Shown one piece after another: positions 1 through 64,000 of a DNA stretch of 64,000 nucleotides (its first letter is position 1; each line of letters opens with the position of its first letter). The notes beneath the pieces were generated by a model. That model was not told the DNA's origin and did no database searches. It worked only from the letters and a program-made list of their open reading frames with translations. The stretch is taken from NCBI RefSeq assembly GCF_009846525.1, contig NZ_CP024621.1:2976001-3040000 (forward strand). The letters are read 5' to 3'. A program made the position numbers and the translations under genes. Source of the DNA: Halomonas meridiana. GTDB lineage: Bacteria > Pseudomonadota > Gammaproteobacteria > Pseudomonadales > Halomonadaceae.

Positions 1-253
1 CGCGATCTTTCATGCCGGAGTAGCCGATATCGCGCGGGGTGACACCGCACAAACGGCTGAGCAGTTTCACCACATCTAACGTGGTTTGATTGCGCTTTTC
101 AAGACGTAGCCACAGGTGCTCACCGTGGGCTTCCGGGGTGAAATCAAGCTGCTCATCGACGATGAAATCTTCCGGCTGCGCGCGATACTGGCCGGGGGCG
201 GGCGCGCCCAACGTGGGCGTCAAGCTGCGCTGCCACGCGGGGAGGTTAAGCAT
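1..253 (-). CDS. truD: tRNA pseudouridine(13) synthase TruD, N-terminal part
   Basis: This is the first 84 codons of TruD, which converts U13 of tRNA(Glu) to pseudouridine; the gene runs off the left edge. Translation from the ATG at 253 gives [11 protein letters not shown] and later [11 protein letters not shown], followed by GYSGMKDR at the window edge. That last stretch is the conserved TruD motif carrying the catalytic aspartate (KDR). The start overlaps the end of ispF by 8 bases, so the two genes are translationally coupled in an ispD-ispF-truD operon, an arrangement common in gammaproteobacteria. The function is well supported by motif and context; the missing C-terminal part cannot be judged. 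Confidence 0.93.
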
Positions 254-734
254 TCGACGCCTCTTGCGCGGCCAGCAGCACCACCGCTTCGGCGGCGATT
301 CCTTCCCCTCGTCCGGTAAAACCAAGACGCTCGGTCGTGGTGGCTTTGACGTTGACCTGCCCCAGCGTCACGCCCAGTGTCTCGGCAATCGCGGCGCGCA
401 TGGCCTCGATATGCGGCGCCATTTTGGGGGCTTGTGCCATGATCGTGGCGTCCAGATTCACGACCTCGAACCCTTCGCTCCGCACCAGCGCGACCACATG
501 ACGAAGCAGGCCGCGACTGTCCGCGCCCTTCCATGCCGGGTCGGTATCGGGAAAGTGGCGGCCAATATCGCCTAGCGCGCAGGCACCGAGCAGCGCGTCG
601 CTAATGGCGTGAAGCAGAACATCGCCATCGGAGTGGGCAACGAACCCATGGTCGAACGGCAGCTTGACGCCGCCGATCATCAAATGATCACCCGGCCCAA
701 AGCGGTGTACATCGAAGCCGTGGCCAATTCGCAT
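246..734 (-). CDS. ispF: 2-C-methyl-D-erythritol 2,4-cyclodiphosphate synthase
   Basis: IspF cyclises CDP-methylerythritol 2-phosphate to the 2,4-cyclodiphosphate, releasing CMP, in the non-mevalonate isoprenoid pathway. The 162-residue length is normal for the family. The N-terminus [12 protein letters not shown] holds the metal ligands Asp and His (DVH), followed by [31 protein letters not shown], which is the family signature with the substrate loop and a third metal-binding His. [20 protein letters not shown] near the C-terminus is also typical. The start codon overlaps the ispD stop by one base (TAATG), so ispD and ispF are co-translated. Confidence 0.97.
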
Positions 735-1441
735 TAGAAACTCCTGTTACTCGTGCTGCGCTGGGCAGCCATGATGGCAGCGGCCAGCGCTAAATCGTCA
801 GGGTGGGTGACCTTCATGTTGTCGCGCCGCCCGCTGACGAGCTTGGGGGCCTCCCCCAGCGCCTCGACGGCGGAGGCTTCGTCCGTGACCACGGTGCCCT
901 GCTGCTGGGCCTGGGTCAGCGCGTGATGCAGCAGCGCATAGCGAAACCCCTGTGGCGTCAGCGCGTGCCACAGGCCATCGCGCGGCTCGGTAGCGTGGCT
1001 CAAATGATCGCCCCGGTCGCGTTTCATGGTGTCAGCGACCGGCATGGCCAACAAAGCCCCACCCCGGTGGGCCTGGGCCGCATGATACAGAGCGCGAAGA
1101 TCGTCGCGGGTGATGCAGGGCCGTGCGACGTCATGGACCATGACCAGATCGTCGTCATCGGCGGCCATGGCCTGCAGGGCGTTCACGACGCTGTGCATGC
1201 GCTCTTCGCCCCCAGGCACCCGCTGCCACTGGGCAAACGGCACCCAGTCTGGCTGAAACCAGCGATCCTCGGGATCCAAACAGAGCACTAAACACGCCTG
1301 CGGAAAGGCGTCATGCAAACGCGCCAAAGTATGTGCCAAGATCGGTTGGCCCTCCAGATGGAGGTACTGCTTGGGCTTGTCGGCCCCCATGCGCTTACCC
1401 TGCCCGGCAGCGGGCACGACGAGCCAGAGTCGCGACGTCAT
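734..1441 (-). CDS. ispD: 2-C-methyl-D-erythritol 4-phosphate cytidylyltransferase
   Basis: IspD joins CTP and methylerythritol 4-phosphate to form CDP-methylerythritol in isoprenoid synthesis. The N-terminal nucleotide-binding loop reads [19 protein letters not shown], with the conserved Gly-rich turn and the lysines that contact [13 protein letters not shown] is the second family signature, and [12 protein letters not shown] and the C-terminal [11 protein letters not shown] are also characteristic. The length of 235 residues is usual. Its ATG overlaps the ftsB stop by four bases, and its stop overlaps the ispF start, giving a tight ftsB-ispD-ispF-truD operon, as in E. coli and relatives. 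Confidence 0.97.
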
Positions 1442-1803
1442 GGGTGCACGTCCTCACCTTCGTCTGGCGGAATGACCCCAGGCTGAGCCACGAGCCCGGC
1501 ATGGATGCCGACCAGCTCATTTTCGATGGCCACGCCCGGTACCCAGAAAAACTGCTCGTCGGTACGCACCATGCCCATATCGCTGCGGGCCCGCTCTTCG
1601 ATGGCATCCAGCCCGGTTTTCAAGTCGGTGACCTCCGCCGCCAGCCGCGCATTGCGCTCACGCAGCGGGTCGTTGGCAGCTTCCTGAATGGCGACCCGCT
1701 GCTCTACCTGCTGCAGGTCCTGCCAGCCGCCGTTTCCCAGCCAAAGCTGGTACTGCAGCAACCCCAGCACGGCCAGCAGCAGGCCTACGAGCCATTTGTG
1801 CAT
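1438..1803 (-). CDS. ftsB: Cell division protein FtsB
   Basis: FtsB is a small bitopic inner-membrane protein that forms a complex with FtsL and FtsQ at the septum. The protein starts MHKWLVGLLLAVLGLLQYQLWLG, one short cytoplasmic segment plus a single transmembrane helix. It continues into a predicted periplasmic coiled coil (about residues 27-70, rich in Gln, Glu, Ala and Leu) containing RERNARLAAEVTDLK. I chose the ATG at 1803 because AAGGA lies about 8 bases upstream; an in-frame ATG at 1812 directly abuts the Shine-Dalgarno and is less likely. A C-terminal acidic tail rich in Pro, Asp and Glu makes it slightly longer than the E. coli protein. The position directly ahead of ispD matches the usual gene order. 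Confidence 0.9.
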   Translation of the reverse strand: MHKWLVGLLLAVLGLLQYQLWLGNGGWQDLQQVEQRVAIQEAANDPLRERNARLAAEVTDLKTGLDAIEERARSDMGMVRTDEQFFWVPGVAIENELVGIHAGLVAQPGVIPPDEGEDVHP

Positions 1804-1885
1804 CACGGACATCCTTTGTGAAAGCGGAAACGGCGCGCATTATGCCATTAAGGGCTGAGTCCAGCGAGCCGCGACGCGGTGGGAG

Positions 1886-3034
1886 TTACTTAAACGGTAA
1901 CGCCTCTTCGGCGGCGTGGCGATAGGCCATGATATGGACACCCTCTTGCTGACAAAACTGCGCCACGCCAGCGGCCAGCCCCGGGTGTGCCACATAGTGC
2001 AGCGAACGCACCCGTTGGGGGGCAAAGCCTCGCACGAGCTTATGTTCGCCCTGGGTGCCAGGGTCGAACAGCGTCAATCCTTTGGCCAAGCAGGCGTCGA
2101 TGCCCTGGTAGTAACAGGCTTCGAAGTGCAGGCAATCGGCCACGACTTCGCTTCCCCAGTAACGGCCATAGAGCGTGCTCCCTCCCTGAAAATAGAGCGC
2201 TGCAGCGACGGGGCGCCCCTCCAGCCGAGCCTGCACCAGCATCAGCGCCTCGGGCATCACTTGGCGCAACCGTTCGAAGAAGGCGTGATTGAGATAGGGC
2301 GGGCGTCCGCGTTCGTGGTAAGTGATGGTGTAGCAGCGGTAAAAATGCGCCATGTCCACTTCGCTGATCTCCGCGCCTTCCAAGCGGTGCAGGGTGATCC
2401 CCTGGTCGGCCACTAAACGCCGCTCGCGCTTGATCATTTTCCGCCGTTTGGCGGTGAGGCTGGCAAGAAAACCGTCGAAATCACCGAAACCGCGATCCCG
2501 CCACTGAAACTGTACGCCTTCCCGAGCGATCAAGTCCGGACAGTGGCGCTGCCACGCCTCGACCTCCGGCTCGTCGGCAAACAGCAGATGCCAACTCGAC
2601 AGCGCCATGGCGTCACACTGCTCCCGCCAGCCCATCGCCAACTGCGCTCGAACAGCGTCAGCATCGGCCTCGGGAGCGATCAAGGTGCGCGGACCTGGCA
2701 CTGGCGTGAAGGGAATGGTGCTCAGTGCTTTCGGATAATACTTCCCACCCGCACGCTCCAGCGCCTCGGCCCACCCCCAGTCGAACACGTACTCTCCGTA
2801 GGAGTGATGCTTACGATACATTGGCAGCGCACCGACCAGCGTCTCGCCCTGCCAAACACATAGATGACAAGGCTCCCAGCCGGTCTCCGCGCTGACAGAG
2901 CCGCTAACCTCCAGCGCATGCAAAAAGTCGTGACGCAGGAAAGGCTGATCGTCACGCACGAGCGCATCCCACTGACTTGCCGCAACGGCCTCAATGGCAG
3001 GTAGAATGGAGAAGGAGAGCGGACGTAGAGGCAT
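1886..3034 (-). CDS. DUF482 (COG3146) GNAT-like acyltransferase family protein
   Basis: This is a 382-residue protein of the DUF482/COG3146 family, which has a GNAT-type fold and is distantly related to FemAB peptidyltransferases; the substrate is not established. Recognisable stretches are SVSAETGWEPCHL, PMYRKHHSYGEYVFDWGWA, FTPVPGPRTL, LTAKRRKMIKRERR and FYRCYTITYHERGRPPYL, followed by the C-terminal GTQGEHKLVRGFAP, all family hallmarks. I prefer the ATG at 3034 because GGGAG lies six bases upstream; an ATG at 3058 is also in frame. It is monocistronic, with a 146-bp divergent gap (if the upstream start is used) to the aldehyde dehydrogenase at 3205. The role is unknown. Confidence 0.85.
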   Translation of the reverse strand: MPLRPLSFSILPAIEAVAASQWDALVRDDQPFLRHDFLHALEVSGSVSAETGWEPCHLCVWQGETLVGALPMYRKHHSYGEYVFDWGWAEALERAGGKYYPKALSTIPFTPVPGPRTLIAPEADADAVRAQLAMGWREQCDAMALSSWHLLFADEPEVEAWQRHCPDLIAREGVQFQWRDRGFGDFDGFLASLTAKRRKMIKRERRLVADQGITLHRLEGAEISEVDMAHFYRCYTITYHERGRPPYLNHAFFERLRQVMPEALMLVQARLEGRPVAAALYFQGGSTLYGRYWGSEVVADCLHFEACYYQGIDACLAKGLTLFDPGTQGEHKLVRGFAPQRVRSLHYVAHPGLAAGVAQFCQQEGVHIMAYRHAAEEALPFK

Positions 3035-3204
3035 AACATCTCCCGGGCACACTGGCACAAATGGCGGATGGCTTACTGTACCACTCCGGCCGCCTATGCG
3101 TATGAACCGCCTTCATTTATCAACCAGCGGGGATGCTGGGCAGAAGTGCGCCAACACCGCTCACAAGCACGCTGTACCGACACCCGTGACTCCAAGGAGA
3201 GGCT

Positions 3205-4560
3205 ATGACTCGCGACTTGACGGATAGTTTACAGGCGCAGCGCCAAGCAGCCGGCCCCGCGCCTTTTCCAACGCTGGCCGTTCGTCGTGAACGCTTGGCA
3301 CGCCTCGCCAGTATGACGAAACGCCACCAGCAGGCGATCGTACGGGCCATCCAGCGCGATTTTGGTCAACGCAGCGAGACCGAGATCCACCTGGCCGAGA
3401 TCATTCCGGTACTCCACGCAGCGCGCCACGCCCGCCGACACCTTTGGCACTGGATGCGACCTCGCCGCGCGGGCGTTCCTCTGCGGCTCTGGCCCGCTCG
3501 CGCCCGCATTGCCCCGCAGCCGCTAGGCGTCGTGGGCGTGATGTCTCCCTGGAACTACCCATGGAGCCTCAGCTTGATGCCGGTCATCGATGCGTTGGCA
3601 GCGGGCAACACGGTCATGCTCAAACCCAGCGAGTTGACGCCCCACACCAGCGCGCTGCTCGCCAAGCTGGTGCCTCAATACTTCACGCCAGAGGAGTTCT
3701 GCGTGATTCAGGGCGGAATCGAGGTGGCCAGAGCGTTCAGCGCGTTACCGTTTGATCATTTGGTGTTTACGGGTTCGACCCACGTGGGCCGTCAGGTGGC
3801 GATGGCCGCCGCTGCGAACCTTACCCCCGTCACCTTGGAGCTGGGCGGTAAGTCACTGGCACTGGTGGCCAGCGATGCGGATCTCGACAGCGCCGCCGAC
3901 GCGATTATCTTCGGTAAGGGTTTCAACGGCGGACAAACCTGTATCGCGCCGGATTACGTGATCGTGGAGAGCCGCCGCTTGGATGCGCTGACCCATGCCC
4001 TGGAGCGTGCCATTCGCCGCCAGCGACCCACAGACATCGAGGCGACCGGCTACGTCAGTGAGGCCCACCGGGTGCGGATCGACGCATTACTGAACGACGC
4101 CCGTGACCACGGCTGCCGCGTGATCGAGCATGGCGACCATGCACCGGCCCTCGTGATCGATCCGCACCAGCGCCTGCCATTGATGCAAGAAGAGATTTTT
4201 GGACGTGCGCTGCCTGTCATCAGCGTCAAGCGAATTGACGACGCCGTGCGGCTGATCAATCAACGTCCCCACCCTTTGGTGCTGTATGCCTTTACACACC
4301 AGACGACGCTGCAGGAAACCCTGCGCCGCGGCACCCGCTCCGGCGCGCTGGTATTCAATGACACCCTGATCCACCACGCCGTCCCTTCGCTCCCCTTTGG
4401 CGGCGTGGGCGAGAGCGGCAGCGGCGCGTATCACGGTCGACACGGCTTCGAACGGTTTAGCCATCTTCGCAGCATGTTTTACCAGTCCAAGCGCCCTAGC
4501 AGCCGCTGGCTACGACCGCCTTATCATCGCTGGCTGCTAAAATTACTTCGCCTTGGCTAA
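3205..4560 (+). CDS. Aldehyde dehydrogenase, coniferyl-aldehyde-dehydrogenase type
   Basis: This NAD(P)-dependent aldehyde dehydrogenase has 451 residues and resembles the class-3/coniferyl aldehyde dehydrogenase subgroup, which lacks the long N-terminal extension of other ALDHs. Visible elements are VVGVMSPWNYPW (cofactor and substrate channel, catalytic Asn), LKPSELTPHTS, FTGSTHVGRQV (cofactor loop), LELGGKSLALV (general base Glu) and NGGQTCIAPDY with the catalytic cysteine. EEIFGRALPV is also conserved. The C-terminus is basic and hydrophobic (SSRWLRPPYHRWLLKLLRLG), which in this subgroup may attach the enzyme to the membrane. AAGGAG precedes the start. The physiological aldehyde cannot be told from sequence; neighbours give no pathway. 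Confidence 0.88.
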   Translation: MTRDLTDSLQAQRQAAGPAPFPTLAVRRERLARLASMTKRHQQAIVRAIQRDFGQRSETEIHLAEIIPVLHAARHARRHLWHWMRPRRAGVPLRLWPARARIAPQPLGVVGVMSPWNYPWSLSLMPVIDALAAGNTVMLKPSELTPHTSALLAKLVPQYFTPEEFCVIQGGIEVARAFSALPFDHLVFTGSTHVGRQVAMAAAANLTPVTLELGGKSLALVASDADLDSAADAIIFGKGFNGGQTCIAPDYVIVESRRLDALTHALERAIRRQRPTDIEATGYVSEAHRVRIDALLNDARDHGCRVIEHGDHAPALVIDPHQRLPLMQEEIFGRALPVISVKRIDDAVRLINQRPHPLVLYAFTHQTTLQETLRRGTRSGALVFNDTLIHHAVPSLPFGGVGESGSGAYHGRHGFERFSHLRSMFYQSKRPSSRWLRPPYHRWLLKLLRLG

Positions 4561-4631
4561 AGCTAGCGGGCTAATGTCCGATACTTCTCTAATACGTTTT
4601 TTTCATAAGCCCCTCACGTTTAGGAAACGCC

Positions 4632-7256
4632 ATGCAAGCCGCCGAGCGACCGGAGAATGAATCACAGCGCCTGACAGCCTTGCATGCGTTACGCATCCTC
4701 GATACGCCCATCGACGACGCTTTCGAGCAGCTGACCCAGCTTGCCTGCGATCTCTTCGACGTTCCGACCGCGCTGGTGTCGCTCGTGGACGAGGAGCGTC
4801 AGTGGTTCAAATCGCATCATGGGCTTGATGCCTGCGAAACCCGTCGCGAGATCTCCTTTTGTGCCCATGCGGTCGCTGCCAATACGCCGTTGGTCATCGA
4901 AGATACCGGCGATGATCCACGCTTTGCCGACAATCCGCTGGTGCAAGGGATGCCCCATATCCGCTTTTACGCCGGACATCCGCTCAGACCCACCGGAGAG
5001 CTGGCCGTGGGCACCCTGTGCTTGATCAGCGACCGGCCTCGCACTTTCTCGGCGCGAGACAGGCAGATACTGGCTCGCTTGGCAGGACAAGTGGACGAGC
5101 TGCTACGCCAGCACCAAATGCGTCATACCCTCTCGCAGGTCACCCGGCGTTACGAGGCGTTGTTCAATGAGAGCGCAACCGGCATCGTGCGTATCGACCG
5201 CGAAGGCAAAGTGCTGGGCATCAACCCCTATGCGCTCACGATGCTGGGCTATACCAAACAGGAGGTCGTTGGCCGTAACGTCTCGATGCTAACACCGCCT
5301 ACAATTCGCGCGGAGCACGACCACTTTATCGCGCGCTTTCTGACGGGCAGCGACCCCAAGGTGATCGGTCGAGGCCGGGAAGTGGAGGCGCTGCATAAAG
5401 AGGGGCGTCTCGTCCCCGTTCATCTTGCGGTCAACGCCATTCACAACGAACAGGACGAGGTGGTGGAGTTTCTCGGCATTCTCACTAACCTGAGCGATGT
5501 GTACGACGCCAACCACCGAATGCATAAAGAGCAGAGCCTGTTGAAGGTGCTGCACCAGGGAATTACCGACTACCAAGCCTTGATGTCCGGCGAGCAGCTG
5601 TGGTCCTTCCTCATGGAAGCGCTGCGTGAGCTGACCGACAGCGATTATGCGCTGATTGGCGAAGTACTGCCGACGAGCACCACGAACGCCCTCAAAATTC
5701 ACGCCATCACCGATCTCTCCTGGAGCGATGAATCGCGCCATTTGATGGAGCAGCTACGCAGCGGGGATATGAGGTTGACCAACCCCGACTCGTTGCTGGG
5801 ACGCGTATTCGCACACGGCGACGTGGTGATCACCGACGACGTGTATCACCACGCTCAACGTGGCGGCTTCCCTCCCGGCCATCCGCGAATCGACAACTAC
5901 TTGGGTGCGCCGATTTTCAGCGGTGATAAGCTGATTGGCATGTTCGCCATTGCCAACAGCCAGCAAACGCTCAGCCAGACGCTGTTGGATTGGCTGCAGC
6001 CGTTTACCGACACCTGTGCCCTGCTGATCAATTTGTACCGGCAGATGGCCGAGCGTGAGCAGGTCACCCGGGATCTTGCTGCCGCTAGAGATCAGGCCGA
6101 ACAGGCCAATAAGGCGAAAAGCGAGTTCCTGTCGTCCATGAGCCACGAGCTGCGCACACCGCTTAACGCCATCCTCGGGTTTGCACAGCTACTGGGCAAA
6201 GGGCGCCGCGACCCGCTCAGCGAGAAGCAGCAGCGCCAGGTCAATCAAATCGAAAAGAGCGGGCAGCACCTGCTGAGCTTGATCAACGAAGTGCTTGATT
6301 TGGCCAAAATCGAGTCAGGCCACATGACGCTCTCCATCGAGCCCATTGCAATGGAGGGCGTGATCGACGACGCCTGCAGCACGCTGGAAGCCAGTATCGA
6401 TGCCGCCGGGCTGACGCTTCAGCGCCCGCCGCTGGCCAAGCCATGGCAGGTGGCCGCTGACTACACCCGTACCAAGCAGGTGCTGCTCAACCTGCTCTCC
6501 AACGCCATCAAATACAATCGCCCGCAAGGTTCGATACGGATGACCGTCGAACAGCAGGGCAGCGAGCTGTGCGTTCGCGTGACCGATTCTGGGTATGGCA
6601 TCGCGCCGGAGCGCCAACACGAACTCTTCGAACCATTCAATCGGCTCGATGCCGAGCATGGCACCATCGAAGGCACCGGTATTGGGCTGGCGATCACCCG
6701 TGAGCTGGTGGAGCGCATGCGGGGGCAGATCGGTGTGACGAGCACGCCTGGGCAGGGCGCCACCTTCTGGTTCACGCTTCCGCTCACCGAGGCCAGCCCC
6801 CCGAATGAATCATCGGTGGCGAGAACGCTATCCAACGCCGCGGCGAACCCACGTCGCCTACACCTGCTGTATATCGAAGACAACCCCACTAACCAGCGTT
6901 TGATGGAAGATATCATGGAGGATTTTGATCAAGTGCGGCTGCAGACCGTCACCAGTGCCGAGCTGGGGCTCGACATCATGCGCCACTCTCCCCCCGATTT
7001 GGTGCTGATGGACATTCATTTGCCCGGCATGAACGGCTATCAAGCGCTGGATGCGATTCAGCACGATCCGCGATTGCAGCATATTCCGGTGGTGGCACTC
7101 TCCGCGAACGCCATGGAGCGCGACCGAGCGCACGGTTTAGCCGCTGGGTTTGCCGACTATCTCACCAAGCCGATTGATATCGACCAACTCTCCTCGACAC
7201 TGAGTCGCTACGTATCGGCAGCCTCTGTCACAGAAACACCAAGGAAGGCGCCATGA
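4632..7256 (+). CDS. Hybrid sensor histidine kinase, GAF-PAS-GAF-HisKA-HATPase-REC
   Basis: This 874-residue cytoplasmic hybrid kinase has no evident membrane segment. An N-terminal GAF domain (about 20-165) contains FCAHAVAANTPLVIEDT and IRFYAGHPL. A PAS domain (about 170-290) contains FNESATGIVRIDREGKVLGIN. A second GAF follows (about 310-480). The HisKA domain holds SSMSHELRTPLNAILGF with the phosphorylated His at residue 505. The HATPase domain has LLNLLSNAIKYN, DSGYGIAPE and GTGIGLAITREL. A C-terminal receiver (about 745-865) has the acceptor Asp794 in LMDIHLPGMNG. The gene overlaps the next by four bases (ATGA), so phosphotransfer or shared function with the REC-EAL protein is likely. 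The signal is unknown; the tandem GAF suggests a small soluble ligand or redox cue. Confidence 0.92.
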   Translation: MQAAERPENESQRLTALHALRILDTPIDDAFEQLTQLACDLFDVPTALVSLVDEERQWFKSHHGLDACETRREISFCAHAVAANTPLVIEDTGDDPRFADNPLVQGMPHIRFYAGHPLRPTGELAVGTLCLISDRPRTFSARDRQILARLAGQVDELLRQHQMRHTLSQVTRRYEALFNESATGIVRIDREGKVLGINPYALTMLGYTKQEVVGRNVSMLTPPTIRAEHDHFIARFLTGSDPKVIGRGREVEALHKEGRLVPVHLAVNAIHNEQDEVVEFLGILTNLSDVYDANHRMHKEQSLLKVLHQGITDYQALMSGEQLWSFLMEALRELTDSDYALIGEVLPTSTTNALKIHAITDLSWSDESRHLMEQLRSGDMRLTNPDSLLGRVFAHGDVVITDDVYHHAQRGGFPPGHPRIDNYLGAPIFSGDKLIGMFAIANSQQTLSQTLLDWLQPFTDTCALLINLYRQMAEREQVTRDLAAARDQAEQANKAKSEFLSSMSHELRTPLNAILGFAQLLGKGRRDPLSEKQQRQVNQIEKSGQHLLSLINEVLDLAKIESGHMTLSIEPIAMEGVIDDACSTLEASIDAAGLTLQRPPLAKPWQVAADYTRTKQVLLNLLSNAIKYNRPQGSIRMTVEQQGSELCVRVTDSGYGIAPERQHELFEPFNRLDAEHGTIEGTGIGLAITRELVERMRGQIGVTSTPGQGATFWFTLPLTEASPPNESSVARTLSNAAANPRRLHLLYIEDNPTNQRLMEDIMEDFDQVRLQTVTSAELGLDIMRHSPPDLVLMDIHLPGMNGYQALDAIQHDPRLQHIPVVALSANAMERDRAHGLAAGFADYLTKPIDIDQLSSTLSRYVSAASVTETPRKAP

Positions 7257-9022
7257 CGTTTATGAACAAGTATCTACTGGTAGTGGATGACAACAGCATC
7301 AACGTCGAGTTACTGCTGGACCTGCTGGACGACCAGGGATTCGACAATGTGCACGGCCTCAGCGACCCGCGGCTTGTGCTGGCGCACTGCCAAGCGGCAC
7401 TCCCCGACCTGATCTTGCTCGACATTCGTATGCCCTACCTCGATGGCTACGGCGTCATGGAGCAGCTGCAGTCAACGTTTGCCGAACATACGCCGCCGGT
7501 TATCGTGCTGACCGCACAAATCGATGACGAAACGCGTCACCGAGCGTTAAGCATGGGAGTGCGCGACTTTCTGACCAAACCCTTCAAGCATGACGAAGTG
7601 CTGCAGCGGATACGCAACACCCTAAGCGTGGAGCATCGCTATCAGGTGCGCGACAAGCAGGCCGAAACGCTTGAGCAAATGGTCGCCAAGCGCACCGAAG
7701 AGCTGGACCGCCAGTCGCGTACCGACCCCATCACCCAACTACCCAACCGGCGGGCGCTAACGCAGTACCTGGCCGACGCGGCGCGACAGGGCCGCCCCAC
7801 GGGGCTGTTGTTCATCGCGCTGGATCACCTCGATGATGTCGTCCGTTTACATGGCTACGGCATTGCCGACCAGCTCATGGTGCATATCAGCCATCGGCTC
7901 GACGATCAGTTGGAAGCGAGCAGCACGCTCGGGCTGTGGGGCGGCAGCGAGCTCTTGGTGATCACCCCAACGGCCGAGCTGAGCGAGCTGCGCCAGTTGG
8001 CCTCGCGACTGCTGAGCTGCTTCGAGCACGATCAAACCTTGGGCGACCTGCTGCTACCGCTGAACGCCCGCATCGGCATCAGCTGGTCTCAAGGCCATTT
8101 CAAGACCGAGCGCTTGGTGCACATGGCCGCCCTGGCGCTGCCGCAAAGCGGCTCACTCAGGCTGCAAAGCTACAACGAAACCCTGGAAAACCATCAGCGC
8201 CATCGGCTGCATCTGCAGCAGGCCATTCGTGGCGCGACCCAGCGCGGGGAAATGTCGCTCGCCTTTCAGCCCAAGCTCTCGCTCGAGACCCAGCGCGTGA
8301 TTGGGGCTGAGGCGCTGCTGCGCTGGCATCACCCAGAGCTGGGCCACGTCTCTCCCGGCGATTTCATTCCGCTGGCAGAGGCGAGCGGTGATATCCTCTC
8401 GATTGGCGAATGGGTGCTGGAAGAAGCCATGCGCTATATTGCCGACTGGCGGGCCAAGGGGCTGCTGGACGACAATTTCCATATTGCCGTGAACGTGGCG
8501 GCGCGCCAGCTGGCGCGTAAGGACTTTGCCGAAAACCTGCTAGCTCGCCTGGCCAAGCACGGCATACCGGAGCGTTTTTTCGCCCTGGAAGTCACCGAGT
8601 CGGGCCTGCTTAGTGATATGCACAATGCGCGCATTCAGCTAGCGCAACTGGCCGAGGTGAACATAGCCGTGGCCATCGATGACTTTGGTACCGGGCACTC
8701 GTCGCTGGCATATGTCAAAACGCTGCCGTTCTCGACGTTGAAAATCGACCGTGCCTTCGTCATGGACATCGAAAAAGATCCAATCGACCGGCATCTAGCG
8801 CTCACCATCACCCAGCTTGCCCATGCCGTGGGCTGCGACGTGGTGGCCGAAGGCATCGAAACCGCCGCCCAGGCCGACTACTTACGTTCAATTGGTTGCG
8901 AAGCTGCACAAGGGTATTACTATGCTCGTCCGCTGCCCGCCGATGAGTTCTATCACTGGTGCAGGGAGTGGACACCCCATTCACATCTAACGCTTGCCAC
9001 GGAGTCAGTTAATGGCGCATGA
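7253..9022 (+). CDS. Response regulator with degenerate GGDEF and intact EAL domain (probable c-di-GMP phosphodiesterase)
   Basis: The 589-residue protein begins with a receiver domain whose acceptor is Asp57 ([13 protein letters not shown]), followed by a helical linker and a GGDEF-like domain. The active-site loop reads WGGSELLVI (GGSEL at 230-234), so the catalytic GG(D/E)EF is degenerate and cyclase activity is unlikely. The EAL domain is intact: EALLRW at 353-358, NVAARQL, the Glu in EVTESGL, and [24 protein letters not shown], then the late Glu in VAEGIET. It most likely hydrolyses c-di-GMP to pGpG, controlled by phosphorylation from the overlapping hybrid kinase. The start could be the second in-frame ATG at 7262. 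The end overlaps the HexR-like gene by 11 bases. Confidence 0.92.
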
Positions 9023-9875
9023 CCTGCTAGAACGCTTACGGGAACGCTTGGAAGAATTGAACCGCTCTGAGCGTAAAGTCGCGAACGTCATCTTGGAAGA
9101 TCCCGCAGCGGCCACCAGCCTGAGCATCGCCAGCCTCGCCCAAGCGGCGAGCGTCAGTGAGCCTACCGTCAACCGGTTCTGCCGTAATTTCGGCGCCAAG
9201 GGCTATCCCGATTTCAAAATCAAACTGGCCCAAAGCCTAGCAGGCGGCACGCCTTATGTAACCCGCGCCGTCGAACCCGGCGATACCGCCACGCAGTACA
9301 CCCATAAAATCTTTGGGGCGACCATTGCCGCGCTTGATGAAGCTCAGCGGGAAGTGGACATGGCGGCCGTCGAGCGGATGGTGGATTATCTGACGCAAGC
9401 CAAGCAGATTCACTTTTTTGGGTTGGGGGCATCCGGCGCCGTCGCGCAGGACGCCCAGCATAAATTCTTCCGCTTCAACCTGCCGGTCATGGCGTACGTC
9501 GACGTGCTGATGCAGCGCATGGTGGCAGCGGCCTGCCATACCGGCGATGTGGTGGTGATCATCTCCTACACCGGGCGCACGCGTGAGCTGGTCGACATTG
9601 CCAAGGTAGCCAGAGAGGCTGGCGCCGTGGTGTTGGGGATTACCGCGCCAGACTCTCCGCTCTCGCAGGAGTGCACGGCCACGCTGGAAGTCGCCACTCC
9701 CGAAGATACCGACCACTACATGCCGATGACTTCGCGGGTCATTCAACTTACGCTGATCGATGCTCTCGCCACTGGGGTGACGCTTAGGCGCGGCGAAGAT
9801 TTCTTGCCGCACCTAAAAAAGATCAAGGACAGCCTGCGCGATACTCGGTTTCCAGTGGAAAAACCCACCAAATAA
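9012..9875 (+). CDS. hexR: RpiR/HexR-family transcriptional regulator
   Basis: The protein has 287 residues with an N-terminal RpiR helix-turn-helix ([42 protein letters not shown]) and a C-terminal SIS sugar-phosphate domain ([39 protein letters not shown]). The helix-turn-helix sequence and the following GTPYVTRAV match HexR. Known HexR proteins repress Entner-Doudoroff and central carbon genes and release DNA on binding 2-keto-3-deoxy-6-phosphogluconate. I chose the ATG at 9012, with GGAG at 9001, rather than 8994, which lies deeper in the upstream gene. Unusually, no zwf-edd-type genes adjoin it; it is instead the last gene of a c-di-GMP signalling operon. Assignment as HexR rather than another RpiR member is by sequence impression. 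Confidence 0.82.
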
Positions 9876-9887
9876 GCGTCGCTAGGG

Positions 9888-10247
9888 TTACGCGTCCACC
9901 GCCGTCGTCACGGTAATCTCGACTTTCAACTCGTCGGCAGGCATTGGCGCGCATACGCAGGTGCGTGCCGGTGCATGACCTTCCGGTACCCAGGCATCCC
10001 ATACCGCGTTCATGGCGGCAAAATCACCGCCATCTTTCAGGTAAATCGTGGCGCTCAGCAGCTGCTCACGGCTGGAGCCGATCTCTGTCAGCAGTGCATC
10101 GACCCGCGCCAGCATGCTCTCGGTCTGGGCGGTGATATCGCCATGGCGCGCGTCGGGGCCCGCCACCTGGCCGCACAAATAGGCCACGCCCTGATGAATC
10201 ACCGCACGGCTCATGCGGGCTTTTGTATCATGACGCTGAATGCTCAT
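9888..10247 (-). CDS. RidA family (YjgF/YER057c/UK114) protein
   Basis: A 119-residue member of the RidA superfamily. Archetypal RidA hydrolyses reactive enamines and imines such as 2-aminoacrylate, formed by PLP enzymes, to keto acids and ammonia. The sequence contains [10 protein letters not shown] near the start, [22 protein letters not shown], and [25 protein letters not shown] at the C-terminus. The conserved catalytic Arg is present in PARTCV, as in RidA subfamilies that retain deaminase activity. AGGAG precedes the ATG by seven bases. It lies just downstream of the Lrp-family gene on the same strand, with a terminator-like hairpin between them. A role in amino-acid metabolism is inferred from this neighbour. 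Confidence 0.88.
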
Positions 10248-10270
10248 GGTTCGTTCTCCTAGGTCGATGC

Positions 10271-10306
10271 AAAAAGGCAGTGTAAACCGCTACCCAGCCG
10301 CTGCCT
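10271..10306 (-). terminator. Probable intrinsic terminator after the Lrp-family gene
   Basis: Reading the minus strand, AGGCAG (10306-10301) pairs with CTGCCT (10280-10275) across a 20-base loop, followed by TTTTT (10275-10271). It lies 22 bases past the Lrp-family stop codon and ahead of the RidA gene, so it would at least partly separate the two transcripts. The long loop makes it a modest call. Confidence 0.45.
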
Positions 10307-10327
10307 ATGCTTCTTAGCCAGCGAACC

Positions 10328-10804
10328 TTAAGTGGGTACGGGGCGGTGTTCAAACACGCGGCGCAGTACGAAGCTCGTGTGGGCCCCGGTGACCCCTTCG
10401 ATACGGTTGATCACGTGGAGGAGCAGGTGTTGGTAATCATCCATGTCCTTCACCAGAATTTTGAGCTGAAAATCCGCCGCTTGTCCGGTAATGATCAAAC
10501 ACTCCACCACGTTGGGAATGTTACGGATATGACGTTCGAAGTTATCGAAGCGCTCGGGCGTGTGCTGGTCCATCGAGATATGCAAAAGCGCCATGAGCTG
10601 ATACCCGAGCGGGCGCGCATCCACCACTGCCCGATATTGGGTAATCAGCCCATGCTCCTCCAAGGCCCGCACGCGCCGTAAACAGGGCGAAGGCGATAGC
10701 CCGATGCGCTCGGCAAGCTCCTGATTGCTGATGCGTCCCTCCTGCTGCAGGACCTCCAGAATACGGCGGTCGAAACGGTCGAGCGTCAAAGGCGTGGTAG
10801 CCAT
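10328..10804 (-). CDS. Lrp/AsnC family transcriptional regulator
   Basis: A 158-residue Lrp/AsnC protein: an N-terminal winged helix-turn-helix (LDRFDRRILEVLQQEGRISNQELAERIGLSPSPCLRRVRALEEHG) and a C-terminal RAM effector-binding domain with IPNVVECLIITGQADF-type sequence and VKDMDDYQ. The start at 10804 has AGGAG eight bases upstream; an upstream in-frame ATG at 10822 is less well placed. It is transcribed divergently from leuA across a 248-bp AT-rich region, so it is a natural candidate to regulate leuA and itself. In this family amino acids, often leucine, modulate DNA binding; the real ligand here is not known. Confidence 0.9.
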   Translation of the reverse strand: MATTPLTLDRFDRRILEVLQQEGRISNQELAERIGLSPSPCLRRVRALEEHGLITQYRAVVDARPLGYQLMALLHISMDQHTPERFDNFERHIRNIPNVVECLIITGQAADFQLKILVKDMDDYQHLLLHVINRIEGVTGAHTSFVLRRVFEHRPVPT

Positions 10805-11052
10805 GTCGGTAACTCCTGCCAATTTAAAAATAGTTATTGATATATTCTGCCATTAAATCCTGTAAAAGCCATATTTTCGCAATAACCTGTCGCGGCCCAT
10901 GCCTTAGACTGTGTTGACTGCCACAAGCGGTCCTCGATTGACGCCTTACCCAGGCGTCCCCCAAGGCTCTTCTTACCCTGACAGAGCACGCTCGAGCGGC
11001 TTGCGCCACAAGCGGCCGCCCCCAACAACTCACCGTTTTCAGGAAACTCACC
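10805..11052. promoter_or_regulatory. Divergent Lrp-family/leuA control region with 11-bp direct repeat
   Basis: This 248-bp gap separates divergent genes. Its Lrp-proximal part (about 10818-10858) is strikingly AT-rich against a GC-rich background, with AATTTAAAAATAGTTATTG, as expected of an Lrp-type binding region. Towards leuA an 11-base direct repeat, GCCACAAGCGG, occurs at 10920-10930 and 11005-11015, 85 bases apart. I found no Leu-codon leader peptide and no T-box-like element, so attenuation of leuA is not supported. Confidence 0.45.
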
Positions 11053-12735
11053 ATGCCTGCTTTTGATCATCGCAAATATCGTCCTGCTCCTCGGGTGCCC
11101 ACGTTTGACCGTCAGTGGCCCGACCGGGAGCTGACCCAAGCGCCCATCTGGGTGAGCGAAGACCTACGCGATGGCAATCAGGCCCTGCTCGAGCCGATGA
11201 CGGTCGAACAGAAACAGCGCTTCTGGCATCAGATCATCAAGGTCGGTATCAAGGAAGTGATGGTCGGCTTTCCCTCCGCTAGCCAGCCGGATTACGATTT
11301 CGTGCGCTGGTTGATCGAAGAGGATCAAATTCCTGACGACGTGACCATCGCCGTGCTCGTGCAGTGCCGGGAACACCTGATCGAAAAAACGTTCGCGTCA
11401 TTGGTGGGCGTCAAGCGCGCCATCATCCACCTGTACAACTCCACGTCCACGATCCAACGGGAGCGGGTGTTCGAGATGGACCGCGACGGTATCACCGATA
11501 TCGCCGTTCAGGGGGCGACGTGGGTGAAGACGTATGCCGAACAGTATCCCGAGGTTGATTGGCGCTTTCAGTACTCGCCGGAGAGCTTCTCCAGCACCGA
11601 AATCGATTTCTCGCTGGCCATCTGCGAAGCGGTGATGGATGTCTGGCAGCCCACCCCAGACAACAAGTGCATTCTCAATTTGCCCACCACCGTGGAAGTG
11701 GCAGGCCCCCACCATCACGCTGATCAGATCGAGTACTTCTGCCAGCATATTAGCCGCCGCGACAGCGTGATCATTTCGGTGCATACCCATAATGACCGGG
11801 GCGGTGCCGTGGCGTCCGCGGAGCTGGCGCTGCTGGCGGGGGCCGACCGGGTCGAGGGTACCTTGTTGGGTAACGGTGAACGCACCGGCAACATGGACAT
11901 CGTCACGCTGGCCATGAACCTCTATAGCCAGGGTATCGACCCTGAGCTGGATCTTTCCAATCCCGACGAGATCATTCAAGTAGTGCACGAGTGCACCGGG
12001 ATTGCGATGCACCCCCGCCACCCCTGGGTGGGTGAGATGGTGTATACCGCTTTTTCTGGCAGCCACCAGGATGCGATTCGTAAGTCGCTCAAACATCAAA
12101 AACCCGACGAACCGTGGCAAGTGGCCTATCTGCCCATCGACCCTCACGACATTGGCCGGGATTATCAGGCCGTCATTCGGGTGAACAGCCAGTCGGGTAA
12201 AGGCGGCATGGCCTTTCTGCTGGAGCGCGACTACGGCATCAACCTGCCTCGTTGGATGATGCTCGCGCTGGCTCCCTACGTGCAAAAAGAGAGCGAACGC
12301 CGTAATAGCGAGCTTTCCAGCGAGATGATTCGCCAAGTGATGTTCGATCATTTCTCCCATGGTGCGCCGCTCGCGCTGGCCGACTATCGGCTGTCGAAGG
12401 GGCAGCAGGAGGGAATCGATATCACGCTGTGGCAAGGTGCCGACACGCTGCGTTTATCCGGCACGGGGAATGGCGCGATGTCCTCCTTCACCGACGCTTG
12501 GAAACGCCATACCGGCAGCCACGTCGCCATACTCGATTACAGCGAGCACTCGCTGGGCGGCGATAGTGAGGCCAACGCCATCGCGTTTGTGCAGCTCAAC
12601 ATCGATGGTCAGCGCGTATGCGCCGTCGCGGAAGATAGCGACACGGTGAGCGCGTCACTCAAAGCCGTGCTTTCTGGGATCAATGCGGCACAGCCTGCTC
12701 ATGCTGCCCAGCAAGTGGCGACCAGCCTCGCTTGA
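11053..12735 (+). CDS. leuA: 2-isopropylmalate synthase, LeuA type 2
   Basis: LeuA condenses acetyl-CoA with 2-oxoisovalerate, the first committed step of leucine synthesis. At 560 residues this is the longer type-2 form found in actinobacteria and some proteobacteria. The TIM-barrel domain starts with WVSEDLRDGNQALLEPM, holding the catalytic Arg-Asp pair, and has the metal ligands in HTHNDRGGAVASAELALLAGADRVEGTLLGNGERTGN. The C-terminal allosteric (LeuA dimer) domain follows with GNGAMSSFTDAWKRHTG and DSEANAIAFVQL. AGGAAACTCACC precedes the ATG. It stands alone, away from leuBCD, divergent from an Lrp-family regulator. Leucine feedback through the C-terminal domain is expected from the family. 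Confidence 0.96.
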   Translation: MPAFDHRKYRPAPRVPTFDRQWPDRELTQAPIWVSEDLRDGNQALLEPMTVEQKQRFWHQIIKVGIKEVMVGFPSASQPDYDFVRWLIEEDQIPDDVTIAVLVQCREHLIEKTFASLVGVKRAIIHLYNSTSTIQRERVFEMDRDGITDIAVQGATWVKTYAEQYPEVDWRFQYSPESFSSTEIDFSLAICEAVMDVWQPTPDNKCILNLPTTVEVAGPHHHADQIEYFCQHISRRDSVIISVHTHNDRGGAVASAELALLAGADRVEGTLLGNGERTGNMDIVTLAMNLYSQGIDPELDLSNPDEIIQVVHECTGIAMHPRHPWVGEMVYTAFSGSHQDAIRKSLKHQKPDEPWQVAYLPIDPHDIGRDYQAVIRVNSQSGKGGMAFLLERDYGINLPRWMMLALAPYVQKESERRNSELSSEMIRQVMFDHFSHGAPLALADYRLSKGQQEGIDITLWQGADTLRLSGTGNGAMSSFTDAWKRHTGSHVAILDYSEHSLGGDSEANAIAFVQLNIDGQRVCAVAEDSDTVSASLKAVLSGINAAQPAHAAQQVATSLA

Positions 12736-12742
12736 ATCGCAC

Positions 12743-12776
12743 CGTTGGCCGCCGCCCGACGGCGCAGCGGCCAACG
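12743..12776. terminator. Hairpin between convergent leuA and Usp genes
   Basis: CGTTGGCCGC (12743-12752) is a perfect 10-bp complement of GCGGCCAACG (12767-12776). The loop itself can close with CGCC/GGCG. It sits between the leuA stop at 12735 and the Usp stop at 12795. There is no T run on either side, so it is a stable structure in both 3' untranslated ends rather than a canonical intrinsic terminator. Confidence 0.5.
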
Positions 12777-12794
12777 CCATGCGGCCCTCATGGC

Positions 12795-13649
12795 TCAGCG
12801 TAAAATCAAGACCGGCAAGTGGGCGTGACGCAGCATCGCCGTGGTGGTGCTGCCCACTAGCAAATGACGAATGCGCGAGTGGCCGTATGCGCCCATCACG
12901 AGAAGATCGATTCCCTGCTCCTCTTTATAAGCACGTAGTGCTTCTTCGACCTCCCCCGCACGAATCGCCCCCTCGGCTTGGTGCCCCGCAGAGCGAAGGG
13001 TCTCGGTAGCCCACTCAAGCTGGGAGCGGTTCTCTGCGGTGTCCGCCCCGACAATCACCACGTGACACTCTGCACCGTCAAAGAGCGGGCTTTTGGCCAG
13101 CATGTCCACCCCTTTGCGGGCCGTGTTGCTACCATCGAAGGCCATGAGAATGCGCTTGGGCGGGGTGAACGTTTTGGGCACCATCAAAATGGGCCGATGA
13201 AGCTCGCGAACGACACGCTCGAGGTTAGACCCAAGGTGGCCGCTGGCCTGATGCGCCGTTTCTCCTCGCTTACCAAGCACCAGCAGTCGGATCTCTTTCT
13301 CATGTTCCGCCAGAGTATCCACGAGGGTGCCGTTGCGCTGCATGCAGGGAGGTTCTGAAAAGCCGGCCGCCTCGCTTCGCTCCCTCGCGGCATTCAACAT
13401 TAACCGCCCCTGTTCGCGGGCCAGTTTTCCGCGCTGCTCTTCGATGTCCGAGAGCTGTTCCAACAGGTGCTCCCGGGTGCCTAGGCCGAGGTGGCCCGTC
13501 AGGTCAGGCTCTGCGACCTGGGCGTGATTGTCGACGGTGTGCAGAAAACGGAGCGGGGCTGAGAGTGCCGTAGCGGCCCACACCGCATAGTCACACACAC
13601 TTTCTGAGTAGTGAGAACCGTCGATGGCTGCTAACACGTAATCAGACAT
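12795..13649 (-). CDS. Tandem universal stress protein (two Usp domains)
   Basis: A 284-residue protein with two Usp domains. The first starts MSDYVLAAIDGSHYSESVCDYAVWAA and ends LLVLGKRGETAHQASGHLGSNLERVVRELHRPILMV; the second starts PKRILMAFDGSNTARKGVDMLA and ends LLVMGAYGHSRIRHLLVGSTTTAMLRHAHLPVLIL. The second carries the ATP-binding signature G-2X-G-9X-G-(S/T), while the first has a looser version. The start at 13649 follows AGGAGA by eight bases; the upstream open frame is non-coding. Usp proteins are general stress proteins whose biochemical role is often unclear. It is divergent from the crcB operon. Confidence 0.88.
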   Translation of the reverse strand: MSDYVLAAIDGSHYSESVCDYAVWAATALSAPLRFLHTVDNHAQVAEPDLTGHLGLGTREHLLEQLSDIEEQRGKLAREQGRLMLNAARERSEAAGFSEPPCMQRNGTLVDTLAEHEKEIRLLVLGKRGETAHQASGHLGSNLERVVRELHRPILMVPKTFTPPKRILMAFDGSNTARKGVDMLAKSPLFDGAECHVVIVGADTAENRSQLEWATETLRSAGHQAEGAIRAGEVEEALRAYKEEQGIDLLVMGAYGHSRIRHLLVGSTTTAMLRHAHLPVLILR

Positions 13650-13713
13650 AAGGGCGTCTCCTTGCGCGGGTGCATGAAAAGTTATCGTTATTCTGACTCT
13701 TTTGTACACGAAG

Positions 13714-13748
13714 AGGCGGATCGGCAACACCGTAGCGCCTGCTTTTTT
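13714..13748 (+). terminator. Terminator-like hairpin upstream of crcB
   Basis: On the plus strand AGGCG (13714-13718) pairs with CGCCT (13736-13740), with an inner CGG-CAACA-CCG stem separated by a small internal loop, followed by GC and six T (13743-13748). It lies 88 bases upstream of the first crcB start, in the gap to the divergent Usp gene. Position and form fit a leader attenuator. I looked for the consensus fluoride riboswitch aptamer and could not recognise it, so regulation of crcB by this element is only a possibility. Confidence 0.4.
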
Positions 13749-13835
13749 GCTCGACTGCCGCTGTCTGCGCGCGCTCCCTTGCGGTGTTACACTTAGCCGC
13801 CTAGCGATTTTCACCAACACAGCGCGAGGCGTCAT

Positions 13836-14213
13836 ATGGGACATGGCATCACCAACGTCGTACTTGTCGGCTTGGGCGGCGCACTGGGCGGGATGGCACG
13901 CTTTGCCGTCTCCAATGCCATGGCCCATTTACTGGGTAAAGTCTTCCCGTGGGGCACGCTGCTTGTAAATGCCAGCGGTGCATTTCTTGCTGGAGGGCTG
14001 CTAGGCATTTACGGCGTGCCTAACGCACAGCCGTTTTGGCTATTTGCGATAGCGGGCCTGCTCGGTGGCTATACCACGGTGTCATCGTTTAGCTTACAGA
14101 CCCTTGAGCTGTTCCAGCGCGGCCAGGCGATGCGTGCCGCGCTCAACATGGTCGCTACGCTACTGCTGGGCATCGCCATGGCAGCATTGGGCTGGTGGCT
14201 GGCCCAGGGTTGA
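13836..14213 (+). CDS. crcB: CrcB/Fluc-type fluoride channel subunit 1
   Basis: CrcB (Fluc) proteins form dual-topology dimers that export fluoride passively across the inner membrane. This 125-residue member has four predicted membrane helices and the family elements GGALGGMARFAVSNAM, FPWGTLLVNASGAFLAG and the pore segment GGYTTVSSFSLQTLEL. In the pore segment the first of the two usual phenylalanines (TTFSxFS) is valine here, and the usual Glu of SLET is Gln. The partner gene 13 bases downstream keeps the canonical residues, so the two probably form a heterodimer with one altered pore. The start at 13836 follows GCGAGG. Confidence 0.9.
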   Translation: MGHGITNVVLVGLGGALGGMARFAVSNAMAHLLGKVFPWGTLLVNASGAFLAGGLLGIYGVPNAQPFWLFAIAGLLGGYTTVSSFSLQTLELFQRGQAMRAALNMVATLLLGIAMAALGWWLAQG

Positions 14214-14226
14214 AGAGGAGCCCTCG

Positions 14227-14622
14227 ATGAACGTTAACGCCTATCTCGCCGTCGGCCTTGGCAGCGCTCTGGGGAGCGTGCTGCGCTATGGCGTCTCGCT
14301 GGTGTCGATGGCCGTGCTAGGTAGTCACTTCCCTTGGGGGACGCTGCTGGTCAACGTGTTGGGGTCCTGCCTCATCGGCTGGCTAGCCGCGACGACGTCC
14401 CGCCTGCCTCGAGGCGCGCTGGCACGACATCAACCGCTGCTGATAGCAGGATTTTGCGGCGGCTTCACTACCTTTTCGCTCTTTAGCCTGGAAACGCTGC
14501 ACCTGACGCAGCAGAGCCACCTAGGGCTGGCGCTGCTTTACGGCGTAGGCAGCTTACCACTGTGCGTCGCCGCCGCCTGGGTGGGCGAGTGCCTGGCCTT
14601 TTTGAAAGCAACCGTGACCTAA
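14227..14622 (+). CDS. crcB: CrcB/Fluc-type fluoride channel subunit 2
   Basis: The second CrcB protein of the pair has 131 residues and four predicted membrane helices. It contains VGLGSALGSVLRYGVSL, FPWGTLLVNVLGSCLIGWL and the full pore signature GGFTTFSLFSLETLHL, with both phenylalanines that line the fluoride path in characterised Fluc channels. The start ATG at 14227 follows GAGGAG by five bases. It is separated from crcB subunit 1 by 13 bases and from the following transporter gene by four bases, so all three are one operon. Paired CrcB genes typically encode obligate heterodimers in Gram-positive bacteria; whether that holds here is inference. Confidence 0.92.
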   Translation: MNVNAYLAVGLGSALGSVLRYGVSLVSMAVLGSHFPWGTLLVNVLGSCLIGWLAATTSRLPRGALARHQPLLIAGFCGGFTTFSLFSLETLHLTQQSHLGLALLYGVGSLPLCVAAAWVGECLAFLKATVT

Positions 14623-14626
14623 TCTC

Positions 14627-15616
14627 TTGAAACGCGAACAGCTCGAACAGCAGCAGTCATGGATCTATCTAGCGTTTATCGCGCTTGGGCTCTGCCTTGG
14701 CCTGCTGGCGCCAGAAGCGATGGCAGCGTTTGGGCAGGCGCTATGGCCGCTGCTCGGTTTCCTGCTCTTCGCCACCTTCACCCAAATCCCGCTGCTGCAA
14801 ATAACGCAAAGTCTTCAAGATACGCGCTTCATGACGGCGCTGTTGGTAGGCAACTTTGTTGTGATTCCTGCGCTGCTGGGCGTGTTAGTGGTGTGGCTTC
14901 CCCTCCCGCCACCCGTGCTGGCGGGCATCCTATTGGTGCTACTGATGCCTTGCACCGACTGGTTTGTTACTTTTGCACATTTAGGTAAAGGCGACGCTGC
15001 CCGAGCCATTGCCGCGACGCCCCTGTTGCTGCTCGTGCAGATGGCGGCACTACCGGCCTATCTATGGCTATTGCTAGGCAGCGAATGGTTGCGATTGACA
15101 CTCTCCCCTGCGCTACTGAGCGCCTTTTTGAGCTTGATGGTGCTGCCCCTGCTGCTCGCCTGGTTCACCGAGCGCGCAGCGCAGAAATTCATCACCATCG
15201 AACGGGCTACCCGTGCACTGGGTTGGATGCCGGTACCACTCTTGGCATGCGTGGTGCTGATCATTGCGGCTACTCAAGTCGCTCAAGTGTTGGCCTTGCG
15301 TCAGCTTCTCTGGCAGGCAGTGTTGATCTTCGTAGGCTTCTTGATCGTTGCAGCGTGGCTGGGCAAAGCGCTTGGCCACCTCTTTAACCTGCCGCCCACC
15401 AGTACTCGCACCCTGGTGTTTAGCTTCGGCACCCGTAATTCCTTCGTCATGTTACCCATTGCGCTCACCCTGCCCAACGGTTGGCAAGCTGCGGTGGTCA
15501 TCATCGTATGCCAATCGCTGGTCGAGCTGCTGGGTATGGTCGCATACCTTCGCTGGGTGCCGAAGCGGCTAATCCCCAGCTCAGGTCACAAAAAAGCCGA
15601 CGCTTACGGCAAGTAA
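14627..15616 (+). CDS. BASS/ACR3-superfamily membrane transporter
   Basis: A 329-residue protein with about ten predicted membrane helices, of the bile acid:sodium symporter / arsenite permease (ACR3) superfamily. VLLMPCTDWFVTFAHLGKGD corresponds to the region that carries the conserved ACR3 cysteine, and FSFGTRNSFVMLPIALTLP to the conserved FxxxxRNs segment. It is often labelled arsenic resistance protein, but the substrate cannot be read from the sequence and there is no arsR or arsC nearby. It begins with TTG (14627), four bases after the crcB stop, so it is translated with the fluoride channel pair. Its last codons form part of the terminator for the convergent sulP gene. Confidence 0.8.
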   Translation: MKREQLEQQQSWIYLAFIALGLCLGLLAPEAMAAFGQALWPLLGFLLFATFTQIPLLQITQSLQDTRFMTALLVGNFVVIPALLGVLVVWLPLPPPVLAGILLVLLMPCTDWFVTFAHLGKGDAARAIAATPLLLLVQMAALPAYLWLLLGSEWLRLTLSPALLSAFLSLMVLPLLLAWFTERAAQKFITIERATRALGWMPVPLLACVVLIIAATQVAQVLALRQLLWQAVLIFVGFLIVAAWLGKALGHLFNLPPTSTRTLVFSFGTRNSFVMLPIALTLPNGWQAAVVIIVCQSLVELLGMVAYLRWVPKRLIPSSGHKKADAYGK

Positions 15617-15624
15617 GCGTCGGC
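15590..15624 (-). terminator. Intrinsic terminator of sulP, inside the end of the convergent transporter gene
   Basis: GCCGACGCTTAC (15596-15607) and GTAAGCGTCGGC (15613-15624) form a perfect 12-bp stem with a five-base loop. Read on the minus strand it is followed at once by TTTTTT, a textbook intrinsic terminator 23 bases after the sulP stop. The whole left arm and its A tract are also the last codons (KKADAYGK) and stop region of the plus-strand transporter gene. Confidence 0.88.
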
Positions 15625-15646
15625 GATGACAGGGTGCACGTGAGAG

Positions 15647-17137
<1,491 letters not shown>

Positions 17138-17646
17138 TCAGGGAGTCCATGGTTAGGGGGTTAAAGACATTGCGCGCCGCAGCCGCACACAAAGGCAGCA
17201 CAAGAGCGCACGTTAGGAATAGATTGTCGGATGAATGCTACCAATCGAAGACGCACATGCGCCGATAGCTAAATAGCGGCAACGGGGTGCCATAGCACCG
17301 ATATAACGCGAAGAGCGTTATGGCGCTAATAAGGAGGGGAAAACCTAGGGTGGAGTCATCAGCCCTGGTGTCGGCAGAGCAACGGCTGCCATGACATTGT
17401 TCATTACAGATAAACCTTACTGTTCTATCATCGTTATTCAGGCGAGGAGCGGCAGCCAAGTGCGCTCCAGTCTTCTTGAGCGCGATATTCTACCAGCAAA
17501 CAGGCCCGTTCGCACCCGTCGCCCTAGACGTTTAGACGATGACCTTTCCCCCAAGCTTGGCTTACCATGGCACCCACACGGCGATACTACCGTCGCCTTC
17601 TCGACATCTTGATCTTCCCCACGCTACCGAACGAGAGGACCCGCAC
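17138..17646. other. 509-bp divergent intergenic region between sulP and isocitrate dehydrogenase
   Basis: No convincing gene is present; short open frames here lack a start signal and conserved content. Two adjacent hairpins are visible: GGTGC-CATA-GCACC (17286-17299) and ATAACGC-GAAGA-GCGTTAT (17303-17321), both perfect. They lie about 150 bases upstream of sulP and over 300 upstream of the dehydrogenase, and may be part of a sulP leader or operator sites. A purine-rich stretch at 17330-17352 has no obvious start codon behind it. The last 60 bases hold the Shine-Dalgarno GAGAGGA for the dehydrogenase. Confidence 0.5.
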
Positions 17647-18660
17647 ATGAGCCAGACAGTCGCAGTGATCAAAGGTGACGGCATCGGCCCTGAGATCATG
17701 GACGCCACCCTGCAAGTGCTCGACGCACTCGAGTGCGGGTTGACCTACGAATTCATCGATGCGGGCTTGGTCGCACTCGACAAGCACGGCACGCTGATTC
17801 CTCAAGCCTCGTTGGATGCCATCGAAAAGCACGGCATTGCCCTGAAAGGCCCGCTCACCACGCCGATTGGTAAGGGCTTTTCATCGATTAACGTGCAGCT
17901 ACGCCGCCACTTTGACCTCTATGCCAACGTGCGCCCCGCCATCAGCTTTCCGGGCACCCGCTCCCGCTACGATGATATCGACATGATCACCGTGCGGGAA
18001 AACACTGAAGGGGCTTACCTCTCCGACGGTCAAGAAATGATCGATGACGGCAATACCGGCATCTCGGTGATCAAAGTGACCCGCCAAGGCTCCGAGCGCA
18101 TCGTGCGCTACGCCTTCGAGCTGGCCAAGCAGAATGGCCGCAAAAAAGTCACCGCCGTTCACAAAGCCAACATTATCAAAACCAGCTCCGGCCTATTTTT
18201 AGACGTAGCCCGCGACATCGCCAGCGAGTATCCCGAAATCGAATTCCAAGAGATGATCGTGGATAACGCCTGCATGCAGCTGGTCATGAACCCTCATCAG
18301 TTCGATGTGGTCGTCACCACCAACCTGTTCGGCGATATTCTTTCTGACCTGTGCGCTGGCCTAGTAGGCGGCTTGGGCCTCGCCCCAGGGGCAAACATCG
18401 GTAAAAAAGCGGCGATTTTCGAAGCGGTACACGGCTCGGCGCCGGACATTGCAGGCAAGAAAATTGCCAATCCCTGCGCCCTGCTGCTCGCCGCCGCCCA
18501 GATGCTCGACCACCTCGGCATGACCGCCAAGGGGGATGCCATTCGTCAGGGGATTCGCGCCGTGCTAGAGAATCGCCGCGATATGGTCACGCCCGACATG
18601 GGCGGCACCGGCACCACCGATACCTTCGCCCAGGCGCTGGTGGAGCACTTAAAAGGCTGA
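17647..18660 (+). CDS. NAD-dependent isocitrate dehydrogenase family protein
   Basis: A 337-residue member of the isocitrate/isopropylmalate dehydrogenase family, closest to the short NAD-type isocitrate dehydrogenases. Visible features are VAVIKGDGIGPEIMD at the N-terminus, substrate-binding FSSINVQLRRHFDLYANVRPAISFPGTRSRYDDIDMITVRENTEGAY, KVTAVHKANIIKTSSGLFLD (catalytic Lys), VDNACMQLVMNPHQFDVVVTTNLFGDILSDLCAGLVGGLG with the metal-binding aspartates, and AVHGSAPDIAGKKIANP. The ATG at 17647 is preceded by GAGAGGA. It oxidises isocitrate to 2-oxoglutarate in the TCA cycle if the name is right; homoisocitrate dehydrogenase is the main alternative. It ends two bases from the convergent ZIP gene. 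Confidence 0.88.
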   Translation: MSQTVAVIKGDGIGPEIMDATLQVLDALECGLTYEFIDAGLVALDKHGTLIPQASLDAIEKHGIALKGPLTTPIGKGFSSINVQLRRHFDLYANVRPAISFPGTRSRYDDIDMITVRENTEGAYLSDGQEMIDDGNTGISVIKVTRQGSERIVRYAFELAKQNGRKKVTAVHKANIIKTSSGLFLDVARDIASEYPEIEFQEMIVDNACMQLVMNPHQFDVVVTTNLFGDILSDLCAGLVGGLGLAPGANIGKKAAIFEAVHGSAPDIAGKKIANPCALLLAAAQMLDHLGMTAKGDAIRQGIRAVLENRRDMVTPDMGGTGTTDTFAQALVEHLKG

Positions 18661-18662
18661 GC

Positions 18663-19439
18663 CTAGCCCAGCCACACATCGAGAAACAGCATGATCACCA
18701 AGCCCATCGCTAGGCCAAACGTCGCTTTCTTCTGGTGGCCGCAGCGGTGGGTTTCGGGAATGATCTCATGGCTGATCACGTAGAGCATGGCCCCTGCCGC
18801 AAACGCCAACCCCCAAGGCAGCAGCACTTGAGACACGGTGACGACGCTGGCGCCAAACAGCCCGCCAATCGGCTCGATGAGCCCGGTCAGCGCCGCGATC
18901 GACCAGGAGCGCCACTTGGAGTAGCCCTCCCCCATCAGCGCGACGGCCACCGCTAACCCTTCCGGCATGTTCTGCAATCCAATGCCAAGCGCCAGCGGCA
19001 TTCCACCCTCTAAGCCATTGGCACCGAAACCCACACCGACCGCCAGCCCTTCCGGTAGGTTATGAATCGCAATGGCAAACACAAACAGCCATACGCGACG
19101 CAGCGAAGCGGCTTCCGGCCCCTCTCTCCCCTGCTGGAAGTGTTCGTGCGGCAAACCTTCGTTGAGCAGCGCAATGGCCCCCATGCCGAGCAAAATCGCA
19201 GTGCATACCAGCGCTGCGGGCACCGGACCACCGGCGTAGTAGATTTCTGCGGCCTCCAGGGCAGGAATGATCAGGGAAAAAAACGAAGCCGCCAGCATCA
19301 CCCCGGCCGCAAAGCCCAGCGCTAAATCACGAAACCCCCGACTTGGCGTTTTGCCCAGCAGCACGGGCAACGCCCCCACGGCGGTCAATAGCCCAGCCAC
19401 CAAACTGCCTAAAAATCCTAATAACAGCGTATTTTCCAT
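18663..19439 (-). CDS. ZIP family divalent metal transporter
   Basis: A 258-residue ZIP transporter with eight predicted membrane helices, similar in size to ZupT. The two metal-site helices are clear: HNLPEGLAVGVGF (TM4) and QNMPEGLAVAVALMGEGYSKW (TM5); the first His of TM5 is Gln in QNMPEG, as in some ZIPs. ALGFAAGVMLAASFFSLIIPALE is the usual TM2 segment and SHEIIPETHRCGH the late conserved segment. The family takes up zinc and other divalent metals into the cytoplasm. The start at 19439 lies only about 50 bases from the divergent ECF sigma gene, so their promoters overlap and they may be co-regulated. No Zur-like site was recognised. Confidence 0.88.
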   Translation of the reverse strand: MENTLLLGFLGSLVAGLLTAVGALPVLLGKTPSRGFRDLALGFAAGVMLAASFFSLIIPALEAAEIYYAGGPVPAALVCTAILLGMGAIALLNEGLPHEHFQQGREGPEAASLRRVWLFVFAIAIHNLPEGLAVGVGFGANGLEGGMPLALGIGLQNMPEGLAVAVALMGEGYSKWRSWSIAALTGLIEPIGGLFGASVVTVSQVLLPWGLAFAAGAMLYVISHEIIPETHRCGHQKKATFGLAMGLVIMLFLDVWLG

Positions 19440-19495
19440 GAATATCGTAAACTCGATGTGCGATGAGAAGGAATGAACAACGACAAGGGGACACC

Positions 19496-20074
19496 GTGAC
19501 CATCACCGCTTCGCTGGCCGCTACGCACTTCAGCCACATGCGCCCTCGCCTAGTCGCCTTTGCGCGCTTGCAGCTCAGAGATGCCGCCGCCGCTGAAGAT
19601 GCCGTCCAGGAAACGCTGCTGACTGCCTTCGAAAAAAGCGCCACCTTCGAGGGCCGCTCAGAGTTCGAAACCTGGGTATTCGGCATTTTGAAATTCAAAA
19701 TTCTCGATCAGCTGCGCCATCAAAAAAAGCAGGGGCGCTGGCAGCCGCTGAACGAGGATCTCGATGACGATACCTTAGACCGCCTGTTCGAGGCCAATGG
19801 GCATTGGCAACCCAACGCGCGACCCAACGACTGGGGACAGCCTGAGCATGTGCTCGACAATCAGCGCTTTTGGCAAGTGTTCGACGCCTGCATGCTCGCC
19901 CTCCCCGAGAACATTGCCCGTATCTTCAGCCTGCGGGAATTGATGGGGCTCTCCACTGACGATATCTGTAAGGAAACCGGCGTCTCCGAAACCAACTGTT
20001 GGGTTATTTTACACCGGGCTCGGCTGCGCCTTCGAGAGTGCTTAGAGCGCGGCTGGATTCGCGAGCAGGAGTAA
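19496..20074 (+). CDS. ECF RNA polymerase sigma factor (RpoE-type)
   Basis: A sigma-70 family ECF factor of about 192 residues. Region 2 spans MRPRLVAFARLQLRDAAAAEDAVQETLLTAFEKSATFEGRSEFETWVFGILKFKILDQLRHQKK. Region 4 has ALPENIARIFSLRELMGLSTDDICKETGVSETNCWVILHRARLRLRECLE, the promoter-reading helix-turn-helix. I chose GTG at 19496 with AAGGGG seven bases upstream; ATG at 19463 is in frame but lacks a good Shine-Dalgarno. It is followed after six bases by a zinc-binding anti-sigma gene. ECF factors of this arrangement respond to oxidative or metal stress through their soluble anti-sigma; the cue here is unknown, although a ZIP metal transporter lies directly upstream and divergent. Confidence 0.9.
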   Translation: MTITASLAATHFSHMRPRLVAFARLQLRDAAAAEDAVQETLLTAFEKSATFEGRSEFETWVFGILKFKILDQLRHQKKQGRWQPLNEDLDDDTLDRLFEANGHWQPNARPNDWGQPEHVLDNQRFWQVFDACMLALPENIARIFSLRELMGLSTDDICKETGVSETNCWVILHRARLRLRECLERGWIREQE

Positions 20075-20080
20075 ATCCGT

Positions 20081-20281
20081 ATGCTGATGTGCCGAGAAGC
20101 GACGCGCTTGATGTCGCTCAAGTTGGATAGAAAGCTGACCTTCAAAGAGCGCACGGCGCTGCGTGTACACCTCTCCATTTGCAGCGCCTGCCGAGCTTGC
20201 GCGCGCCAGTTCGATCTCATGCACGACCTAGGACACCGCCACCCTGCGGCCCCCGCCGGAGATGACCGCCATGACACGTAG
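20081..20281 (+). CDS. Zinc-finger anti-sigma factor (zf-HC2 type)
   Basis: A 66-residue protein starting MLMCREATRLMSLKLDRKLT, with the HxxxCxxC zinc motif (LRVHLSICSACRACARQF). This matches the short soluble zinc anti-sigma family (ZAS) that binds and inhibits its cognate ECF sigma, with the zinc site acting as a redox or metal sensor. It has no membrane segment. It follows the sigma gene by six bases and overlaps the start of the DUF3047 gene, so the three genes form one operon. Confidence 0.86.
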   Translation: MLMCREATRLMSLKLDRKLTFKERTALRVHLSICSACRACARQFDLMHDLGHRHPAAPAGDDRHDT

Positions 20282-20969
20282 CCAAAGACCGAACCACACG
20301 CTGTCCTATGCGGCTTGGCAACGCTTGTTCATGGGCCTGGGCGTCAGCAGCGTCATCGCGCATGCGGCCTTGGCACAGGAGGTGCGCTTTACACCGGAGC
20401 GAATGATGACATGGCCAACGCGTAGCTTCGCTGGAGAAACGCAGTACCGGGTGGTGGAAAAATCCGGCCAGCGCGTGCTTCAAGCAGATGCCTTGGGGCA
20501 AGCCTCCGCTCGCTATCTTGAGCGAACCATCGACCTAAACGCCACACCGTATCTGCACTGGTGCTGGCAAGTAAGCGGGATCTACCCAGGATTGGACGAA
20601 ACCACCCAAGCGGGCGACGACTATCCGGCGAGGGTGTACGTCGCCCGGAAAACCGGCCTGCTGCCTTGGCAAGTCGAATCCGTAAACTACGTCTGGGCGT
20701 CCCAACAGCCGCAAGGCACTCATTGGCCCAACGCATTCACCGACCGCGCCCATCTTCTGGCCCTACAAAGTGGCGAACACAACGTCGGCCAGTGGCAGGC
20801 AGAAGTCCGTGATGTGCGCGCCGACTACCGAACGCTGTTTGGCAGTGCGCCCGACGAGATTCACGGCATCGCCTTGATGAGCGACGGGGACAACGCAGGC
20901 GGCAGCGCCAGCGCCTGGTTTACTCATCTCGGGTTTTCCGCCACGGCGACCCCACCTACCTGCCCCTAA
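20271..20969 (+). CDS. DUF3047 domain secreted protein
   Basis: A 232-residue protein with an N-terminal signal segment (FMGLGVSSVIAHAALAQEV, cleavage likely after ALA) and a DUF3047 domain. Characteristic stretches are YLHWCWQVSGIYPGLDETTQAGDDYPARVYV, VNYVWASQQPQGTHWPNAF, EVRDVRADYRTLFG and IHGIALMSDGDNAGGSASAWF. Its function is unknown. The ATG at 20271 has GGAG nine bases upstream; ATG at 20262 is also in frame but directly abuts it. Being in an operon with an ECF sigma and its anti-sigma, it is probably an extracytoplasmic effector of that stress response. Confidence 0.85.
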   Translation: MTRSQRPNHTLSYAAWQRLFMGLGVSSVIAHAALAQEVRFTPERMMTWPTRSFAGETQYRVVEKSGQRVLQADALGQASARYLERTIDLNATPYLHWCWQVSGIYPGLDETTQAGDDYPARVYVARKTGLLPWQVESVNYVWASQQPQGTHWPNAFTDRAHLLALQSGEHNVGQWQAEVRDVRADYRTLFGSAPDEIHGIALMSDGDNAGGSASAWFTHLGFSATATPPTCP

Positions 20970-21107
20970 TCGTTAACTTACGTTAAAACAGATACTTAAC
21001 CTTACCATTGTGACATTTTGTGCCACACCGATACAAAACAGTGTTTTCTATAAGAAACTGGTCTATTCTAAGCGCATTTAAAATACTGCGTTTGAGAGTC
21101 TGCCCCC

Positions 21108-22376
21108 ATGTTCAGCCCCTTTTCCTCTGGAAATTTACGTGGCGCCCTGGCCCAGCACACGGCCTGTATCTACTTCTCTGTCGAGGGCATCATTCAGGAT
21201 GCTAGCCCGCTATTTCTAGAAACGGTGGGCTACTCTCTGGACGAGATCAAAGGGCAGCATCACCGTATGTTCTGCTATCCAGAAGACACCCAGAGCGCAG
21301 CGTATACCTCCTTCTGGAAAGCGCTGGCCGCAGGAGAGGGTCAGCAAGGACGTTTTCGCCGTATCAATGCCTACGGTGAAGAGGTTTGGCTAGAGGCCAC
21401 CTACGTTCCTATCAAAAATCGCCGAGGCAACGTCGTGCAGGTGTTCAAAGTGGCCAGCAACGTCACCGAGAAGCATCAGCGCGCCGCTCGTGAACGTGCC
21501 ATCTTACAGGCGCTGGATAGCTCGATGGCGGTCATCGAGTTCACCCCCGATGGCTACATTCTGGACGCCAACCGCAACTTCGAGCAGGCCATGGGCTATT
21601 CGCTACATGACATCCGTGGCGAGCATCATCGTATGTTCTGTACGAAGGAGTTCTACCAGCAGCGCCCAGACTTCTGGAAGCAGCTCGCCAAGGGTGAGTT
21701 CAAGCAAGGCAAGTTCATGCGCTTGAATGCAAAGGGCCGCGTGGTATGGCTGGAAGCCACGTACAACCCCATCGTGGACGATGATGGCAAGGTGGTGAAG
21801 GTGGTGAAATTCGCCACGGACATTACTCGCGCCATGGAAGCATCCGAAGCCGCTCGCGCCACCGTGGGCAGCGCTCGTACCTCTTCCAATCAGACCGAGC
21901 GCATTGCACAAGAGGGGCTTGAGCACCTGCGTAAAGTCATCACTCACTTTCAGCATGCCAGCAGCACGCTGGGAGACGCGCAGCGCTTGATTAGCGATCT
22001 CAATACACAGGCAGAGCAGATCAATAAAACGGCCAACACGATTGCTCAAATTGCCAGCCAAACCAACTTGCTCTCTCTCAATGCGGCGGTGGAAGCGGCC
22101 CGGGCGGGCGAGCAGGGGCGCGGCTTTGCAGTCGTAGCTAACGAGGTGCGTCAGCTCGCCCGAGGCTCTAGCGACGCCGTCAACGAGATCACCCGAGTGC
22201 TCAAAGAGAACAGCGCCTTGGTGTTGCGCACCACTGAGGCGATGCAGCAGGTAGTGGAACAGGGACAAACCAGCCAGACCAGCGTGCAGGAGATCGAGTC
22301 GATCGTGAACGAAATTCTTCAAGGGGCACAGAGCGTTTCTCACTCCATTGAACGTCTGACGCTCGAACCTGCCTAA
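21108..22376 (+). CDS. BdlA-like chemoreceptor, PAS-PAS-MCP (copy 1)
   Basis: A 422-residue soluble chemoreceptor with two PAS domains (about 15-125 and 140-250) and a short MCP signalling domain (about 265-420) containing the hairpin tip [37 protein letters not shown]. Each PAS has an HHRMFC sequence and a WLEATY(V/N)PI repeat, so the PAS domains are internal duplicates. Domain order, size and lack of a membrane helix match BdlA of Pseudomonas aeruginosa (about 417 residues), which controls biofilm dispersal in response to c-di-GMP. A close paralogue lies at 26625-27896. A strong terminator follows at 22398. Confidence 0.9.
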
Positions 22377-22397
22377 CGGTGACGCCCTAGGAACACG

Positions 22398-22432
22398 AAA
22401 GCCCCGCCAGCTTGTGCTGACGGGGCTTTTTT
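22398..22432. terminator. Bidirectional intrinsic terminator
   Basis: AAAGCCCCGCCAGC and GCTGACGGGGCTTT form a 14-position stem with one mismatch and a four-base loop, flanked by A on the left and six T on the right. It can end transcription both of the chemoreceptor gene (plus) and of the peroxiredoxin gene (minus), whose stop lies at 22469. Confidence 0.88.
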
Positions 22433-22461
22433 AACGCGTACTATCTTTAACGCGTACTATC
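22431..22461. repeat. Tandem repeat of 15 bases after the terminator
   Basis: TTAACGCGTACTATC occurs twice, at 22431-22445 and 22447-22461, separated by a single base. It lies between the terminator and the peroxiredoxin stop. It looks like a small local duplication and has no evident function. Confidence 0.7.
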
Positions 22462-22468
22462 GGCGTGC

Positions 22469-23119
22469 TTAACGCAGCTTGGTCTTGCGCAAATAAGGCA
22501 GTACGGCATCAAACTCACCGAATTTCTGCTTGGCGTCTTCGTCTGAGACGCTGGGCGGGATGATGACATCCTGACCAACCGTCCAATCCGCCGGAGTGGC
22601 AATGCCATGCTTTGCCGTGGTTTGCAGCGCGTCCAACGCGCGCAAAATTTCCGCAAAGTTACGGCCAACGGTCATCGGGTAGGTCATGGAAAGCTTGAGC
22701 TGCTTGTCCGGACCGATGATGAAGACCGAACGCACCGTAGCGCTGTCGGCGGGGGTGCGGCCATCGGGCAGGTAAGCATCTTCCGGCAGCATATCGAACA
22801 GCTTGGAGACGTTGAGGCTCTCATCCGCAATGATCGGGAAGCCGACGCTGCTACCGCTCACGGTTTCGATGTCGCCAGCCCAGCGCTTGTGATCCTCTAC
22901 ACCATCGACGGACACACCGATGACCTTGGTGCCACGCTTCTCCCACTCGGCACTCAGCGTTGCGACGGCGCCGAACTCCGTGGTGCATACCGGCGTGAAA
23001 TCTTTTGGGTGTGAGAACAGAATCGCCCAGCTGTCGCCGATCCAATCGTGAAAACGGATCGGACCGTGGCTCGTCTCTGCTTCGAAATCAGGCACGACTG
23101 CATTGATACGTAATGACAT
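22469..23119 (-). CDS. 1-Cys peroxiredoxin (Prx6/AhpC-TSA type)
   Basis: A 216-residue peroxiredoxin that reduces hydrogen peroxide and organic hydroperoxides. The peroxidatic cysteine lies in FSHPKDFTPVCTTEFG, with the conserved Pro, Thr and later Arg (MTYPMTVGRNFAEILRALDALQ). The long C-terminal extension with KHGIATPADWTVGQDVIIPPSVSDEDAKQKFG is typical of the Prx6 group, which has no resolving cysteine and depends on an external thiol. AGGAG lies upstream of the ATG. It sits in a plus/minus convergent arrangement with the first chemoreceptor and downstream of a CNNM-CBS gene on the same strand. Confidence 0.94.
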   Translation of the reverse strand: MSLRINAVVPDFEAETSHGPIRFHDWIGDSWAILFSHPKDFTPVCTTEFGAVATLSAEWEKRGTKVIGVSVDGVEDHKRWAGDIETVSGSSVGFPIIADESLNVSKLFDMLPEDAYLPDGRTPADSATVRSVFIIGPDKQLKLSMTYPMTVGRNFAEILRALDALQTTAKHGIATPADWTVGQDVIIPPSVSDEDAKQKFGEFDAVLPYLRKTKLR

Positions 23120-23222
23120 CGTTGCTCCTCGTTAACGTGAAGTGGTTCTCATACCTTATATGACTTTCAACGCCTTCACTATAGAACGTTTAGCGCTAAA
23201 GACAATGAGATGACGGCGGCGT

Positions 23223-24260
23223 TCACTCTGCCGGTTTCACGTCTTTCTCTTCGCGTTTAATTCGCTTGACCCAGCGCTGTTTCGCGTAGTGGCGCAGGTT
23301 CGCCACGCTGTCGGTTTCATCGACGATATCTTGACCCAAGATAGTCTCGATAATGTCCTCCAGCGTGATCAGCCCCACGAAGGTGCCGTGCTCATCGTAG
23401 ACCACTCGCATATGAAGGTGATCTTTCAACATGGAGGTGAAGACCTGCTCCACATTATTGGAGACGTCGACGCTGCCAATGGGATGCATCAACTCACGCA
23501 TCGTTTTGGTGTCGTCGGCGTGGTACATATCAGCCTTATGCACATACCCAAACGCCTGCTCGCCGTTGTCCATCACCGGGAAACGGGTGAACGGTGCTTT
23601 CCCGTACTGCTCGTCGAATTCGCTGACGGTCATGTTCGGTGGCACGGTTTCGCACACGGTGCGCGGCGTCATGGCCTTGTTCACCAGAATATCGTGCAGG
23701 TTGAGCATGTTGATGATGGTGCGTGATTCGTCAGCATCCAGCACCTCCTCTTCGAGACCCACTCGCGCGAGCACTTTGATTTCGTCACGCAGGTCCACAT
23801 CGTGCTCAGATTTGCCTAAACGACGCGTAATTTGCTCCGACATCCAGATGAAGGGCAGCAGCCCAATGATCATCGGGTTCAAAAGCTTCGGCAACAGCGG
23901 AGCCAGGCCGCGCCAGTAGGTGGCGCCGATCGTTTTGGGAATGATCTCTGACAGGACCAGAATCAGCATGGTCATGACGGCAGAGACGATCGCGATGGAA
24001 GACTCGCCGAATACGACCGCCGCTTGGGCACCAACGGCCGTTGCACCAACCGTGTGGGCAATGGTGTTGAGGGTCAAAATCGCGGCTAACGGCCGGTCGA
24101 TATTGGTTTTCAGCTTGGTCAGCGCTGTATGCAGCTTTGGATTGTCTTCTTTTTGCTTGGCAATATAGCTCGGCGTAATCGACAGCAGCGCTGCCTCTAG
24201 AATAGAACACAGAAAGGAGAACGCGATTGAGAACGTAGCAATCGTGATGAGGAGGAACAT
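23223..24260 (-). CDS. CNNM transmembrane and CBS-pair protein (hemolysin-like, CorC/YfjD relatives)
   Basis: A 345-residue membrane protein. The N-terminal CNNM (DUF21) domain has about four helices (MFLLITIATFSIAFSFLCSILEAALLSITPSYI, LTLNTIAHTVGATAVGAQAA, LILVLSEIIPKTIGATYW). A CBS pair follows (NKAMTPRTVCETVPPNMTVSEF; TFVGLITLEDIIETILGQDIVDETD). Unlike the longer YfjD/YtfL proteins there is no C-terminal CorC/HlyC domain. Relatives have been linked to magnesium and cobalt transport or efflux. I chose the ATG at 24260, where the membrane domain begins. It ends 103 bases ahead of the peroxiredoxin start and may share its transcript. Confidence 0.86.
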   Translation of the reverse strand: MFLLITIATFSIAFSFLCSILEAALLSITPSYIAKQKEDNPKLHTALTKLKTNIDRPLAAILTLNTIAHTVGATAVGAQAAVVFGESSIAIVSAVMTMLILVLSEIIPKTIGATYWRGLAPLLPKLLNPMIIGLLPFIWMSEQITRRLGKSEHDVDLRDEIKVLARVGLEEEVLDADESRTIINMLNLHDILVNKAMTPRTVCETVPPNMTVSEFDEQYGKAPFTRFPVMDNGEQAFGYVHKADMYHADDTKTMRELMHPIGSVDVSNNVEQVFTSMLKDHLHMRVVYDEHGTFVGLITLEDIIETILGQDIVDETDSVANLRHYAKQRWVKRIKREEKDVKPAE

Positions 24261-24357
24261 GGAAGCTCTAGGTAGTGGGTGAAATAGCGTTATAGAGACT
24301 CGATCATCAGGTGTCAATCACTAGCCTAGGCAACTCACCGCTGCGCCGCCAGCCCAC

Positions 24358-26328
24358 CTATGTAAAACTGGTCTCCTTACTCGGCATATGCCATCGAACG
24401 CGATTACGTCCCTCTTTCTTGGCGCGATACAGTGCCATATCGGCACGGCGTAGGTCTTCCTCCCAGTGCTCCGCGCTGCCTCTCGGCTTCACTTGGCAGG
24501 CACCAATGCTTACTGTGACATGTACTGCGCCTTCGCTGGTCAAGATGGGGGTCTCGGCGATCGCTCGTCGAAGTAGCTCCAACGTCGGGGCATCGTGGGT
24601 ATCGTATAAACAGATACCAAACTCTTCGCCCCCAAGCCGCGCGACCAAGTCATCGGAGCGCAGCGAGTGACTTAAGCGGAACGCTACCTCTTGAAGCACT
24701 TCATCACCGACCTGATGCCCGTACTGGTCGTTAATCGATTTAAAATAGTCGATATCAATAACTGCAATAGAAAAAGTAAATTTAAGCTGAGAATAAAACG
24801 CCGATGTGCGCTCTATAAAAGCACGCCGATTGGGTAATTTCGTTAATACATCCGTTTCAGCAAGATAGCGCAACTGCTGTTCTGCATGGTGACGTGACTT
24901 TTCGACGTCCAAAGCATAAAACAGCGCACCCAATGTATCTAAAAGGGGCTGTAAAAACAGCGCATCCTCTTCGGTATAATCTTCTTCTTTATTGGCAAGC
25001 CCAATCATCCCAACGGTTTCATCGGCAATTTTGATCGGTAAACCCAAAAATCGCAGCAAGGGAGGGTGGCCTGCGGGTGTCCCGCGAGACGCATGATGCT
25101 GGCGAGGGCGATTGGCTAACACGACATGGCCACTGGTCACCACATGGCCAAACAGATTGTCTAGGTTGTTGAAAAATAGCTCGCCCCGTTGGTAGGCACG
25201 GTACTGCTCATTGGTCTCCTCGCTCCAGCTGATGTTCGAAAGCGCGTGGATGAACAGGGACTTCTCTCCGTCGCTTCGCACTTGCACCTGGCCGATCAGC
25301 CCAAACTGGCTCTCTGCGAGATGTAATAGCTCGTCGAAGATCAGCTCGCAGGAGTGGCGGATGTCTTTTTCGTGAAGAAAAACGCTCTGGGCGCGGTTCA
25401 TGAAGTTGAGTAACTGCACCTGCTTTCGCTCACGCAGCTCGGCGCTCTTTTTGTCCGAAATATCCCGAGTCACGCAGGTTAAACGCAGTGGTCGCCCTGC
25501 ACTGTCGTTGGCGACCACTCGGCCGTAGGTGTTCACCCAGAGCCAATGGCCTTCGGCATGACGCATCCGATACTCGACGTTCAATACCTCGTCTTCCTGC
25601 GCCAAGTGCCGCCGAATGGCGTTGTTGACCGACGTAAAGTCGTCGGAATGAATCAAACTTTTCCAGAAGCTAGAGCGGCTCTCTACCTCATCGCTCTCCA
25701 GACCCAGCATCTCACACCAACGCTGGTTGAACACGTTGTGGTCGTTGGATATCTCCCAGTCCCAAACGCCTACGTCTGCGGACTCGATCATCATGGCGAA
25801 ATCGCCATCGCTGATTCCCGCCCGTTGTTTATCAATCAGATGGATATAGTCGCTTATGAAATAGCTTAGCGACTCCAAAAAGCGCAAATCTTTGTCGGAG
25901 AGCGTATTAGGACGGCTGTCGATCAAGCACACGGCCCCCACTTCACGCCCACCTGCGGTCAGCGGAACACCCGCATAGAAGCGAATATGCGGAGCGGCTA
26001 GCACGAGCGGGTTATCACGAAAATCAGGATGCTGGCTGGCGTCCTCAATGACCAGCGGTGCCCGTAAGGCAACCACATGGCGACAAAACGCGTCCTCTAA
26101 CGACGTGAAGTCCACGTCCAACCCCGACTTGGCGATGAACCACTGTTTCTGACCGAGAACGGACACCAGCGCAATGGGGAACTCAAAAAAATCGGCGACC
26201 GACGCAATGAGCCTGTCCAATGCATCGGTATCGACGTCAGGGGATAATTTGTATTGACTGATGTGTTGCCAGCGTTTGTTGAGCATCACGTTATAACCTA
26301 GTGGCGCAGACTTCATTGCCCACATCAT
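24358..26328 (-). CDS. Diguanylate cyclase with GAF-PAS-GAF-GGDEF domains
   Basis: A 656-residue cytoplasmic protein. The first GAF (about 20-170) resembles that of the hybrid kinase at 4632 (IRFYAGVPLTAGGREVGAVCLIDSRPNTLSDKDL). A PAS domain with WDWEISNDHNVFNQRWCEMLG and a PAC segment follows, then a second GAF (about 315-480), and a GGDEF domain (about 490-645). The active loop reads ARLGGEEFGICLY (GGEEF near 565), with the upstream RSDD five residues before it as an allosteric I-site. It should make c-di-GMP from GTP with product inhibition. It lies between two BdlA-like chemoreceptor genes, one of which starts divergently 297 bases away. The exact start is uncertain: several Met codons occur in the first 16 residues. 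Confidence 0.92.
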   Translation of the reverse strand: MMWAMKSAPLGYNVMLNKRWQHISQYKLSPDVDTDALDRLIASVADFFEFPIALVSVLGQKQWFIAKSGLDVDFTSLEDAFCRHVVALRAPLVIEDASQHPDFRDNPLVLAAPHIRFYAGVPLTAGGREVGAVCLIDSRPNTLSDKDLRFLESLSYFISDYIHLIDKQRAGISDGDFAMMIESADVGVWDWEISNDHNVFNQRWCEMLGLESDEVESRSSFWKSLIHSDDFTSVNNAIRRHLAQEDEVLNVEYRMRHAEGHWLWVNTYGRVVANDSAGRPLRLTCVTRDISDKKSAELRERKQVQLLNFMNRAQSVFLHEKDIRHSCELIFDELLHLAESQFGLIGQVQVRSDGEKSLFIHALSNISWSEETNEQYRAYQRGELFFNNLDNLFGHVVTSGHVVLANRPRQHHASRGTPAGHPPLLRFLGLPIKIADETVGMIGLANKEEDYTEEDALFLQPLLDTLGALFYALDVEKSRHHAEQQLRYLAETDVLTKLPNRRAFIERTSAFYSQLKFTFSIAVIDIDYFKSINDQYGHQVGDEVLQEVAFRLSHSLRSDDLVARLGGEEFGICLYDTHDAPTLELLRRAIAETPILTSEGAVHVTVSIGACQVKPRGSAEHWEEDLRRADMALYRAKKEGRNRVRWHMPSKETSFT

Positions 26329-26624
26329 GAGCTTAGGTTTACTTTATCACGCGATGCAAGCAGCAGTGTCAATCCGTAAAAACCACTGCTTTTTCGGGGG
26401 CTATTAGTATCAATCACTTGAGTAAGAAAGTTTGCATTTTTTCACATTTTCCATGGGCCGATGCTTTAATTAAAACGTCTATAGTGGATAAAGGCTCGGC
26501 TTGAAAAAACATCGCGCACGGCTAATAAAAATTACCTTTCCAAGAAAAACCATGCCATGTTTATCTTAGGTGCCTCCCCTTGCGCCTCCTCCTGTATGGA
26601 ACACTGAAAATAGAGAAGGCAACA
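26329..26624. promoter_or_regulatory. Divergent intergenic region between diguanylate cyclase and second BdlA-like gene
   Basis: This 296-bp gap is markedly AT-rich compared with its surroundings, notably 26400-26560. A possible -10 element TATAGT occurs at 26480-26485, without a good -35. I looked for a sigma-28 flagellar/chemotaxis promoter and did not find a convincing match. GAAGG at 26613-26617 is the ribosome binding site for the chemoreceptor. Both divergent genes are signalling genes, so common control is plausible. Confidence 0.35.
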
Positions 26625-27896
26625 ATGCATACTCCTTTTTTAAATGCATCTCTTTATCAAGCGCTGCTTACTCACACTGCCTGTATCTTCTTTACACCGC
26701 AGGGAGTGATCAAACACGCCAGCCAGCCGTTTCTGGACGTCATGGACTGTCGGTTACAGGATATTAAGGGGCAGCACCACCGCATTTTTTGCGATGCCGC
26801 CGAAGCGCAACGACCAGAGTATCAGCAGTTTTGGCAAAAGCTTGCCAGAGGTGAAAGTCATCACGGCCGCTTTCGCCGTTTCAAAGAGAATGGTGACGAG
26901 GTATGGCTGGAAGCTACCTATCTACCGATTTGCTCGCGCTCTGGCAAAGTTACGGAAATTTTTAAAGTTGCCAATGAGGTCACCAGCAGCCACCAGGAAG
27001 CGCGACATCAAGATGCCTTGCTTCACGCCCTGCACCGCTCTATGGCGGTGATTGAGTTCTCTCCCGAAGGCTACATACTGGACGTCAACAAGAACTTTGA
27101 AAACGTCATGGGGTATCGTCGCGATACGCTGATTGGACAGCACCATAAGATGTTCTGCCGACCCGACTTTTACCGTCAACAGCCGAATTTTTGGCAACGC
27201 TTGGCTAAGGGGGAATTCAATAAAGGGCGGTTCGAGCGAGTAGATGCCCATGGTAAAACGGTCTGGCTGGAAGCAACCTATAACCCGGTGACGGATGCTG
27301 ATGGCAATGTCGTCGAAGTCGTCAAGTTCGCCAGCGACATCACGCCACTGGTCGAAAAAGCCAATGCCACATCAGGCACCATCAGTTCGGCCCAGAGCAG
27401 CACCTCGCAAATCGAACGCACCGCCAAGGATAGCCTGGACCACTTGGATGAAATGGTGAAAGGCTCCGAGCAAGCTGCCCAAACCCTGGCAAAGGCGCAA
27501 GAGCTAATCGATGCACTGCATAAGCAGTCGCAAAGCATCAACACGATCACGGAGTCGATTGCCAAGATCGCTAGCCAAACCAATCTTCTGTCGTTGAACG
27601 CTGCCGTAGAAGCCGCTCGCGCGGGAGAGCAAGGTCGCGGCTTTGCGGTGGTCGCCAACGAGGTCCGCCAACTGGCGAAAGGGGCTACTGAAGCCGTCGA
27701 CCAAATTACCCGCGTGCTCAAAGACAACAGCAGCCTAGTCGAACGCACCACGCAAGCCATGCAGCAGGTCATTCAACAAGGCAAGGCCAGCCAGTCCAGC
27801 GTCAGCGAAATCGACGCCATCGTGAACAAGATTCTGCAAGACGCCAGAAGCGTCGCCCACTCCATCGAGCAGTTGGCGGCGGATACGCATATTTAG
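26625..27896 (+). CDS. BdlA-like chemoreceptor, PAS-PAS-MCP (copy 2)
   Basis: A 423-residue paralogue of the protein at 21108-22376, with the same soluble PAS-PAS-MCP plan. The first PAS has [20 protein letters not shown], the second [29 protein letters not shown], and the signalling tip reads [39 protein letters not shown]. The signalling domain is almost identical to copy 1, while the PAS domains differ more, suggesting distinct ligands. I chose the ATG at 26625 because GAAGG precedes it and the protein then aligns end to end with copy 1; an ATG at 26580 is in frame. A terminator follows at 27938. Confidence 0.9.
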
Positions 27897-27937
27897 AGCG
27901 ACCGATTTTCATGCACAGGGACGTGCACCCTTACACC

Positions 27938-27963
27938 AAAACGCCCCCATAAGGGGGCGTTTT
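27938..27963. terminator. Bidirectional intrinsic terminator
   Basis: AAAACGCCCCC and GGGGGCGTTTT form a perfect 11-bp stem with loop ATAA. A and T tracts within the stem let it work on both strands, ending the second chemoreceptor gene (plus) and luxS (minus, stop at 27989). Confidence 0.9.
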
Positions 27964-27988
27964 GCATTCTGAATCGACGCAAGGCTGC

Positions 27989-28456
27989 TTACGCAAACAC
28001 TTCCGTCCACTCACTGCGCTTGTCTAGCAGACCTTTGGCAAGCTTCTGGGCGCCTTCCAGGCTGTGGCTGGCGGCCCAGCCGCACTGCATTTCGTTGCAG
28101 GCGGGCACTTCGGTGGCGGTGAGTACGTCGTTAAGGGTTTTCTCGACGATCGACAGCACGTCGTCGTAATCATCGTGGTTGATCAGCGCGATGTAGAAGC
28201 CGGTCTGGCAGCCCATCGGGCTGATATCGACCACTTTATCGGTATGGTTGCGCGACATTTCCGCCATCAAGTGCTCCAGGGAGTGCAGCGCAGGCATCTC
28301 CATGTGCTCTTTGTTGGGCTGGCAGATCCGCAGGTCGTACTTATGGATACGGTCGCCGTTCTGGCCCTCTTTAATATCGGCCAAACGTACGTAGGGCGCT
28401 TTTACCTTGGTGTGATCCAGGTTAAAGCTTTCGACGTTCATCTTCTTTTCGGTCAT
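27989..28456 (-). CDS. luxS: S-ribosylhomocysteine lyase LuxS (autoinducer-2 synthase)
   Basis: LuxS cleaves S-ribosylhomocysteine to homocysteine and DPD, the precursor of autoinducer-2, in the activated methyl cycle. The 155-residue protein starts [24 protein letters not shown]. It has the zinc ligands in [14 protein letters not shown] and the third ligand Cys in [17 protein letters not shown], plus [13 protein letters not shown] with the conserved catalytic Cys. The ATG at 28456 has GGAG five bases upstream; upstream in-frame Met is not preferred. It is the last gene of a short minus-strand run with an ABM-domain protein and an HAD hydrolase. Confidence 0.96.
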
Positions 28457-28510
28457 GTTAGCTCCGTAGTCGCTCTCTTTCATTCGCCTATTCTACACGC
28501 TGAGCGTGAG

Positions 28511-28858
28511 TTACACCTTGGGAGCGTCGAAATTCCACGGCTCGTCGGTGTAAACGCACACGTTGGCGTCTTCGATATCGCCTTCTGGCGACTCGACATG
28601 CTTGGCGAAGAAGTCCTGAATTTCCTTACGCTGGCAGTGGGCTTCGAACTCTTCGCGACTGGCCCAAATCTCGTGGAACACGATCGGGTAGCTCGTGCCC
28701 TGGGCAAACGGGTTATCGATTTGGCGAGTCACCGTGTAGTGCAGACAGGCATCTTCGCGATGCGTATTGGGCTCCAGGGTCTGCAGCGCTTTGAAAACGG
28801 CTTCTTCTTTACCGGCTTTGGGTTTGAAGCTCGCGATGCAGTAGATTTTTTTCGACAT
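28511..28858 (-). CDS. Antibiotic biosynthesis monooxygenase (ABM) domain protein, LsrG/YgiN-like
   Basis: A 115-residue ABM-fold protein: MSKKIYCIASFKPKAGKEEAVFKALQTLEP, EDACLHYTVTRQIDN and IVFHEIWASREEFEAHCQRKEIQDFFAK. This alpha+beta barrel family includes YgiN (quinol monooxygenase) and LsrG (phospho-AI-2 isomerase). ATG at 28858 follows GGAAGA. Its place 54 bases upstream of luxS, on the same strand, makes a link to autoinducer-2 chemistry attractive, but lsrK and the rest of the lsr set are not in the window, so the specific reaction is not established. Confidence 0.8.
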   Translation of the reverse strand: MSKKIYCIASFKPKAGKEEAVFKALQTLEPNTHREDACLHYTVTRQIDNPFAQGTSYPIVFHEIWASREEFEAHCQRKEIQDFFAKHVESPEGDIEDANVCVYTDEPWNFDAPKV

Positions 28859-28922
28859 GTCGTCTTCCAAGTTAAGAGTAAGGCTCGCTTCCATTATGGG
28901 GCCGGTAGCGCGAGATACCAAC

Positions 28923-29600
28923 CTAGCGCATCATCCGGTCTGCCAAGGTTTCAAGCTCGGGTACCGTCATATCGGGTTCAATCCCCCATGGATCGAACGG
29001 TGCATCGGAGTGGCGGCGTATCCAAGCACTGCGCAGGCCCGCGTGGGTGGCCCCAATCACATCGAACGGATTACTGGATACTAACCATGTTGCTTCCGGT
29101 CGCGTCTCCAGCCGCGTGCGGAGATAGGCGTAAACGGCCGGGTCGGGCTTGAAGCGCTTGATGGCATCGACACTCACCACGGCGTCCATATGGCTCTTCA
29201 CCCCAGCGCGCGTCAGTAGCTGATTGACGGCCTCTTCGGTGCCGTTCGAAAACGCCACGCAGCGAATACCGGCATCGCGTAATCGATCCAGCGCTGGCAC
29301 CACATCGGGGAAAGCGGGCAGCTCAGCATAAACCACCATCAAATGGTCACGATCGTTATCGGACAGGCCGGTTTGTAGCGCGCGGTCCGTAAAGACCAGC
29401 GCTTCTCGGGTGCACTCGGCAAAAGGCACATACGCACCCATCAGGCTGTGCCGGAAGCTGTACTCCAACTGCTTTTCTCGCCAGCGCTTGGCGAACTCAC
29501 CTGCCTTGCTGGCATCGCTCAGGCGGCGCTCCAGCTCGATGGTGACCCCCAGGGTATCGATTAGCGTACCGTATACATCAAAAGCGAGTACCGGTTGCAT
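28923..29600 (-). CDS. Haloacid dehalogenase type II (L-2-haloacid dehalogenase family)
   Basis: A 225-residue HAD-superfamily protein of the L-2-haloacid dehalogenase type. The nucleophile Asp is in LAFDVYGTLID. FSNGTEEAV corresponds to the conserved Ser-Asn-Gly, KRFKPDPAVYAYL holds the conserved Lys, and LVSSNPFDVIGATHAGL is the diagnostic SSNxFDxxGA motif. The segment LEYSFRHSLMGAY corresponds to LEYTWLRxL of characterised enzymes, so the halide-abstracting Arg position reads His here with an adjacent Arg. Real haloacid substrates are therefore uncertain. AAGGAG precedes the start. It heads the run HAD-ABM-luxS on the minus strand and is divergent from the response regulator at 29760. Confidence 0.87.
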   Translation of the reverse strand: MQPVLAFDVYGTLIDTLGVTIELERRLSDASKAGEFAKRWREKQLEYSFRHSLMGAYVPFAECTREALVFTDRALQTGLSDNDRDHLMVVYAELPAFPDVVPALDRLRDAGIRCVAFSNGTEEAVNQLLTRAGVKSHMDAVVSVDAIKRFKPDPAVYAYLRTRLETRPEATWLVSSNPFDVIGATHAGLRSAWIRRHSDAPFDPWGIEPDMTVPELETLADRMMR

Positions 29601-29711
29601 AACGGGCTCCTTCTCAACGTTGATGGCTCCATGGAGTTAAGCGTAGCGGGCCGAGCGAAAACCTCCATTCATGTCGCGCGCCTCGCGTCTCCTCTTGCCA
29701 ATAAGAATGTA

Positions 29712-29731
29712 AACAATCATTATTATCATTC
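29712..29731 (+). promoter_or_regulatory. Probable Fur box
   Basis: AACAATCATTATTATCATTC lies about 30 bases before the response regulator start. Its complement contains AATGATAATAATGATTG, which matches the repeated NAT(A/T)AT hexamers of the Fur consensus over nine consecutive bases plus a further half-site. Together with a second site before the TonB receptor it marks the locus as iron-regulated. Confidence 0.65.
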
Positions 29732-29759
29732 ACTGGCAAAATGCGTTTTCCAATTCCTC

Positions 29760-30446
29760 ATGTCTGCCCCACAGCATCTTTTATTGATCGACGATGATCC
29801 CATCCTCGGCGAACAGCTGACCCATTTACTTAGCCAGCGGGAGTATCGTGTCACCCACTGTCTCGATGCCAACAGCGGCTTTCAACGCGCGCTAGAGGGC
29901 GACATTCACCTGCTGCTATTGGACGTTCGGCTGCCCGGCATGAGCGGCCTGGAGCTGCTGTCAGCGCTGCGCAAAAACACCACGCTACCGGTGTTGATGC
30001 TGAGTGCCTGCGGTGCCGAAGAAGCGCGTATTCGTGGACTTCAGCACGGAGCGGATGACTACTTAGCCAAGCCGTTTCACCCACTGGAGCTGGTACTACG
30101 GATCGAAGCGTTGCTGCGCCGCACGGGGCTGCAGTCTGCCAACCTCACACACTGCTTGCAGGTGGATAGCCTCTCTTTCGACCCTGCACGGGTGGAACTC
30201 AAGGTATCAGGAACGCCCGTCGAACTCACTCCGCTACAGTTCCGTTTACTGTGGCTGCTGGCGCACCATCGAGGCCAAACGCTGAGTAAAACGTACCTGT
30301 ATCATCGTTTATTTCAGCGCGATTACAGCCCGTATGACCGCAGTTTGGACATGCATGTGAGCCGTATTCGTCGCAAGCTCAGCGGCGCCGGTTTCGATGC
30401 GCTGAGACTGCAAACGCAACACGGGAAGGGCTACTGCTTACAATGA
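29760..30446 (+). CDS. OmpR-family response regulator
   Basis: A 228-residue regulator with a receiver domain (acceptor Asp55 in LLLLDVRLPGMSGLELL, Lys in DYLAKPFHPLELVLRI) and a C-terminal winged-helix domain (VELTPLQFRLLWLLAHHRGQTLSKTYLYHRLF, DRSLDMHVSRIRRKL). The start ATG at 29760 gives a normal N-terminus, MSAPQHLLLIDDDP. It overlaps the kinase gene by four bases. A Fur-like box lies just upstream, and a TonB receptor gene follows the kinase, like PfeR/PfeS-type siderophore systems. Its target is probably the receptor promoter. Confidence 0.93.
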   Translation: MSAPQHLLLIDDDPILGEQLTHLLSQREYRVTHCLDANSGFQRALEGDIHLLLLDVRLPGMSGLELLSALRKNTTLPVLMLSACGAEEARIRGLQHGADDYLAKPFHPLELVLRIEALLRRTGLQSANLTHCLQVDSLSFDPARVELKVSGTPVELTPLQFRLLWLLAHHRGQTLSKTYLYHRLFQRDYSPYDRSLDMHVSRIRRKLSGAGFDALRLQTQHGKGYCLQ

Positions 30447-31837
30447 AACGGCGTTTGCTCTGGAAGGTGTGCGGCATCGTAGCGACCGGCGGCCTTGCCT
30501 TGGTGATCTCGACGTCGCTACTCGAAAAATGGGCAGAACGGCAAATGAGCGTGATTGCCCCGCATCATCAGCGCACCTTGGCCGACTGGGGAGCCACGGC
30601 CGAAGCGCTTTACCGCGCGGGCGATGACGCCGCATTGGCCGCCTGGTTAGAGGCTTTGCAAGCGCAAGAGAACACCTGGGCAGCGGTGGTGACCTCCAGC
30701 GTGACACCGGTGGCGGGGGGCACGCTGTCCGCCCAGTTCGAGGAGGGGTATCGGTTGGGCCGGTTGATCGAATGGCCAATCCACCTCTATTTTCCCGATA
30801 ACCCCATCATGGACATTACCTTCGCAGGTGGCCACCGCCACTTCTTGATCACCCTACCCCAGCGTATGCGCCCCGGTAGCCATCTCAAGAGCGTGATTTG
30901 GCTCGTCAATGGACTGATTCCTCTGTTGACGCTACTCGCTATTGGCTGGCTGCTATATCGACATATCAGCGGACCACTGCGCTACCTGCAAGATGCCACG
31001 ACGGCCATTGCCGAGGGTCAGCCCCATGCCAACCGAAACCTACCGCCCCGGCATGACGAGTTAGGCGAACTGATGCTCCGGTTCGATGGCATGGCGAGCA
31101 AAACCCAAGCGACCATTACCGCCCAGCGGCAGCTGTTGGCCGACCTTTCCCATGAAATTCGTGCGCCGCTGACCCGTCTTAGCTTGGCGATTGAGCAAAT
31201 GAAAGCGGGCGCTACCTCACCGGCATCGCTTGCCCGCCTAGAGCAGGAGAGCCAGCAGATGCGTCAGTTGGTCAACGACGCGCTGACGCTGGCCTGGCTC
31301 ACCCACGAGACACCGGCGGTGGGCAACGACACGTTTGATTTGATCGATTTACTGGATGCTCTGCTGGATGACGTGCGCTTTGAGTATCCCGATCACCGCT
31401 GGTGCGTGTCGCTGCCCGAAAGCGCTCTGCTAATGCACTCCAACCAGCGAGCGCTGGGCCAGGCGTTGGAAAACCTTTTGCGCAACGCCTGTCACTATTC
31501 ATCTGCGCCACACGAGGTCGCCAAACCGCCGACGGTGACACTCACCTTAAGCGCCGGGCCACATAGCTATCAGTTAACGCTACGCGATAACGGCCCGGGG
31601 GTAGAGGCATCGCAGCTTCCACACGTGTTTACGCCCTTCTACCGCACGGCAGAGGCGCGGCAATCACGCCCAGAGGGTACCGGGCTGGGACTAGCGCTGG
31701 CACTGCGTCATATCCAGGCAGTGCAGGGGGGTATCAGTACTCGTAACCATCCCCACGGCGGTTTGGAACACGTCATCACGTTGCCAAAGAACGCTGCCCA
31801 GCCGCACGTTGCCTTCTCCTCCCGCCGCCAGTTGTAA
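30443..31837 (+). CDS. Sensor histidine kinase, membrane-bound
   Basis: A 464-residue kinase with a first membrane helix (about 8-27), a periplasmic sensor of about 120 residues, a second helix (about 152-173, LIPLLTLLAIGWLLYRHI), a HAMP linker, a HisKA domain with LLADLSHEIRAPLTRLSLAIEQM, and an HATPase with LENLLRNACHYS, LRDNGPGVEASQLPHVFTPFYR and GTGLGLALALRHIQA. It overlaps the response regulator by four bases. The presence of a TonB receptor downstream and Fur-like sites suggests it senses a ferric siderophore or periplasmic iron source; the ligand is unknown. Confidence 0.92.
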   Translation: MKRRLLWKVCGIVATGGLALVISTSLLEKWAERQMSVIAPHHQRTLADWGATAEALYRAGDDAALAAWLEALQAQENTWAAVVTSSVTPVAGGTLSAQFEEGYRLGRLIEWPIHLYFPDNPIMDITFAGGHRHFLITLPQRMRPGSHLKSVIWLVNGLIPLLTLLAIGWLLYRHISGPLRYLQDATTAIAEGQPHANRNLPPRHDELGELMLRFDGMASKTQATITAQRQLLADLSHEIRAPLTRLSLAIEQMKAGATSPASLARLEQESQQMRQLVNDALTLAWLTHETPAVGNDTFDLIDLLDALLDDVRFEYPDHRWCVSLPESALLMHSNQRALGQALENLLRNACHYSSAPHEVAKPPTVTLTLSAGPHSYQLTLRDNGPGVEASQLPHVFTPFYRTAEARQSRPEGTGLGLALALRHIQAVQGGISTRNHPHGGLEHVITLPKNAAQPHVAFSSRRQL

Positions 31838-31875
31838 CAGTTGTAAAAACGGTAGCCAACGACACCCTCTCAAAC

Positions 31876-31894
31876 GAGAATAATAATCAAATAG
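31876..31894 (+). promoter_or_regulatory. Possible Fur box upstream of the TonB receptor
   Basis: GAGAATAATAATCAAATAG matches 12 of the first 14 positions of the 19-base Fur consensus GATAATGATAATCATTATC, with the right end poorly conserved. It lies 28 bases before the receptor start, between the kinase stop and the receptor ATG. Confidence 0.5.
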
Positions 31895-31921
31895 AAAAAC
31901 ATTGGGAGCCTCCTCGTTATC

Positions 31922-33876
31922 ATGCCGTCAACCGCTCGTTTTCTACGTCACCCCCTCGGCCTGACGATCGCTGCGCTGATGAGCAGCGCGGCCTTTGCTC
32001 AGTCGTCGCCAACGCTAAACACCGTCCACGTCGTGGCGGAAGCGCTTCACCACAGCGATAGCGTGGTAGACGCCGACACGCTGGAGCGTTACCAAGCCGA
32101 CGACCTAGGCGATCTATTTGACCAAGACCCACAAATCAGCGTGGGGGGTCGCTCGGTATTGCACAGAAGCTTTACGTGCGTGGCGTCGAGGACCCGCTGC
32201 TAAACGTCACCATTGATGGCGCGGCGCAAAGCGGCAGCCTGTTTCACCATACGGGACGTATTGGCGTCGACCCAGCTCTGCTCAAGCGTGTCGAAGTCAC
32301 CACGGGTGCTGGTCGAGCTACCGACGGCCCAGGTGCCCTAGGCGGTAGTGTCCGCTTCGTCACCAAAGACCCGGATGACCTGTTACGCGACGGCGAGCGA
32401 TTAGGCGGGCTATTGTCAGCGGGCGCGGGTACCAACCCAGAGAGTTACCGTGTCAGTACCACGCTATTTGGACGCGTCAACGACCAGTGGAGCGCCATGG
32501 GCACGCTCGTCGAACGCGACCAGCAGCGTTATGAAGATGGCAACGGCAGCGAACAGGCCGGTACCGAGGCCAATCAACAGTTGGGGCAAGTGAAACTGCT
32601 AGGGGACTTTGGCGCCCAGCGTTTTACGCTCAGTCACGAGATTCGTCAGGACGAGGGCGAACGCGCCCAGCGCCCGCAGTGGATCGTGAGCGGTTTCAAC
32701 CGCCTCTACACACTGGACGCCGAGCGCCAAACCAGCACGCTCAACTATCGGCTGCGCCCGCAAGGCCAACAGCGGCTCGACCTGGAGGCCACGCTGTACC
32801 ACACCACCGCCGATGTGGAGCAAAACGTTGCCGACCGCTGGGGACGCTACTTTGGTGAATCCGCTTCCACCGGGCTGACCATCGCCAACACCAGCAGGGT
32901 AGGTAGCCATCGACTCACTTACGGCCTTGATTATCGTGACGACGAGGTCACGGCGGGCTATGCCGATAACCCTACCCTGGAGCGTGAAAGTGGCGACATC
33001 GCTGGCGTCTTCTTGCAAAACGCCCTACAGCTCACCGATGACGTTCAATTGGGGCTAGGCGCCCGCTATGACCGCTACCGCCTAACCGATAACAGCGGCC
33101 TCTCCTACCGCGAGGATGACATTAGCCCCAATATCGACGCCCAGTGGATGGTAACTGACCAGATCACCCTGAGTGCCGCTCATGCTCGCGCGTTCCGGGG
33201 CCCCAAAGCGCACGACGCGTTCAAGTTAGAGGGAGCAACCAATGCGCCGGACTTACGCGGTGAACATGCTCGCAACAGCGAACTCGCAGCGCGCTTCGAG
33301 CAAGGCCCCTGGCAGTTCAGCGCGGAGCTGTACCGCTCTACTATCGACGACGTCATTGCCGACCCGCTGGGTCGCCCCACGCGTTACCAAAACGTGGGAG
33401 ATCTAGAGTCCAACGGTTATGTGCTCAGTGCGAATTACCAGTGGGCGTCACTCTCCGCCGGGCTCAGTTTCCATCACAACGATATCGAACTGAATGGCCA
33501 GCCGCTCACCGTCTATGAGTACAACGGTATTGGTAACACGGTGGGCGATACGTGGACGGCGCAGGTGGATTACCACGTCAACCGCGCTTGGCAGGTAGGC
33601 TGGCGGGGCCAGTTCGTCGAGGGGATCGACGCGCTGGATACCTCGGTAGGCACCATCGGTAAACCGGGATATGGCGTGCACGATGCCTACGTTCGCTGGC
33701 TACCCACCCAAAGCGACGACCTCGCCGTCACGCTGACCGTCAATAACCTGCTGGATAAACAGTACCTGGACCATGCTAGCAACGCCGACTTCGAGCACAT
33801 CCCCGGTTATGAGGGCATCGTGGGGCTGGCAGAGCCGGGTCGCGATATTCGTCTCGGCGTCAACTACCGCTTCTGA
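31922..33876 (+). pseudogene. TonB-dependent outer-membrane receptor, frameshifted in a G run
   Basis: Two reading frames together encode one receptor of about 651 residues. The first frame starts MPSTARFLRHPLGLTIAALMSSAAFAQ (signal peptide) and reaches DLFDQDPQISVGG, then goes out of frame and stops at 32203. The second frame, from about 32146, reads GSLGIAQKLYVRGVEDPLLNVTIDGAAQSG and continues through the plug domain and barrel to a C-terminal GRDIRLGVNYRF, ending in the aromatic residue expected of the barrel. The switch falls at a run of six G (32143-32148); seven G would restore a single frame. Whether this is phase variation, decay or a sequencing error is unresolved. The family imports siderophores or haem; context suggests iron. 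Confidence 0.88.
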
Positions 33877-33891
33877 TGATGCGCTAACACG

Positions 33892-33918
33892 ACACTGCCC
33901 GCAGCAAGCGGGCAGTGT
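33892..33918. terminator. Bidirectional terminator hairpin between TonB receptor and doeD
   Basis: ACACTGCCCGC and GCGGGCAGTGT form a perfect 11-bp stem with loop AGCAA, between two convergent stops. On the plus strand it is followed by GTGTTTCG, a weak T tract, so it may work partly as a 3'-end stabiliser. Confidence 0.7.
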
Positions 33919-33947
33919 GTGTTTCGCCAATCGGGTGATCGCTGGCG

Positions 33948-35381
33948 TTAGATCGTGAAGGCCGCTTCTTGTTGGCCCGTTTTCAGATCGCCAGAGCGCA
34001 CGAGCTCATCGGTCACGCGGTCGATGGCGCGTTTGGCACGGCCGATCATGTCGTCTACTTCGCCACGGTTGATGGTCAGCGGCGGTGCAAAGCCAAGAAT
34101 GTCGCCTTGGGGCATGGCGCGGGCAATCAGGTTCTCTTCCATGGCCGCCGCGGCAACACGCGGGCCCACTTTCAACGCAGGGTCGAAATGCAGACGCTGT
34201 TTCGCATCCGGGGAGAACTCCAGCGCAGCCATCAGGCCAACGCCGCGCACATCACCCAGCAGCGGGTGGCCTTCAAACGTCGCTTTCAGCTGCTGCTGGA
34301 AGTAACCGCCGGTTTCAGCCGCGTTACCCACCAGATTTTCACGCTCGATGATATCCAGGTTGGCGAGGCCTGCCGCACAGCCAAGAGCGTGGCCTGAGTA
34401 GGTCCAGCCGTGGCCGATGGGACCGAACTCACCGGTGCCCTGCTCTAGCACTTTCCACACTTTATCGCCGACAATCACGCCAGACAGCGGCTGGTAGGCG
34501 CTGGTCAGGCCTTTGGCGATAGTGATCAGGTCAGGCTTCATATTGTAGTGGTGGCTACCGAAGTCGGAGCCGGTACGGCCAAAGCCACACACCACTTCGT
34601 CGGCAATTAGCAGCACGTCGTACTTATCCAGTACCGGCTGAATCGCTTCCCAGTAGCCTTCCGGCGGCGGCACGATACCACCGGTGCCGAGTACCGGCTC
34701 ACCGATAAAGGCGGCCACGGTATCCGGGCCCTCTTCCAGAATCATCGCTTCGAGCTTATCCGCACAGTAGGCAGAGAATTCACGCTCGGTCATGCCGTGC
34801 TGCTCGGCGGCGCGCAGGTAGTAGTGCGGCGCTTCGGTATGGCGAATGGTCTCGATGGGCAGATCAAAGTGGTCGTGGAATGCTTTCAGGCCAGTGAGTG
34901 AGCCAGATGCGATGCCAGAGCCGTGGTAGCCGCGCATGCGCGAGATAACCTTTTTCTTCTGCGGGCGACCCAGTACGTTGTTGTAGTAACGCACGATTTT
35001 GAGCTGGGTTTCGTTGGCGTCAGAGCCGGACATGCCGTAGTAGACCTTGGACATGTTGAGGCCTGCGATTTTCAGCACGCGCTCGGAAAGCTCGATTTGC
35101 GGCTCGTTGGAGTGGCCTACGTAGGTGTGATAGTAGGAGAGCTCCAGCGCCTGCTTATAAATCGCTTCCGCCACTTCGGTACGGCCATAGCCGATGTTCA
35201 CACAGTAAAGACCCGCAAAACCGTCGATGAACTCGCGGCCATCTTTATCAACAATATGAATGCCTTTACCGCCGGTGATGACTCGGCCAGGCAAATCGCC
35301 ATGGGCGAAGTCGCGCAGATGGGTAGAGGCGTGGAAGGTGACTTTGCGGTCGCGTTCGATCAGATCCTGATGCAAGCTCAT
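33948..35381 (-). CDS. doeD: DoeD, diaminobutyrate aminotransferase of ectoine degradation
   Basis: A 477-residue class-III PLP aminotransferase. Visible elements are GGKGIHIVDKDGREFIDGFAGLYCVNIGYG, MSGSDANETQLKIVRYY, MRGYHGSGIASGSLTG, AFIGEPVLGTGGIVPPPEGYW, LLIADEVVCGFGRTG and DLITIAKGLTSAYQPLSGV with the PLP-binding Lys, then GHGWTYSGHALGCAAGLA. In the doe pathway it transaminates L-2,4-diaminobutyrate to aspartate semialdehyde. Assignment rests on gene order doeA-B-X-C-D and family; the sequence alone says omega-amino acid transaminase. It lies 245 bases downstream of doeC with a hairpin between. Confidence 0.88.
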   Translation of the reverse strand: MSLHQDLIERDRKVTFHASTHLRDFAHGDLPGRVITGGKGIHIVDKDGREFIDGFAGLYCVNIGYGRTEVAEAIYKQALELSYYHTYVGHSNEPQIELSERVLKIAGLNMSKVYYGMSGSDANETQLKIVRYYNNVLGRPQKKKVISRMRGYHGSGIASGSLTGLKAFHDHFDLPIETIRHTEAPHYYLRAAEQHGMTEREFSAYCADKLEAMILEEGPDTVAAFIGEPVLGTGGIVPPPEGYWEAIQPVLDKYDVLLIADEVVCGFGRTGSDFGSHHYNMKPDLITIAKGLTSAYQPLSGVIVGDKVWKVLEQGTGEFGPIGHGWTYSGHALGCAAGLANLDIIERENLVGNAAETGGYFQQQLKATFEGHPLLGDVRGVGLMAALEFSPDAKQRLHFDPALKVGPRVAAAAMEENLIARAMPQGDILGFAPPLTINRGEVDDMIGRAKRAIDRVTDELVRSGDLKTGQQEAAFTI

Positions 35382-35401
35382 AACGTTCTCTCTGTACGAT
35401 A

Positions 35402-35426
35402 AACCTCCCCAAACAGTGGGGAGGTT
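35402..35426 (-). terminator. Hairpin in the doeC-doeD gap
   Basis: AACCTCCCC (35402-35410) and GGGGAGGTT (35418-35426) form a perfect 9-bp stem with a seven-base loop. On the minus strand it is followed by TTATCG and then the doeD ribosome binding site. It may weaken read-through from doeC into doeD or protect the doeD message; the T tract is short, so full termination is unlikely. Confidence 0.5.
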
Positions 35427-35626
35427 ATTTAAATAGTGAAGGCTTCCGGCTGGTTAGGCACACACGAACACGCTGTAACCCCCTCCCTGGGCGCTCGGCT
35501 TTTTCATCTGACCGCCATGGATGGCGGGAATGCCGGAACTGCATGGAGCTCTTTCCGGCCCTGAAAAAGACGGTTCGCTTAGTACCTAACCAGCCTCCCT
35601 TGATCCTTAAGTATCTGCTCTCTTTT

Positions 35627-37123
35627 TTAACTACCCGATACGGAGCCTAGCGCCCCAAGGCAGTAGTACTTCGTTTCCAGGTACTCATCGATACCTGTAG
35701 CGCCACCTTCACGGCCAAGGCCGGACTGTTTGACGCCGCCGAAGGGCACGGGCGGGCCGGTCATCTTCACGGAATTGACGCTCACCATGCCGTACTCCAG
35801 CGCGCGCATCAGCTTCCAAATACGACGAATATCGTGGGTGTAGATGTATGCGGCCAAGCCGTATTCGGTGTCATTAGCCATCTCTATCACTTCGTCGTCG
35901 CTACTATAAGCGGTAATGCCGGCCACGGGGGCAAAGTTCTCTTCCCGCCATACTTTCATTTGCGGTGTCACACCGGTCAGCAGCACGGGCATAAAGAAGT
36001 TGTCGCCCGGCGCTTGGCTTTGGTCGCCCGCCACCATCGTAGCGCCTTGGGAGATCGCGTCGTCCACAATCGCGGCTGCTTTTTCGACCGCTTGGCGGTG
36101 AATGAGCGGGCCAAGATCAACTTCGCCGTGCAGGCCATTGCCCACGGTGAGGGCCGCCATACGCTCGGTGAACTGGGCCACGAACTCATCGTGAATCGAT
36201 TCGTGTACCAGAATCCGGTTAGCGGCAAGGCAGTCTTGCCCAGCGGTTTGGAACTTGGCCGCTACCGCCGCATAGGCGGCTTCTTTCGGGTCCATATCCG
36301 GCCCGACGATAAACGGCGCGTTGCCACCCAGCTCCAGCGAAAGACGCTTCACGGTGTTAGCGCTTTGCTCGATGAGCAGACGGCCAACGCGGGTGGAGCC
36401 GGTGAACGAGAGCGCACGAATAAGCGGTTCGCTGCACAAAATCTTGGAGACTTCCGCAGGCTCACCCAGCACCACGTTGAAAATACCTTCGGGAATGCCC
36501 GCTCGCTCAGCAAGCTCAGCCAGCGCCAGCGCCGAGAACGGCGTTTCGTTGGCGGGCTTCACAATCACCGGGCAGCCTGCGGCCAGCGCGGCAGCGGCTT
36601 TGCGGGTGATCATCGCCAGCGGGAAGTTCCAAGGCGTAATCATCGCGGCAATGCCCACCGGCTCTTTAATGGTGCCGAGCGATGCATTGGGAATGTGGCT
36701 AGGGATGGTCTCGCCGTAGGTGCGTTTGCCCTCTTCCGCGAACCAGCGCACGAAGCTTGCGCCATACTCTACTTCACCACGGGCATCGGGCAGCGGTTTG
36801 CCCTGCTCCAGGGTCATGATGGTCGCTAGGTCTTCGCGGTTGGCTTGAATCAGGTCGTACCACGCCAGCAGGCGTTCGCAACGCTCGTCGGCGCGCAGTG
36901 CCCGCCAGTGAACGAAGGCCGCTTCGGCTGCATCCACCGCCGCAGTGATTTGATTCGCCTCCAGCAACGGAATATGGCCAATGGCTTCGTTGGTGGCAGG
37001 ATCAAAGACGGCCTCTTCGCGGCCGCCTTCACCATGGGTCCACTTGCCGTTCACGTAGGCGTACTGCCGGAACAGGCGCGGGTCTTCCAGGCGTTTCACA
37101 AGCGTGGTTGATAGTGTGGTCAT
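35627..37123 (-). CDS. doeC: DoeC, aspartate-semialdehyde dehydrogenase of ectoine degradation
   Basis: A 498-residue aldehyde dehydrogenase of the succinate-semialdehyde dehydrogenase type. It contains FASVRWFAEE-like substrate region, MITPWNFPLAMITRKAAAALAAGCPVIVKPANETP, FTGSTRVGRLL, LSLELGGNAPFIV and TAGQDCLAANRILV with the catalytic Cys, then the C-terminal NDTEYGLAAYIYT and PFGGVKQSGLGREGG. In H. elongata DoeC oxidises aspartate semialdehyde to aspartate. I set the start at 37123, where GGGAGG precedes the ATG and the protein begins MTTLSTTLVKRLEDPRLFRQYAYVNGKW; longer open frame upstream is untranslated. Gene order supports the name. Confidence 0.9.
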   Translation of the reverse strand: MTTLSTTLVKRLEDPRLFRQYAYVNGKWTHGEGGREEAVFDPATNEAIGHIPLLEANQITAAVDAAEAAFVHWRALRADERCERLLAWYDLIQANREDLATIMTLEQGKPLPDARGEVEYGASFVRWFAEEGKRTYGETIPSHIPNASLGTIKEPVGIAAMITPWNFPLAMITRKAAAALAAGCPVIVKPANETPFSALALAELAERAGIPEGIFNVVLGEPAEVSKILCSEPLIRALSFTGSTRVGRLLIEQSANTVKRLSLELGGNAPFIVGPDMDPKEAAYAAVAAKFQTAGQDCLAANRILVHESIHDEFVAQFTERMAALTVGNGLHGEVDLGPLIHRQAVEKAAAIVDDAISQGATMVAGDQSQAPGDNFFMPVLLTGVTPQMKVWREENFAPVAGITAYSSDDEVIEMANDTEYGLAAYIYTHDIRRIWKLMRALEYGMVSVNSVKMTGPPVPFGGVKQSGLGREGGATGIDEYLETKYYCLGALGSVSGS

Positions 37124-37270
37124 GGGAACCTCCCCAGGTTGCAGCCAGTACGGTGAAGCCAAGTGAGGGCGACAAACCGTGCACATCAAAAGGGTTATCA
37201 CAGCGGCCCAATGGCCGCGCTGAATCGATGTGCCTAGCGTAAGGGAGAACCGCCACGAAGTGTTTTTGAA

Positions 37271-37298
37271 AGCGCCGGTGTTTTCCGGCACTTTTTTT
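37271..37298 (+). terminator. Terminator-like hairpin on the strand opposite doeX-doeC
   Basis: AGCGCCGG (37271-37278) and CCGGCACT (37285-37292) pair over eight positions with one mismatch, followed by TTTTTTT (37292-37298) on the plus strand. It lies in the 223-bp gap between doeX and doeC, but no plus-strand gene ends there, so if active it would end an antisense or small RNA. The doe genes themselves run the other way. Confidence 0.4.
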
Positions 37299-37346
37299 GT
37301 GGCAAGACGTTTTATGATGGTTTTTTTTGGCCGCAAGGCAAAGCGG

Positions 37347-37823
37347 CTAAAGCGCAGCGCTGGGGTCGATGCCAATCGGCTGATGCTTGACGGTCTTCGT
37401 CACGATATACGTAAAGTAGCGCTCAATGCCCGCCTCCGATACCAGCCACTTATCCATCAAGCGCTGGTAGCTATCAATGGTACGAGCTTCGAACTTCACG
37501 AGATAATCGACGCCGCCACCAACGGCCACGCACTCGGTCACCTCGGGGGTTTGCATCACCAAGGCTTCAAAGCGGGCAAAGCTTTCGGCGTTGTGCTGTT
37601 TGAGCTCAATCTGTACCCACACAGGGTTGCGCGGCACCAACACCTCTGCATTGATGCGCGCCGTATACCCTTCAATCACCCCGGCCTTTTCGAGGCGTTT
37701 CACCCGTTCCCAGCAGGGGCTAACGGACAGGTTAATCGCCTCGGCCAGCTTCGATTTGGTGATGCGCCCGTCCCGAGAGAGGATATCGAGGATTTTGAGA
37801 TCAAAACGGTCCAGTTTCATCAT
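37347..37823 (-). CDS. doeX: DoeX, Lrp/AsnC-family regulator of ectoine degradation
   Basis: A 158-residue Lrp/AsnC protein: N-terminal helix-turn-helix LDRFDLKILDILSRDGRITKSKLAEAINLSVSPCWERVKRLEKAG, then a RAM domain with VTECVAVGGGVDYLVKFEARTIDSYQRLMDKWL. It sits between doeB and doeC exactly as doeX does in Halomonas elongata, where the product binds the doeA promoter region. It begins eight bases after doeB ends. Either Met1 or Met2 (MMKLD) may be the start. Its effector is expected to be an ectoine breakdown product, but this is from family knowledge and not visible here. Confidence 0.9.
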   Translation of the reverse strand: MMKLDRFDLKILDILSRDGRITKSKLAEAINLSVSPCWERVKRLEKAGVIEGYTARINAEVLVPRNPVWVQIELKQHNAESFARFEALVMQTPEVTECVAVGGGVDYLVKFEARTIDSYQRLMDKWLVSEAGIERYFTYIVTKTVKHQPIGIDPSAAL

Positions 37824-37831
37824 GCCGGGGG

Positions 37832-38863
37832 CTACGCCTCCAGGCGTTCGACAACATCGGCGATCACCGCCAGGGTGTCCCCCATATTGATCAGCGACGG
37901 CGCACGGCGCGCCATGAGAATGCCGTCACGCTCGGCTTGGTAGGCCACCGGAGCCGTGCCGCTGCGGGTCATGTCGTAGACGTAGGCGATGGTTTGGCCT
38001 TTTTTCACTTCATCCCCCAGCGCCACTAAGAGCTCCAACACGCCGGAGTGTTGGCTCTGCACGTAGCAACTGGCATCCGGCATATCAAGGTACATCTGCC
38101 CGCCTTTGGGCATCTCCACTTCACCAGCTACCAAGCCGTAATGAATTAAGAAGTTGCGCACGCCACGCTCGGCAATGGCAATGCTTTGCGGCGTAGAGGT
38201 GCCGCCGCCGCCCAACTCAGTGGCCACAAACACTTTGCCCTGGCGCTCGCAAGCGGTGTCGAAAAGCTTTTCGGCATCCAGCTCAAACATCACCATGGCG
38301 TAAGGTGCACCAAACGCTTTGGCACCTTCTAAGGCTGCCTGCTGCTGCTTTTTGTCGTCCAATACGTGAGACGCACCAAACGGCAGGATATCCAGCGTGC
38401 GGCCGCCGGAGTGCAGGTCGAGCACCACATCGCTCATGGGCACCAGCACGCGGGTGAAGTAGTCGGCAATTTGCGAGGTCACCGTGCCGTTAGGGTCGCC
38501 AGGGAAGCTACGGTTCAGGTTGCCTTTGTCCATGGGCGAGGTGCGTTTGCCCGCCATCACCGCGGGAGTATTCATGCAGGGCACGATGATCACGCGACCG
38601 GTCACGTCTTCCGCTTTCAGCGTTGAGGAGAGCTTCAACAGCGAAGTGATGCCCTCGTACTCATCGCCATGGTTGCCGCCGGTGAGCAGTGCCGTGGGGC
38701 CTTCGCCATTCTTGACTACCGTGACGGGGATCATCACCGCGCCCCAAGCCGATTCATCGGTGGAGATTGGCAGCTTTAAAAAGCCGTGCTGCACGCCGTC
38801 GGCGTCGAAATCAACGGTGGCGGAAATGGGGCTTGGCCGCAGTTGGTTCGGTTGATGCGTCAT
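37832..38863 (-). CDS. doeB: DoeB, N-alpha-acetyl-L-2,4-diaminobutyrate deacetylase
   Basis: A 343-residue succinylglutamate desuccinylase/aspartoacylase-type zinc hydrolase. The zinc ligands are in TALLTGGNHGDEYEG (His and Glu) and LDLHSGGRTLDILPF (His); PCMNTPAVMAGKRTSPMDKGNLNRSFPG carries the substrate-binding Arg and Asn. ELGGGGTSTPQSIAIAERG follows with the catalytic Glu. The C-terminal beta-rich domain has GVLELLVALGDEVKKGQTIAYVYD. DoeB removes acetyl from the product of DoeA to give diaminobutyrate. It lies 25 bases after doeA and is clearly co-transcribed. Confidence 0.93.
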   Translation of the reverse strand: MTHQPNQLRPSPISATVDFDADGVQHGFLKLPISTDESAWGAVMIPVTVVKNGEGPTALLTGGNHGDEYEGITSLLKLSSTLKAEDVTGRVIIVPCMNTPAVMAGKRTSPMDKGNLNRSFPGDPNGTVTSQIADYFTRVLVPMSDVVLDLHSGGRTLDILPFGASHVLDDKKQQQAALEGAKAFGAPYAMVMFELDAEKLFDTACERQGKVFVATELGGGGTSTPQSIAIAERGVRNFLIHYGLVAGEVEMPKGGQMYLDMPDASCYVQSQHSGVLELLVALGDEVKKGQTIAYVYDMTRSGTAPVAYQAERDGILMARRAPSLINMGDTLAVIADVVERLEA

Positions 38864-38888
38864 TGTGTGTCCCTTGTCTTGTGCGCGG

Positions 38889-40088
38889 CTATTTAACGAA
38901 CAGCTGGCGGGGGAAGTTTGCCAGGGTTTCGCAGCCGTCTTCGGTAATGAGGATGCTTTCGGTGATTTCTAGGCCCCAGTCATCGACCCAGAGGCCCGGC
39001 ATGAAATGAAACGTCATGCCGGGCTGCAGGATGGTTTCATCCGAGGGGCGCAGGCTCATGGTGCGCTCGCCCCAGTCGGGCGGATAGGAGATCCCGATGG
39101 GGTAACCACAGCGGGCACCGCCACGGTCAAAGCCGTATTTATCCATCGCAGCCCCCAGCGCCATGGCGATATCTGCCGTGCGGTTGCCGGGCTTGGCAAC
39201 GGCTAAGCCGTTTTCGATCCCTTCCAATAGCGCCGATTCCGCACGAATGAAGTCGGTGGGAGGTGTGCCCAGAAAGACCGTGCGCGACATAGGGGCGTGG
39301 TAGCGTTTAAACACGCCAGCAATTTCGAAGAACGTGCCCTCTCCGGTACGAAACGGCGTGTCGTCCCAGGTTAAATGCGGGGCAGCTGCGTCTTTTCCGG
39401 TCGGCAGCATGGGCACGATGGCCGGGTAGTCACCACCGAATACTTTGCCGTTTTCGTCGATAAACCCTTCGATACCGACACGATAAATTTCTGATACCAG
39501 TTTGCTCTTGGGCAGGCCAGGTTCGATCACTTCAAGAATGCGCGAATGCATCCCTTCGACGATTTTGGCCGCAACCCGCATATAAGCAATTTCTTGGGGC
39601 GACTTGATCGCCCGGCACCAGTTGACCAGCGCGTTAGCATCCATAAACCGCGCATGGGGCAGCTCTTTCAATAGGCTCTGATACGCTTTGGCGGAGAAGT
39701 AGTAGTTGTCCATCTCCATGCCCACCACGCCGGTATGCCAACCACGGTCAGGCATAATCGATTGCGCCAGATACTCCATCGGGTGCATATCGGGGTTCTG
39801 GACGTAATAATCCGGGTAGTAGGTGATGTTGTCGGGATGAATCCAGCAAGTACGCAGCGCGCCGTTGGCATCCATACGGCGACCAAACCATACCGGCTCG
39901 CCTTCCAGCCCCACCAATACGCACTGGTGAACGTAAAATGACCAGCCATCGTAGCCGGTCAGCCACGCCATGTTGGAAGGGTCGCTGACGATCAGTACAT
40001 CGATGCCGCGAACGGCCATTTCAGTACGCACCTTCCACAGGCGGTTCGCATACTCTTCACGAGTGAAAGGCAGGGAAACCTCAGTCAT
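38889..40088 (-). CDS. doeA: DoeA, ectoine hydrolase
   Basis: DoeA opens the ectoine ring to N-alpha-acetyl-L-2,4-diaminobutyrate, the first step of ectoine use as a carbon and nitrogen source. The protein is an M24 creatinase/prolidase-type enzyme: creatinase N-domain with VSDPSNMAWLTGYDGWSFYVHQCVLV, then a pita-bread domain with GTFFEIAGVFKRYHAPMSRTVFLG, RCGYPIGISYPPDWGE and a late LEITESILI. I set the start at 40088 (MTEVSLPFTREEYANRL), which gives 399 residues, the size known for H. elongata DoeA; ATG at 40106 is in frame. It is the first gene of the doeABXCD set. Confidence 0.93.
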   Translation of the reverse strand: MTEVSLPFTREEYANRLWKVRTEMAVRGIDVLIVSDPSNMAWLTGYDGWSFYVHQCVLVGLEGEPVWFGRRMDANGALRTCWIHPDNITYYPDYYVQNPDMHPMEYLAQSIMPDRGWHTGVVGMEMDNYYFSAKAYQSLLKELPHARFMDANALVNWCRAIKSPQEIAYMRVAAKIVEGMHSRILEVIEPGLPKSKLVSEIYRVGIEGFIDENGKVFGGDYPAIVPMLPTGKDAAAPHLTWDDTPFRTGEGTFFEIAGVFKRYHAPMSRTVFLGTPPTDFIRAESALLEGIENGLAVAKPGNRTADIAMALGAAMDKYGFDRGGARCGYPIGISYPPDWGERTMSLRPSDETILQPGMTFHFMPGLWVDDWGLEITESILITEDGCETLANFPRQLFVK

Positions 40089-40401
40089 CGGGCAACTCGC
40101 CATCAAAGATCACTAAGAACCAGCACAAGCCAAAGTGGCTTGCCGCGCTGGGCCACAGGATCGACCTGGCCACCGCCGCTGTTGGCCCGCCAATGTCGTC
40201 TTAAGCCGATACTAGCACCCACCCTTGGTTGCCGGTCAAAACCTTTATGACAAAAATTTCATATGCCGTTAACGCCCCCTTCATTCGAATGTTGACAGCG
40301 CCTTTACGAGGTCAGCGTCAGGCATAGCGCGGGTTGCGCACGCCTATCGCTCTCACCCATGATAGTGGGCAACGGCATTGGGCAGATGATCAGGAGATGG
40401 T
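40089..40401. promoter_or_regulatory. Divergent doeA/ghrA intergenic region
   Basis: This 313-bp gap separates doeA (minus) and ghrA (plus) and holds no gene. Around 40234-40262 is an AT-rich patch with GGTCAAAACCTTTATGACAA; on the minus strand this shows TTGTCATAAAGG and TTTTGACC as repeated half-sites. That is a reasonable place for the doeA promoter and a DoeX (Lrp-type) site, but no exact consensus was matched. TTGACA at 40292 could be a -35 for ghrA without a clear -10. Confidence 0.4.
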
Positions 40402-41337
40402 ATGAAAATCGTGGTGCATATCGACGACGCAGAACAGTGGCAACACGCCATTGCCGAAGCGCTGCCTCAGGCGACCGTTCTCACCAGCGACGCGCCTGCT
40501 AGCGAGCGCATCAACGCCGACTACCTGGCCGTATGGAAAGCGCCAGCGCACCTTTTGCAGGAACAAACCCAGCTAAAAGGCATTATCAATCTAGGCGCAG
40601 GCGTCGATCATCTGCTCAAGACCCCCGGGCTGCCCAAAGACGTGCCCATCGTGAAATTGCGCGACGCGGGTATGAGCGAGCTCATGGCCGATTACGTGCT
40701 CTATGGCGTGCTGCACTTCTACCGCAGCATGGATCGCTACGCCGCGCAGCAGCCCACTGCTCGGTGGCAGCCCCATGCCGTGCCCGATAAAGCGAGCTGG
40801 CCAGTGGGCGTGTTGGGGCTAGGAGCCATCGGCAGCTATGTCGCCAGCGCTCTTCAACAGGCGGGCTTTCCCGTCTTGGGCTGGAGCCGCACGCCTAAAA
40901 AGATCAGCGGCGTGCGTTGCCTACACGGCGATGACGGGTTGAACGAGCTGTTGAGCCAAGTGCAAAGCGTGGTGACGATCCTGCCTGACACGGCAGCGAC
41001 TCGGCACATTCTCGACGCCCAGCGGCTGGCCCAACTGCCCAAAGGGGCAAGTGTCATCAATCCTGGGCGCGGTAGCTTGATCGATGAGCAGGCGCTGCTG
41101 AACGCGTTGGGTTCGGACGAGCATTCAGGTCATCTGCGCGGCGCGCTGTTGGATGTCTTCCATGAAGAGCCCCTGCCCGCTGACCACCCGTTATGGCAAC
41201 ACCCCAAGGTCCTCGTCACACCCCATATGGCGGCGCCCACGCCACTGAACGACGCCATCGATCAGGTGATCTCGTACCTGCATGCTTTCGATGCAGGGGA
41301 GCCACTGGCCACCGTGAACCCGGCAATGGGCTACTGA
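40402..41337 (+). CDS. ghrA: Glyoxylate/hydroxypyruvate reductase A
   Basis: A 311-residue D-isomer-specific 2-hydroxyacid dehydrogenase of the GhrA type. It reduces glyoxylate and hydroxypyruvate with NADPH. Features are IINLGAGVDHLLK (substrate loop), VGVLGLGAIGSYVASALQQAGFPVLGWSRTPK (cofactor fold), SVVTILPDTAATRHILDAQRLAQLPKGASVINPGRGSLIDEQALL with the catalytic Arg, LDVFHEEPLPADHPLWQHPKVLVTPHMAAPT with the catalytic Glu and His. GGAGATGG precedes the start. It is divergent from doeA; there is no obvious functional tie to ectoine breakdown. Confidence 0.92.
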   Translation: MKIVVHIDDAEQWQHAIAEALPQATVLTSDAPASERINADYLAVWKAPAHLLQEQTQLKGIINLGAGVDHLLKTPGLPKDVPIVKLRDAGMSELMADYVLYGVLHFYRSMDRYAAQQPTARWQPHAVPDKASWPVGVLGLGAIGSYVASALQQAGFPVLGWSRTPKKISGVRCLHGDDGLNELLSQVQSVVTILPDTAATRHILDAQRLAQLPKGASVINPGRGSLIDEQALLNALGSDEHSGHLRGALLDVFHEEPLPADHPLWQHPKVLVTPHMAAPTPLNDAIDQVISYLHAFDAGEPLATVNPAMGY

Positions 41338-41426
41338 CGGATCCCCCTGCGCTCGCTATACTCGCCCAAGGAACCAAGCGCTCGCTAAAGGCTCTTAGGA
41401 CAACAGACTGGATGGAGGAAGGGCCT

Positions 41427-42134
41427 TTGCATCACACACTCGCTCGTGCCGCGCAACGCGGCTTGATTGGCGCTGCTTTGGGTGCCCTGCTGATGACAAG
41501 CACTGCTGCGCTTGCCGATGACGGCGCGTCATTGGTGTCTCCACAACCGTTCGAGGCGCAGTACCGGCTAGAGATTCGCGGCTGGCCCGGCGCGACCATC
41601 ACGCATACGCTCACCAACGAGGGCTCGCACTGGTTGAGCGATATGAGCTTCTCCATTGCGGTGGCCCGCGGCCAGGAGCGCAGCCGCTTTTCGATTGACG
41701 ACGACAGCACTCATTCACTGCTCTACAACAGCAGCTATTCGCTCTTCGGTGTGGGTGACAGCTATCAGCTCAACGAGGGCGATATTAGCTCCATCGACCG
41801 TCAGGCCGCGCTTTTCGACCTCTCCCGCCGGGCAGGCACCGAGGGCTGCACAGAAAGCAGCCCCTGTGATATCAGCTTCGTGGACCATCGCGGGCGGGAC
41901 GAAAACTTTCAGTACTATGTGAATGCGCCCACCACAGCCCGCGTGCCTGCCGGTGAGTTCGAGGCCAAACAGGTCACGCTGATCGATGCCGAGAAGCCTG
42001 ATCGTCACCTGCTGATCAATTTTCATCCCGAATGGCCGGGACTCATCCTCTCTGCCACGTATGAGAAAGAGGGACGCAGACAAACGACGCTCACCATGAC
42101 CCAATTCAACCCCGCCGGGGGTAACGCTCCCTAA
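41427..42134 (+). CDS. DUF3108 domain periplasmic protein
   Basis: A secreted protein of about 235 residues with an N-terminal signal segment (GLIGAALGALLMTSTAALADDG) and a DUF3108 domain: FEAQYRLEIRGWPGATITHTLTNEG, SLFGVGDSYQLNEGDISS, CDISFVDHRGRDENFQYYV and DRHLLINFHPEWPGLILSATYEKEGR. The function of this family is unknown. I favour TTG at 41427 as start because GGAGGAAGG lies just upstream; ATG at 41412 would overlap that ribosome site. The stop codon directly abuts the start of lysO, so the two are translated together. Confidence 0.85.
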   Translation: MHHTLARAAQRGLIGAALGALLMTSTAALADDGASLVSPQPFEAQYRLEIRGWPGATITHTLTNEGSHWLSDMSFSIAVARGQERSRFSIDDDSTHSLLYNSSYSLFGVGDSYQLNEGDISSIDRQAALFDLSRRAGTEGCTESSPCDISFVDHRGRDENFQYYVNAPTTARVPAGEFEAKQVTLIDAEKPDRHLLINFHPEWPGLILSATYEKEGRRQTTLTMTQFNPAGGNAP

Positions 42135-43067
42135 ATGCTTTCTGGCCTATTGATCGTTTTATTGCCGCTATTTTTGGGCTACTTGGTACGTGTCCGTTCG
42201 ACCCGCTTGCTGAACCTGATCAACCGAGCCGTTAGCGGCTCGGTGTACCTGATTCTGCTGTTGATGGGTGTGAGCCTCGCCGGGCTTGAGAATTTGGGCA
42301 GCCAGCTCTCCCGCTTGGGTGGCAACGCCCTACTGCTATTTAGCATCACCACGCTGTTTAACTTAGCCGCACTATGGTGGCTTTCTCGGCGAGTGCGCTT
42401 AAGCGCGGGCGGCTCGCCGGTAGTGCAAGATGCGCCTACCAGCAAGCTGGCCGCCATGCAGGGCTCGCTGCTGCTGGTGGGCGTGGTGGCGGCGGGGGTC
42501 ACTGCGGGGCTGCTGCTTGGGCCAATGGTTGGCGAGGCGCTGTTCACCACCGCTGACTGGCTAGCCGAGTGGGTGCTGTACCTGCTGCTGGTGTTGATTG
42601 GCTGCCAGCTACGCAACTCCGGTATGCCGCTGAAGCAAATTTTGCTCAACCGCTTGGGGCTCGCCATTGCGGTCACGCTGGCCGTTAGCTCGCTGCTAGC
42701 GGGCTTGTTAGCCGCCCCGCTGCTTGCGCTGAGCTGGAACGAGGGCCTCGCGATGGCCTCAGGCTTCGGCTGGTACTCACTCTCAGCCATCCTGATTGGC
42801 GACCAGCTTGGCCCGCTGATGGGTGGTGTGGCGTTCTTCAACGACCTTACCCGCGAGCTACTGGCGTTTATCCTGATCCCGCTGGTCATTCACCGCCACA
42901 CCGCGCTGGCGATTGGCTACGGCGGGGCAACCTCCATGGATTTCACCCTGCCCGTCATCCAGCAGCACGGCGGCGTGGCCTGCGTGCCCATTGCCGTGGT
43001 GAGCGGCTTTATCCTCTCGCTGCTCTCCCCGCCGCTGATTCTGTTCTTTCTTTCGCTTTCGAGTTAG
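42135..43067 (+). CDS. lysO: LysO family L-lysine exporter (DUF340)
   Basis: A 310-residue integral membrane protein with about eight to nine helices. The N-terminal part (LSGLLIVLLPLFLGYLVRVRSTRLLNLINRAVSGSVYLILLLMGVSLAGLENLGSQL) and the C-terminal part (GFGWYSLSAILIGDQLGPLMGGVAFFNDLTRELLAFILIPLV, YGGATSMDFTLPVIQQHGGVACVPIAVVSGFILSLLSPPLILFFLS) match LysO (YbjE), which exports lysine and toxic lysine analogues in E. coli. The gene starts on the base after the DUF3108 stop. Placed in a region rich in amino-acid genes, an export role fits. Lysine as substrate is from homology. Confidence 0.9.
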   Translation: MLSGLLIVLLPLFLGYLVRVRSTRLLNLINRAVSGSVYLILLLMGVSLAGLENLGSQLSRLGGNALLLFSITTLFNLAALWWLSRRVRLSAGGSPVVQDAPTSKLAAMQGSLLLVGVVAAGVTAGLLLGPMVGEALFTTADWLAEWVLYLLLVLIGCQLRNSGMPLKQILLNRLGLAIAVTLAVSSLLAGLLAAPLLALSWNEGLAMASGFGWYSLSAILIGDQLGPLMGGVAFFNDLTRELLAFILIPLVIHRHTALAIGYGGATSMDFTLPVIQQHGGVACVPIAVVSGFILSLLSPPLILFFLSLSS

Positions 43068-43142
43068 CACGCACGGGCGCTCCTTGGTTAGGATACGCAG
43101 CAAGCGCATACCCTCTTTGATGACCAAGGACGCCTACCCGCC

Positions 43143-44372
43143 ATGCTCAACGGAATCTGGTTAAGCTTCTTTATTGCCGCCTTTGCGGCATCGCTCTGGC
43201 AGTGGCTGGTGGGTGGCGACAGCGACGTGTTTGCCCGCTTGGTGCAGTCGCTGTTCGATATGGCAAAAGTGAGCGTCGATATTATCTTGGTGCTGCTGGG
43301 CACCATGACGCTGTGGCTGGGGTTTCTTTCCATTGCCGAAAAGGCGGGGTTGATACGACTACTGGGGCGGGTACTCGACCCGCTGTTTAGCCGCTTGATG
43401 CCAGAAGTGCCCCGTGGCCACCCGGCCATGGGGCTAATCAGCATGAACTTTGCGGCGAACATTCTCGGCCTGGATAACGCCGCCACGCCGATCGGCATTA
43501 AAGCGATGCATTCGCTGCAAAGCCTTAATCCCAGCAGTGAGACCGCCAGCAACGCGCAAATCCTGTTTTTAGTGCTTAACACGTCGTCGCTCACCCTGCT
43601 GCCCGTCACTATTTTTATGTACCGAGCCCAGCAGGGAGCCGCCGACCCGACGCTGGTATTTTTACCGATCTTGTTAGCGACAAGCGCCTCTAGCCTGGCT
43701 GGGCTGTTGGCGGTAGCGGTGATGCAGCGTTTAAAGCTCTGGCACCCGGTCGTGTTGGCCTATTTAGTGGCGGCTGCGTTAGCGTTAGGGCTATTGATCA
43801 CTACCTTAGCGGGGATGTCCGCTCAGGCGCTAGCGGCGGCCTCAACCCTAGTGGGCAATTTGACCCTATTTAGCATTGTTATCATGTTCTTAGTCGTTGG
43901 CGCGCTGCGCGGAGTGAAGGTATACGACGCCTTTATCGAAGGGGCTAAAGAGGGCCTGAGCTTTACCATCACCCTACTGCCCTACCTGATTGCCATGCTG
44001 GTAGCCGTGGGAGTGCTGCGCGCCAGCGGCGTGCTGGATGCCGGGCTTGGCGGTATCCGCTGGCTGGTTGAGGGCATCGGCTGGGACACCCGCTTTGTGG
44101 ATGCGCTGCCCACCGCCTTTGTGAAGCCCCTCTCCGGCAGTGGCTCCCGTGCCATGATGATTGAAACCATGAACACCTTTGGTGTCGATAGCTTCCCTGG
44201 GCTACTGGCGGCCACCTTCCAAGGCAGCACCGAAACCACGTTTTACGTGCTGGCGGTTTACTTCGGTGCCGTAGGCATCACCCGCATTCGCCACGGCTTG
44301 GGCTGCGCGTTAGTAGCCGACGCGTCGGGCATTACTACCGCCATTGTTGTGTGTTACTGGTTCTTTGGTTAA
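43143..44372 (+). CDS. Fused SpmA/SpmB-like nucleoside recognition domain membrane protein
   Basis: A 409-residue membrane protein with two nucleoside-recognition (Gate) halves that are separate spore maturation proteins SpmA and SpmB in Bacillus. The first half has MNGIWLSFF-like start, FDMAKVSVDIILVLLGTMTLWLGFLSIAEKAGL, HPAMGLISMNFAANILGLDNAATPIGIKAMHSLQSLN (SpmA motif). The second has EGAKEGLSFTITLLPYLIAMLVAVGVLRASG, PLSGSGSRAMMIE and FQGSTETTFYVLAVYFGAVGI (SpmB motif). Such fused genes are common in non-sporulating proteobacteria with unknown function, perhaps solute transport. It lies 75 bases after lysO. Confidence 0.88.
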   Translation: MLNGIWLSFFIAAFAASLWQWLVGGDSDVFARLVQSLFDMAKVSVDIILVLLGTMTLWLGFLSIAEKAGLIRLLGRVLDPLFSRLMPEVPRGHPAMGLISMNFAANILGLDNAATPIGIKAMHSLQSLNPSSETASNAQILFLVLNTSSLTLLPVTIFMYRAQQGAADPTLVFLPILLATSASSLAGLLAVAVMQRLKLWHPVVLAYLVAAALALGLLITTLAGMSAQALAAASTLVGNLTLFSIVIMFLVVGALRGVKVYDAFIEGAKEGLSFTITLLPYLIAMLVAVGVLRASGVLDAGLGGIRWLVEGIGWDTRFVDALPTAFVKPLSGSGSRAMMIETMNTFGVDSFPGLLAATFQGSTETTFYVLAVYFGAVGITRIRHGLGCALVADASGITTAIVVCYWFFG

Positions 44373-44457
44373 GAAGTGACTCTCACGCTTTCGTTCACTG
44401 GTGACAGCGTCTACCTTTCAAGGCCACGCCAAACCATTCATGGACGAAAGGTGAATC

Positions 44458-45324
44458 ATGCCAGGCGCCAGCACGATGTTAATTGCGCTCGCGGCGCTCT
44501 TCTGGGGTATTTCTGGAGGCATCGCGGGGATTCTGTTAGATAGCGGCTGGGACGCTGCCGTGGTCTCGTTTTATCGCGGCTTTGTCGGGCTCGTCTTCGC
44601 ACTGGTGTGGCTTGTATTGCAACGGGGCAGTCGCGGCTTGGCCAGCCGTTCGCTATGGTGCTGGTCAGTGGTGGCGGGCCTGGGGGTGGCGGGCAACTTT
44701 ACCTTCTACTTTCTCAGTATCGAACACGGCAGCGTGGCGGTGGCGGCTACCCTGATGTACTGCGCTCCGGTGTTTGTCTATCTGGCTTCGTTTGCGCTCA
44801 AGCTTGAGCGCCCCACAGCGGCAAAGTGGCTGGCCATCGCGCTGGTCATGGTCGGCGTGGTGCTACTGACCAAGCTGTACGCCATTGGCTCAGGTGACCT
44901 GTCGCTGATGGGCGTCGCCACGGGTCTACTGGCGGGACTTTCCTACGCGCTGTTCATTTTTGGTTTCAAATACGCCGCGCCCCATGGAAGCCCCTCCGCC
45001 GTGCTTTCGATTGCCTTCACGGTGCTGGCCGTCGTTCTGATTCTGCCAGCCGATCTGTCTCAAACCATCAGCGTGGTCAGCGCACCAGAGCTTCCGCTGT
45101 TTATGGCGTTAGGTATTTTGGGCGCGGGCCTGTCGTTTCTGCTTTATGTGGTAGGCATCAAGCACGCCGCCCCGGCGTTAGCGTCCATGGTGGCCATGGT
45201 CGAGCCGGTCACCGCCACTCTGTTTGGGGTGGCGGTGCTGGGTGAAAATTTGGAGATGATTCAGATGGTCGGCATGGGGATTATCTTACTGACCGTGACC
45301 GCACTGAGCGTGACATCCCGCTAA
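44458..45324 (+). CDS. EamA/DMT-family transporter
   Basis: A 288-residue drug/metabolite transporter with ten predicted helices in two EamA repeats: LIALAALFWGISGGIAGILLDSGWDAAVVSFYRGFVGL in the first and GVATGLLAGLSYALFIFGFKYAAPHGS leading the second, ending ALASMVAMVEPVTATLFGVAVLGENL. Members export amino acids, nucleotides or other metabolites. AAAGGTGAATC precedes the ATG. It overlaps the end of the convergent asparaginase gene by four bases. The substrate is unknown; surrounding amino-acid genes make amino-acid export plausible. Confidence 0.9.
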   Translation: MPGASTMLIALAALFWGISGGIAGILLDSGWDAAVVSFYRGFVGLVFALVWLVLQRGSRGLASRSLWCWSVVAGLGVAGNFTFYFLSIEHGSVAVAATLMYCAPVFVYLASFALKLERPTAAKWLAIALVMVGVVLLTKLYAIGSGDLSLMGVATGLLAGLSYALFIFGFKYAAPHGSPSAVLSIAFTVLAVVLILPADLSQTISVVSAPELPLFMALGILGAGLSFLLYVVGIKHAAPALASMVAMVEPVTATLFGVAVLGENLEMIQMVGMGIILLTVTALSVTSR

Positions 45325-46337
45325 CGGGCCGTCGCTTCACCGCGAATGGGCGCACTGAGCGCTTTGCGCAGCGCTGGCCCAGAAAGCCCTTGGCCAAGCA
45401 GCACGGTAAGCTTCGCGACGGCAGCTTCCAGCGTGATATCGCCCCCGGCGATCACGCCCGCTTGATTGAGTGCCGCCCCCGTGGCGTAGGCGCCTTGAAC
45501 GACCTCCCCCTGGGCACACTGAGTGACGTTGAGCAGCGCCACCCCCCGTTCGTTAGCGGCTTGCATGGCGTTTAGCAGTTCACCTTCAAAGCTTGGTGGA
45601 TTGCCCACGCCGTAGCTTGAGATCACCAATCCTTTGAGAGTGGCATCTTCCAGCAGCGCTTTAGCACGCCGTAGCGACATTCCTGGATGCAGCGGCAGTA
45701 CCGCCACCGCGTCGTCGTCTAGCTGAAGGGGTGAAAAACTGGGCTCCCCGCTGAGCAGCACCGACGGTTGGGGAAAGGTAATGCCAATACCTATCTCGGC
45801 CAGCCAAGGGAAGTTGGGAGAGTCGAAGGCATCCAAACCTTGCGTGCGCACCTTGCGGGCGCGGTTGCCGCGCAGCAGCCGGTCATGAAAGAGCAGGCTC
45901 ACTTCGCAGGGGGTAGCCGGATGAGCGGCCAGCTGTAGCGCGCTGACCACGTTGTTCAGCGCGTCGCATCTTGGCTCACCCAGCGGAATTTGAGAGCCGG
46001 TGAAGATCAACGGCTTGTTGAGCGCACCGAGCATAAACGACAGCGCCGCAGCGCTATAGGCCATGGTATCGGTGCCATGCAGGATGATGAACGCCTCGTA
46101 AGCCTGCCAGTGGCTTTCCAGCGCTGCTACGAGGCGATTCCACGCCTCGGGCATCAGTTCGGCGCTATCGATCAGTGGCTGCATTTCCACCACATCGAAA
46201 GCAGGCAGCCGATAAGGGTCGCCCAAGGCCAGGTGCGCCGCTAAGCGCTCGGCCAGCCCCGCGCTGGGCACGTACCCCTGGGGCGATGGCTGCATACCAA
46301 TGGTGCCGCCGGTGTAGAGCATGAGGACGCGGGGCAT
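45321..46337 (-). CDS. ansA: Asparaginase, type I-like
   Basis: A 338-residue asparaginase that hydrolyses L-asparagine to aspartate and ammonia. The first catalytic Thr is in MLYTGGTIGMQPS; the second is in IILHGTDTMAYSAAALSFML with the Thr-Asp pair; LRGNRARKV and SPNFPWLAEIG are also family features. It lacks a signal peptide, so it is cytoplasmic (AnsA type). It starts 44 bases after the AGCS symporter gene on the same strand, so uptake of amino acid and deamidation are linked in an operon. The product aspartate is also the end product of the doe pathway encoded nearby. Confidence 0.9.
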   Translation of the reverse strand: MPRVLMLYTGGTIGMQPSPQGYVPSAGLAERLAAHLALGDPYRLPAFDVVEMQPLIDSAELMPEAWNRLVAALESHWQAYEAFIILHGTDTMAYSAAALSFMLGALNKPLIFTGSQIPLGEPRCDALNNVVSALQLAAHPATPCEVSLLFHDRLLRGNRARKVRTQGLDAFDSPNFPWLAEIGIGITFPQPSVLLSGEPSFSPLQLDDDAVAVLPLHPGMSLRRAKALLEDATLKGLVISSYGVGNPPSFEGELLNAMQAANERGVALLNVTQCAQGEVVQGAYATGAALNQAGVIAGGDITLEAAVAKLTVLLGQGLSGPALRKALSAPIRGEATAR

Positions 46338-46381
46338 GGGCGCTCCTTACCTGATGTACAGTCGAGTGAACAGAACCGAAC

Positions 46382-47845
46382 TTACTTCGCCGGCGCGCTT
46401 TCCAGACGCTGCTTCAGCGCTTCGGCCTCTTCTGGCTCCAGTTCCCACGCTTTAGGATCCAGGTCGAGATCCGGGTGCTGATTAGCGTCGAAAATCGGCT
46501 GTTTGATGCCCTGACGGCGCTGGCTATCGAAATCGTTCATGATACGCAGGCCGCATTTGAACAGCAGAATCAGCGCCACCAAGTTCACCACCGCCAAGAG
46601 GCCCATGGTCACGTCGGCAAAGCCGAACACGGTGCCTAGATCCGTGGTCGCGCCCCAGCACACCAGCAGCACAATCGCCACGCGGAAGGCGTTGAACAGG
46701 TTCTGGTTATCGCGGCTGAAGAAGTTCAGGCTGTTCTCGCCCAGGTAGTAGTTGTACAGAATGGTGCTGAAGGCGAACAGCAGCAGCGCCAGGCTCACAA
46801 AGGTACGGCCCCACTCGCCCACGTGGTCTGCCAGGGCAGCCTGGGTCAGCGCAATGCCTTCTACGCCCGCTCCGGCGGCCGGGTCGTATACGCCGCTAAG
46901 CAAAATCAAAAACGCCGTAGCCGAGCAGATAATCACCGTATCGATAAACACCGAGAACGCCTGCACGATGCCCTGGTTGGCCGGGTGCGGCACGTAGGCA
47001 ACGGCGGCCACGTTGGGCGCACTGCCAAGGCCCGCTTCGTTGGAGAACAGGCCGCGTTTCAAGCCCATCATGATGGCAGCGCCAATACCGCCGCCCACCA
47101 GCGGCTCCAGGCCAAACGCGCTCTTCACGATCAGCGCGATCACGCCAGGAATCTCAGTGATGTTCAACGCAATGACCAGCAGCGCCACGGCGATATAGCC
47201 CACGGCCATGAACGGCACCAGATACTCGGAAATACGGGCAATACGCTTGATACCGCCAAAGATGATCAGCCCCACCAACATGGCCAGCGCGATACCGCTG
47301 TACAGCACCGGCACGCCAAAGGCGTCGCCAAACGAGGTGGCAACGGCATAGGACTGCAGGGCTGTAAAGGCAAAGCCGAAGGTAATCAGCAGCAGTACCG
47401 AGTAGAACGCCGCCAGCCAGCGCCACTGCTTACCCAGGCCTTTGACGATGTAGTACGCCGGACCGCCACGGTAGGTGCCGTCGCCCTCGGCCTCTTTATA
47501 GGTTTGCGCCAGCGTACACTCCAGAAAGCTGGTGGCCATGCCCATCAGGCCTACCAGCCACATCCAGAAAACGGCACCGGGGCCGCCCAGCGTAATCGCC
47601 ACGGCCACACCAGCGATATTACCGCCGCCTACACGGCCAGCCACCGACAGCACCAGCGCCTGGAAGGAGCTTAAGTGGCCGTGCTGATTACGCTTGAAAG
47701 CTTGTCCTGAGCCCAGGATGCGAAACATTTCACCGAAGTAGCGAAACTGCACAAAGCGGGAGGCAATGGTAAAACCGATCCCCACTCCCACCAGTAAAAC
47801 GAGTAGAACCTTCCCCCAGAGGAGGTCATTGAGCATATCGAGCAT
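46382..47845 (-). CDS. AGCS family amino acid:sodium (alanine/glycine/glutamine) symporter
   Basis: A 487-residue transporter of the alanine-or-glycine:cation symporter family (AlsT/AgcS) with about 11 helices. The signature FQALVLSVAGRVGGGNIAGVAVAITLGGPGAVFWMWLVGLMGMATSFLECTLAQTYKE is near residue 60, and GLKRGLFSNEAGLGSAPNVAAVAYV follows later. YRGGPAYYIVKGLG is also typical. Substrates are alanine, glycine or glutamine, with sodium. It is followed by asparaginase after 44 bases. Its upstream region (47846-48023) carries unusual inverted repeats. Confidence 0.92.
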   Translation of the reverse strand: MLDMLNDLLWGKVLLVLLVGVGIGFTIASRFVQFRYFGEMFRILGSGQAFKRNQHGHLSSFQALVLSVAGRVGGGNIAGVAVAITLGGPGAVFWMWLVGLMGMATSFLECTLAQTYKEAEGDGTYRGGPAYYIVKGLGKQWRWLAAFYSVLLLITFGFAFTALQSYAVATSFGDAFGVPVLYSGIALAMLVGLIIFGGIKRIARISEYLVPFMAVGYIAVALLVIALNITEIPGVIALIVKSAFGLEPLVGGGIGAAIMMGLKRGLFSNEAGLGSAPNVAAVAYVPHPANQGIVQAFSVFIDTVIICSATAFLILLSGVYDPAAGAGVEGIALTQAALADHVGEWGRTFVSLALLLFAFSTILYNYYLGENSLNFFSRDNQNLFNAFRVAIVLLVCWGATTDLGTVFGFADVTMGLLAVVNLVALILLFKCGLRIMNDFDSQRRQGIKQPIFDANQHPDLDLDPKAWELEPEEAEALKQRLESAPAK

Positions 47846-47960
47846 GGGATACTCTCCGCGTTATTATTGAGCGTTATGGAAGTTGCGTCGTTAACGACCG
47901 CGTCTTTTTGCTATTGAGATGCGCGAAGAGTGTTGTACCAAGCCAAGCCTGCAATGAAAT

Positions 47961-48018
47961 TTGGCGCAGCGGTGCAGTTGGTTGCACTCACTGCGCCAAT
48001 CACTGCACCAGAGTGCAC
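47961..48018. promoter_or_regulatory. Nested inverted repeats upstream of the AGCS symporter
   Basis: A perfect 9-bp inverted repeat TTGGCGCAG (47961-47969) / CTGCGCCAA (47991-47999) encloses an inner stem GTGCA (47972-47976) / TGCAC (47983-47987). Next to it is a second stem TGCAC-CAGA-GTGCA (48005-48018). TGCA-centred half-sites occur four times. The block lies about 115 bases upstream of the symporter start and just past the terminator of the preceding gene, so it is either a compound operator or a structured leader. Confidence 0.6.
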
Positions 48019-48023
48019 CACAT

Positions 48024-48066
48024 AAAAAACGGTGCGGGCCACTGAAGGCCACGCACCGCTGTTTTT
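48024..48066 (-). terminator. Intrinsic terminator of the OsmC-YcaO gene
   Basis: On the minus strand CGGTGCGTGGCC pairs with GGCCCGCACCG around a short loop, with one bulged base, followed by TTTTTT. It lies 19 bases after the stop codon of the OsmC-YcaO gene. Confidence 0.85.
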
Positions 48067-48084
48067 GCTCACCGATAACTGCCG

Positions 48085-50268
48085 TTAGAGGCCCGCTTTT
48101 GCCGCCCGCGCTGCGTGAAGCTTCTTGTAGCTTTCGATGAGGCGCTGGTGGCGATCCAAGCCCTCTAACTGCATATTGGTGGGCGTGAGGCCGTGGAAGC
48201 GCACGCTGCCGTCTACTGAACCCACGACCGCCTCCATGGTCGCTTCGCCGAACATGCGCTTGAAGTTGGGCAGGTAGTCATCCAGCGCCAATTCGTCGTC
48301 CAGCTCAATTTCCAGCACCGCGTTCACCGCCTGGTAGAACAGGCCGCGCTCAACGGTGTTGTCGTTGTACTGAAGGAACATCTGCACGCAGTCCAGCGCC
48401 TCTTCATGGCGGCCAAGTGCTAGGTAGACCAGCAGTTTCAGCTCCAGGATGGTCAACTGGCCCCACACGGTGTTCTCGTCGAACTCGATACCGATCAGCG
48501 TGATGATATCGGCGTGGTCGTCCATCTGGCTCTCTTCCAAGCGCTCGACGAGATCGGTGAGCTGCTCGTCATCCAGGCGGTGCAGGTTGAGGATATCTTC
48601 GCGGTAGTCCAGCGCCTTGTTGGTGTTGTCCCAAATCAGGTCTTCGATGGGGTACACCTCGGAGTAGCCCGGCACCAGAATGCGGCAGACCGGCGCGCCT
48701 AAGTCTTCATGCACCGCCATGTACACTTCCGCGCCCAGCTCTTCGAAAATACCGAATAGGGTCTCGGCTTCCTCTTCGTTGCTGCCGGAGAAGTCCCATT
48801 CGCTGAACTCGAAGTCAGGCTTGGCACTAAAGAAGCGCCAGGAGACCACGCCCACCGAGTCGATGAAGTGCTCGACGAAGTTGTTGGGCTCAGAGACGGT
48901 CTGCGAGTTGAAGGTTGGCAGCGGCAGGTCGTTCAGGCCTTCGAAGCTGCGGCCTTGGAGCAGCTCGGTCAAGCTGCGCTCCAGCGCCACTTCAAAGCTT
49001 GGGTGGGCACCGAAGGAGGCAAACACGCCGCCGGTGCGCGGGTTCATCAAGGTGACGCACATCACCGGGAACTGCCCGCCCATGGAGGCATCTTTGACCA
49101 ACACTGGGAACCCCTGGGCTTCCAGAGCGTTAATACCCTCTACTATGCTTGGGTACTTTGCTAACACTTCCTGCGGTACATCCGGCAGGGTTAGCTCCTG
49201 CTCAAGGATCTCCCGCTTCACCGCCCGCTCGAAAATTTCTGAAAGGCACTGCACCTGGGCTTCCACCAGGGTGTTGCCCGCGCTCATGCCGTTGCTGAGG
49301 AACAGGTTTTCAATCAGATTGGAGGGGAAGTAGACCGTTTCGCCATCGCTTTGGCGCACAAAGGGCAGCGAAACGATGCCGCGATCTTCGCGGCCCGAGT
49401 TGGTATCGATCAGGTTCGAGCCACCCAGCTCGCCTTCCGGGTTGTAAATCGCCAGGCAGTGCTCGTCGAGAATGCCTTTCGGCAGCTCGTCATTCGGTCC
49501 TGGCTTGAACCACTTCTCGTTAGGGTAGTGAACGAATTCGCTGTTCGCGATCTCTTCACCGAAGAACTGATCGTTGTAGAAGAAGTTGCAGCTCAGGCGC
49601 TCGATAAACTCGCCCAGCGCTGAACAGAGCGCGCTCTCTTTGGTCGCACCTTTGCCGTTGGTAAAGCACATGGGCGAAGCCGCATCGCGGATATGCAGCG
49701 ACCACACGTGGGGCACGATATTGCGCCAGGAGGCAATCTCAATCTTCATGCCGAGGTCGGCCAAAATACCGCTCATGTTGGCAATGGTCTGCTCCAGCGG
49801 CAGGTCTTTGCCTTCGATGTAAGTGCTGCCCCCTTCCGGCGCCCCCATCAGCAGCGCCTGGGCGTCCTCGTCGATGTTCTCGACCACTTCGATCTGGAAC
49901 TCGGGGCCGGTCTGAACGACCTTCTTCACCGTGCAGCGGTCGATGGAGCGCAGGATGCCTTCGCGATCCTTTTCCGAGATATCTTCCGGCAGCTCGACCT
50001 GGATTTTGAAGATCTGCTTGTAGCGGTTTTCCGGATCGACGATGTTGTTTTGCGACAGGCGAATGTTCTCGGTGGGAATATTGCGCGCGTTGCAGTACAC
50101 CTTGACGAAGTAGGCGGCACACATGGCCGACGACGCCAGGAAGTAGTCAAACGGGCCAGGGGCCGAGCCGTCGCCCTTGTAGCGAATCGGCTGGTCGGAG
50201 ATGACCGTAAAATCGTCGAACTTGGACTCCAGGCGGAGGTTGTCGAGATAGTTAACTTTGATTTCCAT
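48085..50268 (-). CDS. ycaO: OsmC/YcaO domain fusion protein
   Basis: A 727-residue protein. The N-terminal OsmC-like domain (about 1-140) has APGPFDYFLASSAMCAAYFVKVYCNARNIP with the conserved Cys. A YcaO domain follows (about 150-590): SLHIRDAASPMCFTNGKGATKESALCSALGEFIERLSCNFFYND holds the ATP-binding glutamates, and VEAQVQCLSEIFERAVKREILEQ the second Mg/ATP site. A C-terminal helical segment follows. E. coli YcaO assists RimO in beta-methylthiolation of ribosomal protein S12; in other systems YcaO activates peptide amides with ATP. I chose ATG at 50268. No partner peptide or RiPP gene is seen beside it, so the housekeeping role is the more likely. Confidence 0.9.
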   Translation of the reverse strand: MEIKVNYLDNLRLESKFDDFTVISDQPIRYKGDGSAPGPFDYFLASSAMCAAYFVKVYCNARNIPTENIRLSQNNIVDPENRYKQIFKIQVELPEDISEKDREGILRSIDRCTVKKVVQTGPEFQIEVVENIDEDAQALLMGAPEGGSTYIEGKDLPLEQTIANMSGILADLGMKIEIASWRNIVPHVWSLHIRDAASPMCFTNGKGATKESALCSALGEFIERLSCNFFYNDQFFGEEIANSEFVHYPNEKWFKPGPNDELPKGILDEHCLAIYNPEGELGGSNLIDTNSGREDRGIVSLPFVRQSDGETVYFPSNLIENLFLSNGMSAGNTLVEAQVQCLSEIFERAVKREILEQELTLPDVPQEVLAKYPSIVEGINALEAQGFPVLVKDASMGGQFPVMCVTLMNPRTGGVFASFGAHPSFEVALERSLTELLQGRSFEGLNDLPLPTFNSQTVSEPNNFVEHFIDSVGVVSWRFFSAKPDFEFSEWDFSGSNEEEAETLFGIFEELGAEVYMAVHEDLGAPVCRILVPGYSEVYPIEDLIWDNTNKALDYREDILNLHRLDDEQLTDLVERLEESQMDDHADIITLIGIEFDENTVWGQLTILELKLLVYLALGRHEEALDCVQMFLQYNDNTVERGLFYQAVNAVLEIELDDELALDDYLPNFKRMFGEATMEAVVGSVDGSVRFHGLTPTNMQLEGLDRHQRLIESYKKLHAARAAKAGL

Positions 50269-50376
50269 AAGCGGGCGTCCGGAGTAATGAGTGTGCCTGA
50301 GCGCCAACGCATCAGGCGAATGGCGGCCATTATCCAGTTTTTTGCCCGCTTCGTCTTGGGCAGTCGCGTGAATCGC

Positions 50377-51261
50377 TTATTGCGGAACCAGCAAGAACGG
50401 CAGCGCTTCCTCTAACAGCACGTCAGGAATCTCTTCGGCGATATAGTGCCCGCAAGGCAGCGCCTTGCCTTCTACCTGGGTCGCTACCTTGCGCCACTCG
50501 CCCAGGGCATCAAAGCAGGCTTTAATCGCCCCTTGGGCACCCCACATCACGTTGATGGGGCAGGTCAGTTTCACACCCGCATCGATATCCGCCTGATCGT
50601 GCTCTAAATCGATAGTTGCGCTGGCGCGGTAGTCGCCGCAGATACCGGTGGCCGTGCCGGGAAGCGCCAGGCAGCGCTCGTACTCCGCCAGCGCTTCTGG
50701 GGCGAACGGTGCCATGCCCGCGCTGCGGGCGCCCATCACGCTTTTTAAGTACTGAGCGGGATCGGCTTGAATCAGCATTTCTGGCAGCGGCTGAGGGCGA
50801 ATCAGAAAGAACCAGTGCCAGTAGCTGCGGGCGAACGCCTCGTTGGTGCCACGGTACATGGCCAGCGTGGGGGCGATATCTAAAAGCACCATGCGCTCGA
50901 CGCGTGCTGCGTGGTCTACCCCTAAGCGGTGTGCCACCCGCGCGCCACGGTCGTGGGCCAGTACCTTGAAACACTCGAACCCCAGCGCGCTCATTAGTTC
51001 GGCCATATCGGCGGCCATGGTGCGCTTGGCGTAATTGAAGTGCTCTGCGTCGTCATCCGGCTTACCGCTATCGCCGTAACCGCGCAGGTCGGCGGCAATC
51101 ACCGTAAAGTGCTGGGCAAGCGTGCCCGCGACTTTGTGCCAAATCATATGGGTCTGCGGGTGGCCGTGAAGCAGCAGCAGCGCCGGGCCGCTGCCGCCCA
51201 TCCGATAAGCAATATCGACGCCGTTAACGCGGCGTGTCTGTTTCTCAAACCCCTCAAACAT
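50377..51261 (-). CDS. Alpha/beta hydrolase of the haloacetate (fluoroacetate) dehalogenase type
   Basis: A 294-residue alpha/beta hydrolase. The oxyanion segment LLLHGHPQTHMIWHK, then DLRGYGDSGKP, the nucleophile elbow LAHDRGARVAHRLG with catalytic Asp and two Arg, LLDIAPTLAMY with the acid, SYWHWFFLIRPQPLPE with the His-Trp pair, GDYRASATIDLEHD with the Tyr, and LPCGHYIAEEIP with the catalytic His. These residues match those known in fluoroacetate dehalogenase for carboxylate binding (Arg pair) and halide stabilisation (His, Trp, Tyr). The likely reaction is hydrolysis of haloacetates to glycolate; epoxide hydrolase is the alternative. A LysR gene lies 30 bases upstream on the same strand. 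Confidence 0.86.
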   Translation of the reverse strand: MFEGFEKQTRRVNGVDIAYRMGGSGPALLLLHGHPQTHMIWHKVAGTLAQHFTVIAADLRGYGDSGKPDDDAEHFNYAKRTMAADMAELMSALGFECFKVLAHDRGARVAHRLGVDHAARVERMVLLDIAPTLAMYRGTNEAFARSYWHWFFLIRPQPLPEMLIQADPAQYLKSVMGARSAGMAPFAPEALAEYERCLALPGTATGICGDYRASATIDLEHDQADIDAGVKLTCPINVMWGAQGAIKACFDALGEWRKVATQVEGKALPCGHYIAEEIPDVLLEEALPFLLVPQ

Positions 51262-51291
51262 GGCTAGCTCCTCGCGGATAGATAATGCTCT

Positions 51292-52176
51292 TCACTTGGC
51301 GTCCTCTTGTAACCGTTCGATCAGAAAGTCTTTCAGCGCGACCACAGCCGGCGTGAGCGACAGCCGATGCGGGCAGACGAGATACAGCGGCGCGGGCTCG
51401 GTAGCAAACGAGGCCAACAGCGCCACCAAGCGGCCTGCATCGAGGTCTGCCTGAACATCCAAGCGAGATTTGTAGGCAATGCCCTCTCCCGCCAGCGCCC
51501 AGCGGCGCACACACTCGGCATCGTCGCTCACCCGATTACCCTGCACGCTGATACGCTCACTGCCGAACTGCCATTGGTTGTGCACCCGCTCACCTAGGTT
51601 GAAGCAGAGGCAGTTGTGCTGGCGTAATTCATCTGGAGTGGCAGGCTCGCCGTGGCGCGCGATATAGCTTGGCGCTGCGCACACCACTCGGTGGTTATCG
51701 CTTTTTAGCGGCAGGGCTACCAAGCTGGAATCCTCCGGCACGCCGTAGCGCAGGGCAATCTCCACCGGCTGGCGAAACAGATCGCTCACCCGGTCACTCA
51801 CCCGAAGCCGCAGGCGCAGCTGCGGATGCCTTGCCATAAAGCGATCCAGCCAGCCCAGCAGCACGTTGCGGCCTAGATCAGACGGCATGGAAAGGCTGAG
51901 TTCTCCCGCAATATCTTGGCGCTCGCGGTGCAGTTCTTTTTCCCCTTCGGCAAGGGCACGCAGCGCCGTTTTCGCATGCACTAAATAGTGCGCACCGGCG
52001 GGGGTTAGCCGCAAGCTGCGGGTAGAGCGTATCAGCAGCCGCGTGCCTAACGCGTCTTCAAGCCGTTTGATCGCCACGCTAGCCACCGCCGGGGTAATCG
52101 CCAGCTCCCGCGCGGCGGCGGAAAGGCTGCCGTGCTCGGCGGCGTAGACAAGCACGTTTAGGTCATCGGTACGCAT
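51292..52176 (-). CDS. LysR-family transcriptional regulator
   Basis: A 294-residue LysR protein: N-terminal helix-turn-helix LNVLVYAAEHGSLSAAARELAITPAVASVAIKRLEDALGTRLLIRSTRSLRLTPAG and a C-terminal LysR substrate-binding domain. It is divergent from the MDR-family dehydrogenase at 52296 (119-bp gap) and upstream of the dehalogenase-like gene on its own strand. The usual target of a LysR protein is the divergent gene, so it most likely controls the dehydrogenase; control of the hydrolase by read-through is possible. Confidence 0.92.
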   Translation of the reverse strand: MRTDDLNVLVYAAEHGSLSAAARELAITPAVASVAIKRLEDALGTRLLIRSTRSLRLTPAGAHYLVHAKTALRALAEGEKELHRERQDIAGELSLSMPSDLGRNVLLGWLDRFMARHPQLRLRLRVSDRVSDLFRQPVEIALRYGVPEDSSLVALPLKSDNHRVVCAAPSYIARHGEPATPDELRQHNCLCFNLGERVHNQWQFGSERISVQGNRVSDDAECVRRWALAGEGIAYKSRLDVQADLDAGRLVALLASFATEPAPLYLVCPHRLSLTPAVVALKDFLIERLQEDAK

Positions 52177-52295
52177 GGGTCGATGGCGCCCTTATTTTCA
52201 AAGAAAATGAGAAACTGTTAGCTACATTAGCCCTCTTTTTCATAAAACGACACCCAGGCATGATGACGCCATTCATCATCCCTCAGAGAGCCACT

Positions 52296-53306
52296 ATGAA
52301 AGCATTTGCGTTTACCAAAAGCCTGCCGATCGATCATCCAGACGCCCTGCACGCCGTCGAGCTACCGCTGCCCACCCCCGAGCCCCACGATATTCGCGTC
52401 GCGGTGAGTGCGGTTTCCGTTAACCCGGTGGATGCCAAGGTGCGCAAGAGCGCGCTGCCCGAAGGCGGCGAGCCGCGCGTGCTGGGTTACGACGCGGTGG
52501 GCGTGGTCGATGCCGTGGGCAGTGCGGTCACTCGCTTTCAGCCGGGTGACCGGGTGTGGTACGCGGGCAGCATCGCACGCCAAGGCTCCAACGCTGAGTA
52601 CCAGTTGGTCGATGAGCGCATCGCCAGCCTAGCGCCGAAGAGCCTCTCCGACGCCCAGGCCGCCGCCCTGCCGTTAACCGCCATTACCGCCTGGGAACTG
52701 CTGTTCGACCGCCTAGAGCTGGGCATGCGCGACACCAAAGGCAAAACCCTGTTAGTGGTAGGCGCTGCGGGGGGTGTTGGCTCGATTCTGATTCAGCTCG
52801 CCAAGCAGCTCACCGATATCACCGTGATTGCGACGGCCTCTCGCCCGGAAAGCCAAGCCTGGGTCACGTCGTTAGGCGCTGATGCAGTGATCGACCACCA
52901 CCAGCCGCTGGATGAAGCGCTCAACGCCGCAGGCTACGAGCAGGTGGATATGGTGATCAGCCTGAACCAAACCGACCACCACTTTGAGGCGATCATCAAT
53001 GCCTTGAAGCCCCAGGGTAAACTGGCGCTGATCGATGACCCGGAGCTGATCGACGTGCGCAAACTCAAGCTCAAGAGCCTGTCACTGCACTGGGAGCTGA
53101 TGTTCACGCGGCCGCTGTTTACCACCGAGGACATTGCCAAGCAGCACGATTTATTGGCTGAAGTCGCCACCATGGTGGATAGCGGCCGTTTAACCACGAC
53201 GCTGGGCGAGGTGCTTGGCCCCATCACTGCCGACAATCTAACGCGCGCTCACGCGCTGATCGAGAGCAACCGCACCGTGGGTAAGCTGGTGTTAGAGGGC
53301 TTCTAA
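52296..53306 (+). CDS. Zinc-less MDR-family alcohol dehydrogenase / quinone oxidoreductase
   Basis: A 336-residue medium-chain dehydrogenase/reductase. The N-terminal GroES-like domain has VSVNPVDAKVRKSALPEGGEPRVLGYDAVGVVDAVGSAVTRFQPGDRVWYAGS. The Rossmann domain has KTLLVVGAAGGVGSILIQLAKQLTDITVIATASRPESQAWVTSLGADAVIDH. The family label zinc-type alcohol dehydrogenase is common, but structural zinc cysteines are not seen, so it is nearer NADPH:quinone reductases. I chose ATG at 52296 (MKAFAFTKSLPIDHPDAL) after AGAGAG; the upstream frame lacks conserved content. It is probably regulated by the divergent LysR protein. Confidence 0.88.
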   Translation: MKAFAFTKSLPIDHPDALHAVELPLPTPEPHDIRVAVSAVSVNPVDAKVRKSALPEGGEPRVLGYDAVGVVDAVGSAVTRFQPGDRVWYAGSIARQGSNAEYQLVDERIASLAPKSLSDAQAAALPLTAITAWELLFDRLELGMRDTKGKTLLVVGAAGGVGSILIQLAKQLTDITVIATASRPESQAWVTSLGADAVIDHHQPLDEALNAAGYEQVDMVISLNQTDHHFEAIINALKPQGKLALIDDPELIDVRKLKLKSLSLHWELMFTRPLFTTEDIAKQHDLLAEVATMVDSGRLTTTLGEVLGPITADNLTRAHALIESNRTVGKLVLEGF

Positions 53307-53354
53307 CCACGCGCACCGCTTATTTTAAGCGGACGTAAAGAGCGAGCCGTTGCA

Positions 53355-53402
53355 CTCTTGGGCGCAAGGCGGCACATTAGCCGCACCGCCACCGCCCAAG
53401 AG
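53355..53402. promoter_or_regulatory. Long inverted repeat upstream of the HTH regulator
   Basis: CTCTTGGGCG (53355-53364) and CGCCCAAGAG (53393-53402) are perfect 10-bp inverted repeats; inside lie GCGGC (53369-53373) and GCCGC (53379-53383), giving a two-part hairpin. It ends 16 bases before the regulator ATG, without a T run. It could be an autoregulatory operator or an mRNA structure that shields the ribosome binding site. Confidence 0.6.
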
Positions 53403-53417
53403 CCTCGAGTCTCGCCC

Positions 53418-54221
53418 ATGCATGATGAATTTGTGGCCAATTTGCGCCTGCTGTGCAGCTACTACCCTTCCATTGCCGACGTGTGTCGTCGCCTGCCCAT
53501 CAACCGGGCGCAGTTCAACCGCTACCTCAGCGGACGCTACTACCCCAGCCATGCCGCGCTCCAGCGTATTTGCCACTTTTTTGGCGTCACGCCGGACGAC
53601 ATTGCCATGCCTCACCACGATTTTCGGGCGCTGGTACAAACCGGCCAGCTCAATGCCGACACCGCGAGCACCTCGCTGCCCTGGCCCAACGCGCTAATTC
53701 AGCGCGGCAGCGAAGGCATGGAGCGCTATCTAGGGCGCTATTTCGAGCTTTATCACTCTATGTCGCGCCCCGGCTATTTAATGCGCACGCTGGTGTGTTT
53801 GGAAGAGCGAGAAGGTGGCGTGGTGTATCAGCGCACAGAGCGAATGCAGGTGGTGCCGGGTAAGCGCCCCTGCCATAACCGCTATGTCGGGGCGGCGGTC
53901 AAGCTGGCCGACCGGCTGTTTTTGGTAGACCACGAAACCCTCAACGGTCACGAGATCACCCAGACCATTCTATTCCCCAGCTTTCAAAGCCAGGTCACGC
54001 GGCTAACGGGCCTGAAAATGGGCGTGGCAGATAATAGCGAGCGCATGCCTTGCTGCGTGCGCGTGGTTTATCAACGCTTGGATGAGCAAATTAGCCTGCG
54101 AGACGCGCTGTCACAGTGCGGCTTGGTCGCGCTGGATGACCCGTCGCTGGATGCCTCGCTGCTCGCCGCCGTTAACAACGACGTGCCTAGCGGGGATTAC
54201 CACTTCCGCGCCCGCCATTGA
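53418..54221 (+). CDS. HTH (XRE-like) transcriptional regulator with effector domain
   Basis: A 267-residue protein with an N-terminal helix-turn-helix (MHDEFVANLRLLCSYYPSIADVCRRLPINRAQFNRYLSGRYYPSHAALQRICHFFGVTPDDIAMPHHDF) and a C-terminal part of about 170 residues, no clear family, with LFLVDHETLNGHEITQTILFPSFQSQVTRLTGLKMGV. I chose ATG at 53418; the upstream part of the frame coincides with a long inverted repeat. The regulated genes are unknown. It precedes the convergent TetR gene by 11 bases and follows the dehydrogenase after 111 bases. Confidence 0.8.
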   Translation: MHDEFVANLRLLCSYYPSIADVCRRLPINRAQFNRYLSGRYYPSHAALQRICHFFGVTPDDIAMPHHDFRALVQTGQLNADTASTSLPWPNALIQRGSEGMERYLGRYFELYHSMSRPGYLMRTLVCLEEREGGVVYQRTERMQVVPGKRPCHNRYVGAAVKLADRLFLVDHETLNGHEITQTILFPSFQSQVTRLTGLKMGVADNSERMPCCVRVVYQRLDEQISLRDALSQCGLVALDDPSLDASLLAAVNNDVPSGDYHFRARH

Positions 54222-54232
54222 TGCTTGGCAGG

Positions 54233-54820
54233 CTAGCGGGGGGGCAGTACGTGATCGAACAAAATGGCCTCGAAGTGTTCCATAGGAGCCAGAGATTTAA
54301 GCGTTTTGGCCCGCAGAATCGCCCCCTCCCAACCGGAGAGAATAAAGCTGGCCAGCGCCTCAGGAGCAACGGCGGTATTGATCGTGCCGTCGGCTTGGGC
54401 TTGGCTCAAGCAGACCACAAAGCGTTTTTCCCAACGCTGAAACACCAAATTCAGGGCGTCACGGAAGGTATCACTCTGCCCGGATAACTCCTGGCCCAGA
54501 TTACCGATCAAGCAGCCGGTGGTGTGATCGCAGTCGAGCATATGGGCGCGCCCGGTGGCAAAGTAGCGGCGCAAACGCTCAAGGGGCGGCAGGGAGGAGT
54601 CTTCCAGCAGCGCCGCTAACGACGCATCGTAATCGTCGGCGAAGCGCTCAATGACCGCCAAGCCGAAATCTTCTTTGCTAGAAAAGTAGTGGTAGAACGA
54701 GCCTTTGGGGACACCGCAGGTTTTTAATACAGCATTGATACCCGTCGCGTTATAGCCCTGCTGGGCAATCAGCTCGGCACCAGAATCAATGAGTTTGTCG
54801 CGGGTGGCGGTGTTTTTCAT
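54233..54820 (-). CDS. TetR-family transcriptional regulator
   Basis: A 195-residue TetR protein: helix-turn-helix KNTATRDKLIDSGAELIAQQGYNATGINAVLKTCGVPKGSFYHYFSSKEDFGLAVIERF and a C-terminal ligand domain with TGCLIGNLGQELSGQSDTFRDALNLVFQRWEKRF, typical of the NemR/AcuR-like subgroup; a Cys in GCLIGN could act as a redox or electrophile sensor as in NemR. The start at 54820 is the natural beginning of the helix-turn-helix domain. It is divergent from the RND efflux operon with 215 bases between, and a 17-bp dyad lies in that gap, so repression of the efflux genes is probable. Confidence 0.9.
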   Translation of the reverse strand: MKNTATRDKLIDSGAELIAQQGYNATGINAVLKTCGVPKGSFYHYFSSKEDFGLAVIERFADDYDASLAALLEDSSLPPLERLRRYFATGRAHMLDCDHTTGCLIGNLGQELSGQSDTFRDALNLVFQRWEKRFVVCLSQAQADGTINTAVAPEALASFILSGWEGAILRAKTLKSLAPMEHFEAILFDHVLPPR

Positions 54821-54920
54821 AACGTCATACAGACCAGGGAGTCTATGGCTTTTCATATGAATGATGGCAGCTATTGCTTGCTGCGTCAGCGTTTGGTGCA
54901 AAAAAGCCCCGTCACGTCGG

Positions 54921-54938
54921 GTTGCACACTTTTTGCAC
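54921..54938. promoter_or_regulatory. 17-bp dyad operator candidate ahead of the RND operon
   Basis: GTTGCACACTTTTTGCA (54921-54937) lies in the TetR/RND intergenic region, 98 bases before the RND operon start. It differs at one base from the site at 62553-62569 in front of the Spy-like gene. The dyad core is TTGCACA-CTT-TTTGCAC, nearly symmetrical. Its position and symmetry suit a TetR or response-regulator binding site. A small hairpin CCCG-TCACGT-CGGG (54908-54921) with a T run on the minus strand lies beside it. Confidence 0.65.
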
Positions 54939-55035
54939 AAAGCTTACCTAATCGCTGCGTGGCAATCGGTGATGCTAGCATGATACGCGCTCTTTTCTGG
55001 AATTTTCGCTCTCAGCCAACGGATAACGCCCGTCC

Positions 55036-56241
55036 ATGACCCCCTCTCGCTCTTACGCTTTTTCTCAGCAAGGTCGCATCGGCTTCGGTGCTCTGGCAGC
55101 GCTATTGGTGTTTGTCGGTGGTTTAGCTCTCGCTTGGTGGATCGTTAGCCAGCCACCCCGGGTCGAGCGCCGCCCGCCGCCACCGCCAACGCCGCCGGTG
55201 GTCGATATCATCACCACGGAACAGCAGGTGCAATCCCCCACGCTGAATGGCTTTGGCCGCGTTGAGGCAGAAAAATCCACCGAGCTTGCCAGCCGCGTAG
55301 CGGGCCAGCTAGAGCGCTTTGGCGATGGCGTGCTGCCTGGGCGAGTCGTGGAGCAAGGGGAGCCTGTGGCCCACATCGACCAAGCCGACCTGCGCTTAAC
55401 GTTAGAAGACGCCGAAGCCCAGTTGGCGAATGCCCAGGCGCAGCTCGCCTTAGAGCAGGCCGAGCAGCAGCGCGCGCGCAGCGAGTACGAATCCTTTGGC
55501 CGCCAGCTCAGCGCCGAACGCCGCGCGCTGGTACTGCGTGAACCGCAGCTCCGTCAGGCCCAAGCTCAACTGACCCAAGCCCGCGTGATGCGTGACCAAG
55601 CGGCGCTCAACCTAGAACGTGCGACCTTAACCGCCCCGTGGCGCGCCATGGTGCAAGAGCGTTTGGTGGGCGCTGGCAGCCTGCTGAGCCAAGGCACCGC
55701 CGTGGTGAGTTTGGTTGGCGTCGAGCAGTTCTGGGTGCGCGCCTCGCTGCCGGGCGAAACGCTGAATTGGCTGTCGCCGGGGGGGAGCGTCACGCTGACC
55801 AGCCAAGGCTGGCCAGAAGGTGCCTCACGGGAAGGCACGTTGCTCTCTATTCTGCCCAACCTCGAAGAGAACGGCCTTCAGGCCCAGCTGTTGATCGCCG
55901 TGGATGATCCGCTGGCGCTCAACCAGGACGGCCCCGCCCTGCGCTTGGGCGATGTGCTGCGCGTGGCGTTTCATACAACCGCCGAAGAGCCCTTGATTGC
56001 GCTGCCCTCAGCCGCACTTCGCCCCGGCGAGCAGGTGTGGTGGGTGGATGAGGATAATCGCCTGCAGAGCACCCAGGTCACGCTCGCCTATCGCGGCCAG
56101 GAAGAAGTGCTGATACGCAGTGGCCTGGAGCCCGGCCAGCGGGTAGTGACTGCCGGGCTGGCCCAACCCCGAGAGGGCCAGGAAGTGCGGATTCGCCAGC
56201 GTGGCGATACCCCTGCTCAGGATGAGGGAGCGGCGCAATGA
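55036..56241 (+). CDS. RND efflux periplasmic adaptor (membrane fusion protein)
   Basis: A 401-residue HlyD/AcrA-type adaptor. It has one N-terminal membrane anchor (GFGALAALLVFVGGLALAWWIV), a proline-rich linker, a lipoyl-like domain split by a coiled coil (DQADLRLTLEDAEAQLANAQAQLALEQAEQQRARSEYESFGRQLSAERRALVLREPQLRQAQAQLTQARVMRDQAALNLERATLTAPWRAMV), and a C-terminal beta-barrel and membrane-proximal domain ending LEPGQRVVTAGLAQPREGQEVRI. It bridges the inner-membrane pump to an outer-membrane channel, which is not encoded here. It overlaps the pump gene by four bases. Confidence 0.92.
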   Translation: MTPSRSYAFSQQGRIGFGALAALLVFVGGLALAWWIVSQPPRVERRPPPPPTPPVVDIITTEQQVQSPTLNGFGRVEAEKSTELASRVAGQLERFGDGVLPGRVVEQGEPVAHIDQADLRLTLEDAEAQLANAQAQLALEQAEQQRARSEYESFGRQLSAERRALVLREPQLRQAQAQLTQARVMRDQAALNLERATLTAPWRAMVQERLVGAGSLLSQGTAVVSLVGVEQFWVRASLPGETLNWLSPGGSVTLTSQGWPEGASREGTLLSILPNLEENGLQAQLLIAVDDPLALNQDGPALRLGDVLRVAFHTTAEEPLIALPSAALRPGEQVWWVDEDNRLQSTQVTLAYRGQEEVLIRSGLEPGQRVVTAGLAQPREGQEVRIRQRGDTPAQDEGAAQ

Positions 56242-59200
56242 TGCGTAAAGGCCCGTTGGCGTGGATGGTGGATCACGGCGTCGCCCCTAACCTGATGATG
56301 GCACTGTTTATCATCGGCGGGTTAATGGCATCGCTGGCGATTAAAAAAGAGGTCTTCCCTGAATTCGAGACCGAAATCGTTCAGGTCACCATCAGCTACC
56401 CGGGTGCCACGCCGGAGGATGTAGAGCAGAGCCTGCTGCTGCCGGTCGAGGCCGCGATTGCCGATGTGGAAGGCATCGATGAACTGACCGCCAGCGCCAG
56501 CGAAGGCAGTGGCGTGGTGAGCGCCACGCTGATTGATGGCGTGGACGTGATGCGTGCTTATCAGGATATTCAGCAATCCGTGAACGCCATCACCACCCTG
56601 CCCGCCGCCGCCGACCCGCCCCGCTTCACCCTGGCAGGCCGCTCGCGCAGCGTGGTCAGCCTTCAGGTATATGGCAACGTGGGCTTGGCCGCGCTTCACG
56701 ACGCCGCCGAGAACGTACGCGCCGAGCTGCAGGCCACCAGCGGCATTTCCCGCGCCGAGCTTTCCGGCAACCGCGAACGGGAAATCCAGGTTCATTTGGA
56801 TGACGAGGCCATTGAGCGCTACGGGTTGGATCATCAACAGCTGGCGGGCCGCATCGCCGAGGAAGCGCTGGACCTTGCCAGCGGCCAGCTCACAACCGAC
56901 GAGGGTGAGTGGCTGATTCGCTACCAGGGGCGGCGCAACAGCGCCGAGGAGTTTGCCGAACTGCCCATCTTGACCACCGCCCAGGGCGCGCCCGTTATGC
57001 TCGGCGATATTGCCAGAGTGAGCGAAGGCTTTGCCGAAACCGACCGGGAGGAATTTTATAACGGCCAACCGGGGCTATCGGTGGACGTGTATCAAATCGG
57101 CGACCAAACGCCCACTGGTATTTCCAATGCGGTTTACGGCGAGTTGGAGCGGCTGCGGGCCAACCTGCCCGATGGCGTCAGCCTGGACGTTTCACGGGAT
57201 AGCTCGGAAGTTTACGAAGACCGCCTCAGCCTGCTGCTGAAAAACGCCTGGATGGGGCTAGCGCTGGTACTGATTTTGATGGCGCTATTTTTAGAGGCGC
57301 GGCTGGCCTTTTGGGTCACGCTAGGCATTCCCACGGCGTTTTTAGGGGCCATGCTGTTTCTACCCTGGGTCGGCGTGTCGCTCAATATGATGTCGATGTT
57401 CGCCTTTATCATCGCCCTCGGCATCGTGGTGGATGACGCCATCATGGTGGGGGAGAACATCTACAGCTATCGAGAGCAGGGTTACTCGCTGCGAGATGCA
57501 GCGGTCAAAGGCGCTCAAGAAATTGCCACTCCGCTGACCTTTGCCATCCTCTCCAATATCGTCGCGTTTCTACCGCTCTTATTCCTGCCGGGCTTTTTGG
57601 GGCTGATTTTTGCCACCGTGCCGGTGGTGGTGATCACGGTGTTCGTGATTTCGCTGGTAGAAGCGCTGTTTATTCTGCCCGCCCACTTGGCCCACGCCAG
57701 CAAGCCCCGCCAAACGCCCGCGTGGCAGCGGCCTATCGAAGCGGTGCGACTCAGTATGCAGCGCGGTTTGCATCATTTTACCTATCAACAGTTTGAGCCT
57801 CTGTTACAGCGCGCGCTCAATCAGCGCCTGCTCACCGTCGCTATGGGCGTCGCCATTCTCTGCGTGACCATGGCCTGGGCGATGAGCGGGCGGTTAGGTT
57901 TTTCGCTGATGCCTCGGGTCGAGTCTGATCAGGTACAAGCCACCGTCACCCTGCCAATTGGCAGCCATATCAGCGTGAGCCGTGAGCTAAGCCAACAGCT
58001 CCTCGATGCCGCTGCGCAGCTCAGCGAGCAGGAAGAGACGCTCACCTTCAGCAGCACCCGCAGCAGCCTGGATGGCGAAAACCTGGAAGTACGTTTGGAT
58101 ATCGCGCCGGAAAGCCTCGATGCCTGGCCTCCTTCTCGCATCGCTCGGGAGTGGCGGGATCTCACCGGGGATCTGTTAGGCGCGCAGTCGGTACGTTTCG
58201 AGTCTGACGTGGGCGGCCCCGGCAGCGGCGCGGCCCTTAGCCTGCGCCTCTCCCACCCCAATACCCAAGTACTGGAAGCCGCCGCCGCCAGTTTGGCAGA
58301 ACGGCTGGGGGAGTATGGCTTAACCGATATCGACAGCGGCCTGGGCGATGGCAAGCCGCAGCTTGAGATGCGTCTCTCCGCCGAAGGGCGTTCACTCGGG
58401 CTGACCGGCAGCGACCTCGCCCAGGCGCTGCGGGGCCCGCTGCAAGGGGCCACGGCGGTGGAGCAGTTTATCGGTCGCCAGGAGGTGAGCGTGGAAGTGC
58501 GCCTGCCAGAGCAGTCGCGCAACAGCCTTAGCGAGCTGTACCGCCTGCCGGTCAGAACCCCCGACGGGATGAGCGTGCCGCTCTCTAGAGTCGCGGATAT
58601 CACTCTGAGCCAAGCCTCTAGCAGCCTGCAGCGTATCGATGGGCGGCGGATTATCACCGTCACCGCCGATTCAGAGGGCGACCAAGCGATTAACCAAGTG
58701 CTCGCCACCCTTCAAGAAGAGGTCTTCCCCACGCTCAGCAACACCTGGCCAGGGCTTGAAGTGAGCATGGGCGGCCGTCAACAGGATACCGCCGACAACC
58801 TCGCCACCCTGCGTAATGCCATGTGGCTGATGTTAGCGGCCCTCTATGCGCTGCTCGCCATTCCGTTCAGAAGCTACCTGCAGCCGCTGTTAGTGATGGC
58901 CGCGATTCCGTTTGGTATCGTCGGCGCCGTGGGCGGTCATATGCTGATGGGCTTTGGGCTGTCGATCATCAGCCTATTAGGTATGCTAGCGCTCTCCGGC
59001 GTGGTGATTAACGATGCGCTGGTGTTGATCGACTACGCTAACCGTAAGCGACGGGAAGGCATGGCGCCTCGCGAAGCGATTGTGGCCGCCGCCACCCGAC
59101 GCTTGCGGCCGATTATGATGACCACGCTGACCACGTTCCTGGGGCTTGCGCCGATGATTCTGGAAACCTCACGCCAGGCACGCTTTATGATCCCCATGGC

Positions 59201-59336
59201 GATTTCGCTAGGCTTTGGCATGCTCTTCGCTACCATGATTCTGCTGCTGGTGGTGCCCTGCCTCTATTTAGGGCTGGAAAACCTGCGTGAACGGTTAAGC
59301 GCCCCACGCCAGCCTAGCCAGCAGGGCATAAACTAA
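56238..59336 (+). CDS. RND family efflux pump, inner-membrane permease
   Basis: A 1032-residue RND permease with 12 predicted membrane helices and two large periplasmic loops. The proton-relay aspartates are in FIIALGIVVDDAIMVGENIYSYREQG (TM4). Typical stretches are VFPEFETEIVQVTISYPGATPEDVEQSLLLPVEAAIADVEGIDELTASASEG, LEARLAFWVTLGIPTAFLGAMLFLPWVGVSLNMMSMF and the C-terminal LALSGVVINDALVLIDYANRKRREGMAPREAIVAAATRRLRPIMMTTLTTFLGLAPMILETS. The substrate range is unknown. Its overlap with the adaptor (four bases) and with the kinase gene (one base) shows one operon. Expression is probably set by the downstream BaeS/BaeR-like pair and the divergent TetR protein. Confidence 0.95.
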   Translation: MMRKGPLAWMVDHGVAPNLMMALFIIGGLMASLAIKKEVFPEFETEIVQVTISYPGATPEDVEQSLLLPVEAAIADVEGIDELTASASEGSGVVSATLIDGVDVMRAYQDIQQSVNAITTLPAAADPPRFTLAGRSRSVVSLQVYGNVGLAALHDAAENVRAELQATSGISRAELSGNREREIQVHLDDEAIERYGLDHQQLAGRIAEEALDLASGQLTTDEGEWLIRYQGRRNSAEEFAELPILTTAQGAPVMLGDIARVSEGFAETDREEFYNGQPGLSVDVYQIGDQTPTGISNAVYGELERLRANLPDGVSLDVSRDSSEVYEDRLSLLLKNAWMGLALVLILMALFLEARLAFWVTLGIPTAFLGAMLFLPWVGVSLNMMSMFAFIIALGIVVDDAIMVGENIYSYREQGYSLRDAAVKGAQEIATPLTFAILSNIVAFLPLLFLPGFLGLIFATVPVVVITVFVISLVEALFILPAHLAHASKPRQTPAWQRPIEAVRLSMQRGLHHFTYQQFEPLLQRALNQRLLTVAMGVAILCVTMAWAMSGRLGFSLMPRVESDQVQATVTLPIGSHISVSRELSQQLLDAAAQLSEQEETLTFSSTRSSLDGENLEVRLDIAPESLDAWPPSRIAREWRDLTGDLLGAQSVRFESDVGGPGSGAALSLRLSHPNTQVLEAAAASLAERLGEYGLTDIDSGLGDGKPQLEMRLSAEGRSLGLTGSDLAQALRGPLQGATAVEQFIGRQEVSVEVRLPEQSRNSLSELYRLPVRTPDGMSVPLSRVADITLSQASSSLQRIDGRRIITVTADSEGDQAINQVLATLQEEVFPTLSNTWPGLEVSMGGRQQDTADNLATLRNAMWLMLAALYALLAIPFRSYLQPLLVMAAIPFGIVGAVGGHMLMGFGLSIISLLGMLALSGVVINDALVLIDYANRKRREGMAPREAIVAAATRRLRPIMMTTLTTFLGLAPMILETSRQARFMIPMAISLGFGMLFATMILLLVVPCLYLGLENLRERLSAPRQPSQQGIN

Positions 59337-60760
59337 TGAGTAGATGGACCCGACTGCGTCAGTGGCGGCCCTCGCGGCTGGGGCTAAAGCTGTTTGTAGC
59401 GATTCTCAGTGTCAATGTTGCGATTGCCGCCAGCGTGTTTCTGGCGGTCTCTTACAGCATCGACCGCGGCTTTCTTGAGTATCTCAATCAAGCCCAGGAG
59501 CGGCGGGCCACGCTGCTCGCCGATGGACTGATTACCCGCTGGGAAACCCAGGGCGACTGGGCGTGGTTAGAAACGTCGCCTGATCGTTGGCCCTATATTG
59601 TGCGCTTTGAGCTCGGCCAGGAGCATCGCGACCGCCCCTCTCCCCTTGGCGAAGCTGAGGATTTTGCTCTGCGCGATAGCGAAGGGGATTATGTCGTACC
59701 ACCTGCGGATGCACCCCGTGGCTCAATGGGCTGGCGCTGGCTGACGCTATACAGCGAAATGACCCAAAGCGGCCAGCGGGAAGCGATTGGTGCACTGGGT
59801 TTTCGCCCGCCGCAGGAGATGATGGAGCGCATGGAGAGCCGCTTTCTGGAGCGCCAGCAGCGTAACCTAGTGCTTATCGTGATCTCGCTAGGGCTGGCCT
59901 CGCTGCTGCTGGCAGGCGGACTCTCCTGGTGGCTGGGTCGACGCACCCGCGCCTTGGCCGGTGCTACGCTGCGCTTAACCGAAGGCGACTACCATACCCG
60001 CCTGCCAGAGCGTGGCAAAGACGAGCTTTCCCGCCTAGCCCGAGATTTCAACGTGCTGGCCGCCACGCTTGAAGCCAGCCGTGAAGCCCGTGCCCGCTGG
60101 GTCTCGGACACCGCCCATGAGCTGCGCACCCCGCTGGCCGTGCTGCGGGGTGAAATTGAAGCCATGCAGGACGGCATCCGCCCGCTGAACCAGGAAAACT
60201 TAAGTTCGCTGGCTCAGGAAGTGGCTCAGCTAGAGCGCTTAGTAGCCGATTTACGCCTGCTCTCCCAAAGCGATGCGGGCGCGCTGGATATCCAGCTTGC
60301 CCCCATGAACCTGAGCGAAAGTCTGGAAAGCCGCCTTAACGACGCCGACCGCTGGCTGGAAGAGAGCGGCCTGACCCTCACCACGGCCCTGGCCGATGAT
60401 GTGATGATTCGCGGCGATGCCCAACGGCTGCGCCAACTGTGGAGCAACCTGCTGGATAATAGCTGTGCCTACACCCAGCCGCCTGGAAAGCTGAGTGTTT
60501 CCCTTATCTGCGAACGGGGCGACGCGGTGATTATCTGGCAAGATAGTGCCCCCGGCGTTCCTGAAGAGGAGCTGTCACGTTTAACCGAGCGGCTCTACCG
60601 CGTGGAGGGTTCCCGCAACCGCGCCAGCGGCGGAAGCGGCCTAGGGCTTTCCATTGCCAGCGCGCTGGTAACGGCCCATGGTGGTACCCTCACCCCCAGC
60701 GCTTCGCCCCTTGGCGGCTTGACCTGGACCCTGCGGTTTCCGCTGTTAACCGTCTCTTAA
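59336..60760 (+). CDS. baeS: BaeS-like sensor histidine kinase
   Basis: A 474-residue membrane kinase. A first helix is at about 17-40, a periplasmic sensor of about 130 residues follows, then a second helix at about 178-202 (LVLIVISLGLASLLLAGGLSWWLG). HAMP, HisKA with RWVSDTAHELRTPLAVLRGEIEAMQDGIRPLNQENLSSLAQEVAQLERLVADLRLLSQSDAG and an HATPase with LWSNLLDNSCAYTQPPGK, WQDSAPGVPEEELSRLTERLYR and GGSGLGLSIASALV follow. The segment ending LRLLSQSDAG matches E. coli BaeS well. BaeS senses envelope stress from indole, tannin and similar. It overlaps the RND gene by one base, so it is part of the efflux operon. Confidence 0.9.
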   Translation: MSRWTRLRQWRPSRLGLKLFVAILSVNVAIAASVFLAVSYSIDRGFLEYLNQAQERRATLLADGLITRWETQGDWAWLETSPDRWPYIVRFELGQEHRDRPSPLGEAEDFALRDSEGDYVVPPADAPRGSMGWRWLTLYSEMTQSGQREAIGALGFRPPQEMMERMESRFLERQQRNLVLIVISLGLASLLLAGGLSWWLGRRTRALAGATLRLTEGDYHTRLPERGKDELSRLARDFNVLAATLEASREARARWVSDTAHELRTPLAVLRGEIEAMQDGIRPLNQENLSSLAQEVAQLERLVADLRLLSQSDAGALDIQLAPMNLSESLESRLNDADRWLEESGLTLTTALADDVMIRGDAQRLRQLWSNLLDNSCAYTQPPGKLSVSLICERGDAVIIWQDSAPGVPEEELSRLTERLYRVEGSRNRASGGSGLGLSIASALVTAHGGTLTPSASPLGGLTWTLRFPLLTVS

Positions 60761-60782
60761 CCCGACCCTAAGCGAGCTTGCG

Positions 60783-61529
60783 ATGACCCAGCGTGCTGAA
60801 CACCCCGAGGCTCCCGCCCAAGACGGTCTCTCTCAGGAGACGTCCCTACTGATCGTGGAGGACGAGCCTAAAATTGCCCGCCTCATGGCGGACTACCTGC
60901 AAAGCAATAACTTCGCTCCGACCATTATCAGCCATGGCAGTGACGTCATGCCCTGGCTGACCCAACACTCGACGTCGCTGGTGCTGTTGGACGTGATGCT
61001 GCCGGGCAAAGATGGCCTGACGCTCTGCCGAGAAATTCGCCAACAGTGGCCGACCCTGCCGATCATCATGGTCACCGCCAAAGTGGAAGAGGTGGATCGT
61101 CTCCTCGGGCTCGAACTGGGTGCCGATGATTACATCTGCAAACCCTTTAGCCCGCGCGAAGTGGTGGCACGTGTCAAAGCCGTGCTGCGCAGAAGCCATG
61201 CCGCCGCCCAGGGCGATGCCCCAACCACCGCCAAGCATGCCCCGGTGACGCTGGACGAAGAGGGCTGGCAGGCGCTCGCCAATGGCCATGACCTAGGGCT
61301 GACCGCCGTGGAGTTTCAACTGCTGCGCGTGATGATGCAGTCGCCTGGCCGGATCTTCAGCCGCGAGCAGCTGATGGATCATATGTACCGCGACAACCGC
61401 ATCGTGTCCGAACGCACGGTCGACAGCCACATCAAGAAGCTGCGTAAAAAGATCACCGAAGCCCTGCCCGACCAGGAGATCATCCGCTCGGTGTATGGGG
61501 TCGGCTATAAGTATCAGCCCGAGGGGTAA
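60783..61529 (+). CDS. baeR: BaeR-like OmpR-family response regulator
   Basis: A 248-residue regulator. The receiver domain has VEDEPKIARLMADYLQSNNFAPTIISHGSDV and acceptor Asp70 in LVLLDVMLPGKDGLTLCREIR, with Lys in YICKPFSPREVVARVKAVLRRS. The winged helix has LDEEGWQALANGHDLGLTAVEFQLLRVMMQSPGRIFSREQLMDHMYRDNRIVSERTVDSHIKKLRKKI, which matches BaeR. It lies 22 bases after its kinase. In enterobacteria BaeR activates mdtABC and spy; here an RND operon and a Spy-like gene share an upstream site, so the parallel is close. It is convergent with the next gene, five bases apart. Confidence 0.9.
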   Translation: MTQRAEHPEAPAQDGLSQETSLLIVEDEPKIARLMADYLQSNNFAPTIISHGSDVMPWLTQHSTSLVLLDVMLPGKDGLTLCREIRQQWPTLPIIMVTAKVEEVDRLLGLELGADDYICKPFSPREVVARVKAVLRRSHAAAQGDAPTTAKHAPVTLDEEGWQALANGHDLGLTAVEFQLLRVMMQSPGRIFSREQLMDHMYRDNRIVSERTVDSHIKKLRKKITEALPDQEIIRSVYGVGYKYQPEG

Positions 61530-61534
61530 GCCAC

Positions 61535-62452
61535 TTACTCAGGCGCGACATGGCGGTTCAAGAACGCAATCCCCGCCTCGATGGCGCTTCCGCGCAGCAG
61601 GAAGCTCGTGACATGGCCACGCCCGCGCTGCAGGTAGAGTTCGCTAGGCGTCCCCTGGGCCTTCAACGCTGCGTAGAAGTCAGTGGCGTGATCGACCGGC
61701 ACGAGCTGGTCCCAGCTGCCGTGAAACAGGAAAAACGGCGGTGCCTTAGCGGTGATTTGCCGGGTCGGAGAGGCCAGCGCGTAGGCCTCCGGCCGCTCGG
61801 CACGTGTGCCGCCGATAAAGTCGATCACGAGACGTCCATCGTCGAATTTCAACAGATCACTGGGTAACCCGCCCGCCAGCACTGCTGCCAAACGCGCATG
61901 CTCCCCGCCATAAGGCGCTGCCAACGGGCCTTCACTGCCAGCCAGGGCAAGCAAGCTGACCAAATGCGCGCCGGAGGAGAAGCCGACACCGACGATGCGG
62001 TCGGTATCGATCTGCCAGTCAGTGGCGTTGTCGTGTATCCAGGCCATCGCCTGCTGGAGATCGTGTAGCTGCGCGGGGAAACGATAGTCAGGGGCAAAGC
62101 GGTGTTCGATATTCACCGTGACGTATCCCTGGGCCGCCAACTGCGCCGCGATGCCTTCCATATCCTCCGGCCCTCGATTACGCCACCCCCCACCGTGTAC
62201 CACGAGCGCCGCAGGACGACGTGCGTCGCCTGACGTCTCGGGGAGCAGCACCTGGGCACGTAAGGTTTCGGGCCACGTCTCAGGCGTGTAGGGCTGAGGA
62301 GCCAGGCGGCTAAACGGCTGGGGGGCGCGCAGCGTGCCCTGCTCGATGGCAGGCTCCCCTTGGCTGACTTGATGCGTGGCACCGCAGCCGCTTAACCACA
62401 CGGCTAGCGCGCTGACACTCACGATTCGGCGTAGACCACGAATATCTGGCAT
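61535..62452 (-). CDS. Alpha/beta hydrolase lipoprotein (esterase-like)
   Basis: A 305-residue secreted hydrolase. The N-terminus MPDIRGLRRIVSVSALAVWLSGCGATHQ has a lipobox LSGC, so it is probably lipid-anchored. The fold of the hormone-sensitive-lipase/BD-FAE-like group is seen: AALVVHGGGWRNRGPEDMEGIAAQLAAQGYVTVNIEHR (oxyanion GGGW), VGVGFSSGAHLVSLLALAG with the nucleophile in GFSSGA, and FFLFHGSWDQLVPVDHATDFYAALK with Asp, then a late GRGHVTSF His. ATG at 62452 follows AAGGAG. The substrate is unknown. It is separated from the Spy-like gene by 186 bases and is divergent from it. Confidence 0.87.
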   Translation of the reverse strand: MPDIRGLRRIVSVSALAVWLSGCGATHQVSQGEPAIEQGTLRAPQPFSRLAPQPYTPETWPETLRAQVLLPETSGDARRPAALVVHGGGWRNRGPEDMEGIAAQLAAQGYVTVNIEHRFAPDYRFPAQLHDLQQAMAWIHDNATDWQIDTDRIVGVGFSSGAHLVSLLALAGSEGPLAAPYGGEHARLAAVLAGGLPSDLLKFDDGRLVIDFIGGTRAERPEAYALASPTRQITAKAPPFFLFHGSWDQLVPVDHATDFYAALKAQGTPSELYLQRGRGHVTSFLLRGSAIEAGIAFLNRHVAPE

Positions 62453-62553
62453 GCGTCTCTCCTTCTGACCAACGGTAGTGGCGTTTCCCCTCACCGCTCA
62501 ACCGCCCCGTGCTCTATCTTGTCGTTTCGTCTCGTCTGAGAAGGTCACGGTTG

Positions 62554-62570
62554 TTGCACACTTTGTGCAA
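62554..62570. promoter_or_regulatory. Perfect 17-bp dyad ahead of the Spy-like gene
   Basis: TTGCACACTTTGTGCAA has perfect 7-bp arms around CTT. The 17-base word starting one base earlier is 16 of 17 identical with the site before the RND operon (54921-54937). It is 69 bases before the Spy-like gene start and 102 bases upstream of the divergent esterase gene, so it could control either. Confidence 0.7.
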
Positions 62571-62638
62571 ACGTTTTACACCAAGCCCATGAATACTGAC
62601 ATCGTCAAATTACCATGTATTCACCGATGAGGTATGCC

Positions 62639-63061
62639 ATGAAGATGTCACTTCGCCAACTGTTCGCGCCCGCTCTGCTGGCCGTCGCCCTGACACCGTT
62701 AGCCTTCACCGCACAAGCGGATCACCACGATGGCCAAGGCATGGATCGTGAGGCCATGAAAGAGCGCATGGAAGAGCGCCGCCAGGAAGTTTACCAGCGC
62801 GCTGAACTGAGCGAGGAGCAGCAAGCAGCCCTCAATGAGGCCCACGCCGAGCATCGTGAGGCCGTCCTGGCACTGCGTGAAGAGCATCAAGCCCGTGTCG
62901 CCGAGATCCTCTCCGACGAAGAGCAGCAGGCGCTGCGTGATGCCATGCACGACATGCACGCTGAGTACCGCCAGGAGCGTGGTCATAGTGGCCACGGCAA
63001 ACGCGGTCACCATGACGATTCCACCCACGACATGGACACCGAAGAGGCTGCTGCCGAGTAA
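62639..63061 (+). CDS. Spy/CpxP-like periplasmic protein
   Basis: A 140-residue secreted protein. A signal peptide (MKMSLRQLFAPALLAVALTPLAFTAQA) is followed by a helical, charged region with two LTxxQ-like motifs (LSEEQQAALNEAHAEHREAVLALREEHQARVAEILSDEEQQAL), characteristic of Spy and CpxP. The C-terminal tail is rich in His, Gly and Asp (HSGHGKRGHHDD), a possible metal-binding tail. I chose ATG at 62639, with GATGAGGT upstream; two in-frame ATGs lie earlier. Spy is an ATP-independent chaperone induced by envelope stress through Bae and Cpx in enterobacteria. The shared dyad with the RND operon supports such a role. Confidence 0.82.
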   Translation: MKMSLRQLFAPALLAVALTPLAFTAQADHHDGQGMDREAMKERMEERRQEVYQRAELSEEQQAALNEAHAEHREAVLALREEHQARVAEILSDEEQQALRDAMHDMHAEYRQERGHSGHGKRGHHDDSTHDMDTEEAAAE

Positions 63062-63090
63062 GCGTTTATTTAGCGTCAAACACGCTCTCC

Positions 63091-63111
63091 GCGCCCAGCT
63101 TAGCTGGGCGC
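63091..63111 (+). terminator. Terminator hairpin after the Spy-like gene
   Basis: GCGCCCAGC and GCTGGGCGC form a perfect 9-bp stem with loop TTA, followed by GTTTGTTTC. It lies 30 bases after the stop codon of the Spy-like gene. Confidence 0.8.
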
Positions 63112-63224
63112 GTTTGTTTCTATACTCCTCCCGCAGCCCCTTGCGCGCCCTGTCTCATGCGCTTCCACCCTGGCTGGCCTGCTTGGCGCTCGACTTGAAG
63201 TGAACGCCTAAAGCGCGTATTTTA

Positions 63225-63242
63225 TTTGAACGTTCATTCAAA
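63225..63242. promoter_or_regulatory. BetI-like operator
   Basis: TTTGAACGTTCATTCAAA, containing the perfect palindrome TGAACGTTCA and flanking TTTGAA/TTCAAA arms, lies 47 bases before the betT start. It is close in form to the BetI (TetR family) operators around GGACGTTCAA known in E. coli bet genes. A choline-responsive repressor is therefore likely to control betT. Confidence 0.65.
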
Positions 63243-63288
63243 AATAACGTGTTTCTCATCTTTGTCTTAACAACAGGAGTCCGCCTCC

Positions 63289-64000
63289 ATGGCGAAAGAC
63301 AACCCCGTCCTCCCCTCACGAGACCGCTTGAACCCCGTGGTTTTCCACGGCAGCGTCGCCGGTATTCTCGTGTTCTTGATCATGACGATGCTGTTCACCG
63401 AGCAAGCAGGCGCTTTCTTCGATGCAGGCCTTGCCTGGGTGAGCAAAACGTTTGGCTGGTACTACATGCTGGCGATTGTGGCGTATCTGGTGTTCGTGGT
63501 GATCATCGGCATGTCCCGTTACGGCAGCATCCGCCTTGGCCCCGACCACTCACGGCCTGAGTTCTCGCTACTCTCCTGGTCGGCCATGCTGTTTGCCGCA
63601 GGCATTGGCATTGACCTTTTGTTTTTCAGCGTTGCCGAGCCGGTTGCCCACTATTTGGCACCGCCGGATCTAACTCCTGAAAGCCAAGAGGCCATGCGCA
63701 ACGCCGTGGTACAAACCTACCTGCACTGGGGGCTCTCCGGTTGGGGTCTGTACGTGCTGATGGGCATGGCCCTGGCCTACTTCAGCTACCGTCACCGTTT
63801 GCCGCTGGCGATTCGCAGCGCGCTCTATCCGCTGCTGGGCAAGCGCATTCACGGCCCGATTGGCAACGCCGTCGATATCACTGCCGTCATTTCGACCGTG
63901 TTCGGTATTGCCACCAGCTTGGGCATTGGCGTGATTCAGCTCAACTACGGCCTAAACTACATGTTCGACGTGCCGGAAACGCTGACGGTGCAGGTCATTT
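63289..64000 (+). CDS. betT: BCCT-family choline transporter BetT, N-terminal part
   Basis: The first 237 codons of a BCCT transporter; the gene runs off the right edge. The N-terminus MAKDNPVLPSRDRLNPVVFHGSVAGILVFLIMTMLFTEQA, then GIDLLFFSVAEPVAHYLAPPDLTPESQEAMRNAVVQTYLHWGLSGWGLYVLMGMALAYFSYRH, and RIHGPIGNAVDITAVISTVFGIATSLGIGV match BetT-type choline/H+ symporters. AGGAG is 12 bases before the ATG. BetT supplies choline for glycine betaine synthesis under osmotic stress, which suits a halophile. Betaine transport is the alternative; the truncated sequence lacks the long C-terminus that helps separate them. Confidence 0.9.
   Translation, partial: MAKDNPVLPSRDRLNPVVFHGSVAGILVFLIMTMLFTEQAGAFFDAGLAWVSKTFGWYYMLAIVAYLVFVVIIGMSRYGSIRLGPDHSRPEFSLLSWSAMLFAAGIGIDLLFFSVAEPVAHYLAPPDLTPESQEAMRNAVVQTYLHWGLSGWGLYVLMGMALAYFSYRHRLPLAIRSALYPLLGKRIHGPIGNAVDITAVISTVFGIATSLGIGVIQLNYGLNYMFDVPETLTVQVI

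Follow-up and report, generated by a model that had tools for sequence, protein, structure and literature searches.

A 17-bp motif occurs in two places in a 64,000-nucleotide stretch of Halomonas meridiana DNA (the window): in front of an RND efflux operon and in front of a gene for a Spy-like protein. The question raised by this locus was which regulator reads the motif, and in what form. Each copy was found within a longer array of direct repeats. Judged from comparative sequence evidence, the motif is very probably part of a four-half-site operator through which the BaeR-like regulator of the pump operon would activate both promoters.

Gene Content of the Locus

The genes around the two promoters are listed below.

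54233..54820, minus strand: TetR-family regulator (TetR_N, TetR_C_13; best NCBIfam model AcuR, 199 against a cut-off of 247)
55036..56241, plus strand: RND periplasmic adaptor (HlyD/RND_mfp)
56238..59336, plus strand: RND permease, a single ACR_tran gene
59336..60760, plus strand: BaeS-like sensor kinase
60783..61529, plus strand: BaeR-like response regulator of the OmpR/PhoB family, the putative reader of both arrays
61535-62452, minus strand: alpha/beta hydrolase, convergent, between the regulator and the Spy-like gene
62639..63061, plus strand: Spy/CpxP-like small exported helical protein (alternative start 62615)

The response regulator contains the receiver and winged-helix domains of the OmpR/PhoB family (PF00072 and PF00486, both above cut-off), and its closest solved protein was BaeR (4b09, E 2.1e-80). 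The best NCBIfam family of the regulator was the BaeR equivalog NF007982 (313.7; cut-off 380), and that of the kinase was NF012163 (382.7; cut-off 500), with NF007837 giving 340 (cut-off 603). Because both proteins scored best with BaeS/BaeR models and stayed under the cut-offs, the pair is termed BaeSR-like. The operon has one permease gene rather than the two different permease genes of an MdtABC system, and the permease scored 282.9 against 1584 for the MdtB/MuxB model.

The Spy-like protein of the window had no Pfam or NCBIfam hit. The label holds through a chain of homology, since its homologues match LTXXQ, CpxP or Spy models. Two of the 10 homologues tested passed PF07813 (LTXXQ; L353 at 27.5 and L339 at 24.6, cut-off 24.3), both occupying the same genomic place in Methylobacter. 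In an aligned set of 23 proteins, made up of the window's protein and 22 of the 26 homologues found, hits at E <=0.01 were obtained to a CpxP model for 6 proteins and to the Spy model for 5. The predicted structure consisted of three helices with a mean pLDDT of 75.9, which rose to 92-98 in blocks of residues 41-110. In several genera (L295, L314, L322 and others), the protein is about 220-250 aa long and seemingly internally duplicated in the alignment. No hydrolase was found in relatives such as L062, in which the Spy-like gene lies closely behind the regulator. A near-palindrome, TTTGAACGTTCATTCAAA, is located at 63225-63242, upstream of a gene at 63289 that we take to encode a BCCT/choline transporter; the near-palindrome is similar to BetI-type operators.

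Anatomy of the Two Promoters

The two 17-mers lie where the first-pass annotation had placed them, GTTGCACACTTTTTGCA at 54921-54937 and GTTGCACACTTTGTGCA at 62553-62569, and are identical at 16 of 17 positions. The spacings given for them were also correct: the adaptor ATG (55036) follows the first after 98 bases, and the likely start of the Spy-like gene (62639) follows the second after 69. This start was preferred over 62615 because its ribosome-binding site read better. The second 17-mer extends, as described, to a perfect dyad, TTGCACACTTTGTGCAA, at 62554-62570; neither the window nor the 3.86-Mb genome holds another mismatch-free match to TTGCACANNNTGTGCAA. The view that the same dyad precedes both genes could not be maintained: the 17-mers are real, yet the dyad is not conserved and the two positions are not equivalent. 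When the promoters are aligned on the -10 hexamer, the first 17-mer lies over half-sites 1 and 2 but the second over half-sites 2 and 3, an offset of one unit. An overlooked feature of the first site is that its two TTGCACA copies, with CTTT between them, form a perfect direct repeat of 11 bp.

Each 17-mer sits in an array of four 7-bp half-sites with the core YTGCA, arranged head-to-tail with an 11-bp period. The half-sites are separated by 4-bp gaps and all face the same direction, and the array stops 9 bp before a -10-like hexamer. With this hexamer included, the arrays span 54922-54976 on the pump operon side and 62543-62597 on the Spy-like gene side.

54922..54928, plus strand: pump promoter half-site 1, TTGCACA (T, T, C and A columns 100% in 74 genus promoters)
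54933..54939, plus strand: pump promoter half-site 2, TTGCACA
54944..54950, plus strand: pump promoter half-site 3, weak, TTACCTA (many relatives TTRCCTA or TTGACTA)
54955..54961, plus strand: pump promoter half-site 4, CTGCGTG (CTGC columns 86-100% conserved)
54971..54976, plus strand: pump promoter predicted -10 hexamer, GATGCT, 9 bp past half-site 4
54972..54981, strandless: ATGCTAGCAT, a palindrome overlapping the pump -10 and a candidate operator for the divergent TetR
62543..62549, plus strand: Spy promoter half-site 1, weak, GGTCACG (TCA columns 89-99% conserved)
62554..62560, plus strand: Spy promoter half-site 2, TTGCACA
62565..62571, plus strand: Spy promoter half-site 3, GTGCAAA
62576..62582, plus strand: Spy promoter half-site 4, TTACACC
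62592..62597, plus strand: Spy promoter predicted -10 hexamer, AATACT, 9 bp past half-site 4

In both promoters, 11-bp direct repeats abut the -10 hexamer, itself predicted, as in a pho-box-like tandem operator. A scoring model was built from the pooled genus half-sites and the -10 hexamer, with the pump and Spy promoters weighted equally and Spy half-site 1 excluded. The arrays of the window, which belonged to the training set of this model, scored 37.1 and 25.5, whereas 40 Markov-resampled 64-kb windows gave a highest score of 20.5 and a mean maximum of 13.2; both values served as cut-offs.

The motif search that the first-pass annotation had proposed stayed within chance for the dyad. With up to 3 mismatches, the window held 4 matches against 3.24 expected, and the whole genome held 165 forward matches against 143 in the reversed control. 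The three-half-site pattern matched the genome with 0 mismatches only at the pump and Spy promoters, as it must by construction, and with up to 2 mismatches it gave 16 forward matches against 17 in the reversed control. Since only two matches were perfect and the looser ones equalled the control, the regulon looks local. The earlier proposal of a local envelope-stress regulon, in which the RND-sensor-regulator operon and the Spy-like gene would share BaeSR-like control, thus gained support by inference. Two near matches, C1:235738 and C1:2923429, were dropped, the best full-model scores nearby being 8.8 and 7.4.

Conservation within the Genus and the Divergent TetR

Vreelandella, split off from Halomonas, is probably the genus concerned. 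The genus set (Vreelandella/Halomonas) consisted of 300-bp upstream regions, 74 from adaptor genes and 82 from Spy-like genes. A regulator match at E <=1e-40 was present in 82/82 genomes, that of G052 being only at 9e-43 and probably a paralogue, and the Spy-like protein was present in 81/82. The pattern T-N-C-A was phased three times at 11 bp in 81/82 Spy promoters, and T/C was phased four times at 11 bp in 73/74 pump promoters, with T-N-N-C as the third unit. The alignments of both promoters show four phased units, then 9 bp, then a -10-like hexamer (GATGCT/GATRCT for the pump, RATACT for Spy).

TetR-family proteins bind dyads, and the Spy-side sequence is a perfect one. A dyad operator common to both promoters and read by the divergent TetR repressor would accommodate these two points. 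The exact dyad, however, was found in 23/82 Spy promoters and 0/74 pump promoters of the genus, and the array was present in 7/7 genus pump loci that had no TetR hit in the fetched stretch. In other genera of the family, a TetR hit occurred in 1/40 loci, whereas the array occurred in 32/40. The symmetry at the 17-mer was thus neither conserved nor tied to TetR. It is another palindrome, ATGCTAGCAT, that tracks TetR, being found in 64/67 genus pump loci with TetR and in 2/7 without, a difference that lineage may confound. TetR probably acts there, over the -10 of the pump promoter. On the exact-dyad counts, the TetR-less loci and the comparison of spacings, the reading of the 17-mers as a TetR dyad was dropped; it is considered extremely improbable. 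On the tandem-array reading, the perfect symmetry at 62554-62570 would simply follow from the TGCA core being self-complementary.

Localization of the Array outside the Training Genus

The array model was evaluated on 40 loci that represent 19 further genera of the family, with approximately 10 kb per locus and both strands scanned. A site was expected within 300 bp upstream of the first detected gene of the operon or in the 300 bp that follow the regulator gene. The best hit fell inside these intervals in 36/40 loci (1.2 expected), whereas periods of 8-10 and 12-14 bp gave 1-13; these and the following locus counts are not independent, because the loci are related. Some of the 36 best hits were weak (L269 5.1, L274 5.4, L231 9.8). 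At a score of at least 13.2, the array was found in 32/40 loci and 15/19 genera, with 2 hits elsewhere across all loci, and 8/40 loci had no site of this score in either expected interval. At a score of at least 20.5, the counts were 20/40 loci and 10/19 genera, with 0 hits elsewhere. Other periods reached 0-1 loci at these cut-offs.

In other families of the class, 10/20 loci localized and 10/20 failed (other periods 0-2), and several of the successes were weak. Named halomonad loci localized in 39/47 cases (other periods 0-9), and farther named relatives localized in 9/33 (0.85 expected; other periods 0-3) and failed in 24/33, several successes again being weak; the family membership of the named loci was taken from record titles, and the named set overlaps the other locus sets. 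In two distant relatives, the array model scored 21.4 (L250) and 25.1 (L256) outside the expected intervals; these array-like hits are possible further targets.

Simpler arrangements were also scored on the 40 family loci. A plain two-unit direct repeat localized 29/40 at 11 bp and 26/40 at 22 bp, and the dyad spacing of the first-pass annotation localized 20/40. The opposite inverted arrangement at 12 bp localized 26/40; such scores are expected of inverted spacings, as TGCA is its own reverse complement. These values bear on whether the regulator needs only two strong half-sites, the weak outer ones being promoter sequence or chance. Such a short operator would agree with the -35-like appearance of pump half-site 3 (TTACCTA, TTGACTA) and with Spy half-site 1, which keeps only TCA. 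It agrees less well with the 26/40 loci localized by the direct distance of 22 bp and with loci of other genera in which four half-sites are readable, such as L233 (TTGCGCA, TTGCGTA, CTGCGCG and TTGCGCA) and L278 (CTGCACC, TTGCACC, CTGCACC and TTGCACG). A two-half-site operator is therefore regarded as unlikely.

Linkage of the Array to the Regulator Genes

In some of the genomes that have lost the pump, the array stays with the sensor-regulator genes. A site of at least 13.2 was found before the sensor gene in 17/30 family loci lacking a detected pump; where a pump was present, 6/10 loci had such a site in front of it. After the regulator gene, such a site was found in 15/30 pump-less and 8/10 pump-bearing loci. 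Seven genomes of the training genus lack the pump. In three of them, the array was kept before the sensor gene (scores 30.9-37.4), and in the other four the operon array was absent or weak (<=10.4) though the regulator was kept. In all seven, the array in front of the Spy-like gene is preserved (22.3-30.5), mostly in promoters of the training set. At one locus, L130 (G081), the pump has been lost except for a short permease end, the operon promoter adjoins the sensor gene, and TetR lies about 2.5 kb away.

The converse loss was found in G139, which keeps the pump (permease 65% identical) and has no regulator match; the best score at its pump promoter was 5.9, compared with 24.9 at that of G099 from the same genus. 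G139 is a single case, and L269 and L277 of its genus keep the regulator and have neither a pump nor a good array. In G052, the second genome without the regulator pair, the contig stops 94 bp upstream of the adaptor gene. Taken as natural gene losses, these patterns are suggestive of a site that goes with the regulator rather than with the pump or TetR.

OmpR/PhoB-family regulators bind direct repeats as a class, and another member of the family might read the arrays in place of the operon's own regulator. The genome contains 5 family matches at E <=1e-40, the next best being 38% identical, and the 8/40 family loci that have the regulator and no good array would be in keeping with such a reader. 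Against it, the arrays surround this particular sensor-regulator pair in 15/19 other genera, pump or no pump, and G139, the sole complete genome with the pump but without the pair, has no array. A different reader is hence considered highly unlikely.

Comparison with Known Systems

The pho box, which is bound by PhoB, consists of head-to-tail 7-bp half-sites with an 11-bp period that abut the -10. The arrays of the window share the half-site length, the orientation, the period and the abutment on the -10 with it. They differ in half-site sequence and in the spacing to the -10, which is one base shorter here than in pho boxes.

The BaeSR system of E. coli and Salmonella (mdtABCD-baeSR, spy and acrD) likewise has a kinase and a regulator in an RND operon, a separate Spy-type gene and CTNCA-type boxes. 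It differs in having mdtB plus mdtC where one permease gene occurs here, and in its CTCCA cores, compared with TTGCA cores and four clear half-sites here; the Spy-like gene lies next door in the window. In the available text on these species, the BaeR boxes are given as TTTTTCTCCATDATTGGC and TCTNCANAA, two differing consensuses with a common CTNCA element (PMC3799227). The earlier statement that the Halomonas site is unlike the E. coli BaeR box found no clear support, since half-sites of the form YTNCA resemble this element and E. coli spy, mdtA and acrD have the same spacing. YTNCA occurs in 4/8 half-sites of the window, and the pooled genus half-site reads T(C)-T-G-C-A, compared with the E. 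coli-type core CTNCA (TCTNCANAA).

The string CTCCA-N22-TACA[CG]T was found once each upstream of E. coli spy, mdtA and acrD, with CTCCA starting 27 bp before the hexamer. It occurred nowhere else in 74 kb (both strands of three E. coli stretches summed), and other gaps of 10-39 gave none. The spacing had been derived from spy and mdtA; the acrD string was spotted by eye in test output and then counted. With two, three and four half-sites, the TACACT hexamer of spy ranked 8, 6 and 3 of 19870, and that of mdtA ranked 185, 5 and 60 of 33870. For mdtA, the alignment of the published 18-mer may use a different CTCC, 10 bp farther downstream. E. coli acrD was not ranked by the Halomonas-trained model, though CTCCA-N22-TACAGT is present. 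The ycaC gene, reported as a BaeR site in the available text of PMC2731931 and tried as a fourth spacing test, had no such spacing. ChIP-exo peaks are described at spy and mdtA and not at acrD in the available portion of PMC7657598. The lack of an acrD peak, together with L269 and L277 lacking a good array, slightly lowered our confidence in the operator and in its extension to other bacteria.

In Acinetobacter baumannii, the BaeR box footprinted at cas3 is TNTTGCNGN, whose TTGC core is common to the arrays here; the available text gives single short boxes (-241 to -233 and -101 to -93) and describes no tandem array (PMC12625773). The E. coli and A. baumannii boxes suggest, without proving, a code shared with the arrays of the window. 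We tentatively consider, at slightly less than an even chance, that the array represents a general BaeR-type promoter code in Gammaproteobacteria (four one-turn half-sites, 9 bp and a -10), of which the E. coli consensuses would be partial views. AdeR belongs to the same regulator family as the BaeR-like protein. It controls an RND pump from a tandem (direct) repeat (quoted in PMC10052836), which is alike in layout and differs in its 10-bp length and unrelated sequence. In the open-licence PMC literature, no related report on BaeSR with Halomonas was found, as judged from the listing, nor any report of a TTGCACA direct repeat with a response regulator; the available portions of PMC4107485 and PMC4498774 give no BaeR box.

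Proposed Mechanism and Implications

The sequences themselves establish the layout of the arrays, their period and spacing, their conservation and their link to the regulator genes; the course of events at the two promoters is inferred from the regulator family. On an inducing signal, the regulator would be phosphorylated and would bind the four one-turn half-sites, which run in one direction and end 9 bp ahead of the predicted -10. By analogy with PhoB on the pho box, one phosphorylated dimer would occupy two head-to-tail half-sites, so that two head-to-tail dimers would line one face of the DNA at each array. Because the array ends 9 bp before the -10, the last half-site would stand in for a -35 element. 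The bound regulator may then contact or recruit RNA polymerase at the -10 and activate transcription from starts behind it. In this manner, the regulator would switch on its own operon (adaptor, permease, sensor and regulator), a positive autoregulation, and would co-activate the separate gene for the Spy-like chaperone.

A motif that looked like a dyad thus becomes a precise operator model for an envelope-stress regulator, and its spacing rule is offered for finding BaeR targets in non-model bacteria. If the code is general, it would predict targets in any genome and would explain why the two E. coli consensuses differ.
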